From positions 1-64,000 of the forward strand of contig CALLBD010000049.1 of NCBI GenBank assembly GCA_938001915.1: a DNA stretch of 64,000 nucleotides. The letters are read 5' to 3'. The notes under the pieces are model-generated. The model made no database searches. It was given only the letters and a program-made list of their open reading frames with translations, and was not told the origin of the DNA. Within the stretch, counting starts at the first letter, position 1; every line of letters begins with the position of its first letter. The position numbers and the translations under genes were made by a program. This document shows, one piece after another, positions 1 through 64,000 of the stretch. The stretch is from an uncultured Caulobacterales bacterium (GTDB lineage: Bacteria > Pseudomonadota > Alphaproteobacteria > Caulobacterales > Maricaulaceae).

Positions 1-944
1 GCGAGATTGACGGTTGAGGCTTTCACCCACTCAGCAGGAATAAGCTGTTTCCCTTCCCATTCTCCGCCTTGCAGGAAGAGCTGTCCAAATTTGGCATAAT
101 CCCGCGTGCGCAGGTTCAACCCGCCAAGCGCAAAAGCTACATCTTTTCCGTCGGTCAAATAGAACGGATTTTTGCCCATGCCGAGATGCGCGCCGTAAGT
201 CTCTTCCCAGAGCTGATGCAGCGTTTTCCCCGTCACCTTGCGCAGCGCCATCGCCGCAACATGCGTATCAATCGAAACATATTGCCAAACGGTACCGGGT
301 TCGTATTGGCGCTCTTCGAGAGTCTCAGTGTAGGCATCCATCGACCCACCAAGCCCCAGCACGCGGCCCATGTCATTAATGTCTGATTTCGGGTCGAGAT
401 AATCCTCGTTGAACTTAACGCCGCTGGCCATATTCAAAATATTGGCAACTGTAGCGCCCTCATAAGCGGTGCCTTTGAGCTGCGGGAGATAGGTTTCAAT
501 GGGCTGGCTAATATTCATCACCCCGTCCTCAATCGCCTGTCCGTAAAGCGCAGACATGAAAGACTTCGCGACAGACCAACTGATGCGCAGGTCATCGCGC
601 TCTGTCCCCTTATAATAACTCTCATGAATGAGTGTCCCGTCACGGATAATGACAAGCGCCGTTGTGTCCAGTTCTTCGAGGGCCGCCGCAAGGTTCGTTT
701 CCTTGCCCGCAACCAGCACCGTTTCAGGCAGTTCTTGAATATCCTCAGGCCATGGCTTTGGCTCACCGATGGCGAGGTCATGATGCAGGAAGGCGGAGTC
801 CATAGAAGAGAAATTCGCGACAATTTTATCGGCATCGAACAAGCTATTGACCGTCAGCAATCGCTGAATTTTCGTCCAGCTCAATGCGATGATAATGATG
901 AACGCGATGAGCAAGCCCAGGCCGCCCCACTTCAAAACTTTCAT
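1..944 (-). CDS. Serine hydrolase (class C beta-lactamase-like), C-terminus cut by window edge
   Basis: Minus-strand reading gives MKVLKWGGLGLLIAFIIIIALSWTKIQ (TM anchor) ... RISWSVAKSFMSALYGQAIEDGVM (SxxK) ... YEPGTVWQYVSIDTHVAAM. Runs off the left end. The ORFs listed here are in other frames. Confidence 0.8.
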   Translation of the reverse strand, partial: MKVLKWGGLGLLIAFIIIIALSWTKIQRLLTVNSLFDADKIVANFSSMDSAFLHHDLAIGEPKPWPEDIQELPETVLVAGKETNLAAALEELDTTALVIIRDGTLIHESYYKGTERDDLRISWSVAKSFMSALYGQAIEDGVMNISQPIETYLPQLKGTAYEGATVANILNMASGVKFNEDYLDPKSDINDMGRVLGLGGSMDAYTETLEERQYEPGTVWQYVSIDTHVAAMALRKVTGKTLHQLWEETYGAHLGMGKNPFYLTDGKDVAFALGGLNLRTRDYAKFGQLFLQGGEWEGKQLIPAEWVKASTVNL

Positions 945-945
945 G

Positions 946-1848
946 TTACTCTCCCCTGTCAATATGCTCCGCTACCTGAACGGCAATCCGTCCATCCTCT
1001 GCGCTCACGATGACGGCATCGCCGTCCAACACGGCCCGCACAAAACTATCCGTCGCAGCGCCCAGACTATCTCTCGCCATCTCACTCTCCCCGAATTTTT
1101 CATTGAGTGCAAATTTGGTCGTGTTCTTCAAGGTCTTGGCATTGAAATCGATGCATACCTCACCTGAGGCATAGGTCAATTTCATCCAGCGCTCGCTTTG
1201 CTCCACCACACGGCTCGCGGTTAGCCGGACAATCGTCGTCCCGTAGCGCAAACGTCCATATGACATATCCGCTGTCGTAGAGCGCACACACCCCGAAAGT
1301 CCCGCAACCTCATCTGGGGCGCAGCCCATAACGGCCGTGCAAAGATCAATATCATGGGTCATCAAATCAAAGGTCACGGAAGCATCTGTGCCCCGCAATG
1401 AATAAGGTGAATTACGGACGGCCTCTATTTTCAAGGGCGGCTCGCCAAGTGAGAGCAACCCGATTGCCTCAAAAACCATGCGTTCCTGATGGCCCACCTG
1501 CACCGTGAGCATTTTCGATTTTGCCAGCGCCGCAATCTTGGCCGCCGTATCAGCGGTCATCGCGAGCGGCTTTTCGATCAGACAATGGCATCCTGACGCT
1601 AGGGCCTGAAGAGCGATTGCACCGTGCGTGCTCGCAGGGGATGCAATGACTACGGCGTCTGATAGAACCAACAGCTCGTCTAGCTCTAAATGGGGAACGT
1701 CATGTTTTGCCGCAAGTTTAGAACCGCGCGCGGCGTTTTGATCGACAACACCCGCAAACTTCACCCGCGGGTGAGCGCTCAATTTATCGGCATGATATCC
1801 GGCGAAGACACCCGCGCCAATAAGGCCAATTTTTAATTGCTTAGACAT
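946..1848 (-). CDS. Gfo/Idh/MocA family oxidoreductase
   Basis: N-terminal Rossmann motif KIGLIGAGVFAGYHADKL; CLIEKPLAMT motif typical of the family. Confidence 0.9.
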   Translation of the reverse strand: MSKQLKIGLIGAGVFAGYHADKLSAHPRVKFAGVVDQNAARGSKLAAKHDVPHLELDELLVLSDAVVIASPASTHGAIALQALASGCHCLIEKPLAMTADTAAKIAALAKSKMLTVQVGHQERMVFEAIGLLSLGEPPLKIEAVRNSPYSLRGTDASVTFDLMTHDIDLCTAVMGCAPDEVAGLSGCVRSTTADMSYGRLRYGTTIVRLTASRVVEQSERWMKLTYASGEVCIDFNAKTLKNTTKFALNEKFGESEMARDSLGAATDSFVRAVLDGDAVIVSAEDGRIAVQVAEHIDRGE

Positions 1849-1992
1849 GCCACCTTAACGCCGCTGGGCCGCTATTTTGCAAGGAAAAATGAGAGAATCA
1901 CTGAGGGATAGTTTACAATGCAATCCGCTATTTTTTTCGCTTGGAAACGAAATTTGACCCCGCGAAAGGTAAAATCACGAAATTCAAACGCC

Positions 1993-2028
1993 TTTATGGG
2001 GGTAAAAAACACCAAAAACCCCCATAAA
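1993..2028. repeat. Perfect 11-bp inverted repeat TTTATGGGGGT / ACCCCCATAAA
   Basis: Read directly; ~100 bp upstream of the HU gene. Confidence 0.75.
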
Positions 2029-2125
2029 ACTGCGGTTTTTGATGACAGTCCATCCCTAATCCTTAAGCTCTATTCCAGTTGCTTGGCGTAAGACTGGGCA
2101 CACTTCATCATGAGGGAGAATCCAG

Positions 2126-2398
2126 ATGAACAAAAAAGAACTTGTAAACGCATTGGCCGCACAAACTGGTGCATCACAAGCGGACTGCGGTGAGATGCTA
2201 AACGCATTTTGTGAAGTTGTCACAAATGAAATGAAGCAAGGCGATGGCACAAAAGTTGTTATCCCAGGCTTTGGTCAATTCGTGGCCAAACATCGCCCAT
2301 CTCGCGAGATGCGCAATCCATCGACAGGGAAGATGATGATGTCAAAAGCAAAGACGTCAGCCTCGTTCAAACCTGCGGCAGCGCTAAAAGACCTCTAG
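2126..2398 (+). CDS. HU family DNA-binding protein
   Basis: MNKKELVNALAAQTGASQAD...VVIPGFGQFVAKHRPSREMRNPSTGK, typical HU/IHF fold sequence. Confidence 0.95.
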   Translation: MNKKELVNALAAQTGASQADCGEMLNAFCEVVTNEMKQGDGTKVVIPGFGQFVAKHRPSREMRNPSTGKMMMSKAKTSASFKPAAALKDL

Positions 2399-2424
2399 GC
2401 CTTACGCCAGCTTCAAAAGCTCTC

Positions 2425-2453
2425 AACCGTCCCTTTTCAGGGGCGGTTTTTTT
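2425..2453 (+). terminator. Rho-independent terminator of HU gene
   Basis: AACCGTCCC-TTTTCA-GGGGCGGTT followed by T7. Confidence 0.85.
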
Positions 2454-2472
2454 ATGTCTTTAATTAGAGCCC

Positions 2473-3852
2473 TTACCCGGCCAGACGCGCAGCGTCTTCT
2501 TGGCGGTAACTTCCCAGCTCTTCAGAGATGAGAAACGCCAGCTCAAGGGCTTGGTTGGCATTTAAGCGCGGATCACAATGTGTGTGATAGCGCGAGGATA
2601 AATCAGCCTCGCTCACCGCGCTCGCGGAGCCGCCCAAACATTCAGTGACATTTTGACCCGTCATTTCGAAATGTACGCCGCCCGGCCAGCAGCCCTCCGA
2701 ATGAAGAACCTGCATGAACTGTCGCACCTCTGTCAGAATATTATCGAAAGGCCGCGTTTTATATCCGCTGTCTGTTTTAATCGTATTGCCGTGCATCGGG
2801 TCGCAAGACCATACGACATGACGCCCTGCCTTTTTTACAGCGCGTGCAAGGGTCGGCAGACCCTTTGCGACCTTGTCATGCCCATAGCGCGCAATCAAAG
2901 TCATACGGCCTGGCTCATTTTGCGGGTTCAGAACATCCAAGAGACGCATGAGTTCATCAGGCGCCAAGCCTTCACCAATCTTCATCGCAATAGGGTTCTC
3001 GATACCGCGCATGAATTCAACATGCGCATGATCAAGCTGACGCGTGCGGTTACCAATCCAGAGCATATGCGCCGAGGTGTCATACCACCGCCCCGTCGTA
3101 CTATCGATGCGTGTCATGGCTTCTTCATAGCCAAGCAAAAGACCCTCATGCGATGTATAGAAATCTGTTGCTGCCATTTGCGGTGTAGACGCAGGGGTCA
3201 CGCCGCAGGCTTCCATGAAGTTTAGCGCTTCTTCAATTTTCTCGCAAAGCACTTTATATTTGGCTGTTTGCTCGGACCCATCAACAAACCCCAGCGTCCA
3301 TTTATGGATATTCCGAAGATTCGCATATCCACCTGTCGCAAAAGCGCGAAGGAGGTTCATGGTCGACGCGGATTGACCATAGGCTTTCAGCAAACGTTGC
3401 GGGTCAGGCAAACGGGTCTCGGGATCAAACTCCATCCCATTGATATTATCCCCGCGGTAAGACGGTAGCTCAACGCCATCACGGACTTCAACGGGCGAGC
3501 TTCGAGGCTTGCCGAACTGTCCGGCGATACGGCCAACTTTTACAACAGGCTGCCCTGCGCCATAGGTCAAGACCACCGCCATTTGCATCATGACGCGGAA
3601 CATATCGCGAAGGTTATCCGGGTGGAATTCTTTGAAGCTCTCCGCGCAATCTCCGCCCTGCATGAGGAAGGCTTTTCCCATAGCCACATCGCCTAGGCGC
3701 TGTTTTAACCGTCGTGCCTCTCCCGCAAATACGAGCGGCGGATAGCCCTTTAGGGTTGTCTCAACATCCTTCAACGCTCCCAGGTCTGGATAATCGGTTG
3801 GGATGTGCTTAGCGGGTTTATTGCGCCAGCTAGACGGCGTCCATTTGGTCAT
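2473..3852 (-). CDS. Class II 3-deoxy-7-phosphoheptulonate synthase (DAHP synthase)
   Basis: W-PSSWRNKPAKHIPTDYPD, GDCAESF, RIAGQFGKPRS, GGVHFEMTGQNVTECLGG: class II DAHP synthase motifs. Confidence 0.96.
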   Translation of the reverse strand: MTKWTPSSWRNKPAKHIPTDYPDLGALKDVETTLKGYPPLVFAGEARRLKQRLGDVAMGKAFLMQGGDCAESFKEFHPDNLRDMFRVMMQMAVVLTYGAGQPVVKVGRIAGQFGKPRSSPVEVRDGVELPSYRGDNINGMEFDPETRLPDPQRLLKAYGQSASTMNLLRAFATGGYANLRNIHKWTLGFVDGSEQTAKYKVLCEKIEEALNFMEACGVTPASTPQMAATDFYTSHEGLLLGYEEAMTRIDSTTGRWYDTSAHMLWIGNRTRQLDHAHVEFMRGIENPIAMKIGEGLAPDELMRLLDVLNPQNEPGRMTLIARYGHDKVAKGLPTLARAVKKAGRHVVWSCDPMHGNTIKTDSGYKTRPFDNILTEVRQFMQVLHSEGCWPGGVHFEMTGQNVTECLGGSASAVSEADLSSRYHTHCDPRLNANQALELAFLISEELGSYRQEDAARLAG

Positions 3853-3958
3853 CTTATTGTCCTTTTACGCAACAAACTTGCGTCAACGTATGCCGAGGAT
3901 AACAGTTGCGGATAATTTTGCCTAGCCTGAGTTCATGTGCTGGTAAAAAAATATCAGC

Positions 3959-5320
3959 TCAGCTTTCTCTCGCTTTCAATGTCACAATTTCTTCTGCGAG
4001 CGTCGGGTGGACGGCACAGGTCGCGTCGAAGTCAGCCTTGGTCAAACCCGCTTTCACGCAAATACCGAGCGCTTGGATAATTTCGCCGCTATAATCGCCG
4101 ACCATATGGATGCCGATGACAGTCTCTTTTTCGCCTTGCGTAATGAGCTTCATCAATACGCGATGCGGATTGCCTGACAGAGCATTTTTCATGGGGCGAA
4201 AATCTGTCGCATAAATCGTGATATCATCACCATGTGTGCGCCGGGCCTCTTCCTCAGACAGCCCAACACTCCCTACCGGTGGGCGCGTAAAGACGGCACT
4301 CGCGATGTTGGAATGATCATAAGCGGTTTTATTTTTCTTGAAGACAGTTTCAATAAAGGCCACCGCCTCTCTGATGGCGACAGGCGTGAGATTTACGCGG
4401 TTGGTAACATCCCCAACGGCGTAGATATTTTTGGCCGAGCTTTTTGAATAGGCATCGACAACAATCGCGCCGGACCCGTCGACCTTCACGCCAGCCTTTT
4501 CCAATCCTAGGGTCTCCGTATTGGGCTTACGGCCTGTCGCCATAAAGACGACATCTGTGCCAATTTTTGAGCCATCATCAAATGTCACAATATAGCCGCC
4601 CGAAGTCTTTTTAATCTCAGTTGGGCTGACTTTGTATTTCACGTCGATTTTATTGTTGACCTGGAGCGCGCCGACTTGCTCACGGACTTCCTCGTCAAAT
4701 CCGTTGAGCAGCTTATCCCCGCGGTAAGCCTGCGTCGTCGTCACGCCTAACCCCGCATAGATACCCGCAAATTCACAGGCAATATAGCCGCCGCCAATGA
4801 CCAAGGCGCGGTCAGGCAGAGCCTCTAAGGTAAAGGCATCATCCGAGACAATGGCATGTTCCGCGCCTTTGATATTCGGCGTCCAAGGGTAGCCGCCGAC
4901 GGCTACGAGGATTGTTTTAGCCGTTACCGTCTTCCCGCTTGTGGTCAATCGCAGCGTGTGCGCGTCGACAAATACTGCGCGTTCCCGGTAAAGCGTCGCG
5001 CCATTTTTCTCTAAGATATTGCCGTAAATCCCTGACAGACGAGAGACCTCTTTTTGGATGGCATCGCGCAGCGTCGGCCAATCAAAGGACACCTCACCTG
5101 TTGACCAACCATATTGGGCCGCTTCGCGAAGGCTCGCACCGTAATCGGCACCATAGACGAGATATTTCTTGGGCACACAGCCCCGTACAACACAGGTCCC
5201 GCCGGGCAGGCTCTCCTCGGCCACGGCGACGCGTTTTCCGAGCTGCGCTGCCAAACGCCCCGCCCGCACACCGCCAGACCCTGCACCAATTATAAAAAGG
5301 TCAAAATCATATTCAGTCAT
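3959..5320 (-). CDS. gor: Glutathione-disulfide reductase
   Basis: FIIGAGSGGVRAGR, GGTCVVRGCVPKKYLVY redox motif, C-terminal CAVHPTLAEEIVTL. Confidence 0.93.
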   Translation of the reverse strand: MTEYDFDLFIIGAGSGGVRAGRLAAQLGKRVAVAEESLPGGTCVVRGCVPKKYLVYGADYGASLREAAQYGWSTGEVSFDWPTLRDAIQKEVSRLSGIYGNILEKNGATLYRERAVFVDAHTLRLTTSGKTVTAKTILVAVGGYPWTPNIKGAEHAIVSDDAFTLEALPDRALVIGGGYIACEFAGIYAGLGVTTTQAYRGDKLLNGFDEEVREQVGALQVNNKIDVKYKVSPTEIKKTSGGYIVTFDDGSKIGTDVVFMATGRKPNTETLGLEKAGVKVDGSGAIVVDAYSKSSAKNIYAVGDVTNRVNLTPVAIREAVAFIETVFKKNKTAYDHSNIASAVFTRPPVGSVGLSEEEARRTHGDDITIYATDFRPMKNALSGNPHRVLMKLITQGEKETVIGIHMVGDYSGEIIQALGICVKAGLTKADFDATCAVHPTLAEEIVTLKARES

Positions 5321-5375
5321 AAGGCAGTCTCTCCGAACTCAAATTCAACATCTTTTTGCCAAACAGGCGTCGTTT

Positions 5376-6080
5376 TTAATCTCGCGAAAGTTCGATGACC
5401 CGCGCGTGGTCTGCTTCCCCGACGATTAGAACATCAGCTAGATCAATGAACAAACCATGCTCCATGACGCCTGGGATTTGACTTAGGGCCAGCGCCGTAT
5501 CCGCTGGGTTTGGAATGGCTTTGCACTTACTATCAAGAATGTAATTCCCGCCATCCGTCACCAACGGTCCAGACCCGTCTTTCATCTGACGCAAGACCGT
5601 TTGCGCCTCTTTACAGCCCGTCACTTTTAAGGCGTCGAACACTTGTTCGGCCGTCAGGGCCATACCGAAGGGGTCGACCTCTATGGGGAGCGGGAATTTA
5701 CCCAAAATTTCGACCATTTTTGACGCATCAACAATCACCAACATACGCTCACTGGCATTTGCGATAATTTTCTCTCGCAGGAGACATGCGCCGCCGCCTT
5801 TAATAAGGTTAAACGCCGGGTCGACTTCATCGGCTCCGTCAATTGTTAAATGGATGCGGTCTACCTTATCTGGTTCAATCAGTGGAACGCCCGCCTCAAT
5901 CGCACATTCAGCCGTGCGTTTTGACGTCGGTACGCCAACAACCTTCATGCCGCCTGCGACCTTCTCGCCAAGGCGATCAATAAATATTTCCGCTGTCGAG
6001 CCTGATCCAAGCCCTAATGTCATGCCGCTTTCGACAAAATCTAGCGCAGCCAAAGCTGCATTTTCTTTTACAACACTCAC
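5376..6080 (-). CDS. rpiA: Ribose-5-phosphate isomerase A
   Basis: GLGSGSTAEIFID, DGADEVDP, KGGGACLLREKI; GTG start overlapping the glmU stop (TAGTG). Confidence 0.95.
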   Translation of the reverse strand: MSVVKENAALAALDFVESGMTLGLGSGSTAEIFIDRLGEKVAGGMKVVGVPTSKRTAECAIEAGVPLIEPDKVDRIHLTIDGADEVDPAFNLIKGGGACLLREKIIANASERMLVIVDASKMVEILGKFPLPIEVDPFGMALTAEQVFDALKVTGCKEAQTVLRQMKDGSGPLVTDGGNYILDSKCKAIPNPADTALALSQIPGVMEHGLFIDLADVLIVGEADHARVIELSRD

Positions 6081-7426
6081 TATTTTTTCGCCTTTAATTT
6101 TTCCTGAACGGCACGGAAACGTGCGCCCCATCCGTCTTTATTCACCTGCTTGCTCCGCGCGAGGGCTAAAGCATCATCTGGAACATCATCTGTTACGACG
6201 CCCCCCGACCCCAAAAATGCGCCAGCGCCGATTGTCACGGGTGCAACCAATGAGCTGTTGGAGCCAACAAAAGCCCCATCCCCAATTGTTGTTTTGTGCT
6301 TATTGTAGCCGTCATAATTGCAGGTAATCGTCCCCGCACCAACATTCACACCTTCACCCAAATCAGCATCACCTACATAGGATAGATGATTAATTTTACT
6401 GCCTTTTCCAACAATAGCCTTTTTGGTTTCAACAAAATTCCCGACTTTCGTATTGTCTGACAATTTCGTTCCGGGGCGCAAGCGAGCATAAGGGCCAATA
6501 TTCGCATCTTCACCCACATCTGCGCCCTCAAGATGACAAAACGCGTGAATGGTCGCGCCGCGCCTAACGGTTACGCCAGGGCCAAACACAACATTGGCGT
6601 CTACGGTTACGTCATTTTCCAATACCGTGTCATAGGAAAAGAAAACTGTCTCTGGGTGTTTCAAACTCACTCCAGCTTTCATCGCCGCCTCTCGCATTAC
6701 CGCTTGGAAGGCCCCCTCGGCCTGCGCCAAATCTGTTCTATCATTAACGCCTAAAACTTCGGTTTCGGACGCATGGACAACTGTCGCTTTTTTACCGTCG
6801 CCACGCAATATCTCGACAATATCGGTAAGGTAATATTCGCCTTTTATATTATCATTGGTCACGCGATCACACGCCGAGAATAAATCCGTCGCTGATGCCG
6901 CGAGGACACCAGAATTACAAAGTCCGATTTTGAGTTGTTCTTCAGAGCATTCTTTCGCCTCGACGATAGCATCAAGGTCAGACCCCGTCGTGACCAAACG
7001 TCCGTAAGCGGCAGGGTCTTCTGGTTCAAAACCGAGAACAGCTAGAGAATGAGTCTCAAAGGCATCAAAAACGCGCGAGAGAGTTTCATTAGAAATCAAA
7101 GGCGTGTCCGCATAGAGCACTACGACCTCCCCGTCGAACCCCGCTAAAGCCTCTTTCGCGCATTGCACAGCGTGACCTGTCCCCTGCTGCGGCTCTTGTA
7201 TGGCAATATCCAGACCTTGCGCTTCGGCCGCCGCGCGCACATCGGCATTGCCTTCGCCAACAACACAGACAATTTTTTCAACGCCCGCACCGCGCGCCAG
7301 CGCTGTGACCCAATCAATCATGGGCCGCCCGCCCACGGGATGCAAAACCTTGGAACGAGGGGATTTCATCCGCGTGCTTTTCCCTGCGGCGAGAATGATT
7401 GCGGCGCGTCTAGTTGTCATGTTCAA
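6080..7426 (-). CDS. glmU: Bifunctional UDP-GlcNAc pyrophosphorylase / glucosamine-1-P acetyltransferase
   Basis: IILAAGKSTRMKSPRSKVLHPVGGRPM plus left-handed beta-helix repeats and ITCNYDGYNKHKT. Confidence 0.97.
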   Translation of the reverse strand: MNMTTRRAAIILAAGKSTRMKSPRSKVLHPVGGRPMIDWVTALARGAGVEKIVCVVGEGNADVRAAAEAQGLDIAIQEPQQGTGHAVQCAKEALAGFDGEVVVLYADTPLISNETLSRVFDAFETHSLAVLGFEPEDPAAYGRLVTTGSDLDAIVEAKECSEEQLKIGLCNSGVLAASATDLFSACDRVTNDNIKGEYYLTDIVEILRGDGKKATVVHASETEVLGVNDRTDLAQAEGAFQAVMREAAMKAGVSLKHPETVFFSYDTVLENDVTVDANVVFGPGVTVRRGATIHAFCHLEGADVGEDANIGPYARLRPGTKLSDNTKVGNFVETKKAIVGKGSKINHLSYVGDADLGEGVNVGAGTITCNYDGYNKHKTTIGDGAFVGSNSSLVAPVTIGAGAFLGSGGVVTDDVPDDALALARSKQVNKDGWGARFRAVQEKLKAKK

Positions 7427-7498
7427 TTCTCTCTTCTAGGAATCCTTACTTGCCCTAGCGCATCAGCCGCTTCACCGCACGGAAGAATCGAGACGCAT

Positions 7499-8194
7499 AT
7501 GAAAAAAAACATATATAAGCCGCTTAGCGGCCTAAGCATCTGCTTCGACCTTGACGGCACCCTAGTCGACACAGCTCCTGATCTCGTCCGGGTTACCAAT
7601 GAAGTCATTGCAAGCCGCGGACATGGCCCCGTCAACTACCGCAAAGCGCGCCGCGCCGTAGGCTATGGCTCCCGCCGCATGATTACGGACGCCTTAGCTG
7701 ATGTCGGGGATATTGCGAGCGATGCCGAAGTGGACGAGATGCAAAAAGCGTTTCTAGCGCGATATGCGGCATCAATTGACCAGCTCTCACAACCATTCCT
7801 CGGGGTTGAAGAGACTTTGATTACGCTTCGCAACCTCGGCGCGGAGCTGTCCGTTTGCACCAATAAACCGGGATGGCTTGCTCGCCCCCTCATGAAAGCC
7901 TTGAAGTTAAGTCACTACTTTGTGCGGATTGTTGGCAGTGACGATACCCGCCGAAATAAACCATCTCGAGAGCATATTTTTGAGGCGGCAGGCCACCGAG
8001 CTCGTCACCGCATTGTAATGGTCGGAGATAGCTGGCCAGATATGCGCGCAGCCCATAATGCCAATGTGCATGCTGTCTTTATGACATTTGGCTACACACC
8101 CATACCCCAATTAAGATTAAGGGCCGACACACGATTATCGCGGTTTCGCGATATCGTGCCGGCCCTCTTAGACCACTATCAAGAGTGGCCTTAG
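7499..8194 (+). CDS. HAD family hydrolase, phosphoglycolate phosphatase-like
   Basis: ICFDLDGTLVDTAPDLVRVTNEV, SVCTNKP, VMVGDSWPDMRAAHNA; ORF track starts too early (antisense to glmU), ATG at 7499. Confidence 0.88.
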   Translation: MKKNIYKPLSGLSICFDLDGTLVDTAPDLVRVTNEVIASRGHGPVNYRKARRAVGYGSRRMITDALADVGDIASDAEVDEMQKAFLARYAASIDQLSQPFLGVEETLITLRNLGAELSVCTNKPGWLARPLMKALKLSHYFVRIVGSDDTRRNKPSREHIFEAAGHRARHRIVMVGDSWPDMRAAHNANVHAVFMTFGYTPIPQLRLRADTRLSRFRDIVPALLDHYQEWP

Positions 8195-8206
8195 ATATTA
8201 GATAGC

Positions 8207-8407
8207 TTAGCCGAAGTTCTCAGGCTTTTTCGCTGGCACACCATTAACAAGTGTCGAGCGTACATCTGTGCGCGCAGAGCGCATTGACGCCAGAAAACCA
8301 CCTTGGACAAGATTAACACGAACTTCATGTCCGCGCTCAGCCCAGTAAGCTTCGATTTGTTCTTTTAAACGTTCCGCGCCCTCGCGCGTACAATAATCAC
8401 CTTTCAT
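8207..8407 (-). CDS. Small hypothetical protein (66 aa)
   Basis: Ordered ORF with a clear internal GGFLASMRSARTDVRSTLVNG stretch, between a + strand gene and an intergenic region. Confidence 0.65.
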   Translation of the reverse strand: MKGDYCTREGAERLKEQIEAYWAERGHEVRVNLVQGGFLASMRSARTDVRSTLVNGVPAKKPENFG

Positions 8408-8690
8408 AAGGTCCTCTTATGCTGTGCGGGTCGACCGTCCCTGACGAAACCGCGAATTAGTGTATTCCCTTTAGTGTTAGATAGGCATAAGTCGGGCAAA
8501 TTTCACTTCAATTCGCGCGTTATTCCTATAAAAAACCGTAATCTTTGAGAGCACTGCATTTTACATGCAAGACCTCATTGACGTAGCTTTCCCTAACTGC
8601 GCCGCGCCATTAGTCCAACTTATCTATAGTGGAAAGGGAAAAATGAAATTTTTCGTATTTTTTTTGTATTTCAGCCCAAAACGAGACGTT

Positions 8691-9500
8691 TTAGCCCGCA
8701 GGATCGCTCATCGCTTCCATATTTGCGTCGGCTTGACGAATCGCCGCCTCCAAACGCTCCTCTGCTGTTTGCAGATTTTTCTTCGGGTCTTGATAAAAGG
8801 CCGTGAGCTTCATGATATTTAGGAAGGTTTTGTTGAGAACCCGTCCCGCCAGTTTCATGGGGCGGTCGAAATCAAAAAGGAGAATAACCCGCTCTTCATC
8901 GGTATCATTCCACACTTCATGCTCATAAGTGTCATCAAAGACAAATATCTCGCCCTCTTTCCACGGTGTGATTGTTTCATCGACGCGGATGCGGCAGTTT
9001 TCTCTATCTTTCGGAATGATGAGACCTAAGTGAGACCGCAAAATCCCCTTCGTCACGCCCTTATGCGCGGGAATATGGTAACCCGGCGCAAGGATGGAGA
9101 ACATGGCCGTTTGAAGATTGGGTACGCCTTCCAATATTTCGGAAGTTTCAGGCGCAAGAGAGGCGTTTTTTTCCAGCCGCTGACCAAATCCGAACAAGAC
9201 AAAAGTCTTCCAATTATTTTCAGTCGATAAACGATATTGATCGGGCGAAACTTCGTGAAAAGTGGGGATGGCATCCCTAAATTTGAGAACTTCTTTAGCC
9301 TCGGCCTGAATGACTTCCCAATTATCTGTGAAGGCGTTCAAAAAATCAAAATGGTCATTTGATATTTTCGGCGTATCAGGCACCTTTGATTGACGGCTTT
9401 GAAAGGCCGCAATTTTCCGGACAAGTTTTTTGCCGTTACGCTTGACGAAGGCCCGCCGCGGGTTCTTTAATTTTTCAGGTTTTTCAACAGAGGTAGCCAT
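8691..9500 (-). CDS. Aspartyl/asparaginyl beta-hydroxylase (LpxO-like) domain protein
   Basis: PGYHIPAHKGVTKGILRSHLGLIIP...W..GEIFVFDDTYEHEVWNDTDEERVILLFDFDRP: beta-hydroxylase His/Arg motifs. Confidence 0.88.
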   Translation of the reverse strand: MATSVEKPEKLKNPRRAFVKRNGKKLVRKIAAFQSRQSKVPDTPKISNDHFDFLNAFTDNWEVIQAEAKEVLKFRDAIPTFHEVSPDQYRLSTENNWKTFVLFGFGQRLEKNASLAPETSEILEGVPNLQTAMFSILAPGYHIPAHKGVTKGILRSHLGLIIPKDRENCRIRVDETITPWKEGEIFVFDDTYEHEVWNDTDEERVILLFDFDRPMKLAGRVLNKTFLNIMKLTAFYQDPKKNLQTAEERLEAAIRQADANMEAMSDPAG

Positions 9501-9512
9501 AACGCGCGCGCT

Positions 9513-10736
9513 TTACCCGTGAGATCGCTCTTCGTCCACCATGTAATCGCGCGTAATCGGCAAAGCATTCACATCCTTGGTGAGCTGGATTTGGAAATTC
9601 ATATGCTTGCCATGGACAAATGATAACTCAGAAATCGCGAGGTAAAATTCCCACATGCGATAGAACTCTTCGCCCATCATATCGATAATTTTATCTTTAT
9701 TGGCCTCGCAGCGCTTGGTCCATTCTGCCAGCGTGTAGCCGTAATGGCGGCGCAAAATTTCGCAATCCGTAACCCACAACCCAGCTTTTTCAATCTCGGC
9801 ATAGGTTTCTGACAAGGCAGGCGAATAGCCGCCTGGGAAAATATATTTGCGAATCCACGCGCCTGTCGTGCTTGGTCCGCCTTTGCGGCCAATTGAATGC
9901 ACCAAAGCCACGCCATCGTCGGTCAAAAGCTCACGAATACCATTAAAATATTCGGCGAAATGTCCAATGCCGACATGTTCAAACATCCCCACAGAGACAA
10001 TACGGTCAAAAGGTCCCTCTACATCGCGGTAATCTTGCAAACGAATATCTACTTTGCCCTCTAGGCCAGCGTCTTTGACGCGCTGAACCCCGAGCTCATG
10101 TTGTTGCGTAGACAGCGTGACGCCAACGACAGTCACATCATATTCTTGCGCCAGAAAAATAGACATGCCGCCCCACCCACAGCCAATATCCAATACGCGC
10201 TGCCCTGGCTTTAAATCCAGTTTTGCCGCAATATGGCGTTTCTTGGCGAGTTGAGCCTCTTCCAGGCTAATGTCGAGTGAGGGCCAATAGGCACAGCTAT
10301 ATTGCATATCTGCGTCGAGAAAGAACCGATAAAGCTCATTTGAAATATCGTAATGGGCTTTTACATTCGCGGAGCTGGTGGCGCGCGGATTGCGTTGATG
10401 CCAGCGCCGAATTTTCTTTTGCCACGCTTTGACCTTTGAACGGATAGGACCTTTGCGTAGGCCGTCTCTATTGTGCGCGAATAGGTTTAGAAAATCATAG
10501 ATCGTGCAATCGACCATTTCTAAACGGCCGTCCATATAAGCCTCACCGGCCACGAGCTCAGGTTTTTTAACGAGCTCTAGGGGCAATTTAGCGTCAAGAA
10601 TTCGAATACCCGCGACAGGTCCCTCGCCGCCCGGACCATAGGTCGCCGAGCTCCCATTTGGTAATTCAACCGTCAACGCCCCTACGGAGACGAACCGAGT
10701 CATAACTTTATCGAGAAGAGAGGTACCAATAGACAT
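9513..10736 (-). CDS. Cyclopropane-fatty-acyl-phospholipid synthase family methyltransferase
   Basis: ANVKAHYDISNELYRFFLD, YSCAYWP, VLDIGCGWGGMSIFLAQEY, FPGGYSPALSE. Confidence 0.93.
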   Translation of the reverse strand: MSIGTSLLDKVMTRFVSVGALTVELPNGSSATYGPGGEGPVAGIRILDAKLPLELVKKPELVAGEAYMDGRLEMVDCTIYDFLNLFAHNRDGLRKGPIRSKVKAWQKKIRRWHQRNPRATSSANVKAHYDISNELYRFFLDADMQYSCAYWPSLDISLEEAQLAKKRHIAAKLDLKPGQRVLDIGCGWGGMSIFLAQEYDVTVVGVTLSTQQHELGVQRVKDAGLEGKVDIRLQDYRDVEGPFDRIVSVGMFEHVGIGHFAEYFNGIRELLTDDGVALVHSIGRKGGPSTTGAWIRKYIFPGGYSPALSETYAEIEKAGLWVTDCEILRRHYGYTLAEWTKRCEANKDKIIDMMGEEFYRMWEFYLAISELSFVHGKHMNFQIQLTKDVNALPITRDYMVDEERSHG

Positions 10737-10808
10737 ACGCGTACATACCTATTTTGAAACGGGTCTCAAGTCACGTTTCACCTGAAAAGGCCTGAAAAGA
10801 TAAGAAAA

Positions 10809-11564
10809 TTAGATAACGGCGAAGCGCTTTCGCGCTGTCTCAGAGTTTCCGAATAATGACCGGCAAACTTCATAATCTTCAGGTGTGTCGAGCTCTGACC
10901 ACTCCGCACCTTTGATATTAATGGTGTCGATATGTTGCCCAGATAGCGCCAGGCCGTGAATAGCCGAGAGGAACCAGCTTTTTGTCCCATCCCGCGTTTT
11001 CATCAGGCGCTTCAACTCAGTCCTGAAAATTTTAGGTCCTGCATTCATGAAACGCAGCATACCAATCGACTCGCCATGTGTTTCAGTGAGCGGCAAGGTC
11101 TTGCCAATCGCAGTAAGACGGTCTCCGTCCAAAGTGACTTTCATATCGTCACCGTCATAATAGCCTTTTTGGTCAATTGTGACGGCAATGTCTTTCGCGG
11201 GCGCAGCCAAAATAGTTTGCAACAGCTCAGGCGAGAATAACGTATCCCCGTTAATCAATATAAAGTCCTGACGCATAAATTTGCGCGCCATCCAGCAAGA
11301 GGCAAGATTATCCGCAACCTGAAAGAAGGGATTGTAAAGTGTTTTGACTTTCGGGCCCTTCTTGCGGGCTTTAATTTCTGCTTTGACCATTTCGCTGTTG
11401 AAGCCTGTGATGATTGTGGCAGTTTTAACACCCTGCGCCGCAAGCGTATCGAGCTGCATCCCAAGCACAGTCGTGTTTCCTATTGGAAGAAGGCATTTGG
11501 GCAAATCCGTTGTCAGCGGCAACAACCGCGACCCACGTCCTGCGGCAAGAATAATAGCGTGCAT
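10809..11564 (-). CDS. NTP transferase (sugar-/choline-phosphate nucleotidyltransferase type)
   Basis: MHAIILAAGRGSRLLPLTTDLPKCLLPIGNTTVL...FILINGDTLFSPEL. Confidence 0.87.
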   Translation of the reverse strand: MHAIILAAGRGSRLLPLTTDLPKCLLPIGNTTVLGMQLDTLAAQGVKTATIITGFNSEMVKAEIKARKKGPKVKTLYNPFFQVADNLASCWMARKFMRQDFILINGDTLFSPELLQTILAAPAKDIAVTIDQKGYYDGDDMKVTLDGDRLTAIGKTLPLTETHGESIGMLRFMNAGPKIFRTELKRLMKTRDGTKSWFLSAIHGLALSGQHIDTINIKGAEWSELDTPEDYEVCRSLFGNSETARKRFAVI

Positions 11565-11588
11565 AACTACCTCAAAAAACAAGCCTGC

Positions 11589-12272
11589 CTAAATTGACCA
11601 ATTTACAGTTTCGAAACCGTAAATTTTTGCCGCATCGAGCAGTTTTTTATCCCCGTTAACAGACACGCCTTTATCCGCATATAATAAAGCGGGCAAATCG
11701 GAATGACTGTCGCTATACAGTGTGATATGCGCAGCCTCTCGTTGAAAATCATCAAATGTTTCCAAACATTTCTTCAAACGCACCAGTTTTCCCGGTCCAT
11801 AGCAGTTCTCTGAGGCAAAATTTCTACCACAAATTACTTTCCCGTCTTTTTCGGCCCAAGATAAATTCGTAGAAACAACCGTATCAATGTCTAGCCGTCT
11901 AGCTATGGCCTCGACAATAAGATCGGCGCCCGCCGAAGCGATGAGAATTCGGTCGCCAGCGGCCTTATGTATGTCTATCTGCCGTGTGGCACCGGGGCGT
12001 AACCCTGAACGAACTTCCCTATCCGCAAAAGCCTCCGCTAAGTCTTGTAGTTCCTCGCGCGTTCGGCCGCTTAAACTGAATCGCAGCATACTCCGCTTAA
12101 CGGAAATGCGCTCAACATGTGTCGTTTTATACAGGAACTGTCCTAGGCCTGCACGGGCCCACATGGCCAATAATTTACCCGGCCTATCTCGCAATACCTC
12201 GGAGACGAACCGTCCCCAGGTCCCACGCGACGTGATGGTTTCATCCAAATCGAATATGGCATAGCGCTGCAT
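11589..12272 (-). CDS. HAD-IB family phosphatase
   Basis: MQRYAIFDLDETITSRGTWGRFV, ILIASAGADLIVEAIARRL, TLYSDSHSDLPALLYAD; start follows the 12277 stop by a few nt. Confidence 0.85.
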   Translation of the reverse strand: MQRYAIFDLDETITSRGTWGRFVSEVLRDRPGKLLAMWARAGLGQFLYKTTHVERISVKRSMLRFSLSGRTREELQDLAEAFADREVRSGLRPGATRQIDIHKAAGDRILIASAGADLIVEAIARRLDIDTVVSTNLSWAEKDGKVICGRNFASENCYGPGKLVRLKKCLETFDDFQREAAHITLYSDSHSDLPALLYADKGVSVNGDKKLLDAAKIYGFETVNWSI

Positions 12273-12276
12273 ATAT

Positions 12277-14781
12277 TCAGCTATCCATCCAGCTAGCGAT
12301 GGGTCGCCTTGCAAAACATCCCGCAATTAAGGTCACAAAGTTTGCACAAATACAAACCCAGGTCCAAACCGCGATGACAATGAAGGCCCAATATCCCGCA
12401 CCGCTCCATATGGCTGTTAGAACAATACCCAGCATCATGATGAAAGTATTGGGGTTTCGGCGTGCAATAAAAAACCGAAGTCCTGAATTGAAGCGCGTCC
12501 AAACGTGGATATGGAAACCGTGCTGCCGCATGAAGATTCCTTCAATCACACGGTCAACAACATAGCCCACCCAAATTGCAAGCAAGGCTAAAAACAAGGG
12601 TTCGGACAAACCATAGACACCACCAAGACCAACAAACCATGCCCAATACCAGAAGGGCGGATGAATGAGGTCAATACCATGGTCATAGATATTGCCCCAA
12701 CTCGAATAGGTCATCGTCGTGCGGGCAAGCTTCCCGTCCACAGTATCAAGGAAGGTCATTGTCCAACCGCATAGAAAGCCAAGGAACCAATGCGCGTTCC
12801 AGAAAAAATAGGTTGCCGCCAACATCAAAATGAACCCGATAGTCGTCACCTGATTGGGCGTCAAACGCAAATGAGCGCAGAGCCGCGTCACGTAAAAAGC
12901 GGGAACGGGCCAGAACCATTTTGTTACAAAGTCGGTGATACCCTTGTAGGAGCTTTTGAATTGCCGGCGCATGATATCCAAAATGGGCGTCGTTTTCACA
13001 TCCAGCACATAGGGCGGTTCTTGTTTGCGCAAGGACTTGATATAGCCGTCATTCACATCAGACGGCGCCACAACTTTGAAGTCATGGCCCTTTAGCACAT
13101 CACTCGTTTCGCCCAGCAAAGCCTCCGCTTCTTTTCGTGTCGCGGCAGACAAGCTTACAATTGTCCCCGCTTCTACCAAAGCCAAACGCTCGGTCACGGC
13201 AAAGGATTTGGAGAGCTCAGCGCTCATAATCCAATCGATATGGTGCCAAATTCCGCGGGCCGTCTCAGTCAAAGGCACGCTCACATCAGCGCCCGCCTTT
13301 TTGAAGGCTCGGGTTTGCCATTCTCGAACAGGCAGTCCCCAAATTCGGCTCGAGCTGTCCCCAATCAAGCCAAATCCTGGCGAGGTAATGTTATCCAGCA
13401 TGTTTGCGCTCCCTTGCTGTTTCACAATTTTATCCAAAGCCTGTTTCGCCAACCACATGACCAAACCAACCGCCACAAAATTCCCCGCAATGGCGGCCCA
13501 TCCGGGCGCCATACGTCCAATCGTAGCGCTTAAGGCGAAGAAGGAAATGATGTAAATCACAACACCTGCACCTCGGGCATAAATAGCGCGCTCAGGATGA
13601 TCCGTCGCATAAAGGACAGGATAAAGCGGCGCAGCCATGCCCAACAGAGCCGCAGCAGGGACGAGTAATGACGCCAGAGGCGCCGCCTCTCGGTAGTCGG
13701 CGGGCAATACCGCTCCAAGAAGCGTACCAAAGAAGGCCCAAATAACCAGCGAGGCCAGTAAACCGACGCTCAAGAGAATGACTGCCGCGCGGATTACAAG
13801 ACGCCAGATTTTCTCAGCCTCACCTCCGCTGACCATTTTAGCCAATTCAGGATAAATCACTTGGTCCAAAAGTTTGAACCCTTCCGAAAGCAGTTTCGCG
13901 ATCTCTTCCGCCGTCCGATAGACAGACACCCAAACAGGTCCAAACACCGCCATTACCAATAAGACTGGAAGATGGACGTTGGACGCCGCGAGAGAAGAGT
14001 CAATATTTGCCTTCCAAACGAACGGCCATACCCCTTTGCGCGGCTTCAAAATACTCGCTTTTGAGCGAATGACACGGCGCAATAAATTTCTTTTCGAAAG
14101 TTCACGAGAGGCCAGGAGTGGAAGCGCAAGATAATCGACCAGGGACGCAACAAACCAGGCAATTAAAAACCCTTTCATCCCAGCCCCTAAATAGGCCGCA
14201 ATGATGACGCCAACCAAACGAAGTCCTGTCATAATCATACCGTGCCAGGCTAAGACATCAAAACGGTCAAACAGGCGGAAGACGCCGATTGAGGACCCCC
14301 TGAGCCTTACGAGCAAAAGCGAACAATATAATATAGCCGTGCTGTAGAGCTCACGAACGTCAAAACCCTCACCCAATCCATTGAAAATATTAGGAAAAAT
14401 GTCACGAAACAGGATAATCACCGGGAAGAATGCGACAGCACCGACAAAAGCCACCACAGCTGAGATGACATCTAACTTAAACCCAAATTTCATCAGGCTA
14501 GAGAGACTATCGGCATCACCCTTTTGGACGTCATCCATACCAAAACGGATTAGCGTTTGCCACGCCTGAAAGGTCGCGAGCTGGGCGAAAAGCAAATGAT
14601 AGGAATGGAGAAAAAATATAATTCCGAGCGCCCCGATACTAATCGAGTTCCCCGCAATTATAAGGCAGAGCAGGCCAAACACCGCCGCCAAAGCCTTTGA
14701 CCCGACCATTAGTCCTGTGTTTGCCGCAACGCGTTTTTCGACACTTCTCGTAGAGGCAATGGATAAATCGGGCGCACTCAT
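12277..14781 (-). CDS. Fusion protein: Wzx/MATE-like lipid flippase + degenerate NTase-like linker + CDP-alcohol phosphotransferase
   Basis: N-terminal ~460 aa polytopic flippase-like; middle GLIGDSSSRIWGLPVREWQTRAFKKAGADV; C-terminal DTVDGKLARTTMTYSSWGNIYDHGID matches D-x2-DG-x2-AR-x8-G-x3-D-x3-D exactly. Confidence 0.88.
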   Translation of the reverse strand: MSAPDLSIASTRSVEKRVAANTGLMVGSKALAAVFGLLCLIIAGNSISIGALGIIFFLHSYHLLFAQLATFQAWQTLIRFGMDDVQKGDADSLSSLMKFGFKLDVISAVVAFVGAVAFFPVIILFRDIFPNIFNGLGEGFDVRELYSTAILYCSLLLVRLRGSSIGVFRLFDRFDVLAWHGMIMTGLRLVGVIIAAYLGAGMKGFLIAWFVASLVDYLALPLLASRELSKRNLLRRVIRSKASILKPRKGVWPFVWKANIDSSLAASNVHLPVLLVMAVFGPVWVSVYRTAEEIAKLLSEGFKLLDQVIYPELAKMVSGGEAEKIWRLVIRAAVILLSVGLLASLVIWAFFGTLLGAVLPADYREAAPLASLLVPAAALLGMAAPLYPVLYATDHPERAIYARGAGVVIYIISFFALSATIGRMAPGWAAIAGNFVAVGLVMWLAKQALDKIVKQQGSANMLDNITSPGFGLIGDSSSRIWGLPVREWQTRAFKKAGADVSVPLTETARGIWHHIDWIMSAELSKSFAVTERLALVEAGTIVSLSAATRKEAEALLGETSDVLKGHDFKVVAPSDVNDGYIKSLRKQEPPYVLDVKTTPILDIMRRQFKSSYKGITDFVTKWFWPVPAFYVTRLCAHLRLTPNQVTTIGFILMLAATYFFWNAHWFLGFLCGWTMTFLDTVDGKLARTTMTYSSWGNIYDHGIDLIHPPFWYWAWFVGLGGVYGLSEPLFLALLAIWVGYVVDRVIEGIFMRQHGFHIHVWTRFNSGLRFFIARRNPNTFIMMLGIVLTAIWSGAGYWAFIVIAVWTWVCICANFVTLIAGCFARRPIASWMDS

Positions 14782-15524
14782 GAGTCGCGCCGTTTCAAAA
14801 TAGCCTCAACTAGCTCCAGGTCAGCGGGCTTATCGACATCTATCGCCGCATCGGCGAAAGGCAATAATACGGGCGCCGCCGTTATCCCAATGCGCCGCGC
14901 AGCATACTCAAATGCGCCTAGCAGGCTTAAGCGCCCTGCGGCATATTTTAGACCGATTGAAATGCCGACTTTCCGCGCTAATTTGATAGGATTTTTGCGA
15001 AGATGCTGAACGGATTGCCAAAACGCAATAGCCTTAGCCCCCTGTTCATTCGCAATATAAAAGAGGTTACAGCCTGAAACGGCCTCATCTGAAAACCTCA
15101 GATAAGTACGTTTGGTCTCGGGATATTTTGATTGAATGACCGTCTCAGTCGCAAATCCAACGCAAATATCCGTGCCAGCCTTTTGCGCCCCGGCGATAAA
15201 GCTTTCTATTATTTCAGCGGTTAAGAGGGCATGGTCACATGTCGTGATTAAACAAGGATATTGCGCGATCTCTTTTAGGCCAAGCGCAACGCTATCAGCA
15301 GGACCTTTCCCGCTTGACACTTGTGTTAAGTCACTACCGGAATACCCTGAAATATATAGAGTATCTGATATTTTGGCATCTGAAAGCGCGGAAATAACAC
15401 GATTTAACATTGGGACGCCAGACACTGGTATGTCGGCTTTATGCGTCACGCCTGCGGCTTCACACAAAGGGTCCATAACGCCCTCGCGCTGCCCAGCCAA
15501 AATCAAAACCGCCTGCGACATCAA
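14778..15524 (-). CDS. MobA-like NTP transferase family protein
   Basis: AVLILAGQREGVMDPLCEAAGVTHKADIPVSGVPMLNRVI; ATGA overlaps with both neighbours. Confidence 0.82.
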   Translation of the reverse strand: MMSQAVLILAGQREGVMDPLCEAAGVTHKADIPVSGVPMLNRVISALSDAKISDTLYISGYSGSDLTQVSSGKGPADSVALGLKEIAQYPCLITTCDHALLTAEIIESFIAGAQKAGTDICVGFATETVIQSKYPETKRTYLRFSDEAVSGCNLFYIANEQGAKAIAFWQSVQHLRKNPIKLARKVGISIGLKYAAGRLSLLGAFEYAARRIGITAAPVLLPFADAAIDVDKPADLELVEAILKRRDS

Positions 15525-16693
15525 CCGATCTTTTTCTCATACATGCGATAGGTCTTATAGGGCTTTGCGCTCGCCTGCTTGCAAATCGAAATCATCCCCT
15601 CATTATCCTCAAGAATCCATGACAGTTCGCAATGAGTAAAGCCTGCCTGACGCGCTGCTTCAAATGATTCCTCACACAAAGCCGCAATGAGCGCTAATCC
15701 CTTGCGCGTGTTGTGATATTCCTTTCGGAGCCCCATCAACGGAATGCGCGCTTGCTTCGCCTTTTGGGTTTTTAGACGATAAATTAGCTTGGCCCAGTTG
15801 AAAGGCAGTAATTTGCCGTCAAAACCTGCTGAAAGCTCGTTCAAATCTGGCAGTAAACATAAGAATGCGGCCAGCTCACCGTCTATAGATCCCATAAAAA
15901 ATCGCTTGGGGTGAATAAGCGGCTTCATCTCCTTCGCGATATGACGAATGGCCTCGTCGGGATAGGGCAAAAATCCCCAATTGTCGGACCAGGCATCGTT
16001 GAAAATATGCATGGCCCGCGTAACCTCTGCGTCAAAGTCTTTCGCGTCTAAGGTTCTCCACGTAATGGCATCGGAGCGTTTCGCGTAATCCACCATCATT
16101 TGCGTCATTTTGGGGCGCGGATAGCCCTCATTCAAATCAGCCTGAAACGCAATCATATCGATGGTTTTGGTAAACCCCTCGGCCTCAACAGCAGGCGCAT
16201 AATAGGGCCGGCCGTAAGGCATAAGGAGTACATTCGGATGATCAAACCCGTCAACCAAGAGGCCTACTTCTTCATTCACGCTCCATTGCGCAGGTCCGAC
16301 AATCCGCGATCGTCGCTTTTTTTGGAGCCAAGTCTGAGCTGATTGTAATAAGACGGAAAGGACTTCGGGGTCATTCACAGCATCAAAATAGCCAAAAAAG
16401 CCCGTTTCGCTGTCATGCTGGGCATCATGATCAGGGTTTGTGAAAGCCGCGATACGTCCGACATCTCGTCCATTTTGAACCGCCACGAAAAGCTGCCGAT
16501 CTAAATTTCGAGCGGCTGGGTTTTTTTGCGGGTCGAGCTGTTCTTTTCGCTCCAGACGCAAGGGCGGTGACCATGCAGATTGTCCGCGATATAAATCAAA
16601 CGGGACATCCAAAAACCGCTGTGTCTCCGAAGGCGAAGCCACCTTCACTATCTCTACATTTGACGCCCCAACGCGTGGTTTATCAACAGACAC
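15521..16693 (-). CDS. GNAT-like acyltransferase, candidate bacterial ceramide synthase (bCerS-like)
   Basis: FLDVPFDLYRGQSAWSPPLRLERKEQLDPQKNPAARNLDRQLFVA...GRIAAFTNPDHD..ETGFFGYFDAVNDPEV; context with SPT/ACP/acyl-CoA synthetase. Confidence 0.78.
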   Translation of the reverse strand: MSVDKPRVGASNVEIVKVASPSETQRFLDVPFDLYRGQSAWSPPLRLERKEQLDPQKNPAARNLDRQLFVAVQNGRDVGRIAAFTNPDHDAQHDSETGFFGYFDAVNDPEVLSVLLQSAQTWLQKKRRSRIVGPAQWSVNEEVGLLVDGFDHPNVLLMPYGRPYYAPAVEAEGFTKTIDMIAFQADLNEGYPRPKMTQMMVDYAKRSDAITWRTLDAKDFDAEVTRAMHIFNDAWSDNWGFLPYPDEAIRHIAKEMKPLIHPKRFFMGSIDGELAAFLCLLPDLNELSAGFDGKLLPFNWAKLIYRLKTQKAKQARIPLMGLRKEYHNTRKGLALIAALCEESFEAARQAGFTHCELSWILEDNEGMISICKQASAKPYKTYRMYEKKIG

Positions 16694-16741
16694 AAACCCC
16701 TCCCGTCTTATTTCCTAGGGAGGGCTATCTAGGTCCAAAGC

Positions 16742-17293
16742 CTAAAGGTCAACTAGGTGCATATCTATGTCTTTGCCCTGCATTGGCACTTCAAAACCCG
16801 TTTCAGAAAACTTCGGTAGGCGAAGACTGCGTATTTCTGGATTATTTGAAAGCCCATATGGTTCTTTAGGCTTGAAATTCCACGCTTTTTTCAATCTACG
16901 GTCACCATCCTTATCATGATATCCGACAACCGCATATTCGCCTGGCGACGGCAAGTTAATGCAAACCATTTGCGGTCCATTCATGGCAGGTACCCGAATT
17001 CGGCGCAGTTTTCCTTCTTTTTTTAGGAAGTTATTTTCGCCAAAAAGCTCTAATTTAAGAATACCACCTTCCACGATATTGTGGACATTCACGCGAATTT
17101 GCAAAGCGCCAGGCACGCAGGTGTCAGCCTTATCCTTATCATAAAGCTCTAGGTCCCATTTTATACCGACGGCGGAGCGCTGTTCTTGCAATCCCTCGTC
17201 TGCGCTTTGCGCGCCAGCAGAGCTGGACACAGCTAAGACCGCTAACATGACAAAAGCGTTAGCACATTTGTTCAAATAGACGTTTGATTTCAT
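16742..17293 (-). CDS. Secreted DUF2141-type protein
   Basis: Signal peptide MLAVLAVSSSAGAQS; PGEYAVVGYHDKDGDRRLKKAWNFKPKEPYGLSNN resembles the DUF2141 signature. Confidence 0.7.
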   Translation of the reverse strand: MKSNVYLNKCANAFVMLAVLAVSSSAGAQSADEGLQEQRSAVGIKWDLELYDKDKADTCVPGALQIRVNVHNIVEGGILKLELFGENNFLKKEGKLRRIRVPAMNGPQMVCINLPSPGEYAVVGYHDKDGDRRLKKAWNFKPKEPYGLSNNPEIRSLRLPKFSETGFEVPMQGKDIDMHLVDL

Positions 17294-17393
17294 AGCATCA
17301 TTTTCCTAAGCCAAAGCCGCTCTAATCAGGGCGCTCCCGATATATATGGGAATAACACCTTCGAGCGTAAAGGCGTAATCACAGACCTGTCAT

Positions 17394-18596
17394 ATGGGCC
17401 GATTGAACCGATATATCCTCAAAAATGCTGCTATTAGCATTGGTGGCTTGATTGTCTTCGCCTGCTGCGTCCTTTTGCTTGAACGTCTGCTTCGTATTTT
17501 CGAGATTGTAACAAATTCGACAAACCCTGGCGGTGATGCGACAACAATGATCGTTAACTTGCTCCCCTATTACCTTGGAATGGCCGTTCCAATCGCCCTT
17601 CTGTTGGGCACAACCATTACGATTGACCGTCTTTCAAAATCGTCGGAATTAACAGCGGCCTTTGGCTCTGGGTTCTCACTTTTTCACATGACGAAACCTT
17701 TCATACTCCTCGCCATTTTTCTATCGGGCATCACCGTTTTTGTCGAAGGCTACCTCCAGCCCGTTGGGCGGTACAAATATCGTCAGACCCTAAATACGGT
17801 GAAGCAACAAAGCTTCACGGCGGCCCTGCGAGAGGGCAAATTCACAAAAGTCGACCGCGTCACATTTTTCGCGGGGACCAAAGGAAAAAACGGCGGAATC
17901 GGCCCTATCTTTATTTATGAGACAATGGATGAAGAGGCGGGAGAAAAAGGCTATCGGCTCACAACCGCGGAGCTAGGCGAAATCAAAGTGCTTGAGGGTC
18001 ATCCTATCTTGAACCTAACCCACGCACAGGGGTTCCCCGTTTCAAATAATAAAGTCGCGGGACAAGTAACAGCGAGCCGGTCTGCCATTACGAGGCCAGC
18101 GGAAGTTACACCATATAGAGCCCGGGGTGATGATGAGCGAGAAATGACCTCAGGCGAACTTTTCGAAAATCGCAACGGGGACCAAACCGAGACTATTGAT
18201 CAAAACACCAATAATGCCATGTTACATTTGCGGCTGTCCAAATCGGTCTTGCTTCTCTTGTTGCCTTTTATCGCCGTACCTTTTGGTTTGAACTATGGAC
18301 GCAACCCCTCCTCTGCCGGTATTTTTGTCGGTGTTGTCTTTCTTGTCTCTTTACAAAAAGCCTTGGAGTTTGCGCAATCCTTGGGCGCGGCGGGGAAAAT
18401 TCCGCCTTGGTTGGGCATATGGGGCATCATGCTTGCCGTCGCTATATTTGCCTTCGTTCTATTTTGGAAAAGCGCCTATAAAATGGGACAACCACCTCTG
18501 ACATCATTCTCCCACTGGATGGGTCATGTTAAGGGTGAAATCCTCTCGAAACTTGCACAGATTACGGGCAGACAAACGGTAAAACCTGATGTTTAG
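17394..18596 (+). CDS. LptF/LptG family permease
   Basis: MGRLNRYILKNAAISIGGLIVFACCVLLLERLLRIFEIV...LPYYLGMAVPIALLLGTTITIDRLSKSSEL: LptF/LptG fold. Confidence 0.9.
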   Translation: MGRLNRYILKNAAISIGGLIVFACCVLLLERLLRIFEIVTNSTNPGGDATTMIVNLLPYYLGMAVPIALLLGTTITIDRLSKSSELTAAFGSGFSLFHMTKPFILLAIFLSGITVFVEGYLQPVGRYKYRQTLNTVKQQSFTAALREGKFTKVDRVTFFAGTKGKNGGIGPIFIYETMDEEAGEKGYRLTTAELGEIKVLEGHPILNLTHAQGFPVSNNKVAGQVTASRSAITRPAEVTPYRARGDDEREMTSGELFENRNGDQTETIDQNTNNAMLHLRLSKSVLLLLLPFIAVPFGLNYGRNPSSAGIFVGVVFLVSLQKALEFAQSLGAAGKIPPWLGIWGIMLAVAIFAFVLFWKSAYKMGQPPLTSFSHWMGHVKGEILSKLAQITGRQTVKPDV

Positions 18597-19668
18597 AATT
18601 GCGAGCTACATTTCTAAATCATTTCTGATGACCTGGATTGTATTAGTATTCGGGTTTCTAACGCTTATCGGTCTCCTAGACAGCCTTGCGAATGGCAGTG
18701 ACATATTGAAAAGCGGCGGGGGGTTCTCAGACACGTTTCGATATATGTTCCTTAGGGCGCCGGTCATTTTTGACCGCATTTTTGTATTCACCTTGGTCGT
18801 GGCGACCCTTCTGACATTTGTGAAACTTATCCGTCAGCATGAACTCGTCGCGCTTCTTGGTTTTGGCATTTCTGCGACCAAGCAAGCCTTCCTGTTGGTT
18901 CCTGCCGTCATCGGCGCATCCATCATGTCCGTTTTATTTATCGACACAGCGATGGCCCCAGCTGTGCGGTCTCTCCAAGCTTGGGGGATTGGGGAGTATA
19001 AGGTCAAAAACATCACGCAAGAAAATCCGCTCTGGCTGGAGGATAGAGGCCGTATCATTCGCGCCACAGCCCGCATCGACTATGAGACATTAGGGAACAT
19101 GAAGTTTTTCTTCAGGGATGAGAAAGGCACCGTCGAGCGCATCTGGCACGTGGCGAGCGCAAAATATCAAAACCCAAATTGGGCGCTAACCGACATCGAA
19201 GAATTAGATGTCAAAGACGCCGATGGAGAGACCCGTTTTCTGAAACCCCTAGTAGGGCCTAAAATTTGGGAAACGCGTCATAACCCGACAACGATCGCTC
19301 GCCTCGCTGCTGAACCCCGTGATCTTTCACTCTCTGAAATGTATAATTTTTCCAAGCCGGGAAACAGTGGCTCTAAACCGAGCTTCGCTTATAAGTTTTG
19401 GTTTGCGCACAGGCTCACCCGCCCGCTTGCGGCGCTGATACTGTTAATCGCATGTACGGCTTTGATGCAGAGAACGGGACGTGAGGATACAGGCAGTAAG
19501 ACCTTGATTTTAGGTATAACGATGGCCTTTATCTTCCTCATATGCGACGGCGCTATGGCGACTTTTGCCGCCTCCGGTGGCCTTGCGGTTCTGCCAGCTA
19601 TTGCCTTTCCGCTGCTCATATTTGGGATAGGCGGGTCATTTATGCTTTTGCGTACGGAAACGCTTTAG
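18589..19668 (+). CDS. LptF/LptG family permease (partner)
   Basis: MFRIASYISKSFLMTWIVLVFGFLTLIGLLDSLANG...LVVATLLTFVKLIRQHELVALLGFGIS; overlaps the preceding gene. Confidence 0.9.
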   Translation: MFRIASYISKSFLMTWIVLVFGFLTLIGLLDSLANGSDILKSGGGFSDTFRYMFLRAPVIFDRIFVFTLVVATLLTFVKLIRQHELVALLGFGISATKQAFLLVPAVIGASIMSVLFIDTAMAPAVRSLQAWGIGEYKVKNITQENPLWLEDRGRIIRATARIDYETLGNMKFFFRDEKGTVERIWHVASAKYQNPNWALTDIEELDVKDADGETRFLKPLVGPKIWETRHNPTTIARLAAEPRDLSLSEMYNFSKPGNSGSKPSFAYKFWFAHRLTRPLAALILLIACTALMQRTGREDTGSKTLILGITMAFIFLICDGAMATFAASGGLAVLPAIAFPLLIFGIGGSFMLLRTETL

Positions 19669-19678
19669 GTCTGCGCAG

Positions 19679-20581
19679 GTGAGCCGTCTTTTCATTGTGA
19701 ACCCCCTCTCGGCGCGCGTTGCCAAAAAAGGCGCCGTATTAGAGACACTCGCAGATGAATTAGATATAGACTGCCTTCGCCTCGACTCATTTGACGGTCT
19801 ACCTGCCGCGGTAACTGAGGCGGCCAAGACGGGTGTCAGCCATGTCGTAATCGAGGGAGGCGACGGAACAGTTCAAGGCATCCTTACAGCCTTCTTGCAA
19901 CAGAGTGATAGATTCGACGCCCTGCCAAGCTTCACCATTGTGCCTGCTGGCATGACCAACCAAGTCGCAAAGAATATTGGTCTGAAGTCCACATCCGCTA
20001 AGGCCGTCAAATCCGCCCTCTCCCGCGACCTCACACCGCAAAATGTACCGCTTTTGAAAGTTACGGATGATAAGGGCGCGTCCTATGCAGGTTTCCTATT
20101 TTCAACGGGCGCCATCCCGCAAATCACCCGCTACACCACGGGACAGATTCACAAAAAAGGGATTGGCGGGTCTGCGGCGGTTTTCTTCGGTATTTTAAAG
20201 GGCCTTCGCGGGGATGATGAAACCCTGATGAAGCTCACTCCTGTCTCTATGACAGGGCTATATGAGGGGCCGCATTTGGGAACAGTGGTCACCACCCTCC
20301 CCAGTCTTATCATGGGACTAGACCCCTTCTGGGGCACTGAGGCCGCGCCTTTGCGCCTGACCTGGGTAACGGGCCAGTACCGCCGCCTAGCCCGCAATGT
20401 CATCAGCCTTTGGGTGGGCCGAAAGTCAAAAGACCGTAGCCAAGACGGGCTTTATTCCAAATGCGTTGAAACGCTCTCATATGATTACAGCGGAGATATC
20501 GTATTAGACGGCGAGTTTCTTTCAGTTCCGTCAGGGAAATTTACTGTCACAGTCACCCCGCCTGTGACATTCTTACGATGA
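19679..20581 (+). CDS. Diacylglycerol-kinase-fold lipid kinase (candidate ceramide kinase)
   Basis: FIVNPLSARVAKKG...VIEGGDGTVQGILTAFL...FTIVPAGMTNQVAKNIG: DAGK catalytic GGDGT motif; GTG start. Confidence 0.83.
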   Translation: MSRLFIVNPLSARVAKKGAVLETLADELDIDCLRLDSFDGLPAAVTEAAKTGVSHVVIEGGDGTVQGILTAFLQQSDRFDALPSFTIVPAGMTNQVAKNIGLKSTSAKAVKSALSRDLTPQNVPLLKVTDDKGASYAGFLFSTGAIPQITRYTTGQIHKKGIGGSAAVFFGILKGLRGDDETLMKLTPVSMTGLYEGPHLGTVVTTLPSLIMGLDPFWGTEAAPLRLTWVTGQYRRLARNVISLWVGRKSKDRSQDGLYSKCVETLSYDYSGDIVLDGEFLSVPSGKFTVTVTPPVTFLR

Positions 20582-20582
20582 C

Positions 20583-21497
20583 ATGACATCGGTACTCGAC
20601 ATCATCAAAGGGGAAACCCTTGACCCGCCCGCCCGCGTGACAGAGGTCATGACGCTTATTCGCGAGCGCCACGCAGGCCGGGTGCAAGCGATGGTCTATT
20701 ATGGCAGCTCACTACGGGAGCTCGATAATCCCGAAAAAATGCTCGATTTTTACGTTCTCGTGGACAGCTACCGCAAAACACATGGGACGGGGCTTCGCGC
20801 CCTTATCAACCGCCTCATGCCGCCTGCGGTGTATTATGTCGAACATACCGCTTCAGACGGGACTTTATCGACATGCAAATACAGCATCCTCAGCCTGTCT
20901 GAATTTGAGAAACGGTGCAGCGCCCGCGCATTTCTTAGTCAGGTGTGGGGCCGTTTCTCCCAGCCTTGCGCGGTTCTCTGGACCAAAACGGACGACGTAT
21001 TAAACCGAGTTTGGGCGGCGCGTGTCGTGGCCGTCGAAACTATGGCGGGAGCTACCGTACCCCTTTTGGACGGCAAAGCCACCGCCGCAGTATTTTGGGG
21101 TCGCGGGTTTTATGAAAGCTATCGCACCGAACTTCGTCCCGAGAGCTCGACAGGTCGAAGTGAAGAGATTGTGGCACGATTCGAAGAACGATATGTCGCC
21201 ATTACTCAAGGCCTATATGGAAAGGCGAATGAGGAAGGCTATTTCTCGCTCCCGACGCAGGGCAAATCCCGCGCGGTGCGCCGTTGGATGTTTCGCAGAA
21301 TTCTGGGTAAACCCGCCGCGGCGATACGCGTGCTGCTCGGGGCAGCAACCTTCGACGGCGGTATTGATTACGTCGCCCGAAAAGTGGAAAATCACTCAGG
21401 CGTCAAATTAGACCCCACACCTGCGCAGCGCAAACACCCCGTTTTGCACTCACCTGTTTTATTTTGGAAAATTTGGCGGAAAGGCGCATTTAAATAG
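20583..21497 (+). CDS. Tam41/Mmp37-like nucleotidyltransferase (putative)
   Basis: VQAMVYYGSSLRELDNPEKMLDFYVLVDSY: NTase GS...D motif in a Tam41-like setting; starts 2 nt after the kinase stop. Confidence 0.55.
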   Translation: MTSVLDIIKGETLDPPARVTEVMTLIRERHAGRVQAMVYYGSSLRELDNPEKMLDFYVLVDSYRKTHGTGLRALINRLMPPAVYYVEHTASDGTLSTCKYSILSLSEFEKRCSARAFLSQVWGRFSQPCAVLWTKTDDVLNRVWAARVVAVETMAGATVPLLDGKATAAVFWGRGFYESYRTELRPESSTGRSEEIVARFEERYVAITQGLYGKANEEGYFSLPTQGKSRAVRRWMFRRILGKPAAAIRVLLGAATFDGGIDYVARKVENHSGVKLDPTPAQRKHPVLHSPVLFWKIWRKGAFK

Positions 21498-21522
21498 CGC
21501 CATCATAACCAGTTTTATGTTT

Positions 21523-22755
21523 TTATTCAGCTGCTTGCAGCTTACTCATCATGTTAGACATGATCTCGCCTTGGCTGGCTTTCATCTTCGCGAAGGCATC
21601 AATAATCACTTGCACATCGGCTTCTGTATGGGCGGCAGACAAAGAAATTCTCAGTAAGCTAGAGCTTTGCGGCGTACCTGGCGGCACGGCAAGGTTGACG
21701 TAAACCCCATTATCCATGAGCCAGTTCCACTCCATCGCGGCCAATCCCTCATTTGGACGGCGCACGGCAATGATAGGGCTCGGCTCGGCGCAGAGGTCAA
21801 ACTCAAGCGCTTTCAGACCCGCGTGAAGCTGCTCTCCCCGGTCTTTCAGATTATCGCGCAAGTGACCGCCCGCTTTAATCTTATCAACCGCAACACGCGC
21901 CGCGCAAATATTCGCAGGCGTTGCAGAGGCCGTGAACATATAAGGCCGCATAACCTTTCGGGTGATTTCAAACTCGGGATGTTTAGACGCACAGAACCCG
22001 CCGACAGAGGCGAGAGATTTTGAGAATGTCCCCGAGATAAAGTCGATTTTGTCTAGCACGCCTTGCGCTTCGGCAAGACCGCATCCGGTTGGGCCAAATG
22101 TGCCGTAACTATGGGCTTCATCAACAAAGAGGTAGCCGCCATGACGATGGGTAACGTCAACAAATTCATCAATTGGCGCCACATCACCAAACATGGAATA
22201 AAGGCCTTCAATCACGACAAGCGCATTACCGCCTTCAATCTCGCCGCGGCGACGTAACCGTTTATCCAAATCTTCGGGATTATTGTGGCGGAACCGAATA
22301 GTAGAGGCATTGGTCAAGCGCGATCCGTCAATAATACAGGCATGGGCATCCGCATCCATAAAGATGACATCCTTATCCCCGGCCAAACCTGAAATAGCAG
22401 CCAGATTGGTTTGATAGCCCGTCGTGAATACAACGCAGGACGGCATCCCAAAATGTTCGGCGAGCGCTTTCTCTAAATCGACATGCTCGGAATAGGTGCC
22501 ATTGGCAATGCGAGAGCCTGTTGTGCCCGTTCCGTGATCATCCACCGCTGTTTTTGCCGCAGTTCGGCAGTCCTCATCAAAGGTCAAACCAAGATAATTA
22601 TTGGTTCCTGCTAGCAGGATGTCTCTATTGCCAATACGGCCACGCGTCGCGCTAATGATGTCATCAAATTCAACGCCTAGCGCATCTGACCCCATTTTCA
22701 TCATCATATCGACCCGCGTTTGGAGCGGCGCGTATTTATCGAATAATTTTGTCAT
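21523..22755 (-). CDS. spt: Serine palmitoyltransferase (alpha-oxoamine synthase family)
   Basis: NNYLGLTFD, GTGTTGSRIANGTYSEHVDLE, FVDEAHSYGTFGPTGCGLAE, SGTFSKSLASVGGFCA (PLP Lys). Confidence 0.9.
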   Translation of the reverse strand: MTKLFDKYAPLQTRVDMMMKMGSDALGVEFDDIISATRGRIGNRDILLAGTNNYLGLTFDEDCRTAAKTAVDDHGTGTTGSRIANGTYSEHVDLEKALAEHFGMPSCVVFTTGYQTNLAAISGLAGDKDVIFMDADAHACIIDGSRLTNASTIRFRHNNPEDLDKRLRRRGEIEGGNALVVIEGLYSMFGDVAPIDEFVDVTHRHGGYLFVDEAHSYGTFGPTGCGLAEAQGVLDKIDFISGTFSKSLASVGGFCASKHPEFEITRKVMRPYMFTASATPANICAARVAVDKIKAGGHLRDNLKDRGEQLHAGLKALEFDLCAEPSPIIAVRRPNEGLAAMEWNWLMDNGVYVNLAVPPGTPQSSSLLRISLSAAHTEADVQVIIDAFAKMKASQGEIMSNMMSKLQAAE

Positions 22756-22776
22756 GACGTCTCTTACTAAAGCCCC

Positions 22777-23025
22777 TTAGGCCGTCAAACCCTTAACAGC
22801 CGTAACGAGCTCGCCGACTGTTTTGATATCGGATACCATCTCCATAGGAATGGAGACATCATAATGGTCCTCTATCTCCATGATCACATCAAAAACAGCA
22901 ACGGAATCGACCTCTAGGTCCGACATAATACCTGAAGAAGGCTCAATGGGATGATTCTTTGGATTGTACGGCTTTAGCAGCTCACAGATTTTATCATAAA
23001 TTTCAGAATCTGTCGGTGCAGTCAT
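22777..23025 (-). CDS. Acyl carrier protein (sphingolipid-associated)
   Basis: SGIMSDLEVDSVAVFDVIMEIEDHYDVSIPMEM: DS phosphopantetheine site. Confidence 0.92.
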   Translation of the reverse strand: MTAPTDSEIYDKICELLKPYNPKNHPIEPSSGIMSDLEVDSVAVFDVIMEIEDHYDVSIPMEMVSDIKTVGELVTAVKGLTA

Positions 23026-23094
23026 GGATTCGTCCCATCAAAAATATAGGCCGCGATACCAAAGCTAGGTTGGAAGGTCCAGCCGCCTATACAA

Positions 23095-24912
23095 TCAGCT
23101 TGCGTCGCCCGACTTCGGAACAACCGTAAGTTTCTCAGGCGATTGCAGGTCAATAATCGCACCCTCGAGGAACTTCGCCTTGACGCGGGCACGGGACAAT
23201 TTACCTGAACTTGTGATAATCATGGTCGATTTAGGCACGAGCATCAGGCGGACGGGGACACCTACTTCTAGTCTAATGGCGGCTGTGACTGCGGTATAAA
23301 TTTCATCCAGCAGTTTTTCGTCGCGGGTCCGGCACTCCAATAGAAGCATAATATCTTTTTCATCGCCCGCTCCGCCAATGGCAAAAGCACAGGCCCTCCC
23401 GCAGCGATGCGGCGCAGCCGCTTGTGCGGCCCATTCAATGTCTTGCGGCCAAATATTTCGGCCATGCCAGAGGATTAGGTCCTTATACCGCCCCGTAACA
23501 ACAAGCTGATCGTCAAGCCAATACCCTGCATCACCGGTATCGAGCCACCCGTCTTTCGAGAAAGCGGCTTCGGTTGCTTGTGAATTTCGGAAATATCCGG
23601 GAGAGACAGACGGCCCGCGCAAGCATACACGCCCTACCTTCTTCTCACCTAAAACATTGTCGTCGAAATCACGGATTTCAATTTTATGACCTGGCAAGAC
23701 TTTCCCGCAAGCCACAAAGGTACGGCGATCTTCTTCGCGGGTTAAGTCAGAGGCTTCTACGGCTTCGGATGTTCGGGTGTAGCGGGCCATATCAATTGTA
23801 TGTTTCAGCAGCCCTTGTCCCATAGGCGTAAAGGTCGCGGCGAGTGTGGTCTCTGCGAGACCATATGATGGCGTAAAAGCCCCGTTTCCAAATCCCATTG
23901 GGCCGAATAGCTCTTCGAAACTAGAGAGCGGTTCTGGACGGACCATATCTCCGCCAATTCCCGCCGCGCGCCAGCTTGAGAGATCAAGCTCGCGGTCATC
24001 CCGCCAGCGTCTCACGCAGAGCTCATAGCCAAATGTGGGTGAGTAAGAGAGCGTCCCCTTATTATCGGAGATCACTTGCAGCCAGCTAATGGGGCGGCGC
24101 GTGAAATCCTGAGGATCCATAAAGTCAACGGTCATTTGAGAGACAACAGGCGCGATTAAGAACCCAATCAACCCCATGTCATGATAAAGGGGCAACCAGC
24201 TCGTGGCACGGTCTGTGTCTTTGACCTCCAAGCCATATTTCGTGATGCCATGACAATTCGCGCATACGGAAGATTGCGTCCCAATAATCCCCTTTGGCGA
24301 TGAAGACGATCCTGAAGAATATTGGATATAGCACAAATCATCTTTGCCAAATGGACGCAGCTTCTTACCTGCGGGCAAGGTCTCAACGCTTTCAAATGTC
24401 ATGACAGGAATGGCTTGATCATTCAGAGCCGAGCGCATGATAGGTTCCATGGAATCTGGGCAGAACAGCGCGTGAAAATCTCCTGTATCAGCCATGCGTT
24501 GCAGCTGACGCTCATATGAGGAGCGCCCGCCCAACGTGACAGGTAGGGGAACAGGCGCCGCGACGAGGCCCGCATATTGGCAGGCAAAAAACATAATTGC
24601 GAATTCGGGTGTAGAAACGGCCGCAATTCCAATTCGGGCATTCTTCTCGGCGAAGGGCACCAACCGCATTGCCATGGCCTTGGCTTTGGATTGCAGCTCG
24701 GAATAGGACAAAGTTGATTTCAACCGCGCCCTGCCGTCAAAATAATTCAACCCGGTAGCGGCCGTTGCCGCGTAGTCTAGCGCATCCCCTAGGGTATCAA
24801 AGTCCCCTAAACGCAAAGGCACACCGCTTAATGTTGGTAGAGCGCTAATGGCTGTTTCGACGTCCACTTTTGGCATTATTTTCTCATTTATTCCGCCGCT
24901 AACACGACTCAT
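23095..24912 (-). CDS. Fatty acyl-AMP ligase / acyl-CoA(ACP) synthetase
   Basis: YIQYSSGSSSSPKGIIGTQ (AMP-binding), SWLPLYHDMGLIG, LDTGDAGYWLDDQLVVTGRYKDLILWHGRNIWPQDIEW (FAAL type). Confidence 0.9.
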   Translation of the reverse strand: MSRVSGGINEKIMPKVDVETAISALPTLSGVPLRLGDFDTLGDALDYAATAATGLNYFDGRARLKSTLSYSELQSKAKAMAMRLVPFAEKNARIGIAAVSTPEFAIMFFACQYAGLVAAPVPLPVTLGGRSSYERQLQRMADTGDFHALFCPDSMEPIMRSALNDQAIPVMTFESVETLPAGKKLRPFGKDDLCYIQYSSGSSSSPKGIIGTQSSVCANCHGITKYGLEVKDTDRATSWLPLYHDMGLIGFLIAPVVSQMTVDFMDPQDFTRRPISWLQVISDNKGTLSYSPTFGYELCVRRWRDDRELDLSSWRAAGIGGDMVRPEPLSSFEELFGPMGFGNGAFTPSYGLAETTLAATFTPMGQGLLKHTIDMARYTRTSEAVEASDLTREEDRRTFVACGKVLPGHKIEIRDFDDNVLGEKKVGRVCLRGPSVSPGYFRNSQATEAAFSKDGWLDTGDAGYWLDDQLVVTGRYKDLILWHGRNIWPQDIEWAAQAAAPHRCGRACAFAIGGAGDEKDIMLLLECRTRDEKLLDEIYTAVTAAIRLEVGVPVRLMLVPKSTMIITSSGKLSRARVKAKFLEGAIIDLQSPEKLTVVPKSGDAS

Positions 24913-25158
24913 TCAAAACTCAGATTAACACGCTATTATCTAAAGACGTTAACTTAACCCTATTGGTATTCCGAGCCCTGCTCTTCCCATTATCATATCG
25001 GCAAAAGGATGCCCGTCACGGGCTGTTACCATTTGTGACACTATTATTTCAGTTAAGAACGGGTAAGTCGAGCCTCGATATTAGACTAAAGTAAGCCTGA
25101 GGTTTGGGTAATATAGGCCCTCAAAGGACGGATTCAGCGGATTTCTCTTCGTGTTTTT

Positions 25159-26193
25159 TCACAAACCGAGCCGCTCACGGGCCAATTTGTCCGCGATAAC
25201 ATTGGTGGGCAGGCCTTTTTTCGCGGCTAGATTGAAAATATTTTCAATTGTAACCTCCAGCTCATCCAACTTACCCGCCACCCAGTTAGGATCATAGTGC
25301 CCGCTCACTTCCGCTGCCACATTGATGATTCCTCCGGCATTCACGACGTAATCGGGCGCATATAATATCCCACGCTGTCGGCACGACTCGCCCATTTCTA
25401 GCGTAGCCAGCTGATTATTTGCAGCCCCGACTATGATGCGCGCTTTTATCTGGGGTAAGGTTGCCTCTGAAACGGCCCCACCCAAGGCGCAGGGCGCAAA
25501 AACATCGGCTTGAACGGCGTAAATCTCATCGGGCGCCACGACGGTCGCGCCGAGTTCAGAGGTGGCGCGCTCTAAAACCGCTTTGTTGATATCGGTGACA
25601 ATAAGCGTAACTCCTGCGCCGAACAAATGCTCGCACAGGCCATATCCAACATGACCCAAACCCTGAACGGCCACCGTTAAACCCTCCAACGTGTCCTGCC
25701 CCATCGCGTGACGCACCGCCACTTTTATGCTACGAAACACACCTTCTGCCGTGACCGGAGACGGATCTCCAGAGGCCGCCGGCCCTTCATCAAGGCCTGC
25801 GACGAAATCGGTTTGCGTCTTAATCACCCGCATATCATCGGGAGACACACCTACATCCTCAGCCGTGATATAGCTCCCTCCAATGGTCTCAACGGCGCGG
25901 CCATAGGCTTCAAATAACGCCTTCCGATCAAAATTGGTTTCTGGACGAATGATAACGCCCTTGCCGCCCCCAAGGGCCAGACCCGCCATTGCATTCTTAT
26001 AGCTCATCGCTTTGGAGAGGCGCAGCGCATCTGTGACAGCGTCTTTCGGGTCGGCGTAGGACCATAGACGCGTTCCGCCCGCACTGGGTCCGCGGGCCGT
26101 GTTGTGAACAGCAATCACCGCCTGCAGGCCCGTTGCGGCGTCGCTAAAAATATGAACGCCTTGGTGCCCATCAAAATCTGGATGATCAAACAT
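25159..26193 (-). CDS. Leu/Glu/Phe/Val dehydrogenase family (leucine dehydrogenase-like)
   Basis: GPSAGGTRLWSY, LSKAMSYKNAMAGLALGGGKGVI, VAVQGLGHVGYGLCEHL, YAPDYVVNAGGIINV. Confidence 0.92.
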   Translation of the reverse strand: MFDHPDFDGHQGVHIFSDAATGLQAVIAVHNTARGPSAGGTRLWSYADPKDAVTDALRLSKAMSYKNAMAGLALGGGKGVIIRPETNFDRKALFEAYGRAVETIGGSYITAEDVGVSPDDMRVIKTQTDFVAGLDEGPAASGDPSPVTAEGVFRSIKVAVRHAMGQDTLEGLTVAVQGLGHVGYGLCEHLFGAGVTLIVTDINKAVLERATSELGATVVAPDEIYAVQADVFAPCALGGAVSEATLPQIKARIIVGAANNQLATLEMGESCRQRGILYAPDYVVNAGGIINVAAEVSGHYDPNWVAGKLDELEVTIENIFNLAAKKGLPTNVIADKLARERLGL

Positions 26194-26194
26194 A

Positions 26195-27205
26195 TTAAGC
26201 TGTCAAACTTTTCAGACCCGCAGCGGCCGCCTTTAACACGGCCAAAGCCATCGCGCCGCCCGTGCCGTCTCCAATGTTAAGTTCGAGATCAACAACAGGC
26301 GACAGACCTAAGCGAGACAATAGCGCATCATGCGCTGGTTCCGCAGACATGTGAGACGCAACGCAGTGATCCAGCGTCGACGGGTCAATGGCGTGCAATA
26401 TCGCCGCCGCCGTGCAGCTGACATAGCCATCTAGTAAAATTGGAATCCGTTGATGACGAGCCGCAAGAATCGCGCCGACAAGGCCCGCTATGTCTCGCCC
26501 GCCAAATATTCGCAGGATTTCTAACGGGTCAGAGGTTCTCCCCCGATTTCGGTTGATACCCGCTTCGACGGCTTCAATGCGGGCTGTCGCATTTTCGCCG
26601 CCCGCCCAATAATTCGCCGCTCCGCCAAATAGCGCGATATTCATCGCCGCTGCAGCCGTGGCAGCGCCCAATCCCGCCGCGCCCAAAATTATGACATCTG
26701 CACCTTCTGCGACCACTTCCATACCAAAGGCTATCGCAGCCGCGCACTCTCGTTCGGACAGGCTGTCTTCTTTGGTGAAATCCGCACTCGGAAACTCCAC
26801 GCCAAATTCATAGACTTTGAAGGCCGCGCCCAATTCGCCGGCAATGCCTCGCACGGCTGCAGCCCCCTCGGTCAAACTTGCGACGCGATGCTTCGAAGCC
26901 GACACAATATCTCCATCTCCAATTTGCGCGGCAACCCCGTGGGTTCCGCCGAAAACGGCAATTAAAGGCCGCGCTAAGCTCGGCAATGGCGCCCCCTGAC
27001 AGCTTGATATCAACGTCAAAGGACTTTCCAACCGTCCAATGGGACGAAGGCCATTGCCCAATATCTCGGCCTGCGCGGTCACATCTGTCAGGACTGCCGC
27101 ATCTAGAACAGGCATCGACCCAATCAAGGCCCTTATGTCCTCAAAGGGTTCGAGGTTTTTTTTAGACTCAGTCATGCAGTCGGCCTTAATTGGGGGGCGA
27201 ATCAA
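26195..27205 (-). CDS. cobT: Nicotinate-nucleotide--dimethylbenzimidazole phosphoribosyltransferase
   Basis: VFGGTHGVAAQIGD, ILGAAGLGAATAAAAMNIALFGG, ILLDGYVSCTAAAILHAIDPSTLDHCVASHMSAEPAHDALL. Confidence 0.9.
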   Translation of the reverse strand: MIRPPIKADCMTESKKNLEPFEDIRALIGSMPVLDAAVLTDVTAQAEILGNGLRPIGRLESPLTLISSCQGAPLPSLARPLIAVFGGTHGVAAQIGDGDIVSASKHRVASLTEGAAAVRGIAGELGAAFKVYEFGVEFPSADFTKEDSLSERECAAAIAFGMEVVAEGADVIILGAAGLGAATAAAAMNIALFGGAANYWAGGENATARIEAVEAGINRNRGRTSDPLEILRIFGGRDIAGLVGAILAARHQRIPILLDGYVSCTAAAILHAIDPSTLDHCVASHMSAEPAHDALLSRLGLSPVVDLELNIGDGTGGAMALAVLKAAAAGLKSLTA

Positions 27206-27287
27206 AAAATTAACTTTGATTACATTTTTATAGGTAAAGCATTCACACCTTAAATTCTTTTCAATTTATCCAATATAATGGAATTTC

Positions 27288-27833
27288 ATGCTGGCTAAAC
27301 TTCTTACAAACGTTGTTCTTATTGCGGGCACTGCTGTTGGCGGTGTTTTATATTTGGATTACCGCAATTCAAAATCAGAGGCCGCGCAAGGGGAGTCCCA
27401 ATCCGTAGCGGTGCAGTCTCGTCAAGCCGAGTCTAAAACGAAAACGAGGCCTCGGACATCGGCGTCAGTTGTTTCGATCCCTAAAAATGGCCGCACAGGA
27501 CAATATCATTACAAAGGGCGCGTGAACTCTGGCTATGTTGACTTCCTTGTAGATACGGGAGCCTCCTCTGTTGCGCTAACCTTGAAAGATGCGCGGCGCG
27601 CGGGCGTGAGAGAAGCCGACTTGAATTATAACGTACCCATCAGCACCGCGGGCGGAAGAAATTATGCCGCTCGTGTTTCCCTAGACCAAGTCGCCCTCGG
27701 CGGTATTATACTCAGAGACGTTGACGCCTTTGTGGTCAAAGAAGGTTTAGAAGTCTCCCTCTTAGGCATGACCTGGCTAGGGCAGCTACAAGAAGTCAGA
27801 GCCACGCCAAACGCGCTATTACTGAGATATTAA
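27288..27833 (+). CDS. Retropepsin-like clan AA aspartic protease (TIGR02281-like)
   Basis: VDFLVDTGASSVALTLKDARRAG (DTGA active site), LLGMTWLGQL; N-terminal TM. Confidence 0.88.
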   Translation: MLAKLLTNVVLIAGTAVGGVLYLDYRNSKSEAAQGESQSVAVQSRQAESKTKTRPRTSASVVSIPKNGRTGQYHYKGRVNSGYVDFLVDTGASSVALTLKDARRAGVREADLNYNVPISTAGGRNYAARVSLDQVALGGIILRDVDAFVVKEGLEVSLLGMTWLGQLQEVRATPNALLLRY

Positions 27834-28678
27834 AACACGCCTGTTTTGCGCAGCATATTCAAGGCCACCAACGCGAGACATATACCAAAGATTCGGCGTA
27901 AAAGCGTGGCATCTAACCTATGCGCGAGTTTCACGCCCACCGGCACTAGAGGCCACGCAGCCAGGGTTATCAAGGCAAAGCCCAATCCATTGACATAACC
28001 CAGTGATCCAAAGGGCCGGCCCGGAACATTCAGTCCACTTAAGATAAACCCCACTGTCGCAGGCACAGCAATGAACAAACCAAAAGTCGCCGCCGTTCCG
28101 ATAGCGCGATGAATCGGCATCCCGCATAATGTCAGCAAGGGCACGGACAGCGACCCACCACCAATCCCCATCAGCGACGATAAAATCCCGACACTGCCCC
28201 CCGCTAAAATAGGCGCTGGGCCGCGCGGTACTCTGTCTCGGAACACAAAGTTAGGCCGCCCGAAGATAAATTGCAGCGCTACGATGACGGCGACCAGCGC
28301 AAATAACTGGGTCAGCGCGGCACTTGAGAGACGCGGCGCTATCCAAATCGCGGCGGCAAAAGACCCAACCCCAATCCAGAGCCCATAGCTTTGCCACCAT
28401 TTCGGCCACGGCCAAACCAGCGACATATCGACCGCGCCTTTGGCGTGATGCGCTCGCGTCGAACGCGCCGCATTGAGGATGATGACCGCCGCACTCGTCG
28501 CAACCGCGCAGTGCATCACAATATTGCCCGGTACGCCCAGCGCGCTAAACGCATAAAGCAAGGCGGGCACCATGACCGCTCCCCCGCCAATTCCAAATAA
28601 CCCTGCGGTTAAGCCTGCGACGCCGCCAACGCCTAAGAGCGCCAGAATAAGCGGCCAGTTCTGAAGGAGCAAATCCAC
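27830..28678 (-). CDS. Sulfite exporter TauE/SafE family protein
   Basis: GGVAGLTAGLFGIGGGAVMVPAL and GGSVGILSSLMGIGGGSLSVPLLTLCG repeats. Confidence 0.93.
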   Translation of the reverse strand: MDLLLQNWPLILALLGVGGVAGLTAGLFGIGGGAVMVPALLYAFSALGVPGNIVMHCAVATSAAVIILNAARSTRAHHAKGAVDMSLVWPWPKWWQSYGLWIGVGSFAAAIWIAPRLSSAALTQLFALVAVIVALQFIFGRPNFVFRDRVPRGPAPILAGGSVGILSSLMGIGGGSLSVPLLTLCGMPIHRAIGTAATFGLFIAVPATVGFILSGLNVPGRPFGSLGYVNGLGFALITLAAWPLVPVGVKLAHRLDATLLRRIFGICLALVALNMLRKTGVF

Positions 28679-29671
28679 CTAAGCCGCGCGTTGCAGCGCC
28701 AACATCGCGGTGACGCCCGCTTGGATAATCTCCGAGGGCTTGTCCTTGCGGCCTAAACTTTCCGAAAGCGTCCGCCGCCAAACCCGTGCGCCCGCTTGTC
28801 CGGCAAATAATCCCATAACATGGCGAATGAGCGCTTTTGTCGAGCGGTCACTGTCCTCGCGGCGCTGCGCATACCCCATAAGGCGCTCGGCAATTTCTAA
28901 GCGTGACGGCGCAAATACGTCTCTGCCATACCAGCGCCCATCGACCTCTGTCAGAATCCAAGGCGTATTATAGGCGGCGCGGCCAAACATGGCCCCGTCC
29001 AGCTTATCCCCCATAACCTCTGACGCGTGTGACACATCCGTGAGCTGTCCATTGATGATGATTTTGAGCTCGGGAAATCTCGCTTTCATCGCGTGAACCA
29101 AGTCATAATTAATTGGCGGAATGGTGCGGTTATCTTTGGGCGATAGGCCTTTCAACCAGGCCTTGCGCGCATGGATGATAAAAGTCTCACAGCCTGCCCC
29201 CGCCACTGTTTCAATAAAGGCGGGCAAAGTCGTCTCGACCGATTGGTCATCAATCCCAAGGCGGCATTTGACGGTAACTTCGACCTCAGTCGCGCCGTTC
29301 ATGGCGGTGACGCAGTCAGCGACTAAGTCAGGTTCGGCCATTAGGCACGCCCCAAACCGCCCTGCCTGTACGCGGTCTGAAGGGCAGCCAACATTGAGAT
29401 TGACCTCATCATAGCCATAGCTCGCGCCGATTTCTGTGGCGCGCGCCAGCTTATCAGGGTCGCTCCCGCCAATCTGCAAGGCGACGGGATATTCAATCGC
29501 GTCAAAGCCTAGCAATCGGTCTCGCGGACCGTGAATGACCGCGTCGGCGACCACCATTTCGGTATAAAGCCGCGTATGCGCCGAGAGCTGACGGTGGAAC
29601 CACCGGCAATGCCGATCCGTCCAATCCATCATGGGCGCAACACTTACTGTAAAGTTTTGATTTTTGGTCAT
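28679..29671 (-). CDS. dusA: tRNA-dihydrouridine synthase A
   Basis: VSVAPMMDWTDRHCRWFHR, NLNVGCPSDRVQAGRFGACLMAEP, VKCRLGID. Confidence 0.96.
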   Translation of the reverse strand: MTKNQNFTVSVAPMMDWTDRHCRWFHRQLSAHTRLYTEMVVADAVIHGPRDRLLGFDAIEYPVALQIGGSDPDKLARATEIGASYGYDEVNLNVGCPSDRVQAGRFGACLMAEPDLVADCVTAMNGATEVEVTVKCRLGIDDQSVETTLPAFIETVAGAGCETFIIHARKAWLKGLSPKDNRTIPPINYDLVHAMKARFPELKIIINGQLTDVSHASEVMGDKLDGAMFGRAAYNTPWILTEVDGRWYGRDVFAPSRLEIAERLMGYAQRREDSDRSTKALIRHVMGLFAGQAGARVWRRTLSESLGRKDKPSEIIQAGVTAMLALQRAA

Positions 29672-29837
29672 TTTTTGTTATGTTTTATTTACTTAAAACG
29701 GAAACCCTTTAACTCAAATTGCCGCCGCATCACCCTTATTACCGTCACGTCTCGCTGGCTCTGCACTTAGTTGATTTTTACATCGTAAAATTCAACCGAT
29801 TGCACACATTATACCAACAATCCTAATACTCAACTCA

Positions 29838-30157
29838 GGAAACTACTGCGTACAAATTAGACGCAAGGGTTAGTATGCCTCAAAACATTCAGACGCAAGG
29901 CCGATGCTTACGCTTGGGCGCTAAAAGCAGAGCGAGGCTCCGACCAAGGTCGAGCCATCAAACCTCCAAAGATAACTGGCTATAACACCTTAGGTCAGCT
30001 CATAGATTTATACATCTTGTGTAGGCTGAACGTTAGAAAACCATCAGGGGGATCTAATGTTGTAGTGCTGCGAACTCTGCGCAAGGTGATTGATACTAAA
30101 GAATCACGAGCCCATCTGCCGGCTTTGGTCATTGAACAGGTAGACTGGATGCAGTGA
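29838..30157 (+). pseudogene. Decayed tyrosine recombinase/integrase N-terminal fragment with frameshift
   Basis: Frame 1 GNYCVQIRRKG then stop; shifted frame LVCLKTFRRKADAYAWALKAERGSDQGRAIKPPKITGYNTLGQLIDLYI: characteristic integrase SAM-like/N-terminal arrangement, no start codon. Confidence 0.65.
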
Positions 30158-30250
30158 TTTGTCTCCGGTTTTGCGTTCGGGACATGGAAATTGCGGTGCA
30201 TATTTTCTAATGGCGCCCGGAAAAAGTAAACCAGAGCGCCATGAGGCCGC

Positions 30251-30279
30251 GACGGTCAGGTTTAAACAACCTGACCGTC
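30251..30279. repeat. Perfect 12-bp inverted repeat GACGGTCAGGTT-TAAAC-AACCTGACCGTC, possible terminator
   Basis: Read directly, just downstream of the DUF417 gene stop. Confidence 0.7.
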
Positions 30280-30294
30280 TGTATTGGGGCTTTG

Positions 30295-30816
30295 TTAAGC
30301 CGTGCGAGCGATGCGCTTGAGCGCATCACCGGTGAGGAAAACAGCACTTGCCAGCAGAACGATATCTTTTAACAAGAACTGACCAGGAACGACTGAGAGG
30401 GCCGGAAAACCGCCCAGGCTAGCTTCCCAAACAGGCGCCGTCAAAAGATAGCTTGACGTGACAAAGAATGTCCCAAGCGCGCCGAGAGCCCCGACAAGTG
30501 CGAGCTTTGGAAACTTTGCGCCTAGGGCAATGATCACAGCCAAAGTGATTTCAGTTGCGCCGATAAGGTTAGATGCGCCTTGCAGGCTGAATACGCTATA
30601 TAACCAAGATGTTAGTGGGCTGGAGGCGACGAGGCCTTCAATGGCGCCTGCTTCATAGGCGGTAAATTTCATGGCACCGATCCAGCCCAGAACCGTGGCG
30701 CCTGTAAAGCGAAGTGCGTTCACACCGATATTGCTGATTTTTTCACCCAGCGCGTTGATTTGCGTCGCTGAATATCCGGCAGTTTTTGTGTCAGAGAATG
30801 TTGCTGAGATGGTCAT
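30295..30816 (-). CDS. DUF417 (YkgB/RclC-like) membrane protein
   Basis: LRFTGATVLGWIGAMKFTAYEAGAIEGLVASSPLTSWLY...FLLKDIVLLASAVFLTGDAL. Confidence 0.85.
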   Translation of the reverse strand: MTISATFSDTKTAGYSATQINALGEKISNIGVNALRFTGATVLGWIGAMKFTAYEAGAIEGLVASSPLTSWLYSVFSLQGASNLIGATEITLAVIIALGAKFPKLALVGALGALGTFFVTSSYLLTAPVWEASLGGFPALSVVPGQFLLKDIVLLASAVFLTGDALKRIARTA

Positions 30817-30834
30817 GATAGTGTCCTTTAGTAA

Positions 30835-30850
30835 TAAACCGAATGGTCAA
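30835..30850. promoter_or_regulatory. Operator-like palindrome S1 TAAACCGAATGGTCAA
   Basis: Matches consensus TTGACC-N4-GGTCAA shared by six sites; 19 bp upstream of DUF417 start. Confidence 0.65.
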
Positions 30851-30906
30851 GAATGAATTTAAAAAAATGCAGTTCGATGACTGCGATGAATGTGATATAC
30901 CCATTA

Positions 30907-30922
30907 TAAACCAATTGGTCAA
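30907..30922. promoter_or_regulatory. Operator-like palindrome S2 TAAACCAATTGGTCAA
   Basis: Same consensus; 72 bp from S1. Confidence 0.65.
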
Positions 30923-31014
30923 CTATTCTTAGATCACGAAGCTGTGAGGTCGAAAAATATCTTCTCTCCCAATCTCACTTGGCATTTTGATTCACCTACC
31001 GCATGGGTAGGGTA

Positions 31015-31626
31015 TTAGGCGGTTCCATCGTTCAGAATCACGGAAATTTGACGCTTTAATGCGGGCAAAACCTCACTCTCATACCAAGGGTTACGCTTGA
31101 GCCATCGATTATTTCTTGGACTCGGGTGAGGCATGACGAGTCTTGCGGGCATATAGTCCTTCCATCTTGAGACACGTTCGGTGAGCGTTACTTTCTCTCC
31201 ATCATTGATGTGCCAATCGATCGCGTATTGCCCGATGATTAAAGTGAGCTCTACGCCTTTAAAACTGTTCAGAAGTTGGGTTCTCCATAGCGCCGCACAT
31301 TCTGGGCGCGGCGGAAGATCACCACTCTTTCCTGTTCCCGGAAAACAAAATCCCATAGGCAGGATAGCGATCGCCTTGGGATCGTAGAAAACCGTATCGG
31401 AAATTCCCATCCAATCTCGTAATCTAACGCCTGACGGATCATCAAAAGGAATTCCCTTTTTATGCGTGATCCGTCCGGGGGCTTGGCCCACAATTAGAAT
31501 TTTGGAGCTAGGGTCGCCTTGCAATATAGGCTTTGGGCCAAGTGGGAGGTCTTCGCAGGCCGTGCAATTTCTAACTGAGTTAATGAGTTCACGCAGGTCA
31601 TCATCAGACGGTTGAGACAGTGTCAC
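31015..31626 (-). CDS. Uracil-DNA glycosylase family protein
   Basis: ILIVGQAPGRITHKKGIPFDDPSGVRLRDWMG, MPHPSPRNNRWLKRNPW. Confidence 0.9.
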   Translation of the reverse strand: MTLSQPSDDDLRELINSVRNCTACEDLPLGPKPILQGDPSSKILIVGQAPGRITHKKGIPFDDPSGVRLRDWMGISDTVFYDPKAIAILPMGFCFPGTGKSGDLPPRPECAALWRTQLLNSFKGVELTLIIGQYAIDWHINDGEKVTLTERVSRWKDYMPARLVMPHPSPRNNRWLKRNPWYESEVLPALKRQISVILNDGTA

Positions 31627-31661
31627 AAAGACCTCCTAGGGCGGCTTCTCCTATATTCTTA

Positions 31662-32078
31662 TCACAATACCGACTGTGCACCAATGACAAGTACGGCAAG
31701 CCATGACAGAAGGTAAACAGGTGTGCGCAAATACGGAATACCCAGGATGTACACTACCGCATGAGCGACGCGAGCAAAGAAAAAGATCATCGCCCACTGA
31801 GCCACTACAGGTATGATAGTGGCGTCAGATTTGGCAAAATAGGCGGCCGCTAAAACAACCGCGATAAAGGCCGGCATCGTTTCCACCATGTTGAGGTGCG
31901 CGCGCTGCGCCCTTTGCGCCCATAATGGGGGTTCGGGTTGTTTAGCAGGAAAACCTTCTGGGTAATTATTTAAAAATGTGGGAAGTCCCCAAGTAAACAG
32001 CCTTGCCAGGATGTAGGGCGTCCAAAGTAAGATGGTAAGTAGGCCGCTAAGCGCTAAAAAGTAAAATGCAGTGTCCAT
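31662..32078 (-). CDS. MAPEG family membrane protein
   Basis: RAQRAHLNMVETMPAFIAVVLAA, FARVAHAVVYILGIPYLRTPVYLLSW. Confidence 0.87.
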   Translation of the reverse strand: MDTAFYFLALSGLLTILLWTPYILARLFTWGLPTFLNNYPEGFPAKQPEPPLWAQRAQRAHLNMVETMPAFIAVVLAAAYFAKSDATIIPVVAQWAMIFFFARVAHAVVYILGIPYLRTPVYLLSWLAVLVIGAQSVL

Positions 32079-32215
32079 GATGTCCCCCTGAACGATATAG
32101 TTATAAACGAATTAAACAAAATTCGTTGGGGCCAGTTGCTCACCACAGCAACTTATATCAAGCCATTGATTTTAATGCGACATCACCTGCAAAGTAAAAG
32201 AGACAATATGCAAAA

Positions 32216-33142
32216 TTACATCATAGTTTGGCGATATTTGGACGGAGAGACTTTGAACCTTTCCTTGAAGGCGCGCGTGAAGGCTGCAGGGGACCGATAG
32301 CCCGATAGTTTCGCAATCTCTTGGATACTGTCACTTGATCCATGGAGCCTCGCCAGAGCCTTTTGCATGCGCCACTCCGAAACATATGTCATCGGCCCCA
32401 TATCCAACAACTCACTGAAACGTCTGGCGAACCGGCTACGAGACATTCCGACTTCTGATGCCAAGTTTTCAACCGACCAATGAAATGCGGGGTTCGCATG
32501 AATAAGGCCAATTGAACGGCCGATTTGCTTATCGCTGAAAGCGGCTAATATCCCTTTAAGCTTGTCATTTTTTTCAAAATTTATTCTTAATAGCTCTATG
32601 AACATGACTTCTGACATCCGAATGACAGACGCCTGAATTGCCAATTGAGATGAATAAACTTGCCGAATAAGTAGCTCCACAATATTATCAAGCATTGCGT
32701 TAGAAGCCCGCTCGCTTTGCGTAACTATCTGGCATTTTGGAAGCTCACTGAGCAAGGGATGGTCCGCGTCCGTCCGAAATGTAAAATGCCCACAAACAAG
32801 TTTTGTTTTCGCCGTTTCATCGCCCTCACCCAAGACGAGCACTCCCTTGCCATCATATCCTACGTCTTCGAGAAGTGTTTCAAGTTTGGGAGCCTTTTCA
32901 TAATCTTTATCATAGAGAACGTGGGAGGTGCCGCCTGAGATAATTATCATGTCTCCCGCCGAAAGATTGTGCTCCTCGTCAGTATCAATTCTGACGTTAA
33001 GCTGGCCTTGAACAACCATATGAAATCGCGCGGCTTGTTTATGTTCCGGGACTTTAACGCTCCATGGTTTTGAAAAATCCGTACGGAAATAAAACACGCC
33101 TTTTAGATTTAAAGTGTCAAGAATATCGCTGAGAATGTCCAT
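32216..33142 (-). CDS. AraC family regulator with cupin_6-type N-terminus
   Basis: FHMVVQGQLNVRIDTDEEHNLSAGDMIIISGGTSH; C-terminal double HTH WSVENLASEVGMSRSRFARRFSELLDMGPMTYVSEWRMQKA. Confidence 0.92.
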   Translation of the reverse strand: MDILSDILDTLNLKGVFYFRTDFSKPWSVKVPEHKQAARFHMVVQGQLNVRIDTDEEHNLSAGDMIIISGGTSHVLYDKDYEKAPKLETLLEDVGYDGKGVLVLGEGDETAKTKLVCGHFTFRTDADHPLLSELPKCQIVTQSERASNAMLDNIVELLIRQVYSSQLAIQASVIRMSEVMFIELLRINFEKNDKLKGILAAFSDKQIGRSIGLIHANPAFHWSVENLASEVGMSRSRFARRFSELLDMGPMTYVSEWRMQKALARLHGSSDSIQEIAKLSGYRSPAAFTRAFKERFKVSPSKYRQTMM

Positions 33143-33216
33143 AAGCTACTCTTCCTTCTTTTTTGACTTGGGCCTTGGGCCAAGCGTGGCATAGAAAAGC
33201 CAACTAAATGCGAGTT

Positions 33217-33768
33217 TTACAGCAAGGTAAGCGTCTGCGCTTGAATGGCTTTAAGTACCGTCTTAGTACCGCCTGATTTTATAATGACACGCCCCCCGAA
33301 ATAGGTTGTCCAAATCAATTCCGCCTTATCCGCGGCTTTGGTATCTTTCACCGCTACGGCAATGGCATCCCTCATGCGCTGCAGACTGCCTTGAACGAGC
33401 TTTTCTGTGGGGATGTCAAATGGAGCCTGATCAACAGCGGCATTACAAAGAAGGCACCCCCAACGTCCCCGCTTTGTTTCGGCGGAATCAACCAGGCCCT
33501 GCATAAGGGCGCTTATACGTTCGCCTCCTGTCAGACCTTCATTGCGCAACATAGCAACACCATCTGAGACATTGCCTTTATCATATTTAGCCAAAGCTTG
33601 GAGGTAAAGAGACCGCTTATCTCCAAAGGCCGCGTATAAACTTCCTTTTTTAAGCCCCGTTGCTTTCATTATATCGGCGTAAGAGGCCCCCTCGTAACCG
33701 TGCTCCCAAAATACATCCTGCAGGGCAGTTAAAACGTCATCATTATCAAATTCGCGTGGTCGACCCAT
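33217..33768 (-). CDS. TetR/AcrR family regulator
   Basis: MGRPREFDNDDVLTALQDVFWEHGYEGASYADIMKATGLKKGSLYAAFGDKRSLY. Confidence 0.95.
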   Translation of the reverse strand: MGRPREFDNDDVLTALQDVFWEHGYEGASYADIMKATGLKKGSLYAAFGDKRSLYLQALAKYDKGNVSDGVAMLRNEGLTGGERISALMQGLVDSAETKRGRWGCLLCNAAVDQAPFDIPTEKLVQGSLQRMRDAIAVAVKDTKAADKAELIWTTYFGGRVIIKSGGTKTVLKAIQAQTLTLL

Positions 33769-33814
33769 TTCAAGGCTCCTTTGTTTAACTCACATAACTG
33801 TGACTACAACATAC

Positions 33815-33830
33815 TTGACCGTTCAGTCAA
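33815..33830. promoter_or_regulatory. Operator-like palindrome S3 TTGACCGTTCAGTCAA
   Basis: Same consensus, within TACTTGAC-N6-GTCAAGTA; 47 bp upstream of tetR start. Confidence 0.7.
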
Positions 33831-33909
33831 GTAATGTATTTAGGCCGTAAGCGATAAAAATCAACCCTATTAGAAAGACATCACACAGTTTGTAGGTTTC
33901 AACCCAATA

Positions 33910-33925
33910 TTGACCAAACGGTAAT
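33910..33925. promoter_or_regulatory. Operator-like palindrome S4 TTGACCAAACGGTAAT
   Basis: Same consensus, in tetR/secreted-protein divergent intergenic. Confidence 0.6.
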
Positions 33926-34086
33926 GAATAAAAGAGATGAAAATGAAAGAGAGACACTATCAGAAAACGGCCTTCACGCAGACGACGCCAGCTCTACCAG
34001 CTCATCTCAAGCACACAAACGGTACTCAGGCTGATTCCCCTTCCCTACACGCCAAGCCAAGTTCAAAAATTTTTAAGGAAAATCCA

Positions 34087-34446
34087 ATGAAAACTCTTGC
34101 CTCAATTATGCTTCTTTTCAGCCTTTCTGCAATGGCAACACCTAGTTTCGCGATGGGAACGGCTCTTAAGCAAACTTCACAGCTTCAGGTCAAATCTGCA
34201 CCTAAAACCACCAGACCGTCCTTTGAATTGAAGAAAACAAATTACAAACGAACGAAATATCCGAATGTGCGCTTGCTTGGACCAATCGATTTCTCGATTG
34301 AAGAAGATTACAGTGTCAGGCGATTTCGAAATGTAACGGCTAGCCGAGCACAGCTCGTGAGCGACCCTAATATCTCAAAAAACTTTGAGACGGATCAATA
34401 TTACAAAGCAACGGTTGCCAAAGCTAGCTTCAAATTCAAATTTTAA
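34087..34446 (+). CDS. Small secreted protein, unknown function
   Basis: MKTLASIMLLFSLSAMATPSFAMG signal peptide; ATG at 34087 preceded by AAGGAAA. Confidence 0.7.
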   Translation: MKTLASIMLLFSLSAMATPSFAMGTALKQTSQLQVKSAPKTTRPSFELKKTNYKRTKYPNVRLLGPIDFSIEEDYSVRRFRNVTASRAQLVSDPNISKNFETDQYYKATVAKASFKFKF

Positions 34447-34476
34447 ACTTCGCCCCATACTCACAAGGAGAAACTT

Positions 34477-34617
34477 ATGCCCACCGAAACCACTCTTTTA
34501 GACTTCATCAATCATGATTGCTTGTCCAGCATAGGAGTCTTACCCGCCCATGAAGAACAGCGCGTTGCAGATCATGAGATGCTCGCTAGCAAAGCATCTG
34601 ATACGGCAATGGATTAA
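34477..34617 (+). CDS. Small ORF (46 aa) MPTETTLLDFINHDCLSSIGVLPAHEEQRVADHEMLASKASDTAMD
   Basis: AAGGAG ribosome-binding site 7 nt before ATG, immediately downstream of 34087 gene. Confidence 0.5.
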   Translation: MPTETTLLDFINHDCLSSIGVLPAHEEQRVADHEMLASKASDTAMD

Positions 34618-34688
34618 ACGCCTCGCTATAAGAGCAAGATGTGGGCCTCAAAGGCCTATCGCTCACTTAACTCGGAAAATTTTAAACC

Positions 34689-36146
34689 TTATTCTCGAGG
34701 CTCCTCTAAAAGCCAGTACAGTACATTATCTTCAAATATCGGACCATTTGTTATGGTTCGATGTTTTCCGGGAATAAACATGGTTGACGACCAACCGATT
34801 GGCGAGACGAGTTTTGGTTCCCACGTCTGCCCTACACGCTCGTCAAGTAGAGCACTTGCGCGTGTCACAGTTTCATCACCTAACTCATATTGTAATATTT
34901 TAAAATCGCCGCTCGATGTATCGATAGACGCAACTGAGGGCGTTTCGCGGTTATCACCGGCAACTAAAAACATCTCGAAACCTTCAGGGGTCTGCGCAGG
35001 CGAGTCCATAGCCATTTGAAAGAGACGGGCACGCCTCAGAGCGGCCTTTTGATATATACGGGCAATTTTACGGCGGTCTGTCATAGACTCGACACCAGGC
35101 ATGAGACTTGTCAAAATCTCATCGGTTTTTTTATCCTCCCCGCTTAACCCCCATTTCATTTTTTGCCAAAGATCTGGGTTGAGGAGATCTTTCACAGGCT
35201 TATCTGTATCGCCGTCCCAGACTAAAGGCTTATGTCGGCTGCGCGGCAGGAGCTGGTAAACGGACGGAAAGCTGCCGATTAAAGCTTGATGGTAATAGGG
35301 TAAGACGGGACGTCCCGTATTGAAGCCATTGAGAAGTTGATCCATGGCCTCCAATGACCCCGCATTCGGAGGCGCCACCAGTATCAGCCTCTCAACATCT
35401 TTTGCTCCAAGCCAAGGTACAGCGCCCGCTGGAATAGCATCTAAGTCCGTTGCGCCGTAGCGTGCAAAATAGCGTGACAAAATCCCCCCCATGGAGTGGG
35501 CAACTATGTCAAACTTGACCTCGGCATTTTCTATGCCGTAGTCCTCTCTATAATTTTTCTGAACATCCTTGCGTTTCTGATCAATGAAAATCTTTAGCCT
35601 TGCCGCATTAGACGGAATATCTTGTCGCCAATCATAATCAAATTGAAAACATGTGAAGTGATCCGTTCCGTAGTCAATTGAATTTAGCCCCAACTCTTCA
35701 TCCCGATACCCTCCCGCACCCAGAGTGTTGAGAATGCCCGCATAGGCCTGAATAGAAATCGGAATGCCCGCCAGATCAACCTGCAAACTTTCGAGTACGC
35801 CATCAGATCGGACGCTGGTTTCAATATGATGATTATTGTCGTGGGCAAGATCAGATGAAAGGGGCAACGCTATGAGTTGAGCTCCCTCGTCAGATCCTGG
35901 ATCAGCAAAATCTTTGCGAAAGGCCCCCCACACAGTCATTCCCGTTTCATTATCCACCAAACGGCTTCCTAAAATACCGGGTATTACAATGACGGGGTTC
36001 CGGTCTGGCGCGTGGTATTGTGCGCTTTTGTCATAAATACGCTTCAAATTTGAGCGTTCTTTGAGCGTCGTTGCGCAAGCGCTCAAGAGACAAGTTGAGA
36101 TGAGACATATGACGGCAAACATGCGCATCGAAGTTATGTTCTGCAT
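34689..36146 (-). CDS. LCAT/phospholipase-like lipoprotein (alpha/beta hydrolase)
   Basis: Lipobox LLSACA; NPVIVIPGILGSRLVDNETG, FDIVAHSMGGILSRYFARYG (GxSxG-like), LVAPPNAGS. Confidence 0.85.
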   Translation of the reverse strand: MQNITSMRMFAVICLISTCLLSACATTLKERSNLKRIYDKSAQYHAPDRNPVIVIPGILGSRLVDNETGMTVWGAFRKDFADPGSDEGAQLIALPLSSDLAHDNNHHIETSVRSDGVLESLQVDLAGIPISIQAYAGILNTLGAGGYRDEELGLNSIDYGTDHFTCFQFDYDWRQDIPSNAARLKIFIDQKRKDVQKNYREDYGIENAEVKFDIVAHSMGGILSRYFARYGATDLDAIPAGAVPWLGAKDVERLILVAPPNAGSLEAMDQLLNGFNTGRPVLPYYHQALIGSFPSVYQLLPRSRHKPLVWDGDTDKPVKDLLNPDLWQKMKWGLSGEDKKTDEILTSLMPGVESMTDRRKIARIYQKAALRRARLFQMAMDSPAQTPEGFEMFLVAGDNRETPSVASIDTSSGDFKILQYELGDETVTRASALLDERVGQTWEPKLVSPIGWSSTMFIPGKHRTITNGPIFEDNVLYWLLEEPRE

Positions 36147-36204
36147 AATCTTTCCCTTTTTCTAACTGGCTATCTCCTGAAAGTCCTTTGCGCAAATCAC
36201 ATAT

Positions 36205-36230
36205 AAAAAAGCCGCTGTCGAAACAGCGGC
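36205..36230 (-). terminator. Rho-independent terminator of the 36262-37692 gene
   Basis: GCCGCTGT-CGAA-ACAGCGGC with A-run on + (T-run on -). Confidence 0.85.
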
Positions 36231-36261
36231 CAAGTTTGGGGAGGAAAATGGTGAGCTAAAT

Positions 36262-37692
36262 CTAAGCGCCAGGGCCGCAGTCAATGCAGCGCAGCGGCGG
36301 GTTCGGCCCAAAGCCAAGGGCGTGATTAAGTTTGCGCAGAGCCGTTCGCACCCCCTCCTCCAGCACCGGATGATAGAATGGGTTCTGCAAGGCATCATCA
36401 ACACTCAATTCAGACTGAATAGTCCAAGCTAACAGATTGATGAGATGTTCAGCATGCGGTCCAATCATCTCTGCGCCTAGAATTTTACCAGTATCTTTCG
36501 CGGCATAAATTCGCAAAAGACCCTTATTGATACCCATAACCCGGGCGCGGCCTTGATCCTCATATGAGACCGCTCCAATTTCAAAGCCTATGCCGCTTTC
36601 AATAAGAGAAGCATAGGTCGCGCCGGCCATCCCGATTTGGGGATCCGAAAACACAACGCCGAGCGGCGTGCGACGTTTGCGGCGGTAGCTATGGGGGAAA
36701 CGAGCCGCATTTTCGCCAGCTATCCGGCCTTCATCGGCTGCCTCATGTAAGAGCGGAATATCGACATTGGCATCGCCTGCGATAAAAACATGGCTGTTAC
36801 CAATGCGCCCTGAAAGAGGGTCATAGATAGGCACGCCGCGTTCCGTTAATGGCAGTGTTGTATTCTCAAGGCCAATTTTATCCAGATTAGGGCGACGGCC
36901 AGTGGCCGCAATAAGATAGTCAAACTCTGCCCTATCCGCTGGATCATCCGACCATGACACAATAACTTTGTCGCCGTCACGAGACACTTTTGCATCTGCG
37001 TGCCAATGCGCAGGAAATTCTTCTTCAAATGTTTTAAGCGCGTAGCTGCGGACCTCAGGATCACTAATCGGGCCTACCAAATTGTCACGCCCAAAGAGAC
37101 GCACATCTACGCCGAGGCGGTGCAAAGATTGTCCCAGCTCTAATCCGATTACGCCGGCGCCAAAGACTGCAACGGCATCAGGCAGGTCGGTCCAATCAAA
37201 AACGTCATCATTCACAATCAGGCGATCGCCTGCGGCTTGGAACATCGGCGGAATGTTCGGACGAGACCCTGTTGCAATAACTATTGTTTTTGCTGTTATG
37301 CGCGTCCCATTACTAAGCTCTAATGTGTGGTCATCTACAAATTGTGCGTAATGTCGGATGAGGTCACCCTTTTCAAAGCCCTCAACAGCGTCTTTTACGA
37401 AGCCGACAAAGCGGTCGCGTTCACTTCGCACACGCGCCATGACAGCCACGCCGTCAATTTCAGGGGGCGCGGTGTTAACGCCAAATATACTGGCTTTGGA
37501 AACATGATGCGCGGCCTCTGCGGCGGCAATTAAAAGCTTGGACGGCATGCACCCAACGCGCGCGCATGTCGTCCCTAATGGGCCGCCGTCAATAAGGGCG
37601 ACCCGGTTTGTATATTTAGTGGCTTCGCGATATGCGGCCATGCCGCCTGTGCCCGCGCCCAAGATGGCAACATCATAATCAAAATCTGGCAT
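36262..37692 (-). CDS. Pyridine nucleotide-disulfide oxidoreductase (dihydrolipoamide dehydrogenase/mercuric reductase/RclA-type)
   Basis: AILGAGTGGMAAYREA, GTTCARVGCMPSKLLIAAAEAAH (CxxxxC), HPVLEEGVRTALRKL. Confidence 0.92.
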   Translation of the reverse strand: MPDFDYDVAILGAGTGGMAAYREATKYTNRVALIDGGPLGTTCARVGCMPSKLLIAAAEAAHHVSKASIFGVNTAPPEIDGVAVMARVRSERDRFVGFVKDAVEGFEKGDLIRHYAQFVDDHTLELSNGTRITAKTIVIATGSRPNIPPMFQAAGDRLIVNDDVFDWTDLPDAVAVFGAGVIGLELGQSLHRLGVDVRLFGRDNLVGPISDPEVRSYALKTFEEEFPAHWHADAKVSRDGDKVIVSWSDDPADRAEFDYLIAATGRRPNLDKIGLENTTLPLTERGVPIYDPLSGRIGNSHVFIAGDANVDIPLLHEAADEGRIAGENAARFPHSYRRKRRTPLGVVFSDPQIGMAGATYASLIESGIGFEIGAVSYEDQGRARVMGINKGLLRIYAAKDTGKILGAEMIGPHAEHLINLLAWTIQSELSVDDALQNPFYHPVLEEGVRTALRKLNHALGFGPNPPLRCIDCGPGA

Positions 37693-37715
37693 GGTCTCTC
37701 TCCCTTTAACTGACG

Positions 37716-37991
37716 TTAAGCAGCTTGCGACAAAAACGGGGCGAGCAAGGGATCAAGTCCGCCAGCCGCGTCAAGTTCCGCAAGGTCGGAACCACCGCCA
37801 ACATGGACGTCTCCGATAAAGATTTGCGGGACAGTATAGCGGCCCGAGCGCTTCACCATTTCGGCTGTCAGGGCGTCGTCATTTGTAATTTCGAATTCGG
37901 TGAATGATACGCCTTTTTGAGTGAGTAGCGCTTTGGCAGCCTTACAAAATGGGCAGTAGCCCTTGGTATATAATACGATAGATTTAGTCAT
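37716..37991 (-). CDS. grxC: Glutaredoxin 3
   Basis: YTKGYCPFCKAAKALL, TVPQIFIGDVHVGGGSDL. Confidence 0.95.
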   Translation of the reverse strand: MTKSIVLYTKGYCPFCKAAKALLTQKGVSFTEFEITNDDALTAEMVKRSGRYTVPQIFIGDVHVGGGSDLAELDAAGGLDPLLAPFLSQAA

Positions 37992-38013
37992 TTTGAGATC
38001 CTTTCAAGGGATT

Positions 38014-38130
38014 TTATAAAATGTCGAATGCAGCAAACATGAGTGAAAAACTGGACATTCGGGTGAGCCTTTCGACGTCGAGGAGATAATAATTCTTGGA
38101 CGTATGGAAATTGAGTTCTGAAAGAGTCAT
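38014..38130 (-). CDS. Small ORF (38 aa) MTLSELNFHTSKNYYLLDVERLTRMSSFSLMFAAFDIL
   Basis: Upstream AAGGA motif; sits between DM13 and glutaredoxin genes in same orientation. Confidence 0.45.
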   Translation of the reverse strand: MTLSELNFHTSKNYYLLDVERLTRMSSFSLMFAAFDIL

Positions 38131-38155
38131 TGTACTTTTCCTTGAGAAAACGCGT

Positions 38156-38614
38156 TTAAGCCGCGTTTAGTTTTGCGACGCCAAGCGGTACGGAGAATTT
38201 TTCACACCAAACATAGACTTCGGAAAACTGACCCGGTGTGAAACCCGCGGGGAGTTGGTAAACTTGACGGCCCGTCTTATTTTTTAGCGTCCCAAGTTTA
38301 TTGGCGACATTAAATGTCTCTCCGTTACCAAGCGCAACAACAGGGTCAGGCGCGCCGTCCAAAGAAAAGTCAGCTGCGAAGCTAAGCTGATACCCTGTCG
38401 ACGTTTTTTCCAATTTAACTTTGCCGGTCGTAATATGATCAGACCGGCCGTCAAAATCACCCGTTGACAAGACAGTGGTATTGTTCGCGACATATTCAAC
38501 GGCTGCGGAGGCCTTCCCTAAATCGACAGCGTCTGATTGAGACGTTGTAAAAGCGTGAGCCGTAAAGGCCAAGGTTGTTACACCGAGAAACGCTAGTGAT
38601 ATTTTCTTCAACAT
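38156..38614 (-). CDS. Secreted DM13-domain protein
   Basis: Signal peptide; STGDFDGRSDHITTGKVKL...LGTLKNKTGRQVYQLPAGFTPGQFSEVYVWCEKFSVPLGVAKL resembles DM13. Confidence 0.78.
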   Translation of the reverse strand: MLKKISLAFLGVTTLAFTAHAFTTSQSDAVDLGKASAAVEYVANNTTVLSTGDFDGRSDHITTGKVKLEKTSTGYQLSFAADFSLDGAPDPVVALGNGETFNVANKLGTLKNKTGRQVYQLPAGFTPGQFSEVYVWCEKFSVPLGVAKLNAA

Positions 38615-38631
38615 TTTAAGTATCCTTTTTT

Positions 38632-38647
38632 ATGACCGTTTGGTCAA
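38632..38647. promoter_or_regulatory. Operator-like palindrome S5 ATGACCGTTTGGTCAA
   Basis: Same consensus; 18 bp upstream of DM13 gene start. Confidence 0.65.
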
Positions 38648-38701
38648 TTACAATTTAAAAATAAGAGGCGTCACCCGCCTTCAAAATCCACATAGGAATA
38701 A

Positions 38702-38717
38702 TAAACCATTTGGTCAA
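38702..38717. promoter_or_regulatory. Operator-like palindrome S6 TAAACCATTTGGTCAA
   Basis: Same consensus; 70 bp from S5. Confidence 0.65.
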
Positions 38718-38937
38718 GAATAAACCTATCACAGTTTCGTGAACGCCAATTTGTGCTCTCTAAAATTCTCAGTCTGGTCTGTCCCTAATGCGCGTTCCAA
38801 ACCTTTTTCGCACTGCACGCCACATAACGCCTATGATAAAACCAAAATCGGGTAAGGACGCCTATCGTCTGAAAGGCTGAGTTGAGTGTAGATATTGTTG
38901 CGGCTGGTTCTAATTATGCTTTGTAGAGCGGGGAATT

Positions 38938-40164
38938 ATGTCTTCTCAAACTGTCTTAATTATTGGCGCCAGTCACGCTGGCGCGCAATGCGCTATCAGT
39001 CTGCGTCAAAGTGGCTTTGACGGCGACATCACACTCATCGGTGATGAGACTGAGATTCCCTATCATCGCCCGCCTTTATCCAAGGGCTTTCTGTCTGGTT
39101 CGCAAGCGACAGAAGAGCTGTCTCTTAGACCCGCCAGTGTATATGAGAATGCGAACATCACGCTAAAGCTTGGTACGCGCGTTGTGAAAATTAACCGCGC
39201 CAAAAAGACCATCACTACGGATAAAAATGAAACCCTTCCCTATTCTCGCTTGATTTTAGCCACGGGGGCGCGGGTGCGTAAGCTTCCTATTCTTGGTGCT
39301 GAGAAAGCGCGCGTTTTTTACCTACGTGACGCCGTTGATGTGCGTAAGATCAAAGACACACTGCCCGAAACCAAACGGGCCGTCATTATCGGCGGGGGTT
39401 ACATTGGTCTGGAAACAGCGGCGTCTCTGCGTAAGTTAGGAATACAAGTCACTGTGCTTGAGGCCATGCACCGTATCCTACAGCGCGTAACAGCGCCAAT
39501 CATGTCCGATTTTTACCGCCGTATTCACACAGAAGAAGAGGTCAATATTGTCGAGGGTGAAAGTGCTAACCGCATCACCGAAGCGTCAGAACAGCTGATA
39601 GTAAATACAAAATCAGGGGCGCATTATGAGGCCGATATCGTTATCATTGGCATCGGCGTAATCCCAAACACGGAGCTGGCCAAGGACGCGGGGCTTGAGG
39701 TTGAAAACGGCATTGTAATTAATGAATTTTGCCAGACGCTAGATAAAAATATCTACGCCATCGGTGATGTCACCTGGCATCATAACCCGATCTACGACGT
39801 GCATCTTCGACTTGAGAGCGTCCCTAATGCGACAGAACAGGCAAAGACCGCCGCGCTTCATATTAACGGGGCAGAAAAGCCGTATAAAAGCTTGCCATAT
39901 TTTTGGTCGGACCAATTTGACCTTAAACTACAAATAGCGGGCTTGTCAGAGGGCTATGATGACATCATCATCCGCGGTGATAAGGATAAGGGTCGCAGCT
40001 TTTCCGCCTTTTACTTCAAGGGCACGACGTTCATCGCCGTTGATGCCGTCAATGACCCCAGGGCTTTTATGTTCGCGAAAACGGTCCTCAACAAAGGCCA
40101 AAATCTCGACAAGACGGCCTTGGCAAACCTTGAGACTGAGCTGAGGTCTACAGTTCTGACCTAG
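38938..40164 (+). CDS. FAD-dependent ferredoxin/rubredoxin reductase-type oxidoreductase
   Basis: VLIIGASHAGAQCAISLRQSGFDGDITLIGDE, PYHRPPLSKGFL, IYAIGDVTWHHNP. Confidence 0.93.
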   Translation: MSSQTVLIIGASHAGAQCAISLRQSGFDGDITLIGDETEIPYHRPPLSKGFLSGSQATEELSLRPASVYENANITLKLGTRVVKINRAKKTITTDKNETLPYSRLILATGARVRKLPILGAEKARVFYLRDAVDVRKIKDTLPETKRAVIIGGGYIGLETAASLRKLGIQVTVLEAMHRILQRVTAPIMSDFYRRIHTEEEVNIVEGESANRITEASEQLIVNTKSGAHYEADIVIIGIGVIPNTELAKDAGLEVENGIVINEFCQTLDKNIYAIGDVTWHHNPIYDVHLRLESVPNATEQAKTAALHINGAEKPYKSLPYFWSDQFDLKLQIAGLSEGYDDIIIRGDKDKGRSFSAFYFKGTTFIAVDAVNDPRAFMFAKTVLNKGQNLDKTALANLETELRSTVLT

Positions 40165-40186
40165 GGCCAGTAAAAACAAGTTCATT

Positions 40187-40215
40187 CAGACAACCGCTTT
40201 TCGAAGGCGGCTGTC
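40187..40215 (+). terminator. Hairpin ACAACCGC...GCGGCTGT downstream of the 38938 gene
   Basis: Read directly; weak U-tract. Confidence 0.4.
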
Positions 40216-40320
40216 CTATAAATAGTGCGCTTTTGCTGGCAGCGGGTCTGATATATTCAAAGGCCTAAAAAAGGCGAGGCCCCAGATTACCTCTCTCTTT
40301 CACCCTTACCTCTTTCCTGC

Positions 40321-40881
40321 CTAATTTGATTGCGGAATTAGGAACGGGATTGGCGCTTGTTTATACCCGATATAGAGGGGGTGTTTCGGATTGCCAGAGG
40401 CATTCATCTTGAGCGCCTTCACATCTGCATTATTCCGTCTGAGGATATCGACGACCTCTTGTGCGCGGTTATTATGGCCGCCGTGATTACCCCACGCGCC
40501 TATCGCCAAAGTCGCGCGGCTCTTTCTTGCAAAATCCGCAATCCAAATGTCATTATCTGGCCCCACGGGGTCGACTTGCGCCTTCATGTCTTCTGGGTCC
40601 GTAGCCCGAAACGCAAAGACATTATAGACCTCAACGCCCCCATATCCCCACATGCGCGCGCGCCGCTCGCATCGTTCCACGGTCGGGTCATTTTGCGTCT
40701 CGTCCGCCGTACTGGGATTAAGCATCAACCAAAGCAAGTTCGGCTTTGTCTCGTCCCAAACTTGAGTCAAATGATAGCGCCATTTCCGGCAAGGCGAAAA
40801 CACGGCGGAACGTTTTTCCCCCGCGTCCCACCTAGAGCTTGAGGAATTTTTTGGCGGTTTGAAGGATCTAGGCATAGGCAT
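40321..40881 (-). CDS. DUF1643 domain-containing protein
   Basis: LLWLMLNPSTADETQNDPTVERCERRARMWGYGGVEVYNVFAFRATDPEDMK. Confidence 0.9.
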   Translation of the reverse strand: MPMPRSFKPPKNSSSSRWDAGEKRSAVFSPCRKWRYHLTQVWDETKPNLLWLMLNPSTADETQNDPTVERCERRARMWGYGGVEVYNVFAFRATDPEDMKAQVDPVGPDNDIWIADFARKSRATLAIGAWGNHGGHNNRAQEVVDILRRNNADVKALKMNASGNPKHPLYIGYKQAPIPFLIPQSN

Positions 40882-40940
40882 GTCTATCCCACAAAGACCT
40901 GGGGCCTGAACAGCCCCCTTAAGAAAAACAACATGAGCGC

Positions 40941-41399
40941 CTAAGGATAATAGCGGCTAATCGTGTCCACGATGCAAGCGGGTTTTTCTTCGCCTTCAAT
41001 CTCGATTGTCACGCGTAAGGTAGATTGATATCCGCCCGTCACTTCTTTGATCTCAAGGAACTCGCCGTGACCACGCACCCGCGCACCTGACTTTACGGGA
41101 TTGAGAAAGCGGACCCTATCCGTCCCATAATTTATGCCCATTTTCAGGCCCTTAACCTCTAAAATCTCAGGCATGAGTTTTGCCGCGAGCGATAGCGTTA
41201 GATAGCCATGCGCAATTGTCGCGCCAAACGGTCCTGCTTTCGCCCGCGCCTCATCAATATGAATCCATTGATAATCCCCTGTCGCCTCAGCGAATGTATT
41301 TATTCGCTTTTGCGTAATTTCCATCCAAGCGCTCGGCCCAATTTTTAAACCCTCTTTCCCGAGAAGGTCCTTCGGTGCGTCGATTATGGTAAGGGTCAT
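40941..41399 (-). CDS. MaoC-family (R)-specific enoyl-CoA hydratase
   Basis: ITQKRINTFAEATGDYQWIHIDEARAKAGPFGATIAHGYLTLSL; MTLTII start preferred over ORF start. Confidence 0.92.
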   Translation of the reverse strand: MTLTIIDAPKDLLGKEGLKIGPSAWMEITQKRINTFAEATGDYQWIHIDEARAKAGPFGATIAHGYLTLSLAAKLMPEILEVKGLKMGINYGTDRVRFLNPVKSGARVRGHGEFLEIKEVTGGYQSTLRVTIEIEGEEKPACIVDTISRYYP

Positions 41400-42046
41400 A
41401 TGTGGCTCTTGTGGCTCTCTGGTGTTTCTGCCAATCATCTTATGTAGAAAAAGAGGGAGTACAAGAGGCGGCAGCAACGACATTTAATAGAGGATATTCG
41501 CACGGCCAGAAATCATTAGGGGTACGGCCTCGATAAAAGCTCGAAGGTTTTACCTCTGACGTAAACACACCCACCCTGACCTAAAACCCGCCCCCCGCGT
41601 AATTTCAAAACTTAATCCTCATTTCGCGGCGGTAACGTTCAATAAAATAGTTTCGAATTTCAACCGCTTATAATTTTTTTAAAAAGATGCGTCCTCACTT
41701 TGGGTTTTCGGGGGCATATTTACCTTGTCTTCTTTCAACGGGCGGCCATGTGCACGTTGGCTTGGCTGGAAAGAAGCGGCGCTTGTCGTTGGACGAAACT
41801 TGGTAACGCTTGTGGAGTTGGGCGGCCTGGTGAGAGCTGATTATCCCTCGACTGGATAGTTCGGCCATTAGAGCAAAAAGGCGTCGCTGCGTGGGGCTTT
41901 CTGGCACTTAGTGCATTTCCTGATGAACGGGAATTGCACGAGCTGGGAAGGCTCGAAGCATTCGCATTCGCAACTCGCATTCGCATGAGCCTGACCACCC
42001 ACGCAGACACCCCGTATCACTCGATACAAACAAATTAAAAAATACA

Positions 42047-42074
42047 AAAGCCCCACCCAAATGAGGCGGGCTTT
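42047..42074 (-). terminator. Terminator-like hairpin pointing along the minus strand
   Basis: AAAGCCC...GGGCTTT with T-rich tract on minus strand; no confident minus-strand gene upstream. Confidence 0.45.
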
Positions 42075-42158
42075 GAGGAACCGACCCCCCGAAAATGGGC
42101 CCGCGAAAGTGATGTGCGGCAAAGAGTCTGGCCATAGCCACGGCGCAGCGTTGCCTCT

Positions 42159-44522
42159 ATGTTCTGCTGGTCTATGCCTGATTCTTTCACACCTGCGCCG
42201 CCGCGCCCTACGGGGCGGTCGATTTCCCAGATGGCTATGCCGTCTGCGCCCAATGCTGCGGGGGCATTAGACTATTTAGACGGGCTGAACCCCGAACAGA
42301 AAGACGCGGTTGTCAGTACAGAAGGCCCGCTCCTTGTTTTGGCGGGGGCTGGCACGGGGAAAACCCGCGTTCTGACTTGCCGTCTCGCGCATATTTTGAC
42401 GAATGGCCTCGCCTATCCGTCGCAAATTCTCTCTGTAACCTTCACCAATAAGGCCGCGCGGGAGATGCGCCACCGCGTCTCAGATTTACTGGGGCAAACC
42501 ACCGAGGGCCTGCCATGGCTCGGCACATTCCACTCCATTGCCGCGAAAATCTTGCGTATTCATGCCGAACTTGTGGGGCTAAAATCAAACTTCACCATCC
42601 TCGACACGGATGATCAAATCCGCCTACTCAAGCAAATCATCAAAGCCGAAAATATAGATGATAAGAAATGGACCGCCCGCTATATGGCGTCGCTCATTGA
42701 TAGCTGGAAGAACAAAGGCCTGACGCCCGACAAACTCAATACGGGCCAAAAATATATGTTCGCCGAGGGCAAAGGGCAGCTGATTTATAAGACCTATCAA
42801 GCGCGGTTAAAGGTTTTAAACGCCGCCGATTTCGGGGATTTGCTCCTGCATAATCTCACGATATTCCAGAATAATTCCGATGTGCTGGCACGCTATCACA
42901 GTAAGTTTCGCTATATTCTGGTGGACGAGTATCAGGACACGAATGTCGCCCAATATCTCTGGCTACGCCTCCTCGCACAGGGCTCGAATAATGTCTGTGT
43001 CGTGGGCGATGATGACCAATCTATCTATGGCTGGCGCGGGGCTGAAGTAGATAATATTCTGCGTTTTGAAGCAGATTTCAAAGGCGCCAAAGTCGTCCGC
43101 CTCGAGCGCAATTACCGCTCCACGGAACATATTCTCGCCGCCGCCTCTGGCCTGATTGCGGCCAATCAAGACCGTCTCGGCAAGACGCTATGGACCGAAG
43201 ATGAAGGCGGACACAAAGTCAGCGTCACGGGGGTTTGGGACGCTCCCGCCGAAGCGCGCATCATCAGTACAGACATTGAGAACTGGCGCTCCAAGGGGCG
43301 CAAATATTCAGAGGTCGCAATCCTCGTGCGCGGCTCGCGGCAGATGCGCAGTTTCGAAGAGCGTTTCATTCAGATTGGCCTGCCCTATAAGGTTATCGGC
43401 GGCCCGCGCTTCTTCGAACGTCAAGAAATCCGCGATGCCCATGCCTACCTTCGGCTTCTTGTGAATGATACGGATGACCTTGCCTTTGAACGTATCGTCA
43501 ACACGCCCAAGCGCGGGATTGGCGCGACCACAGTGCAGAAGCTGCAACGCGCCGCTCGCGCCATGCAAATCTCTATTGAAGCCGCCACGCGGGAACTGGT
43601 CAAGACAGATGAAATTCGCGGCAAAGCGCGCTCCTCTCTGCGTGCCTTTTGCCTCGACCTAGACCGCTGGCGCGCGCGCATGGGCGAAATAAAACATACA
43701 GAGCTGGCCGAACAAGTGCTAGACGAGTCGGGCTACACGCAAATGTGGCGCGATAATAAGGACGCGAAATCCGCGGGCCGTTTAGAGAACCTCAAAGAAC
43801 TCATTCAAGCCATGAATGAGTTCGACACCTTGCCCGCCTATTTGGAACACATCAGCCTGGTGATGGATGTCGACACCTCAGGCGGATTTCAGGATGACCA
43901 AGTCTCGCTCATGACCTTGCACTCTGCCAAGGGTCTTGAATTCCCGCTCGTCTTTTTACCGGGCTGGGAGGAAGGCATGTTCCCCTCCCAGAAATCTATG
44001 GACGAAAGCGGCATGGCGGGCCTAGAGGAAGAACGCCGCCTCGCCTATGTTGGCATCACCCGCGCCCGAGAAGTCGCGAAGATTTATTTCGCCGCTAACC
44101 GCCAAATTTATGGCAGCTGGCAATCCTCGCTGCCGTCGCGTTTCATCGATGAGCTTCCGCCCAATCATGTCGAAGCCAGCTCAGACTCTGGCCTACATGA
44201 TAGCGGCGGCGTGGCGGAGCGTGTGGCGAATAATTTCTCGCGCAGCTTTAATGCCGCTCAATCCAGCCGCGTCTCCCCCGGCTGGCAGAGGTTTCAACAG
44301 AATAAAAATAAGAGCTATGGCAGCGCGCCGAAACAAATTGAAGGCCGGGCCACGCGCCGCCCAGCCAAACCAAAGACATCTGAATATAAGACGGGTGACC
44401 GCGTCTTTCATCAGAAATTTGGCTATGGTGATGTGATGGAGGCCGACGGCACAAAATTGACGGTTGAATTTGACAAAGCCGGAGAGAAGAAAGTCTTGGA
44501 CGGTTTTGTCGATCGGGCTTAG
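42159..44522 (+). CDS. uvrD: ATP-dependent DNA helicase UvrD/PcrA (start may be 42231)
   Basis: LNPEQKDAVVSTEGPLLVLAGAGTGKTRVLTCRLAHIL, VDEYQDTNVAQYLWL, VGDDDQSIYGWRGAE, TLHSAKGLEFPLVFLPGWEEGMFP. Confidence 0.95.
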   Translation: MFCWSMPDSFTPAPPRPTGRSISQMAMPSAPNAAGALDYLDGLNPEQKDAVVSTEGPLLVLAGAGTGKTRVLTCRLAHILTNGLAYPSQILSVTFTNKAAREMRHRVSDLLGQTTEGLPWLGTFHSIAAKILRIHAELVGLKSNFTILDTDDQIRLLKQIIKAENIDDKKWTARYMASLIDSWKNKGLTPDKLNTGQKYMFAEGKGQLIYKTYQARLKVLNAADFGDLLLHNLTIFQNNSDVLARYHSKFRYILVDEYQDTNVAQYLWLRLLAQGSNNVCVVGDDDQSIYGWRGAEVDNILRFEADFKGAKVVRLERNYRSTEHILAAASGLIAANQDRLGKTLWTEDEGGHKVSVTGVWDAPAEARIISTDIENWRSKGRKYSEVAILVRGSRQMRSFEERFIQIGLPYKVIGGPRFFERQEIRDAHAYLRLLVNDTDDLAFERIVNTPKRGIGATTVQKLQRAARAMQISIEAATRELVKTDEIRGKARSSLRAFCLDLDRWRARMGEIKHTELAEQVLDESGYTQMWRDNKDAKSAGRLENLKELIQAMNEFDTLPAYLEHISLVMDVDTSGGFQDDQVSLMTLHSAKGLEFPLVFLPGWEEGMFPSQKSMDESGMAGLEEERRLAYVGITRAREVAKIYFAANRQIYGSWQSSLPSRFIDELPPNHVEASSDSGLHDSGGVAERVANNFSRSFNAAQSSRVSPGWQRFQQNKNKSYGSAPKQIEGRATRRPAKPKTSEYKTGDRVFHQKFGYGDVMEADGTKLTVEFDKAGEKKVLDGFVDRA

Positions 44523-44532
44523 AAGGTAATTT

Positions 44533-45981
44533 ATGATGCGAATTTTCAGCCTTTTTGTCTTAGCCTTCTTCCTATCGGGCTGCGCCACGAACAGCTTTGA
44601 GGTGTTGGACATCAACGCCTTGTCTTCCGATAAGGACAATAATGGCTCGTTCAAAGGCCTGGAACGCATTGCAGAAACAGCGCCCGATAGTCGCCGAAAT
44701 GTCCGGGTCAACATCATCTATCTGCACGGCATTGGGTATATTGAAAACCCAGAAGATGCCCCGCTCGCCAACGCATTTATCTCTGGCGTTGCAGACGCCT
44801 ATAATGGAACGGTTGAAGAAAAAGCTGTCGCCAGCCGCTGCGGGCGAGATGACGAAAATGAAGATGTTAAAATATACAACTCCATTCAAATCACTGATAC
44901 GAAAACGCGGCAATATAAAACCACGTTGCCGGGCTCGACTTTGCGCCTCACGGATTTGGCCTGTATGGACCGGCAGACCCTCAAGGTCGACGGCAATATT
45001 GAATATGTCATATACCGCGTCTTCTGGGATGATATTTTCTGGGAAAGCTTACAGGCTGCACATGTCGGACAAGATGCCCGTGGGAAGGAGAGCCAAGGCG
45101 TTCTCGCCTCGCTCCGCCGTAAGTATAATGGCCAGCTTAAAGACAAGCTGGTAAATTACGGATTTTCCGATGCGGTGCTCTATCTCGGTCCCGCAGGCGA
45201 GCAGATTCGAAACGCCGTCCGCGGCGCCATGTGTAGCGCCGCCCTTGATGCGTCAGGATTTGGCTTTGAGGAACAGGGGGCAAGCGTTAATCACTTGGAT
45301 ATTTGTCAAATTGCCGCCCTGAAGGACCTGGAAACAGACCCCTTTGCCTTCGTCACGGAAAGCCTAGGGTCCAAGATTGCCTTCGATATTATGCGCGACG
45401 CCATGACGGATGGGCGTAAGAATATTTATGATGAGATGATTAAAGGCACGCAATTCTTCATGTTGGCTAATCAGGTACCTCTCCTGAGCCTGTCGGATAT
45501 TTCCGAAACCGACCGAGTCATCCCGGAGCCCTACACACGCGAAGAACGTCCAACCATTATCGCCATGTCAGAGATCAATGATTTTCTGACCTATGAGTTG
45601 GTGCCATTTTACCGCAACCTCCTCGCCACAAGTTTCCGCGAGGAAGAAGGCACATTTGATATGATGAGCGAGTCAGAGAGAAATCGGCTGATTGATATCT
45701 TGGGCTTTAATATAATCGACATGCGAGTCGAATTCTCCCCGCAAGTCTTCCCTTTTGTCGGCGGGTTCGTTGACCCGCTCTTCGCCCATAATGGGCATGT
45801 GAAACAGCCAGAGATTATTGCCTATATGCTCTGCGGGGCCAAAAGCGGGCAACTTAACGTGGATGGGTGTAGAGGCCTTAGCAGCGGGGCTTTGCAAGGT
45901 AAAAATCTGCGTAGAAAGATAAGAGAAGATGCGCCTCTCCCGCCCCTTAAAGGCGAAGCCGCCGCACGAAACGCCAAGTGA
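44533..45981 (+). CDS. Lipoprotein, putative alpha/beta-hydrolase-like
   Basis: Lipobox FFLSGCAT; NIIYLHGIGYIENPED and AFVTESLGSKIAFDIM reminiscent of HG and nucleophile elbow motifs. Confidence 0.6.
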   Translation: MMRIFSLFVLAFFLSGCATNSFEVLDINALSSDKDNNGSFKGLERIAETAPDSRRNVRVNIIYLHGIGYIENPEDAPLANAFISGVADAYNGTVEEKAVASRCGRDDENEDVKIYNSIQITDTKTRQYKTTLPGSTLRLTDLACMDRQTLKVDGNIEYVIYRVFWDDIFWESLQAAHVGQDARGKESQGVLASLRRKYNGQLKDKLVNYGFSDAVLYLGPAGEQIRNAVRGAMCSAALDASGFGFEEQGASVNHLDICQIAALKDLETDPFAFVTESLGSKIAFDIMRDAMTDGRKNIYDEMIKGTQFFMLANQVPLLSLSDISETDRVIPEPYTREERPTIIAMSEINDFLTYELVPFYRNLLATSFREEEGTFDMMSESERNRLIDILGFNIIDMRVEFSPQVFPFVGGFVDPLFAHNGHVKQPEIIAYMLCGAKSGQLNVDGCRGLSSGALQGKNLRRKIREDAPLPPLKGEAAARNAK

Positions 45982-46856
45982 CCGAAGCGTTTCGCCCTTG
46001 GGCCCTAAACATCACTGCCACGCCCGACATCGCATTTGACATCGCGGATGCTCTTGGGATGGAGGGTGAGATGCCCGCGCTTAGCGTGACCATTTTCGAC
46101 GCGCCGCCCGATATGATGCTTGTCCAAAGCCTTTATGAAACGCAGGCCGATGCCGCCAAGGCGAAAGACGCCCTCAATTCAAATGAGCTCATAACCGCTG
46201 GGATAGAACAGCTTCCTGCAAAAGATTGGGTCAGTGAAACACAGGCGGGCCTGCCGCCCGTGCGCGTGGGACGCTTTTTTATCTACGGCTCTCATGATGC
46301 CGACAAGGTCCCTCACGATGCGGTTTCTTTATTAGTCGACGCAGGTATGGCCTTTGGCACAGGGCATCACGGCACAACGGCGGGATGCCTTCGGATTTTC
46401 AGCGACCTGCTCGATGCCGAAACGCCGATGAATACGATATTAGATTTGGGATGCGGTGCAGGCATCTTGGCCATGGCAGCCGCCAAGACTTTGCCCGATG
46501 CGCAGATTACCGCCACAGATATCGACCCCGATGCTATTCACGTCACAGAGGCGAATAGTATCGCAAATAAGGTGACCGGCCGGATACAAGCGACCGTGGC
46601 GAACGGATTTGACAGCCCTGTCCTCAGCGGCCGCCGTTTTGATTTGATATTTGCAAATATTCTGGCGGGACCGCTCATGGGACTCGCTGAGGATATTGTT
46701 GCCGCCACCGCATCGGGCGGGTGTGTTATTCTGTCGGGCATTCTTGACGGAAAGGCCGCTGATGTATCGGCGTGTTTTAAGGCGGCGGGACTGACGGTTA
46801 CGCCGCAACCGAGCCTAGAAGGCTGGACCTCTCTGCTGGGTGTGAAAGCGGTTTAG
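45978..46856 (+). CDS. prmA: Ribosomal protein L11 methyltransferase
   Basis: FGTGHHGTTAGCLRI, ILDLGCGAGILAMAAAK, FANILAGPLMGLAEDI. Confidence 0.93.
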   Translation: MTEAFRPWALNITATPDIAFDIADALGMEGEMPALSVTIFDAPPDMMLVQSLYETQADAAKAKDALNSNELITAGIEQLPAKDWVSETQAGLPPVRVGRFFIYGSHDADKVPHDAVSLLVDAGMAFGTGHHGTTAGCLRIFSDLLDAETPMNTILDLGCGAGILAMAAAKTLPDAQITATDIDPDAIHVTEANSIANKVTGRIQATVANGFDSPVLSGRRFDLIFANILAGPLMGLAEDIVAATASGGCVILSGILDGKAADVSACFKAAGLTVTPQPSLEGWTSLLGVKAV

Positions 46857-46919
46857 CCAACAAAAAAGGCCTCCCACGCAGCTGCGCGGAAAGCCCCATC
46901 TATTCAATTTTAGTCTCGC

Positions 46920-47060
46920 TTAGATAGCGCGAGAAAGCCTGCGGTTGCGACGGGCGTCGCGGCGTGCCGCTAAGCCTGCGCGAGCAGGGACAACAGTAAC
47001 CGTGCGGCGGGTGCGAGCAGAAGCTGTTACAAATTCAGTGCCATTAAAGATGGTCGTCAT
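46920..47060 (-). CDS. Small Arg-rich protein (46 aa) MTTIFNGTEFVTASARTRRTVTVVPARAGLAARRDARRNRRLSRAI
   Basis: Open frame not in ORF track (below size cutoff); palindromic CGCAGCTGCG hairpin and T-run just downstream on the minus strand. Confidence 0.5.
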   Translation of the reverse strand: MTTIFNGTEFVTASARTRRTVTVVPARAGLAARRDARRNRRLSRAI

Positions 47061-47375
47061 GTCTAGTCTCATATCGTTTTGAACGAAGCCTAATGCTTCC
47101 GTTCTGTGTGAGCGTTATTTAGCGCTCTTTGAAATTTCGAGAACCGACGTTGGCAGAAAGAAGCTATGCAAAAATGCAAGCATTAAAACGGGAACCTTTT
47201 ACACTTAATAAAGGTCTAACGGTCGCTAGCGCGGTCTCACACCCTTATCGCCTCGATCCCCTGCGCCTATTGCAGGATCAGATATCTGTCCAATTACTTG
47301 CTATGTGTCCAGCGTCTCTCTAGTTTCTACAAAATTCACAACGGTGAAGCCACACGGGCGAGTATTGGACATCAC

Positions 47376-49205
47376 ATGAACCACATCCCAGATATGTTCC
47401 AAACCTATGACGTTACAGGCGGGCCAGAATTTGGCCGGAATCATTTGCCAAAGCTGCGTAAGGAAATGGCAAAAGCTGGACTCGATCTCTTTTTGGTCCC
47501 GCATGAAGACGAATATCAGAATGAATATCTGCCCGATTGCAATGAACGCCTGATGTGGATCAGTGGGTTTACGGGCTCTGCGGGGGCGGCCATCATTGGC
47601 ACAAATACGGCCACCATGTTTGTTGACGGGCGTTATACGCTGCAAGTCCGTCAGCAAGTGGATGACACCCTTTTTAACTTCACCAAGCTAGAGGGCGGCG
47701 GCATGGCGGCCTGGCTGCGTGAGAATGTGACGCCGGGACAGATCATTGGATTCGATCCACGCTTGCACAGCCCAGCAGCGCTTGCCCGAATCCGAGAGGC
47801 CGTATCTCTGGCCGGCGGGACCACGAAAAGCCTTGATAAAAACCCTATCGATAGCGCATGGGATAACCGCCCTGCGGCCCCGCTGACCCCAGTTACAATT
47901 CAGCCCGACACTCTGTCTGGGAAAACCCATGCGGAAAAGCGCGCCGAGATTGGAGCCTCTATTTCGAAATCTGGAGCCGAGGCCGCCCTCATCACGGCCC
48001 CCGCCTCTATCGCCTGGCTTCTCAACATTCGCGGCAGTGATGTGCAATGCACGCCCCTGCCGCTTTCGACGGCCATCATTGATACCGATGGTCATGTGCA
48101 GCTTTTCATCGCGCCAGAAAAATTATCCGACCCCGTTCGGACCCATTTCGGGAACGAGATAAGCGTCCAAACCGAAGCCGCCCTAGATGAAGGCCTGAAA
48201 TCCCTGTCCGGTAAAACCGTCATTGCCGATCCTAACACGGCCTCGGCTTGGCATGTGGATGTGCTCAAAGCGGCGGGAGCAAATGTAAAATCTATCGCCG
48301 ACCCCATCGCCTTACCGAAAGCCAAGAAGAATAACACGGAGCTGGTAGGCACCAACGCTGCCCATATTCGCGACGGCGCGGCTCTAGCGCGGTTTCTACA
48401 TTGGCTGGACACAGACGCACAATCCGGCGAAGTCGACGAAATCGAAGCCTCCACCCAATTAGAACGCTTTCGCCGCGCCGACAGCTCTATCCGCGATCTT
48501 TCCTTTGAATCGATTTCGGGTGCGGGTTCCAATGGGGCCGTGGTCCATTACCGCGTCAATACGGGTACAGTTCAAAAGCTCGAACGCGGCTCTCTTTTCC
48601 TTATCGATAGCGGCGGCCAATATCCGGATGGCACAACGGATGTGACCCGCACAGTGCCTATTGGCCAACCCACCCAGGAAATGCGCGAGCGGTTCACCCT
48701 CGTTCTAAAAGGCCATATCGCGCTGGCAACTGTGCGGTTCCCCAAAGGCACAACAGGCAGCAATCTCGACGCCCTCGCCCGCTATCCGCTCTGGCAAGCT
48801 GGCCTAGATTATGATCATGGCACAGGGCATGGCGTCGGCGTCTTTTTGGGCGTCCATGAGGGGCCGCAGCGCATCTCAAAATCGCCTAATAAAATCGCGT
48901 TAGAACCCGGCATGATTGTCAGTAACGAACCCGGATATTACAAAGCCGGTGAATATGGCATCCGGATTGAGAACCTCCAATATGTCACCGAAGCCGAAGC
49001 CATATCTGGCGGGGAACGCGAGATGCTCGGCTTTGCCAATCTGACATGGGCGCCGATACATCACGGCCTGATTGTCACCGAAATGCTATCGGATGCGGAG
49101 CGGGATTATATGGACGCCTATCACGCAAGCGTTATGGAGCGTGTTGGGCCTTTGGTTGAAGGCGATGTTAAAGCGTGGCTGACACGCGCCTGTGCGCCCC
49201 TTTAA
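47376..49205 (+). CDS. Aminopeptidase P family (Xaa-Pro) protein
   Basis: LFLVPHEDEYQNEYLPDCNERLMWISGFTGSAGAAII, DSGGQYPDGTTDVTRT, GHGVGVFLGVHEGPQ, MIVSNEPGYY. Confidence 0.95.
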   Translation: MNHIPDMFQTYDVTGGPEFGRNHLPKLRKEMAKAGLDLFLVPHEDEYQNEYLPDCNERLMWISGFTGSAGAAIIGTNTATMFVDGRYTLQVRQQVDDTLFNFTKLEGGGMAAWLRENVTPGQIIGFDPRLHSPAALARIREAVSLAGGTTKSLDKNPIDSAWDNRPAAPLTPVTIQPDTLSGKTHAEKRAEIGASISKSGAEAALITAPASIAWLLNIRGSDVQCTPLPLSTAIIDTDGHVQLFIAPEKLSDPVRTHFGNEISVQTEAALDEGLKSLSGKTVIADPNTASAWHVDVLKAAGANVKSIADPIALPKAKKNNTELVGTNAAHIRDGAALARFLHWLDTDAQSGEVDEIEASTQLERFRRADSSIRDLSFESISGAGSNGAVVHYRVNTGTVQKLERGSLFLIDSGGQYPDGTTDVTRTVPIGQPTQEMRERFTLVLKGHIALATVRFPKGTTGSNLDALARYPLWQAGLDYDHGTGHGVGVFLGVHEGPQRISKSPNKIALEPGMIVSNEPGYYKAGEYGIRIENLQYVTEAEAISGGEREMLGFANLTWAPIHHGLIVTEMLSDAERDYMDAYHASVMERVGPLVEGDVKAWLTRACAPL

Positions 49206-49219
49206 TTTTCGAGGTTTCC

Positions 49220-49678
49220 ATGCTGCCAACTGCCCCAGAACTCCGCGTTCCGCTCTGGATTGACGAAGCGGGCAAGGAACGCCCTGCGCTCAAGCTCGCG
49301 GATTTAGGCACAGGATTTAAAGTCATCTTTGCCTTCAAATCCACCTGCCCGTCCTGCCATTCCTTTGGTTTTCCTGCCATGCAGACGATTTATGCAGGGT
49401 TGAAAGATAAACCTGTCGGCCTAGCCGTTATTCATACGGCCTTTGATGATGACCCGCGAAACTCGCAAGATAAGGTCGCGGCCCTACAAGCGGAATTTAA
49501 ACTCCCCATTCCTTTCGGCCATGACCCGAAAGTGGGTGACGCCTATCCGACATTTATGACGGATTACCAAACACGCGGCACGCCCTATTTCATCGTCATT
49601 GACCCGAACAACCAAGTCATTTTCTCGGACTTCCGTATTGATGCGAATAAGGTTGTTGAGGTTTTAGGTCAGGCTTAA
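49220..49678 (+). CDS. Redoxin/thioredoxin-fold protein
   Basis: VIFAFKSTCPSCHSFGFPAMQ (CPSC), RGTPYFIVIDPNNQVIFSDFRID. Confidence 0.82.
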   Translation: MLPTAPELRVPLWIDEAGKERPALKLADLGTGFKVIFAFKSTCPSCHSFGFPAMQTIYAGLKDKPVGLAVIHTAFDDDPRNSQDKVAALQAEFKLPIPFGHDPKVGDAYPTFMTDYQTRGTPYFIVIDPNNQVIFSDFRIDANKVVEVLGQA

Positions 49679-49682
49679 TCGG

Positions 49683-53407
<3,725 letters not shown>

Positions 53408-54256
53408 TTAGAACAAGCGCTCTTTCAAGCGCGTCCAATAGCCTTTTTGACGGGGCTTATTGATTTCATCGTCGAGGTTCACGCCGTAATTCTCCAGCAG
53501 CTCATAGCTGTCAGCATACCACTCGCTATCGGGGTAGTTATGTCCGAGCACAGAACCCACAAGCTTGGCTTCTGGAATAACCCCGATTGAAACATAGCTT
53601 TCCACGAGGCGGTGTAAGGCTTCTTCGGTTTGAGACGTGGTCTCATAATCTGCGACGACCGTTTTGAACCGTCCAATCGCCGCCAAATGTTGGTTTTGCT
53701 TCAGGTAGTACCGACCGATAGACATCTCCTTACCCGCGAGATGATCATGGGTGAGTTGCAATTTCAGCCTCGCATCCCGCGCATAGTCGCTATCTGGGTA
53801 ACGCCGCACAACCTGCTGTAGCGCCGCTTCAGCGGCTACGGTTGTTGCCTGGTCACGGCCAACATCATAGATTTGGTCATAATAATTGATAGCAATGAGG
53901 TAATATCCATAAGGCGCAGAGTCAGAACCTGGATGCAACCCAATAAAACGCTGAGCGGTGGCAATGCTCTCCTCGTGGTCCGCCGCCCGGTACGCTGCAT
54001 AGGCACTCATAAGCATGGATCGTCTTGCCCACTTATCAAAGGGATGCTGGCGTTCGACCTCTTCGAAAAGGAGCCTGGCGTCGTCCCAATCTCCTCGGTC
54101 CATCTGATCTAGAGCTTGATTATAAATCAGCTCCGCAGGACGTTCTACATAGGCTAGGCTTTCCTTTCTATTGGTACCGCAGGCGCTAAGAACGAGCACC
54201 GCTGCGCTTAATGACAGCACCTGAAAAGCCGAAGGCATATCTGAGAATTTGGACAT
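53408..54256 (-). CDS. bamD: Outer membrane assembly lipoprotein BamD
   Basis: Lipobox VLSACGT; RPAELIYNQALDQMDRGDWDDARLLFEEVERQHPFDKWARRS. Confidence 0.93.
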   Translation of the reverse strand: MSKFSDMPSAFQVLSLSAAVLVLSACGTNRKESLAYVERPAELIYNQALDQMDRGDWDDARLLFEEVERQHPFDKWARRSMLMSAYAAYRAADHEESIATAQRFIGLHPGSDSAPYGYYLIAINYYDQIYDVGRDQATTVAAEAALQQVVRRYPDSDYARDARLKLQLTHDHLAGKEMSIGRYYLKQNQHLAAIGRFKTVVADYETTSQTEEALHRLVESYVSIGVIPEAKLVGSVLGHNYPDSEWYADSYELLENYGVNLDDEINKPRQKGYWTRLKERLF

Positions 54257-54372
54257 GAAACCCGTTCACTCTGTAAATTTTTCGCGTCCATGCCTCATAT
54301 CGAGTCATATAAATCGCGCTCTGTTCAGAGTATCTTAGAGGTTTCAGTCTGCCGCGGAAAGTGAGAAAAGCG

Positions 54373-55290
54373 TTAGGCAAGAACAGATGTCAGAGGCGCA
54401 GGCGCGTCCGATTGAAGATCCGTCATAGGCATTGTCGTAAATTCCCACGCCGTCGGCGTCCCGTAGAGCTTCATAAGTAAGTCATGATTCAGGCCATGTC
54501 CGGATTTAAAGGTCGTAACGCGGCCTAATATTGGTCCGCCCAAATAAAGATCACCCAATAAATCCAGAGCTTTATGCCTGACGAACTCATCATCGAAGCG
54601 AAGACCATTTGGATTCAAGACCTTATCATCATCTACAACAATGGCATTGTCATATGACCCACCCTTCGACAGACCCGCGGCCTGCAGGGCTGCAACCTCG
54701 TGAAGGCGGGCAAATGTTCGAGCGCCCGCCATGCGTTCACGGAATGAGCGCACATCTGGTACAATTTCCAACCGTTGGTGGCCGATAGCTTCCTCGGCGA
54801 ATTCAATAGTCACATCCAATTCCAAACGGTCACAAGGTTCTATTCTGGCCCACATATCACCTGACTTGACCTCTACAGTCTCAAGAATTTTGACATACCG
54901 ACGCGGCGCAGGCTGTTTATACACACCGACTTGCTCGATCAATTGAAGGAAGGGTTCGGATGATCCATCAAGTGCAGGTAATTCTGCTCCGTCCAATTCA
55001 ATATCCAAATTATCAATGCCCACAGCGCTCAAAGCCGCTAATAAATGCTCAATCGTGGAGACAGCTACGCCAGCCGCATTGGACAGCGTCGTGCAATTTC
55101 TAACACCCGTAACAAGGTCGGGACGTACCGGAACAATATTGTCGCGGTCCGTTATGTCTGTACGAATAAAACGTAGGCCTGACCCAATTGCCCCCGGCCG
55201 CATGATGAGGCGCGCGTGCTGCCCTGTATGCAACGCCACACTCGCCGTAACAGCAGGCGATCTTAGAGTGGATTGTCGGCGAATATTCAT
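54373..55290 (-). CDS. lpxC: UDP-3-O-acyl-N-acetylglucosamine deacetylase
   Basis: GLRFIRTDITDRDNIVPVRPDLV, STIEHLLAALSAVGIDNLDIELDG, DDEFVRHKALDLLGDLYL. Confidence 0.96.
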   Translation of the reverse strand: MNIRRQSTLRSPAVTASVALHTGQHARLIMRPGAIGSGLRFIRTDITDRDNIVPVRPDLVTGVRNCTTLSNAAGVAVSTIEHLLAALSAVGIDNLDIELDGAELPALDGSSEPFLQLIEQVGVYKQPAPRRYVKILETVEVKSGDMWARIEPCDRLELDVTIEFAEEAIGHQRLEIVPDVRSFRERMAGARTFARLHEVAALQAAGLSKGGSYDNAIVVDDDKVLNPNGLRFDDEFVRHKALDLLGDLYLGGPILGRVTTFKSGHGLNHDLLMKLYGTPTAWEFTTMPMTDLQSDAPAPLTSVLA

Positions 55291-55392
55291 AATTTAAGTG
55301 TCGGCCCCAAGTTGGATTGCAAGGTTAATTACAATCCCACTATCATTTCAACAATAAACGCTACGTGACTGAATGTTTCACTTCATGACAAA

Positions 55393-55420
55393 AAGGCCAT
55401 TCTAGTGTTAGAATGGCCTT
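55393..55420 (-). terminator. Rho-independent terminator of ftsZ
   Basis: AAGGCCATTCTA-GTGT-TAGAATGGCCTT with T-run on minus strand. Confidence 0.85.
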
Positions 55421-55443
55421 AGCAATCTGAATTTATTGATTTT

Positions 55444-56898
55444 TTAGCGGTTTTGACGCCTCAAGAAACTTGGAATTTCCAATTCATCATCGGATTTACT
55501 TCCGAACAAATCGCCACTTGGTGCTGGCCGGGCATTCACTACAGGGCGCGGCGCTGGGGCAGGTGCAGCTGTTTTTCGACGCCCAAAGAAGCCAAATGGG
55601 CTACGAAGCGTGCTCGCAGGAGCTGCCTCCGGAATTGTTGCTGGCGCCGCCTGCACCTCGGCGGCGGGTTGTGCATCTGGCTTGATACGCGGTGGGTAAG
55701 GCTTTGGCGCTGTATAAGGCGGCGGCGCGTTTACAGCGGCGGCCTCGGAGTCGACATCAAATTCGTATTCCTGAAACGCCTTGCGCGCCTCGGCCTCTGC
55801 TGCCGCGGCTTCTTGCGCGCGTTCATGAACGCCTAGCTCGACAACTTTCACAGGCTCAGGAGCTGGCTCTTCCGTCTCATATGATGGCGTTGCGATTTCA
55901 TGACGTGCAATGGCATCGACGCCAGTCGCGACAACGGAAACCCTCACAATCCCATCGAGATCAGTATCTAATGCCGAACCGACGATGATATTCGCATTTT
56001 CATCAACCTGATTACGGATGAGTTGTGCGGCTTCATCTACTTCGTAAAGGGTCAAATCGCGCCCGCCCGTGATATTGATTAGGACGCCCTTGGCCCCTTT
56101 AAGCGAAACATCATCAAGCAGCGGATTGTTGACGGCAGATTCAGCAGCTTCAACCGCGCGGCGATCACCTGTGGCCTCGCCTGTCCCCATCATAGCCTTG
56201 CCCATTTCATCCATGACCGTGCGGACATCATTAAAATCCAAATTGATCAGGCCAGGCACAACCATCAAATCGGTTACACCGCGTACGCCAGAATGCAAAA
56301 CTTCGTCCGCCATAGAGAACGCGTCCGACATTGTTGTTTGCTCGGTTGCGACACGGAAGAGGTTTTGGTTAGGAATAGTAATCATCGTATCGACAGAAGC
56401 GTACAGGTTTTCAATACCTTGTTCTGCAAGCTTCATGCGGCGAGACCCCTCGAACATAAAGGGTTTCGTGACGATACCGACCGTCAAAATACCTTTTTCG
56501 CGGGCCGCGCGGGCAATAACGGGGGCTGCGCCTGTCCCAGTGCCGCCGCCCATACCCGCCGCGACAAACAACATGTGAGCGCCGTCTAGATGTTCCATGA
56601 TTTCATCAAGACTCTCTTCAGCGGATTGCTCGCCAATCTCAGGGCGCATGCCAGCGCCTAGTCCTTGCGTGATTCCGCCGCCCATTTGGACCTTACGGGT
56701 CGCCGAGTTTAGAGCCAGCGCCTGCGCATCCGTATTCGCAACAACAAAATCAACGCCGTCTAAGCCAGCTGCGATCATATTGTTTACGGCATTACCACCT
56801 GCTCCGCCAACACCAATCACGACAATGCGCGGCTTGAGTTCTACAGTTTGAGGCATTTGGAAATTAATAGGCATGACGTCACTCGAATCTATGGTCAA
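55444..56898 (-). CDS. ftsZ: Cell division protein FtsZ
   Basis: [42 protein letters not shown]. Confidence 0.98.
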
Positions 56899-56930
56899 TG
56901 AAATATGAATCAGAGTGTGAACACAAAGCC

Positions 56931-56955
56931 TTAACGCGCTGTTAACTGCGTTAAC
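56931..56955. promoter_or_regulatory. CtrA-type box(es) upstream of ftsZ
   Basis: TTAA-CGCGCTG-TTAAC (exact TTAA-N7-TTAAC), followed by an overlapping GTTAACTGCGTTAAC. Confidence 0.65.
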
Positions 56956-56988
56956 TTTTAAGATAATTAATTAAAAAAACTTCAGCCT

Positions 56989-58260
56989 TTAAAAGTTTTC
57001 ACGAAGCCATTGCGCCGTCCGCGCAACTGCATTGCCTGAATATCTTTGGGCGCGCATGCGCCGACCAGATAGATCAGGTGGCCCCATCACAACTTCTTCC
57101 CTGCCATCAAAGACACGCTTCAAAAGCCCTGTCGCAACAGCAAAATCAGGCTGGCTCAATTCATCAGATAAACCAAACACACCATAAGGCTGACCTATCC
57201 GAACCCGCTTCCCTAATACATTGGTCGCGAGTTCCCGTACGCCATTTAAGTGTGCGCCGCCGCCCGTCAGAACCACTTGCCGACCGGAGTAGGTCTCAAG
57301 CCCTGCTTTGAAAATACGGTCTCTTAGCAACTCAAATGTCTCCTCCATACGGGAGCGAATAATATTGGTCGCGATTGATCTTGGCACTTTCTGCAATTCG
57401 TCTTGCGCGGCAATCGGGGGGCACGGGACCATGACTGCTTCATCATCAACGCCGTGCAAACAAGAGCCATAAATCATCTTGATGCGTTCCGCCGCTTCAA
57501 AAGGCGTAGATAGGCCGCGCGCTAAATCCGATGTCACATTGCGCCCGCCGACCCCTAAGGCATCCACATGAACAAGGGTGTTGTCGCGGAAAATAGCGGC
57601 AGATGTAATGCCTGCCCCTAAATCAATTAAAGTCACACCTAAATCTCGCTCGTCTTCGGTCAGGACAGACAAAGCCGCCGCATAAGGGCTAACTGTCACT
57701 GATCGTATCGTGAGATGGCAGCGCTCAATGCAATGCGCGAGGTTTCGAAGCGGGCCTATGCCCCCTTGGACAAAATGCATATCAACACCTAATTGACGCC
57801 CATACATCCCTCGCGGATCACGAATCCCGTCCTCACCATCCACTTGCCAATTCAAGGGTATTGCATGAAGAATCGCGTATTCGGATTGAGATAGCTCTGA
57901 CATTGACGAATTTAAAACGCGTCTCAAATCTCGGTCAACGACAGCACCGCTCGCAAATTCAGTTTGGACGGTCATATGCTTGGACCGCATGGATTTTAGT
58001 GCGACGTTCACACAAACATCTTGGACAGTTACGCCTGCGGCGCGCTCGGCCTTTTCGACGGCGGCGCGAATGCCGACTTCCGCAGCCTCAAGATCAACAA
58101 CCGCTCCACCCTTGAGTCCAGAGGACACGCCAAAACCTGAGCCAATCAGGCGAACGCCTAAACCTGGTTCTTCGCGGCCAATTAGGCAAACAACCTTGTT
58201 AGACCCAATGTCCAAAACACACACGGTCTCCGGCTGACGTTTTACAGACCCCTTAAACAT
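56989..58260 (-). CDS. ftsA: Cell division protein FtsA
   Basis: VCVLDIGSNKVVCLIG, VTLIDLGAGITSAAIF, VVLTGGGAHLNGV. Confidence 0.97.
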   Translation of the reverse strand: MFKGSVKRQPETVCVLDIGSNKVVCLIGREEPGLGVRLIGSGFGVSSGLKGGAVVDLEAAEVGIRAAVEKAERAAGVTVQDVCVNVALKSMRSKHMTVQTEFASGAVVDRDLRRVLNSSMSELSQSEYAILHAIPLNWQVDGEDGIRDPRGMYGRQLGVDMHFVQGGIGPLRNLAHCIERCHLTIRSVTVSPYAAALSVLTEDERDLGVTLIDLGAGITSAAIFRDNTLVHVDALGVGGRNVTSDLARGLSTPFEAAERIKMIYGSCLHGVDDEAVMVPCPPIAAQDELQKVPRSIATNIIRSRMEETFELLRDRIFKAGLETYSGRQVVLTGGGAHLNGVRELATNVLGKRVRIGQPYGVFGLSDELSQPDFAVATGLLKRVFDGREEVVMGPPDLSGRRMRAQRYSGNAVARTAQWLRENF

Positions 58261-58262
58261 AA

Positions 58263-59150
58263 CTAGCTAGATTGCGCTATTTGCACAGGTTTCGCCTTCA
58301 ACCCAATCCGATCAGGCAAGCGCATATCAATGACGCCCACATCACGAGACAGAATAAATGTCTCTCGATCTAGCGCAGCCAGTTGCCCTACAGCTCGCTC
58401 AGCCTCTTCGGGCGGCAGTTTGACGACAATATTATTTCGCAAATACAAGTCCCAGCGGCCCGACGGAAATTGAACAAGGCTCTCAACGCGCGACCAAACT
58501 TCATCATAGGGCGCTAGCATGGATTCGATACCTTGCGCCGCCGCAGGAGCTTGCGCGCCGACATAGGTTCTCAGGCCCGTGGGAACCGAGCTTGCGGTCT
58601 CGACAGGAACAATTAAAGCCCCCGATTCTGCAAGCAAATGCAGTTTTCCTTCGTCTTGCCATAAAGCATAAGGGGTCGTCTCCACGATTTGAACGACAAT
58701 TCGGTTTGGCCATAAACGGCGGACAACCGCGCGGTCGACCCAAGGTAGGCTTTCGGTACGGTCCCGCGCTGCGTCCAAATCAACCCCAAAGAAATAGCTT
58801 CCCGTTTGGATTTGCGCAGCGATACGAATATCGCGCTCGTTCAAACGCCTCTCGCCCATCACATCGATTTTCTCGACGACGAACCCCGCCGCCATAAGAC
58901 GGTCAATTTTCCAGCTATTTAAGCTTTCCCGAACGGCAGGAAGATATCCGCCCAACCAAAGCCCGATAAAAATTAAAGCGAAGAAAGTGCCGACGATTTT
59001 GAGAATAAAACGAAAGAACGCTTTTGGCGAATGTTTCGCCGCCCGCATTTGGGCTGCCATCCAATTTTGAGACCCCCGCAAACCAGGTTTTAGCGGGCTA
59101 ACCCGCATCATCCCTTTGAACTTTGATCTACCTTTTTTTACCGCGGCCAT
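58263..59150 (-). CDS. ftsQ: Cell division protein FtsQ
   Basis: Single TM followed by POTRA-like VEKIDVMGERRLNERDIRIAAQI; LPWVDRAVVRRLWPNRIVVQIVETTPYALWQ. Confidence 0.95.
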   Translation of the reverse strand: MAAVKKGRSKFKGMMRVSPLKPGLRGSQNWMAAQMRAAKHSPKAFFRFILKIVGTFFALIFIGLWLGGYLPAVRESLNSWKIDRLMAAGFVVEKIDVMGERRLNERDIRIAAQIQTGSYFFGVDLDAARDRTESLPWVDRAVVRRLWPNRIVVQIVETTPYALWQDEGKLHLLAESGALIVPVETASSVPTGLRTYVGAQAPAAAQGIESMLAPYDEVWSRVESLVQFPSGRWDLYLRNNIVVKLPPEEAERAVGQLAALDRETFILSRDVGVIDMRLPDRIGLKAKPVQIAQSS

Positions 59151-60073
59151 GAAGCGTCCTCAACCATCCAGCGACAAAGCTGTTCAAAATCAACTCCAAC
59201 ATAAGCCGCTTGTTCAGGAACAAGCGATGTTGGAGTCATCCCAGGTTGAGTATTCACTTCAAGCATTACGATTTTGTTTACCACGTTACTTTCTGTGCAA
59301 TTTTCATCATTAAATCTGAAATCCGCACGAGAAATACCCCGGCAACCAAGTGCATTATGCGCTTTTTCCGCCCAATTGAGGCAAAGCGCAGTTACATAAT
59401 CGGGTAAATCAGCGGGACATTGATGCTTTGCTGCGGCTTCGCCATATTTCGCCTCATAGTCATACCAACCGGTATCCGACTCAGCCGCAATGATTTCTGT
59501 CACGCAAATGGCCTTCCCGTCCCTCACTGCAACGGTCAATTCGCGTCCTGGGATATAAGCTTCGACGACAACCTCTTCTCCCATGTCTTTATCAGCCTTG
59601 ATAGCGGCGCTTTGCGCGGCGTCATCCTCTTTCACAATATACACAGACTTAGACGACCCCTGACCATTGGGCTTCACGACATAGGGCATTGCAATCGGAT
59701 GAGATTTCGCGACATCAAGGCGGCGAAAAAGACCGCCATCGGCAACCGTAATCCCAATAGCTTTAAGAACATGTTTCGCGCGGTGCTTATCCATCGCAAG
59801 CGCGGACGCCATCACGCCAGAGTGGGTATAGGGCTTGCCATACATATCGAGCACACCCTGAACGCGGCCATCCTCACCCCAATCCCCATGCAGTGCATTG
59901 AAAATGACATCAGGATTTGCCGCAAGCAGTTGCTCCCACAGTCCGTGGGTGACATCAATTTCGGTGACATCATACCCGATATTGCGCAAAGCTTTGGCAC
60001 AAGCTGCGCCAGACACGAGAGAGACTTCGCGCTCAGAGGACATTCCGCCAAGTAGAACCGCTACCTTCATTAC
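59138..60073 (-). CDS. ddl: D-alanine--D-alanine ligase
   Basis: [46 protein letters not shown]. Confidence 0.97.
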
Positions 60074-60966
60074 ACTGTTTCCCCAATGCGGCGCACTTCC
60101 CACTGTAATTCCACGCCTTGCGTTTCCAGAACGCGTGCTCTGACCGTCTCGCCGAGCGCTTCCAAATCTGCCGCCGTCGCGCCGTCGGCATTTATCATGA
60201 AGTTACAGTGCTGCTCACTCATCTGCGCGCCGCCTACGCGGAGACCACGGCACCCCGCCTCATCTATGAGTTTCCAGGAGGAATGGCCTTCTGGATTCTT
60301 AAAAGTCGACCCGCCTGTTTTCTCGCGGATAGGCTGGCTGGCTTCGCGCTTGGCGGTGATATCGTCCATGCGCGCCGAAATAGCGGAAGGCGTATCAGAC
60401 GTACCTTCAAAGACAGCTTCTGTAAAAATCAAGTCTTTCGCCGCCCCGCAATGGCGATAGCTATACTTCATCTCGTCGGGGCTCATGACCTGACGCCGTC
60501 CGGATCGGTCAAGCGCAACGACAGTTCTCAAGATATCTTTTGTTTCAGCGTCATAACAGCCCGCGTTCATCCGTAGAGCCCCGCCAATTGTGCCTGGTAC
60601 GCCCGCGTAAAACTCCAGCCCTGCAATCCCAGCAGCTGCAGCTTTCTTCGCCACGGTTTTATCTAAGGCCGCAGCACCTGCGGTGACGCGCAAACCCTCG
60701 CTTGAGACCTTTCCAAACTCTGGCCCCAAGCGAATAACAACGCCTTTCACGCCGCCATCGCGGACAAGCGTGTTGGAGGCGACGCCCAAAATTTGCACGG
60801 GGATTTCATCTGGGGTTGAGCTTAGAAAATGCGCCAGATCAGCCTCGTCTTTTGGCATGAACAAAGCCTCAGCAGCCCCGCCAACCCTGAGCCACGTATA
60901 CGGAGCAAGCGGAACACTCGCGCTAAGTTTCCCGCGCACCTTTGGCAATCGGTCTAAAAGACTCAC
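60070..60966 (-). CDS. murB: UDP-N-acetylenolpyruvoylglucosamine reductase
   Basis: [40 protein letters not shown]-like, [17 protein letters not shown]. Confidence 0.97.
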
Positions 60967-62393
60967 AACTTGCCAAGCTGTTCGGGGAGTTCAGCCGCCC
61001 AATAGGTAATGTCACCTGCCCCAAGACAGACCACCAAATCCCCCGCTTCCAAATGTGGATGCAGGTCTGCGGCTAATGACGCCTTTGAGGTAAGCGCCAC
61101 ATCTCTGTGGCCGTGACTACGTAAGCTCTCCGCGAGAGCGGGACCAGATACGCTCTCAATCGGCGCTTCCCCCGCCGCGTAAACATCCGCGACATAGACA
61201 AAATCCGCATCATTAAAACAGGTCGAAAATTCTTCAAAGTGATTGGACAGACGCGAATAGCGATGCGGTTGCACAACGGCATGAACGCGGCCTTTTGAAA
61301 CTTGCCGGGCTGCTTGGAGGACCGCCGCGATTTCCACAGGATGATGCCCATAATCATCAATAACATTCACGCCGTTCCATTCCCCAACATGGGTGAAGCG
61401 GCGCTTAACGCCGCCAAAGCTAGCTAATCCCGCTCGAACTTTCTCGACATCCAAACCGAGCTCTCTCGAGACCGCAATGGCGGACAAGACATTTTGCGTA
61501 TTATGCTTGCCGGCCATGGGCAGGAATAAATCTTCCCACCGATCTTCTTCACCATCATGATTTCTGAAGACGACATCGAAGCGCGAGCCTTCTGTCTCTG
61601 GACGTAAGTTTTCTGCCCGCACATCCGCTTGCGGGTTAAAGCCATAAGTGATGACGCGGCGATCACTAATGCGGCTGACGAGTGTCTGCACTTCGGGGTG
61701 ATCGATACACAACACGGCGAAACCGTAAAAAGGCAGGTTCTCGACGAAGGTATCAAAAGCTTTGCGCAAGACATCGAAATCGCCGTAATGCTCCATATGT
61801 TCGGGATCGATATTTGTGACGACGGCAACGGTCGGCAATAGTTTTAGAAATGACCCATCACTTTCATCGGCTTCGACAACCATCCATTCTCCAAGGCCAA
61901 GTTTGGCATTAGACTTGTAGGCATTGATTATCCCGCCGTTAATAACCGTCGGGTCCAGACCGCCGCCCTCTAATAGCGCCGCAATCATTGTTGTCGTTGT
62001 TGTTTTCCCGTGCGTTCCGCCGACGGCGACGGTCCATTTGAGACGCATCAACTCCGCGAGCATTTCCGCGCGGCGCACGACAGGAATAGAGCGCGCCCGC
62101 GCTTCCATCAGCTCAGGGTTATCCGCCTTAATCGCTGAAGACATCACAATTGCGCCCGCGCCGACAACTTGTTCGGCCCTTTGGCCAATGAAAATCTCAG
62201 CGCCCAAACGTTTCAATCGCGCCGTATTTGTACTCTCCCGCGCGTCGGAGCCTTGAACCTGATAGCCCAAATTCAACATGACTTCGGCAATACCAGACAT
62301 ACCGATACCTCCAATGCCAACGAAGTGAATTGGACCCAGATCAAAGGGGACCTTCGTCGCGAGAGCATTTTGCTTGAGATTAGTTTGGGGCAT
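60963..62393 (-). CDS. murC: UDP-N-acetylmuramate--L-alanine ligase
   Basis: [44 protein letters not shown]; start at MPQTNLK preferred. Confidence 0.97.
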
Positions 62394-62400
62394 ATTGGCC

Positions 62401-63480
62401 TTAGGTAAGCGTTGCGATGACCAACTGTGCGAGATCACGAGCCGCGTTCGGACGCCCGAGGGAACGGGCAGAAGCGGCGGCGGAAGAGAGCCAGTTCGAA
62501 TCATTTAATCTATCCTGCAAGATATTAGCGACAGATTCAGGCGTAAACTCAGATTCGGGCAGAATATCGGCAGCTCCGTGACTTTCCAGTGACCGCGCGT
62601 TGATGGTTTGATGATCATCCATAGCAATCGCGAGCGGGATAAGAAGCGAGGGTTTACCCATGAGAGCAATTTCAGACACAGACGACGCCCCCGCCCTTGC
62701 TATAATATAATGCGCTTTTGCAAGGTGAGCCTCAATGTCGGAAAAGAACGTTTCACAAATCGCGCCGACGCCCAATTCCGCATAAACCGCCCGCGCTGTT
62801 TCGACTTCGCTTTCGGTTGTTTGCTGAACAACTCTTATACGGCTTCTCAGCTCAGAGGGTAATAAAGCCATAACCTTGGGGAGTGTTTGCGACAAAATCC
62901 GTGCGCCCAAACTCCCGCCAACACAGAGAAGATTGATAACATCTGTCGGCGGGTCATAGCGCTCAGGGACAGCATCCGTAATCTGCGCGCGCATAGGATT
63001 GCCTAAGAAGTGAATATTAGCTTTCGAACTAACTTTTTCTAATCTCTCAAAACCCGAAACAACATGATTGGCTTTCGCAGCAAAGACCCGGTTGACGCGG
63101 CCTAAGACAGCATTTTGTTCATGCAGGATAGTGGGGAGTCCTAAGGATTGCGCAGCGCGCATGGCGGGAAATGCGGGATATCCCCCAAAACCGACAACAA
63201 TGTCTGGTTGCCAATTACGAATGAAGGCTTTGGCTTGGCGTATGCCTTTAGCGAGTTTGAATATGCCCTTTATAGCCTGGAAAGGCTTACGCGGAGAAAT
63301 AGACGCCGCCTGCACTTCGATAATTTTATCTGCTGGAATACGGCCACTATGTTTCTGTCCGCGCGCATCCGTCATCAGCGCGACCTTCCAGCCTTTAGCT
63401 TTTAGATTTTCAGCTAAGGACTGCGCCGGGAACATATGGCCGCCCGTACCACCAGCCGCGAGAAGAATTCTACGTGTCAC
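62401..63480 (-). CDS. murG: UDP-GlcNAc--undecaprenyl-PP-MurNAc-pentapeptide GlcNAc transferase
   Basis: [57 protein letters not shown]. Confidence 0.97.
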
Positions 63481-63501
63481 TGTACCCTCGGGGCCAAAAC
63501 T

Positions 63502-64000
63502 CTACTTGCCATATTCATAGGCCCCAGGACGCCGCCGCGTGAAGGCGAGGATTAGACCTGCGGTAAAACACATCGCCAGCATGGACGACCCGCCATTGGA
63601 AATAAACGGCAGCGTCATGCCTTTACTGGGCGCCATATTTAAATTCACGAAAAGATTTATGATGGCCTGCATCCCAACCAATGTGGCCAACCCTGCCGTC
63701 GCGAGTTGGCAGAAATAATCATTTAGCCGCAACGCATTGCGGAACGTCTGCACCACGAACCCCGCGATTAGAAAAATAAGAATGGTTGATATAAGAAAGC
63801 CAAACTCTTCAACCGTTACAGCAAAAATAAAATCCGTATTCCCATCGGGCAAAGAGTATTTCACGCGTCCCTCACCAGGACCTTGACCAAAGAACCCACC
63901 GGAGGATATCGCCTCCAAGGCCTTATCGGTCTGATAGCTATCAGAGGTATTTGGGGAGATAAAAGCCGATACGCGGGCGCGAACATGCGGCAAAGTCAAA
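63502..64000 (-). CDS. ftsW: Peptidoglycan polymerase FtsW, 5' end beyond window
   Basis: QTDKALEAISSGGFFGQGPGEGRVKYSLPDGNTDFIFAVTVEEFGF; last in dcw run. Confidence 0.93.
   Translation of the reverse strand, partial: LTLPHVRARVSAFISPNTSDSYQTDKALEAISSGGFFGQGPGEGRVKYSLPDGNTDFIFAVTVEEFGFLISTILIFLIAGFVVQTFRNALRLNDYFCQLATAGLATLVGMQAIINLFVNLNMAPSKGMTLPFISNGGSSMLAMCFTAGLILAFTRRRPGAYEYGK

Follow-up and report, generated by a model that had tools for sequence, protein, structure and literature searches.

A conserved composite promoter in a predicted TetR-controlled thiol-stress regulon of a Caulobacterales bacterium

Genes and operator sites at the locus

The window (the whole stretch of 64,000 nucleotides that was analyzed, from contig CALLBD010000049.1 of an uncultured Caulobacterales bacterium) contains a TetR-family repressor gene and the following genes considered with it.

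30295–30816, minus strand: DUF417 membrane protein, RclC/RcrB-like superfamily (PF04224, E = 2.7e-31)
32216–33142, minus strand: RclR-like AraC regulator with Cupin_6 and HTH_18 domains (PF12852, E = 5e-37)
33217–33768, minus strand: tetR, TetR-family repressor of 183 aa
33937–34446, plus strand: small secreted-protein gene, start uncertain
36262–37692, minus strand: dihydrolipoyl-dehydrogenase-type flavoprotein disulfide reductase (NF004939, 656 bits, cut-off 435)
37716–37991, minus strand: glutaredoxin 3 (TIGR02181, 112.5 bits, cut-off 90)
38156–38614, minus strand: exported DM13-domain protein (PF10517, E = 3e-10)

The DM13, glutaredoxin 3 and flavoprotein genes form one operon (38614 down to 36262), and the DUF417 gene, 2.4 kb from tetR, has its own promoter. 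The AraC gene lies 74 bp downstream of tetR, with which it is probably co-transcribed. The initial annotation began the small secreted-protein gene at 34087; its start is uncertain because the frame is open already from 33937, 11 bp after the nearer operator site. The 34087 form has no Pfam match, and a 36% identical counterpart occupies the same place in a relative (L026).

Six palindromic 16-mers had been reported around these genes as one operator, and a direct check of the sequence recovered every one in its place. The site at 38632 begins with A and thus falls outside the consensus given for it, T[TA][GA]ACC-N4-[GA]GT[CA]A[AT]. Two genes have a paired layout, as had been described: by coordinate offset, the proximal and distal sites are 19 and 91 bp from the ATG of the DUF417 gene (72 bp apart) and 18 and 88 bp from that of the DM13 gene (70 bp apart). 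A further site precedes tetR itself, at −62/−63, and is kept in relatives. We searched the 2.62-Mb genome with the pattern TDRACCN4RGTCAA, using the reversed pattern as a control. It has eight exact matches, four of them inside a 7.9-kb block at this locus (probability of at least four in the block, 1.4e-8, even when all eight are counted as background). The motif is therefore not equally common elsewhere in the genome, and such clustering greatly exceeds the chance expectation. With up to three mismatches, TTGACCN4GGTCAA occurs 47 times in the window, against 23 ± 4.6 in shuffled sequence.

Layout of the composite promoters

The description of these sites as simple paired operators captured real pairs but overlooked an adjoining second palindrome, the putative use of the outer site as a −35 element and a stem-loop in the leader. 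Between the second palindrome (Q; TCAC-N6-GTGA) and the outer operator (D) downstream of it there are exactly 11 bp, so that each composite promoter reads Q, 11 bp, D, the inner operator (P) and the start codon.

Promoter region of tetR and the divergent 33937 gene:
33790–33803, no strand assigned: Q, TCACATAACTGTGA
33815–33830, plus strand: operator D, between tetR and the divergent gene, TTGACCGTTCAGTCAA
33910–33925, plus strand: operator P, 95 bp after D, TTGACCAAACGGTAAT

Promoter of the DUF417 gene:
30934–30947, no strand assigned: Q, TCACAGCTTCGTGA on the minus strand
30907–30922, minus strand: operator D, TTGACCAATTGGTTTA, with the putative −35 TTGACC
30869–30884, minus strand: leader stem-loop, GCAGTcatcgaACTGC, then a T-run; between the −10 and P (z = −2.15)
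30835–30850, minus strand: operator P, TTGACCATTCGGTTTA, 72 bp after D and 18 bp before the ATG

Promoter of the DM13 operon:
38729–38742, no strand assigned: Q, TCACGAAACTGTGA on the minus strand
38702–38717, minus strand: operator D, TTGACCAAATGGTTTA, with the putative −35
38666–38680, minus strand: leader stem-loop, AGGCGggtgaCGCCT, then a T-rich run (z = −1.13)
38632–38647, minus strand: operator P, TTGACCAAACGGTCAT, 70 bp after D and 17 bp before the ATG

Read toward its target, the outer operator opens with TTGACC 17 bp from a TATATC-like −10, which suggests that the hexamer is also a −35 box; these promoter assignments are predictions from sequence. The −10 is TATATC (30899–30894) at the DUF417 promoter and TATGTG (38694–38689) at the DM13 promoter. 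The operator at 33815–33830 presents a −35-like TTGACC toward the divergent gene and TTGACT toward tetR, with a poor −10 at 17-bp spacing, which counts against the interpretation we favor. The D-to-P distance is 68–73 bp in 24 of the 28 composites that have P, and the 95-bp spacing of the tetR promoter recurs in L026. Several members with a single D, such as genes for a 54-aa membrane protein, lack P, which is therefore not essential everywhere.

Many leaders have a stem-loop between the −10 and P, variable in stem sequence and mostly followed by a T-rich run. Single-sequence folding of 39 leaders gave a mean z of −1.06, with 15 of 39 below −1.5; the DM13 stem-loop is weak alone, and homologous stems occur in relatives. 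RNAalifold returned no consensus structure for these leaders because the automatic alignment left the stems out of register. We place moderate confidence in this element on the strength of the individual folds, and attenuation or 5′ stabilization is a possible role.

Conservation and the readers of the two palindromes

Homologous loci were picked through the TetR, DUF417 and DM13 proteins, not through the DNA motif. Many relatives have the same operator pair upstream of tetR, DUF417 or DM13, and in many of them a B-type tetR (31–45% identical) is divergent from the DUF417 or DM13 gene, with operators 69–72 bp apart. Across 20 protein-chosen loci, the mean pairwise identity of alignment columns reaches 0.95 for the left D arm and 0.83 and 0.80 for the half-sites of Q; it is 0.30 upstream of Q, 0.40 between the Q half-sites and 0.47 in the Q–D spacer (all slightly lowered by one locus, the DM13 locus of G009, that the script set on the wrong D).

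The divergent arrangement, found with this same spacing in G002, G010, G022, G087, G035 and G085, raises another account of the DUF417 and DM13 pairs of the window, both of which lack an adjoining tetR. They could be remnants of divergent promoters that have lost their B-type tetR, the outer half being unneeded and the A-type TetR using the inner site only. However, D and Q are intact at such orphan loci in the window, G009, G012, G061 and G062, as well as at glutaredoxin, carboxymuconolactone-decarboxylase (CMD) and 54-aa membrane-protein targets without an adjoining tetR, and the TTGACC of D is likely the −35 of the target, which argues for present use. The paired sites may have had this history, but loss of function is not supported, and we consider the purely relic account quite improbable.

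The composite is nearly confined to genomes that encode a TetR of this clade. TCACN6GTGA-N{8,14}-TTGACC has three matches in the window genome, all at the three promoters (reversed control, 1), and in that genome the search still returns just these three promoters when two mismatches are permitted. In 137 family genomes, the spacer is N11 in 34 of 47 matches. The exact composite with the right arm of D is present in 19 of the 27 genomes having a clade TetR and in 1 of the 110 without (Fisher 5e-16), where clade membership was set at E ≤ 1e-60 after the list had been seen and the genomes are kin, so that the counts are not independent. The single exception, G062, is 70% complete. A survey of 387 genomes from across the class added a single match, in a different family (G308). 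It comprises Q, N11, D (TTGACCGATCGGTCAC), 71 bp and P (ATGACCGATTGGTCAA), with a divergent TetR (43.5% identical) that carries GCFLCN, and downstream there is a reading frame for a glutaredoxin-thioredoxin-reductase; by these features the match in this distant alphaproteobacterium is genuine. GC-rich matches in one genus (g5, loci L115–L119), from a larger TTGACC set, were judged to be chance because their D lacks the right arm.

Only one TetR of the clade was found in the window genome (~90% complete), and it is the obvious protein to act at the three promoters. The sites, whose binding by the 33217 protein is a prediction, could instead belong to another of the TetR-family proteins in this incomplete genome, with the 33217 gene a bystander. 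We regard this as highly improbable, given the conserved site at the promoter of this very tetR, the co-occurrence of clade and motif, and the failure to find a second clade member in the window genome. The conserved operator pairs, the co-occurrence and the single clade TetR, tests that could each have gone against it, strongly support the proposal of the initial annotation that the 33217–33768 protein autoregulates and controls DUF417, the 34087 operon and the DM13-glutaredoxin-flavoprotein operon. That interpretation was correct in outline, and the promoter design is richer than it described. Overall, we put at about 80% the reading that TetR, probably binding at D and P, acts through thiol-responsive composite promoters on three transcription units as well as on tetR itself.

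The conservation of Q implies a further regulatory input. Its half-sites differ from those of D at three of six positions in every genome, so a different reader is expected, and we infer that Q is recognized by a protein other than TetR. Q does share the 6-N4-6 geometry of the operator (ATCACR-N4-YGTGAT compared with TTGACC-N4-GGTCAA), its 11-bp spacing is rigid, Q–D is found almost only with the TetR clade, and isolated Q, at 15 places, shows no evident enrichment in the window genome. These properties would also fit a weaker or variant site of the same TetR, with two dimers 26 bp apart on opposite helix faces; the constant half-site differences make this somewhat unlikely. The RclR-like AraC protein (32216–33142) is another candidate, as an oxidant-responsive activator: its gene directly follows tetR in the window as well as in L026, and all six genomes with the closest orthologs have the composite (Fisher 5e-6). 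Fourteen composite genomes, including the near-complete G002, G013, G018 and G035, nonetheless have an intact Q and no comparable ortholog. This distribution rules out the AraC protein as the universal reader of Q, and we consider its reading of Q improbable. Among the 15 Q sites of the genome, none outside the three promoters convincingly marks a regulator gene with its own Q. The different protein that we expect at Q is possibly an activator.

TetR cysteines, a proposed switch and related systems

The TetR protein has a TetR_N domain (PF00440, E = 9e-10; 38.6 bits, cut-off 24). Its AlphaFold2 model (pLDDT 94.6) has an all-helical core, and the best PDB matches in Foldseek are CifR-operator complexes (6nsn, 6nsm and 6nsr). 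Its sole cysteines, C105 and C108, lie in a GCLLCN motif, and G104, C105, C108 and N109 are invariant in 24 of 24 aligned homologs (G-C-x-x-C-N). Homologs for which no adjoining DUF417, DM13 or glutaredoxin gene was found (for example, L041, L043 and L051) have the invariant CxxC too, so the CxxC alone does not mark the regulon.

These observations suggest a switch. Reduced TetR dimers would sit on D and, because D overlaps the putative −35 hexamer, shut out RNA polymerase; dimers on P, 70–72 bp downstream in the transcribed leader, could block elongation or loop against it. An oxidant or electrophile would react with Cys105-x-x-Cys108, or with Cys105 alone, and release TetR, allowing the DUF417 protein, DM13 protein, glutaredoxin and flavoprotein disulfide reductase to be made, while expression of tetR itself would reset the switch. 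The second protein would bind Q, whose center lies ~18 bp upstream of the putative −35, a position from which an activator could touch the polymerase. Together, the three promoters appear to switch on genes that cope with oxidized protein thiols. The sites, their layout and conservation, the gene families and the CxxC are evident in the DNA and its translations; the larger picture, a previously undescribed two-input alphaproteobacterial redox regulon in which a CxxC TetR leaves D and P, a second regulator acts from Q at 11 bp and the stem-loop adds a third, RNA-level control, we offer tentatively, at somewhat less than even odds.

A literature search on DUF417 with TetR led to RcrR. In uropathogenic Escherichia coli, this TetR-family repressor governs a DUF417 membrane-protein gene, rcrB, within a single rcrA-rcrR-rcrB operon and is inactivated by hypochlorous acid through its cysteines, requiring Cys54 and Cys95 (PMC9600549). 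Similarly, the window has a DUF417 gene under a predicted TetR operator and a TetR with conserved cysteines. It differs in its separate or divergent promoters, its glutaredoxin and flavoprotein targets and the absence of the rcrA-rcrR-rcrB order, and the parts of the RcrR account available to us describe no counterpart of Q (PMC9600549). Compared by residue position, the two RcrR cysteines named there are 41 residues apart, whereas the sole cysteines of the window TetR are Cys105 and Cys108; this protein is therefore not classed as RcrR. By analogy with RcrR (PMC9600549) and NemR, C105 and C108 would be the sensing cysteines. Our best reading is a thiol-stress repressor akin in concept to RcrR/RcrB, CifR and NemR, and not an RcrR ortholog.

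CifR of Pseudomonas aeruginosa is nearest to the window TetR in sequence and fold (29% structure-based identity) and has the GCL cysteine in common with it. As is predicted for the window TetR, CifR represses a divergent operon and, as Ballok et al. (2012; cited in PMC8244358) state in their title, uses two binding sites. CifR responds to epoxides, and an epoxide hydrolase operon is under its control; none of the composite promoters examined has an epoxide hydrolase (cif) target. NemR of E. coli, also matched by fold (4yze), is 14% identical to the window TetR. NemR senses redox and electrophile signals through a cysteine and targets nemA and gloA, neither of which is among the targets of the three window promoters. 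As in RclR-RclABC of E. coli, an RclR-like AraC regulator, a DUF417 protein and a flavoprotein disulfide reductase occur together at the window locus, but all score below the model cut-offs (96.7 of 400 bits for RclR, 111 of 740 for RclA and 85 of 275 for the RclC equivalog), and the local operators fit TetR. A TetR redox regulon is thus a known kind of system, and the feature that would be new here is the fixed composite promoter with a second input.

The composite yields a DNA signature that can be transferred to other genomes: TCAC-N6-GTGA-N11-TTGACC-N5-GT, in many cases followed 70 bp later by another operator, allows the predicted thiol-stress regulon to be recognized in unannotated alphaproteobacterial genomes. 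The composite makes the identity of the Q-reading protein a sharp and cheap question. It also ties the poorly understood DUF417 and DM13 families to glutaredoxin, to disulfide reductase and, in a single distant genome, to thioredoxin reductase; a literature search found nothing joining DM13 to glutaredoxin or TetR. Judged by family names, targets in relatives suggest a common theme of thiol and redox handling. Glutaredoxin genes lie under the composite or operator at L094, L107 and L180, genes for CMD/AhpD-type proteins at L105 and L172, and a gene for a PNPOx-like protein, with a score below the cut-off, at L103. The 54-aa membrane protein is the target at L106, L110, L112 and L113, and at L182 an SPW-repeat membrane protein takes the place of DM13 ahead of the glutaredoxin and flavoprotein genes.

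Stem-loops in the operator-bearing leaders

In both leaders, a short predicted stem-loop lies between the putative -10 element and P, the second putative TetR operator:
30869-30884, DUF417 leader
38666-38680, DM13 leader

Short stem-loops occupy the same position in the leaders of relatives' loci L056, L058, L093, L114 and others, often with a T-rich run after the stem, and their stem sequences vary from genome to genome.

Genes with and without the composite promoter

Two genes separate DUF417 from the RclR-like araC gene:
31015-31626, uracil-DNA glycosylase
31662-32078, MAPEG protein

The composite motif (palindrome Q, outer operator D and, in some cases, P) was not found at either gene in the window; their order is the same in L026 (= L182, G009), the locus of the closest relative. 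There, an SPW-repeat membrane protein (4264-4689) substitutes for DM13 ahead of grx-flavoprotein, behind the same composite promoter as DM13 and immediately downstream of transposase-like ORFs (3379-4113). In several genomes, a Q-D promoter lacking P precedes genes for a 54-aa membrane protein; this protein, conserved in L106, L110, L112 and L113 about 78 bp after Q, has no Pfam match in these loci.

A DM13 gene with an in-frame TAA and a probable repeat family

The DM13 gene of L090 (G018), which adjoins a tetR of the window's type (A-type), contains an in-frame TAA in its matched stretch (1504-1830).

Near-identical copies of TRGAYCCTCGGGTCAA occur beyond the regulon in genome G000 (C10:1867, C23:27509, C65:48157, C54:21503 and 21942), and these look like a separate repeat family rather than operators.
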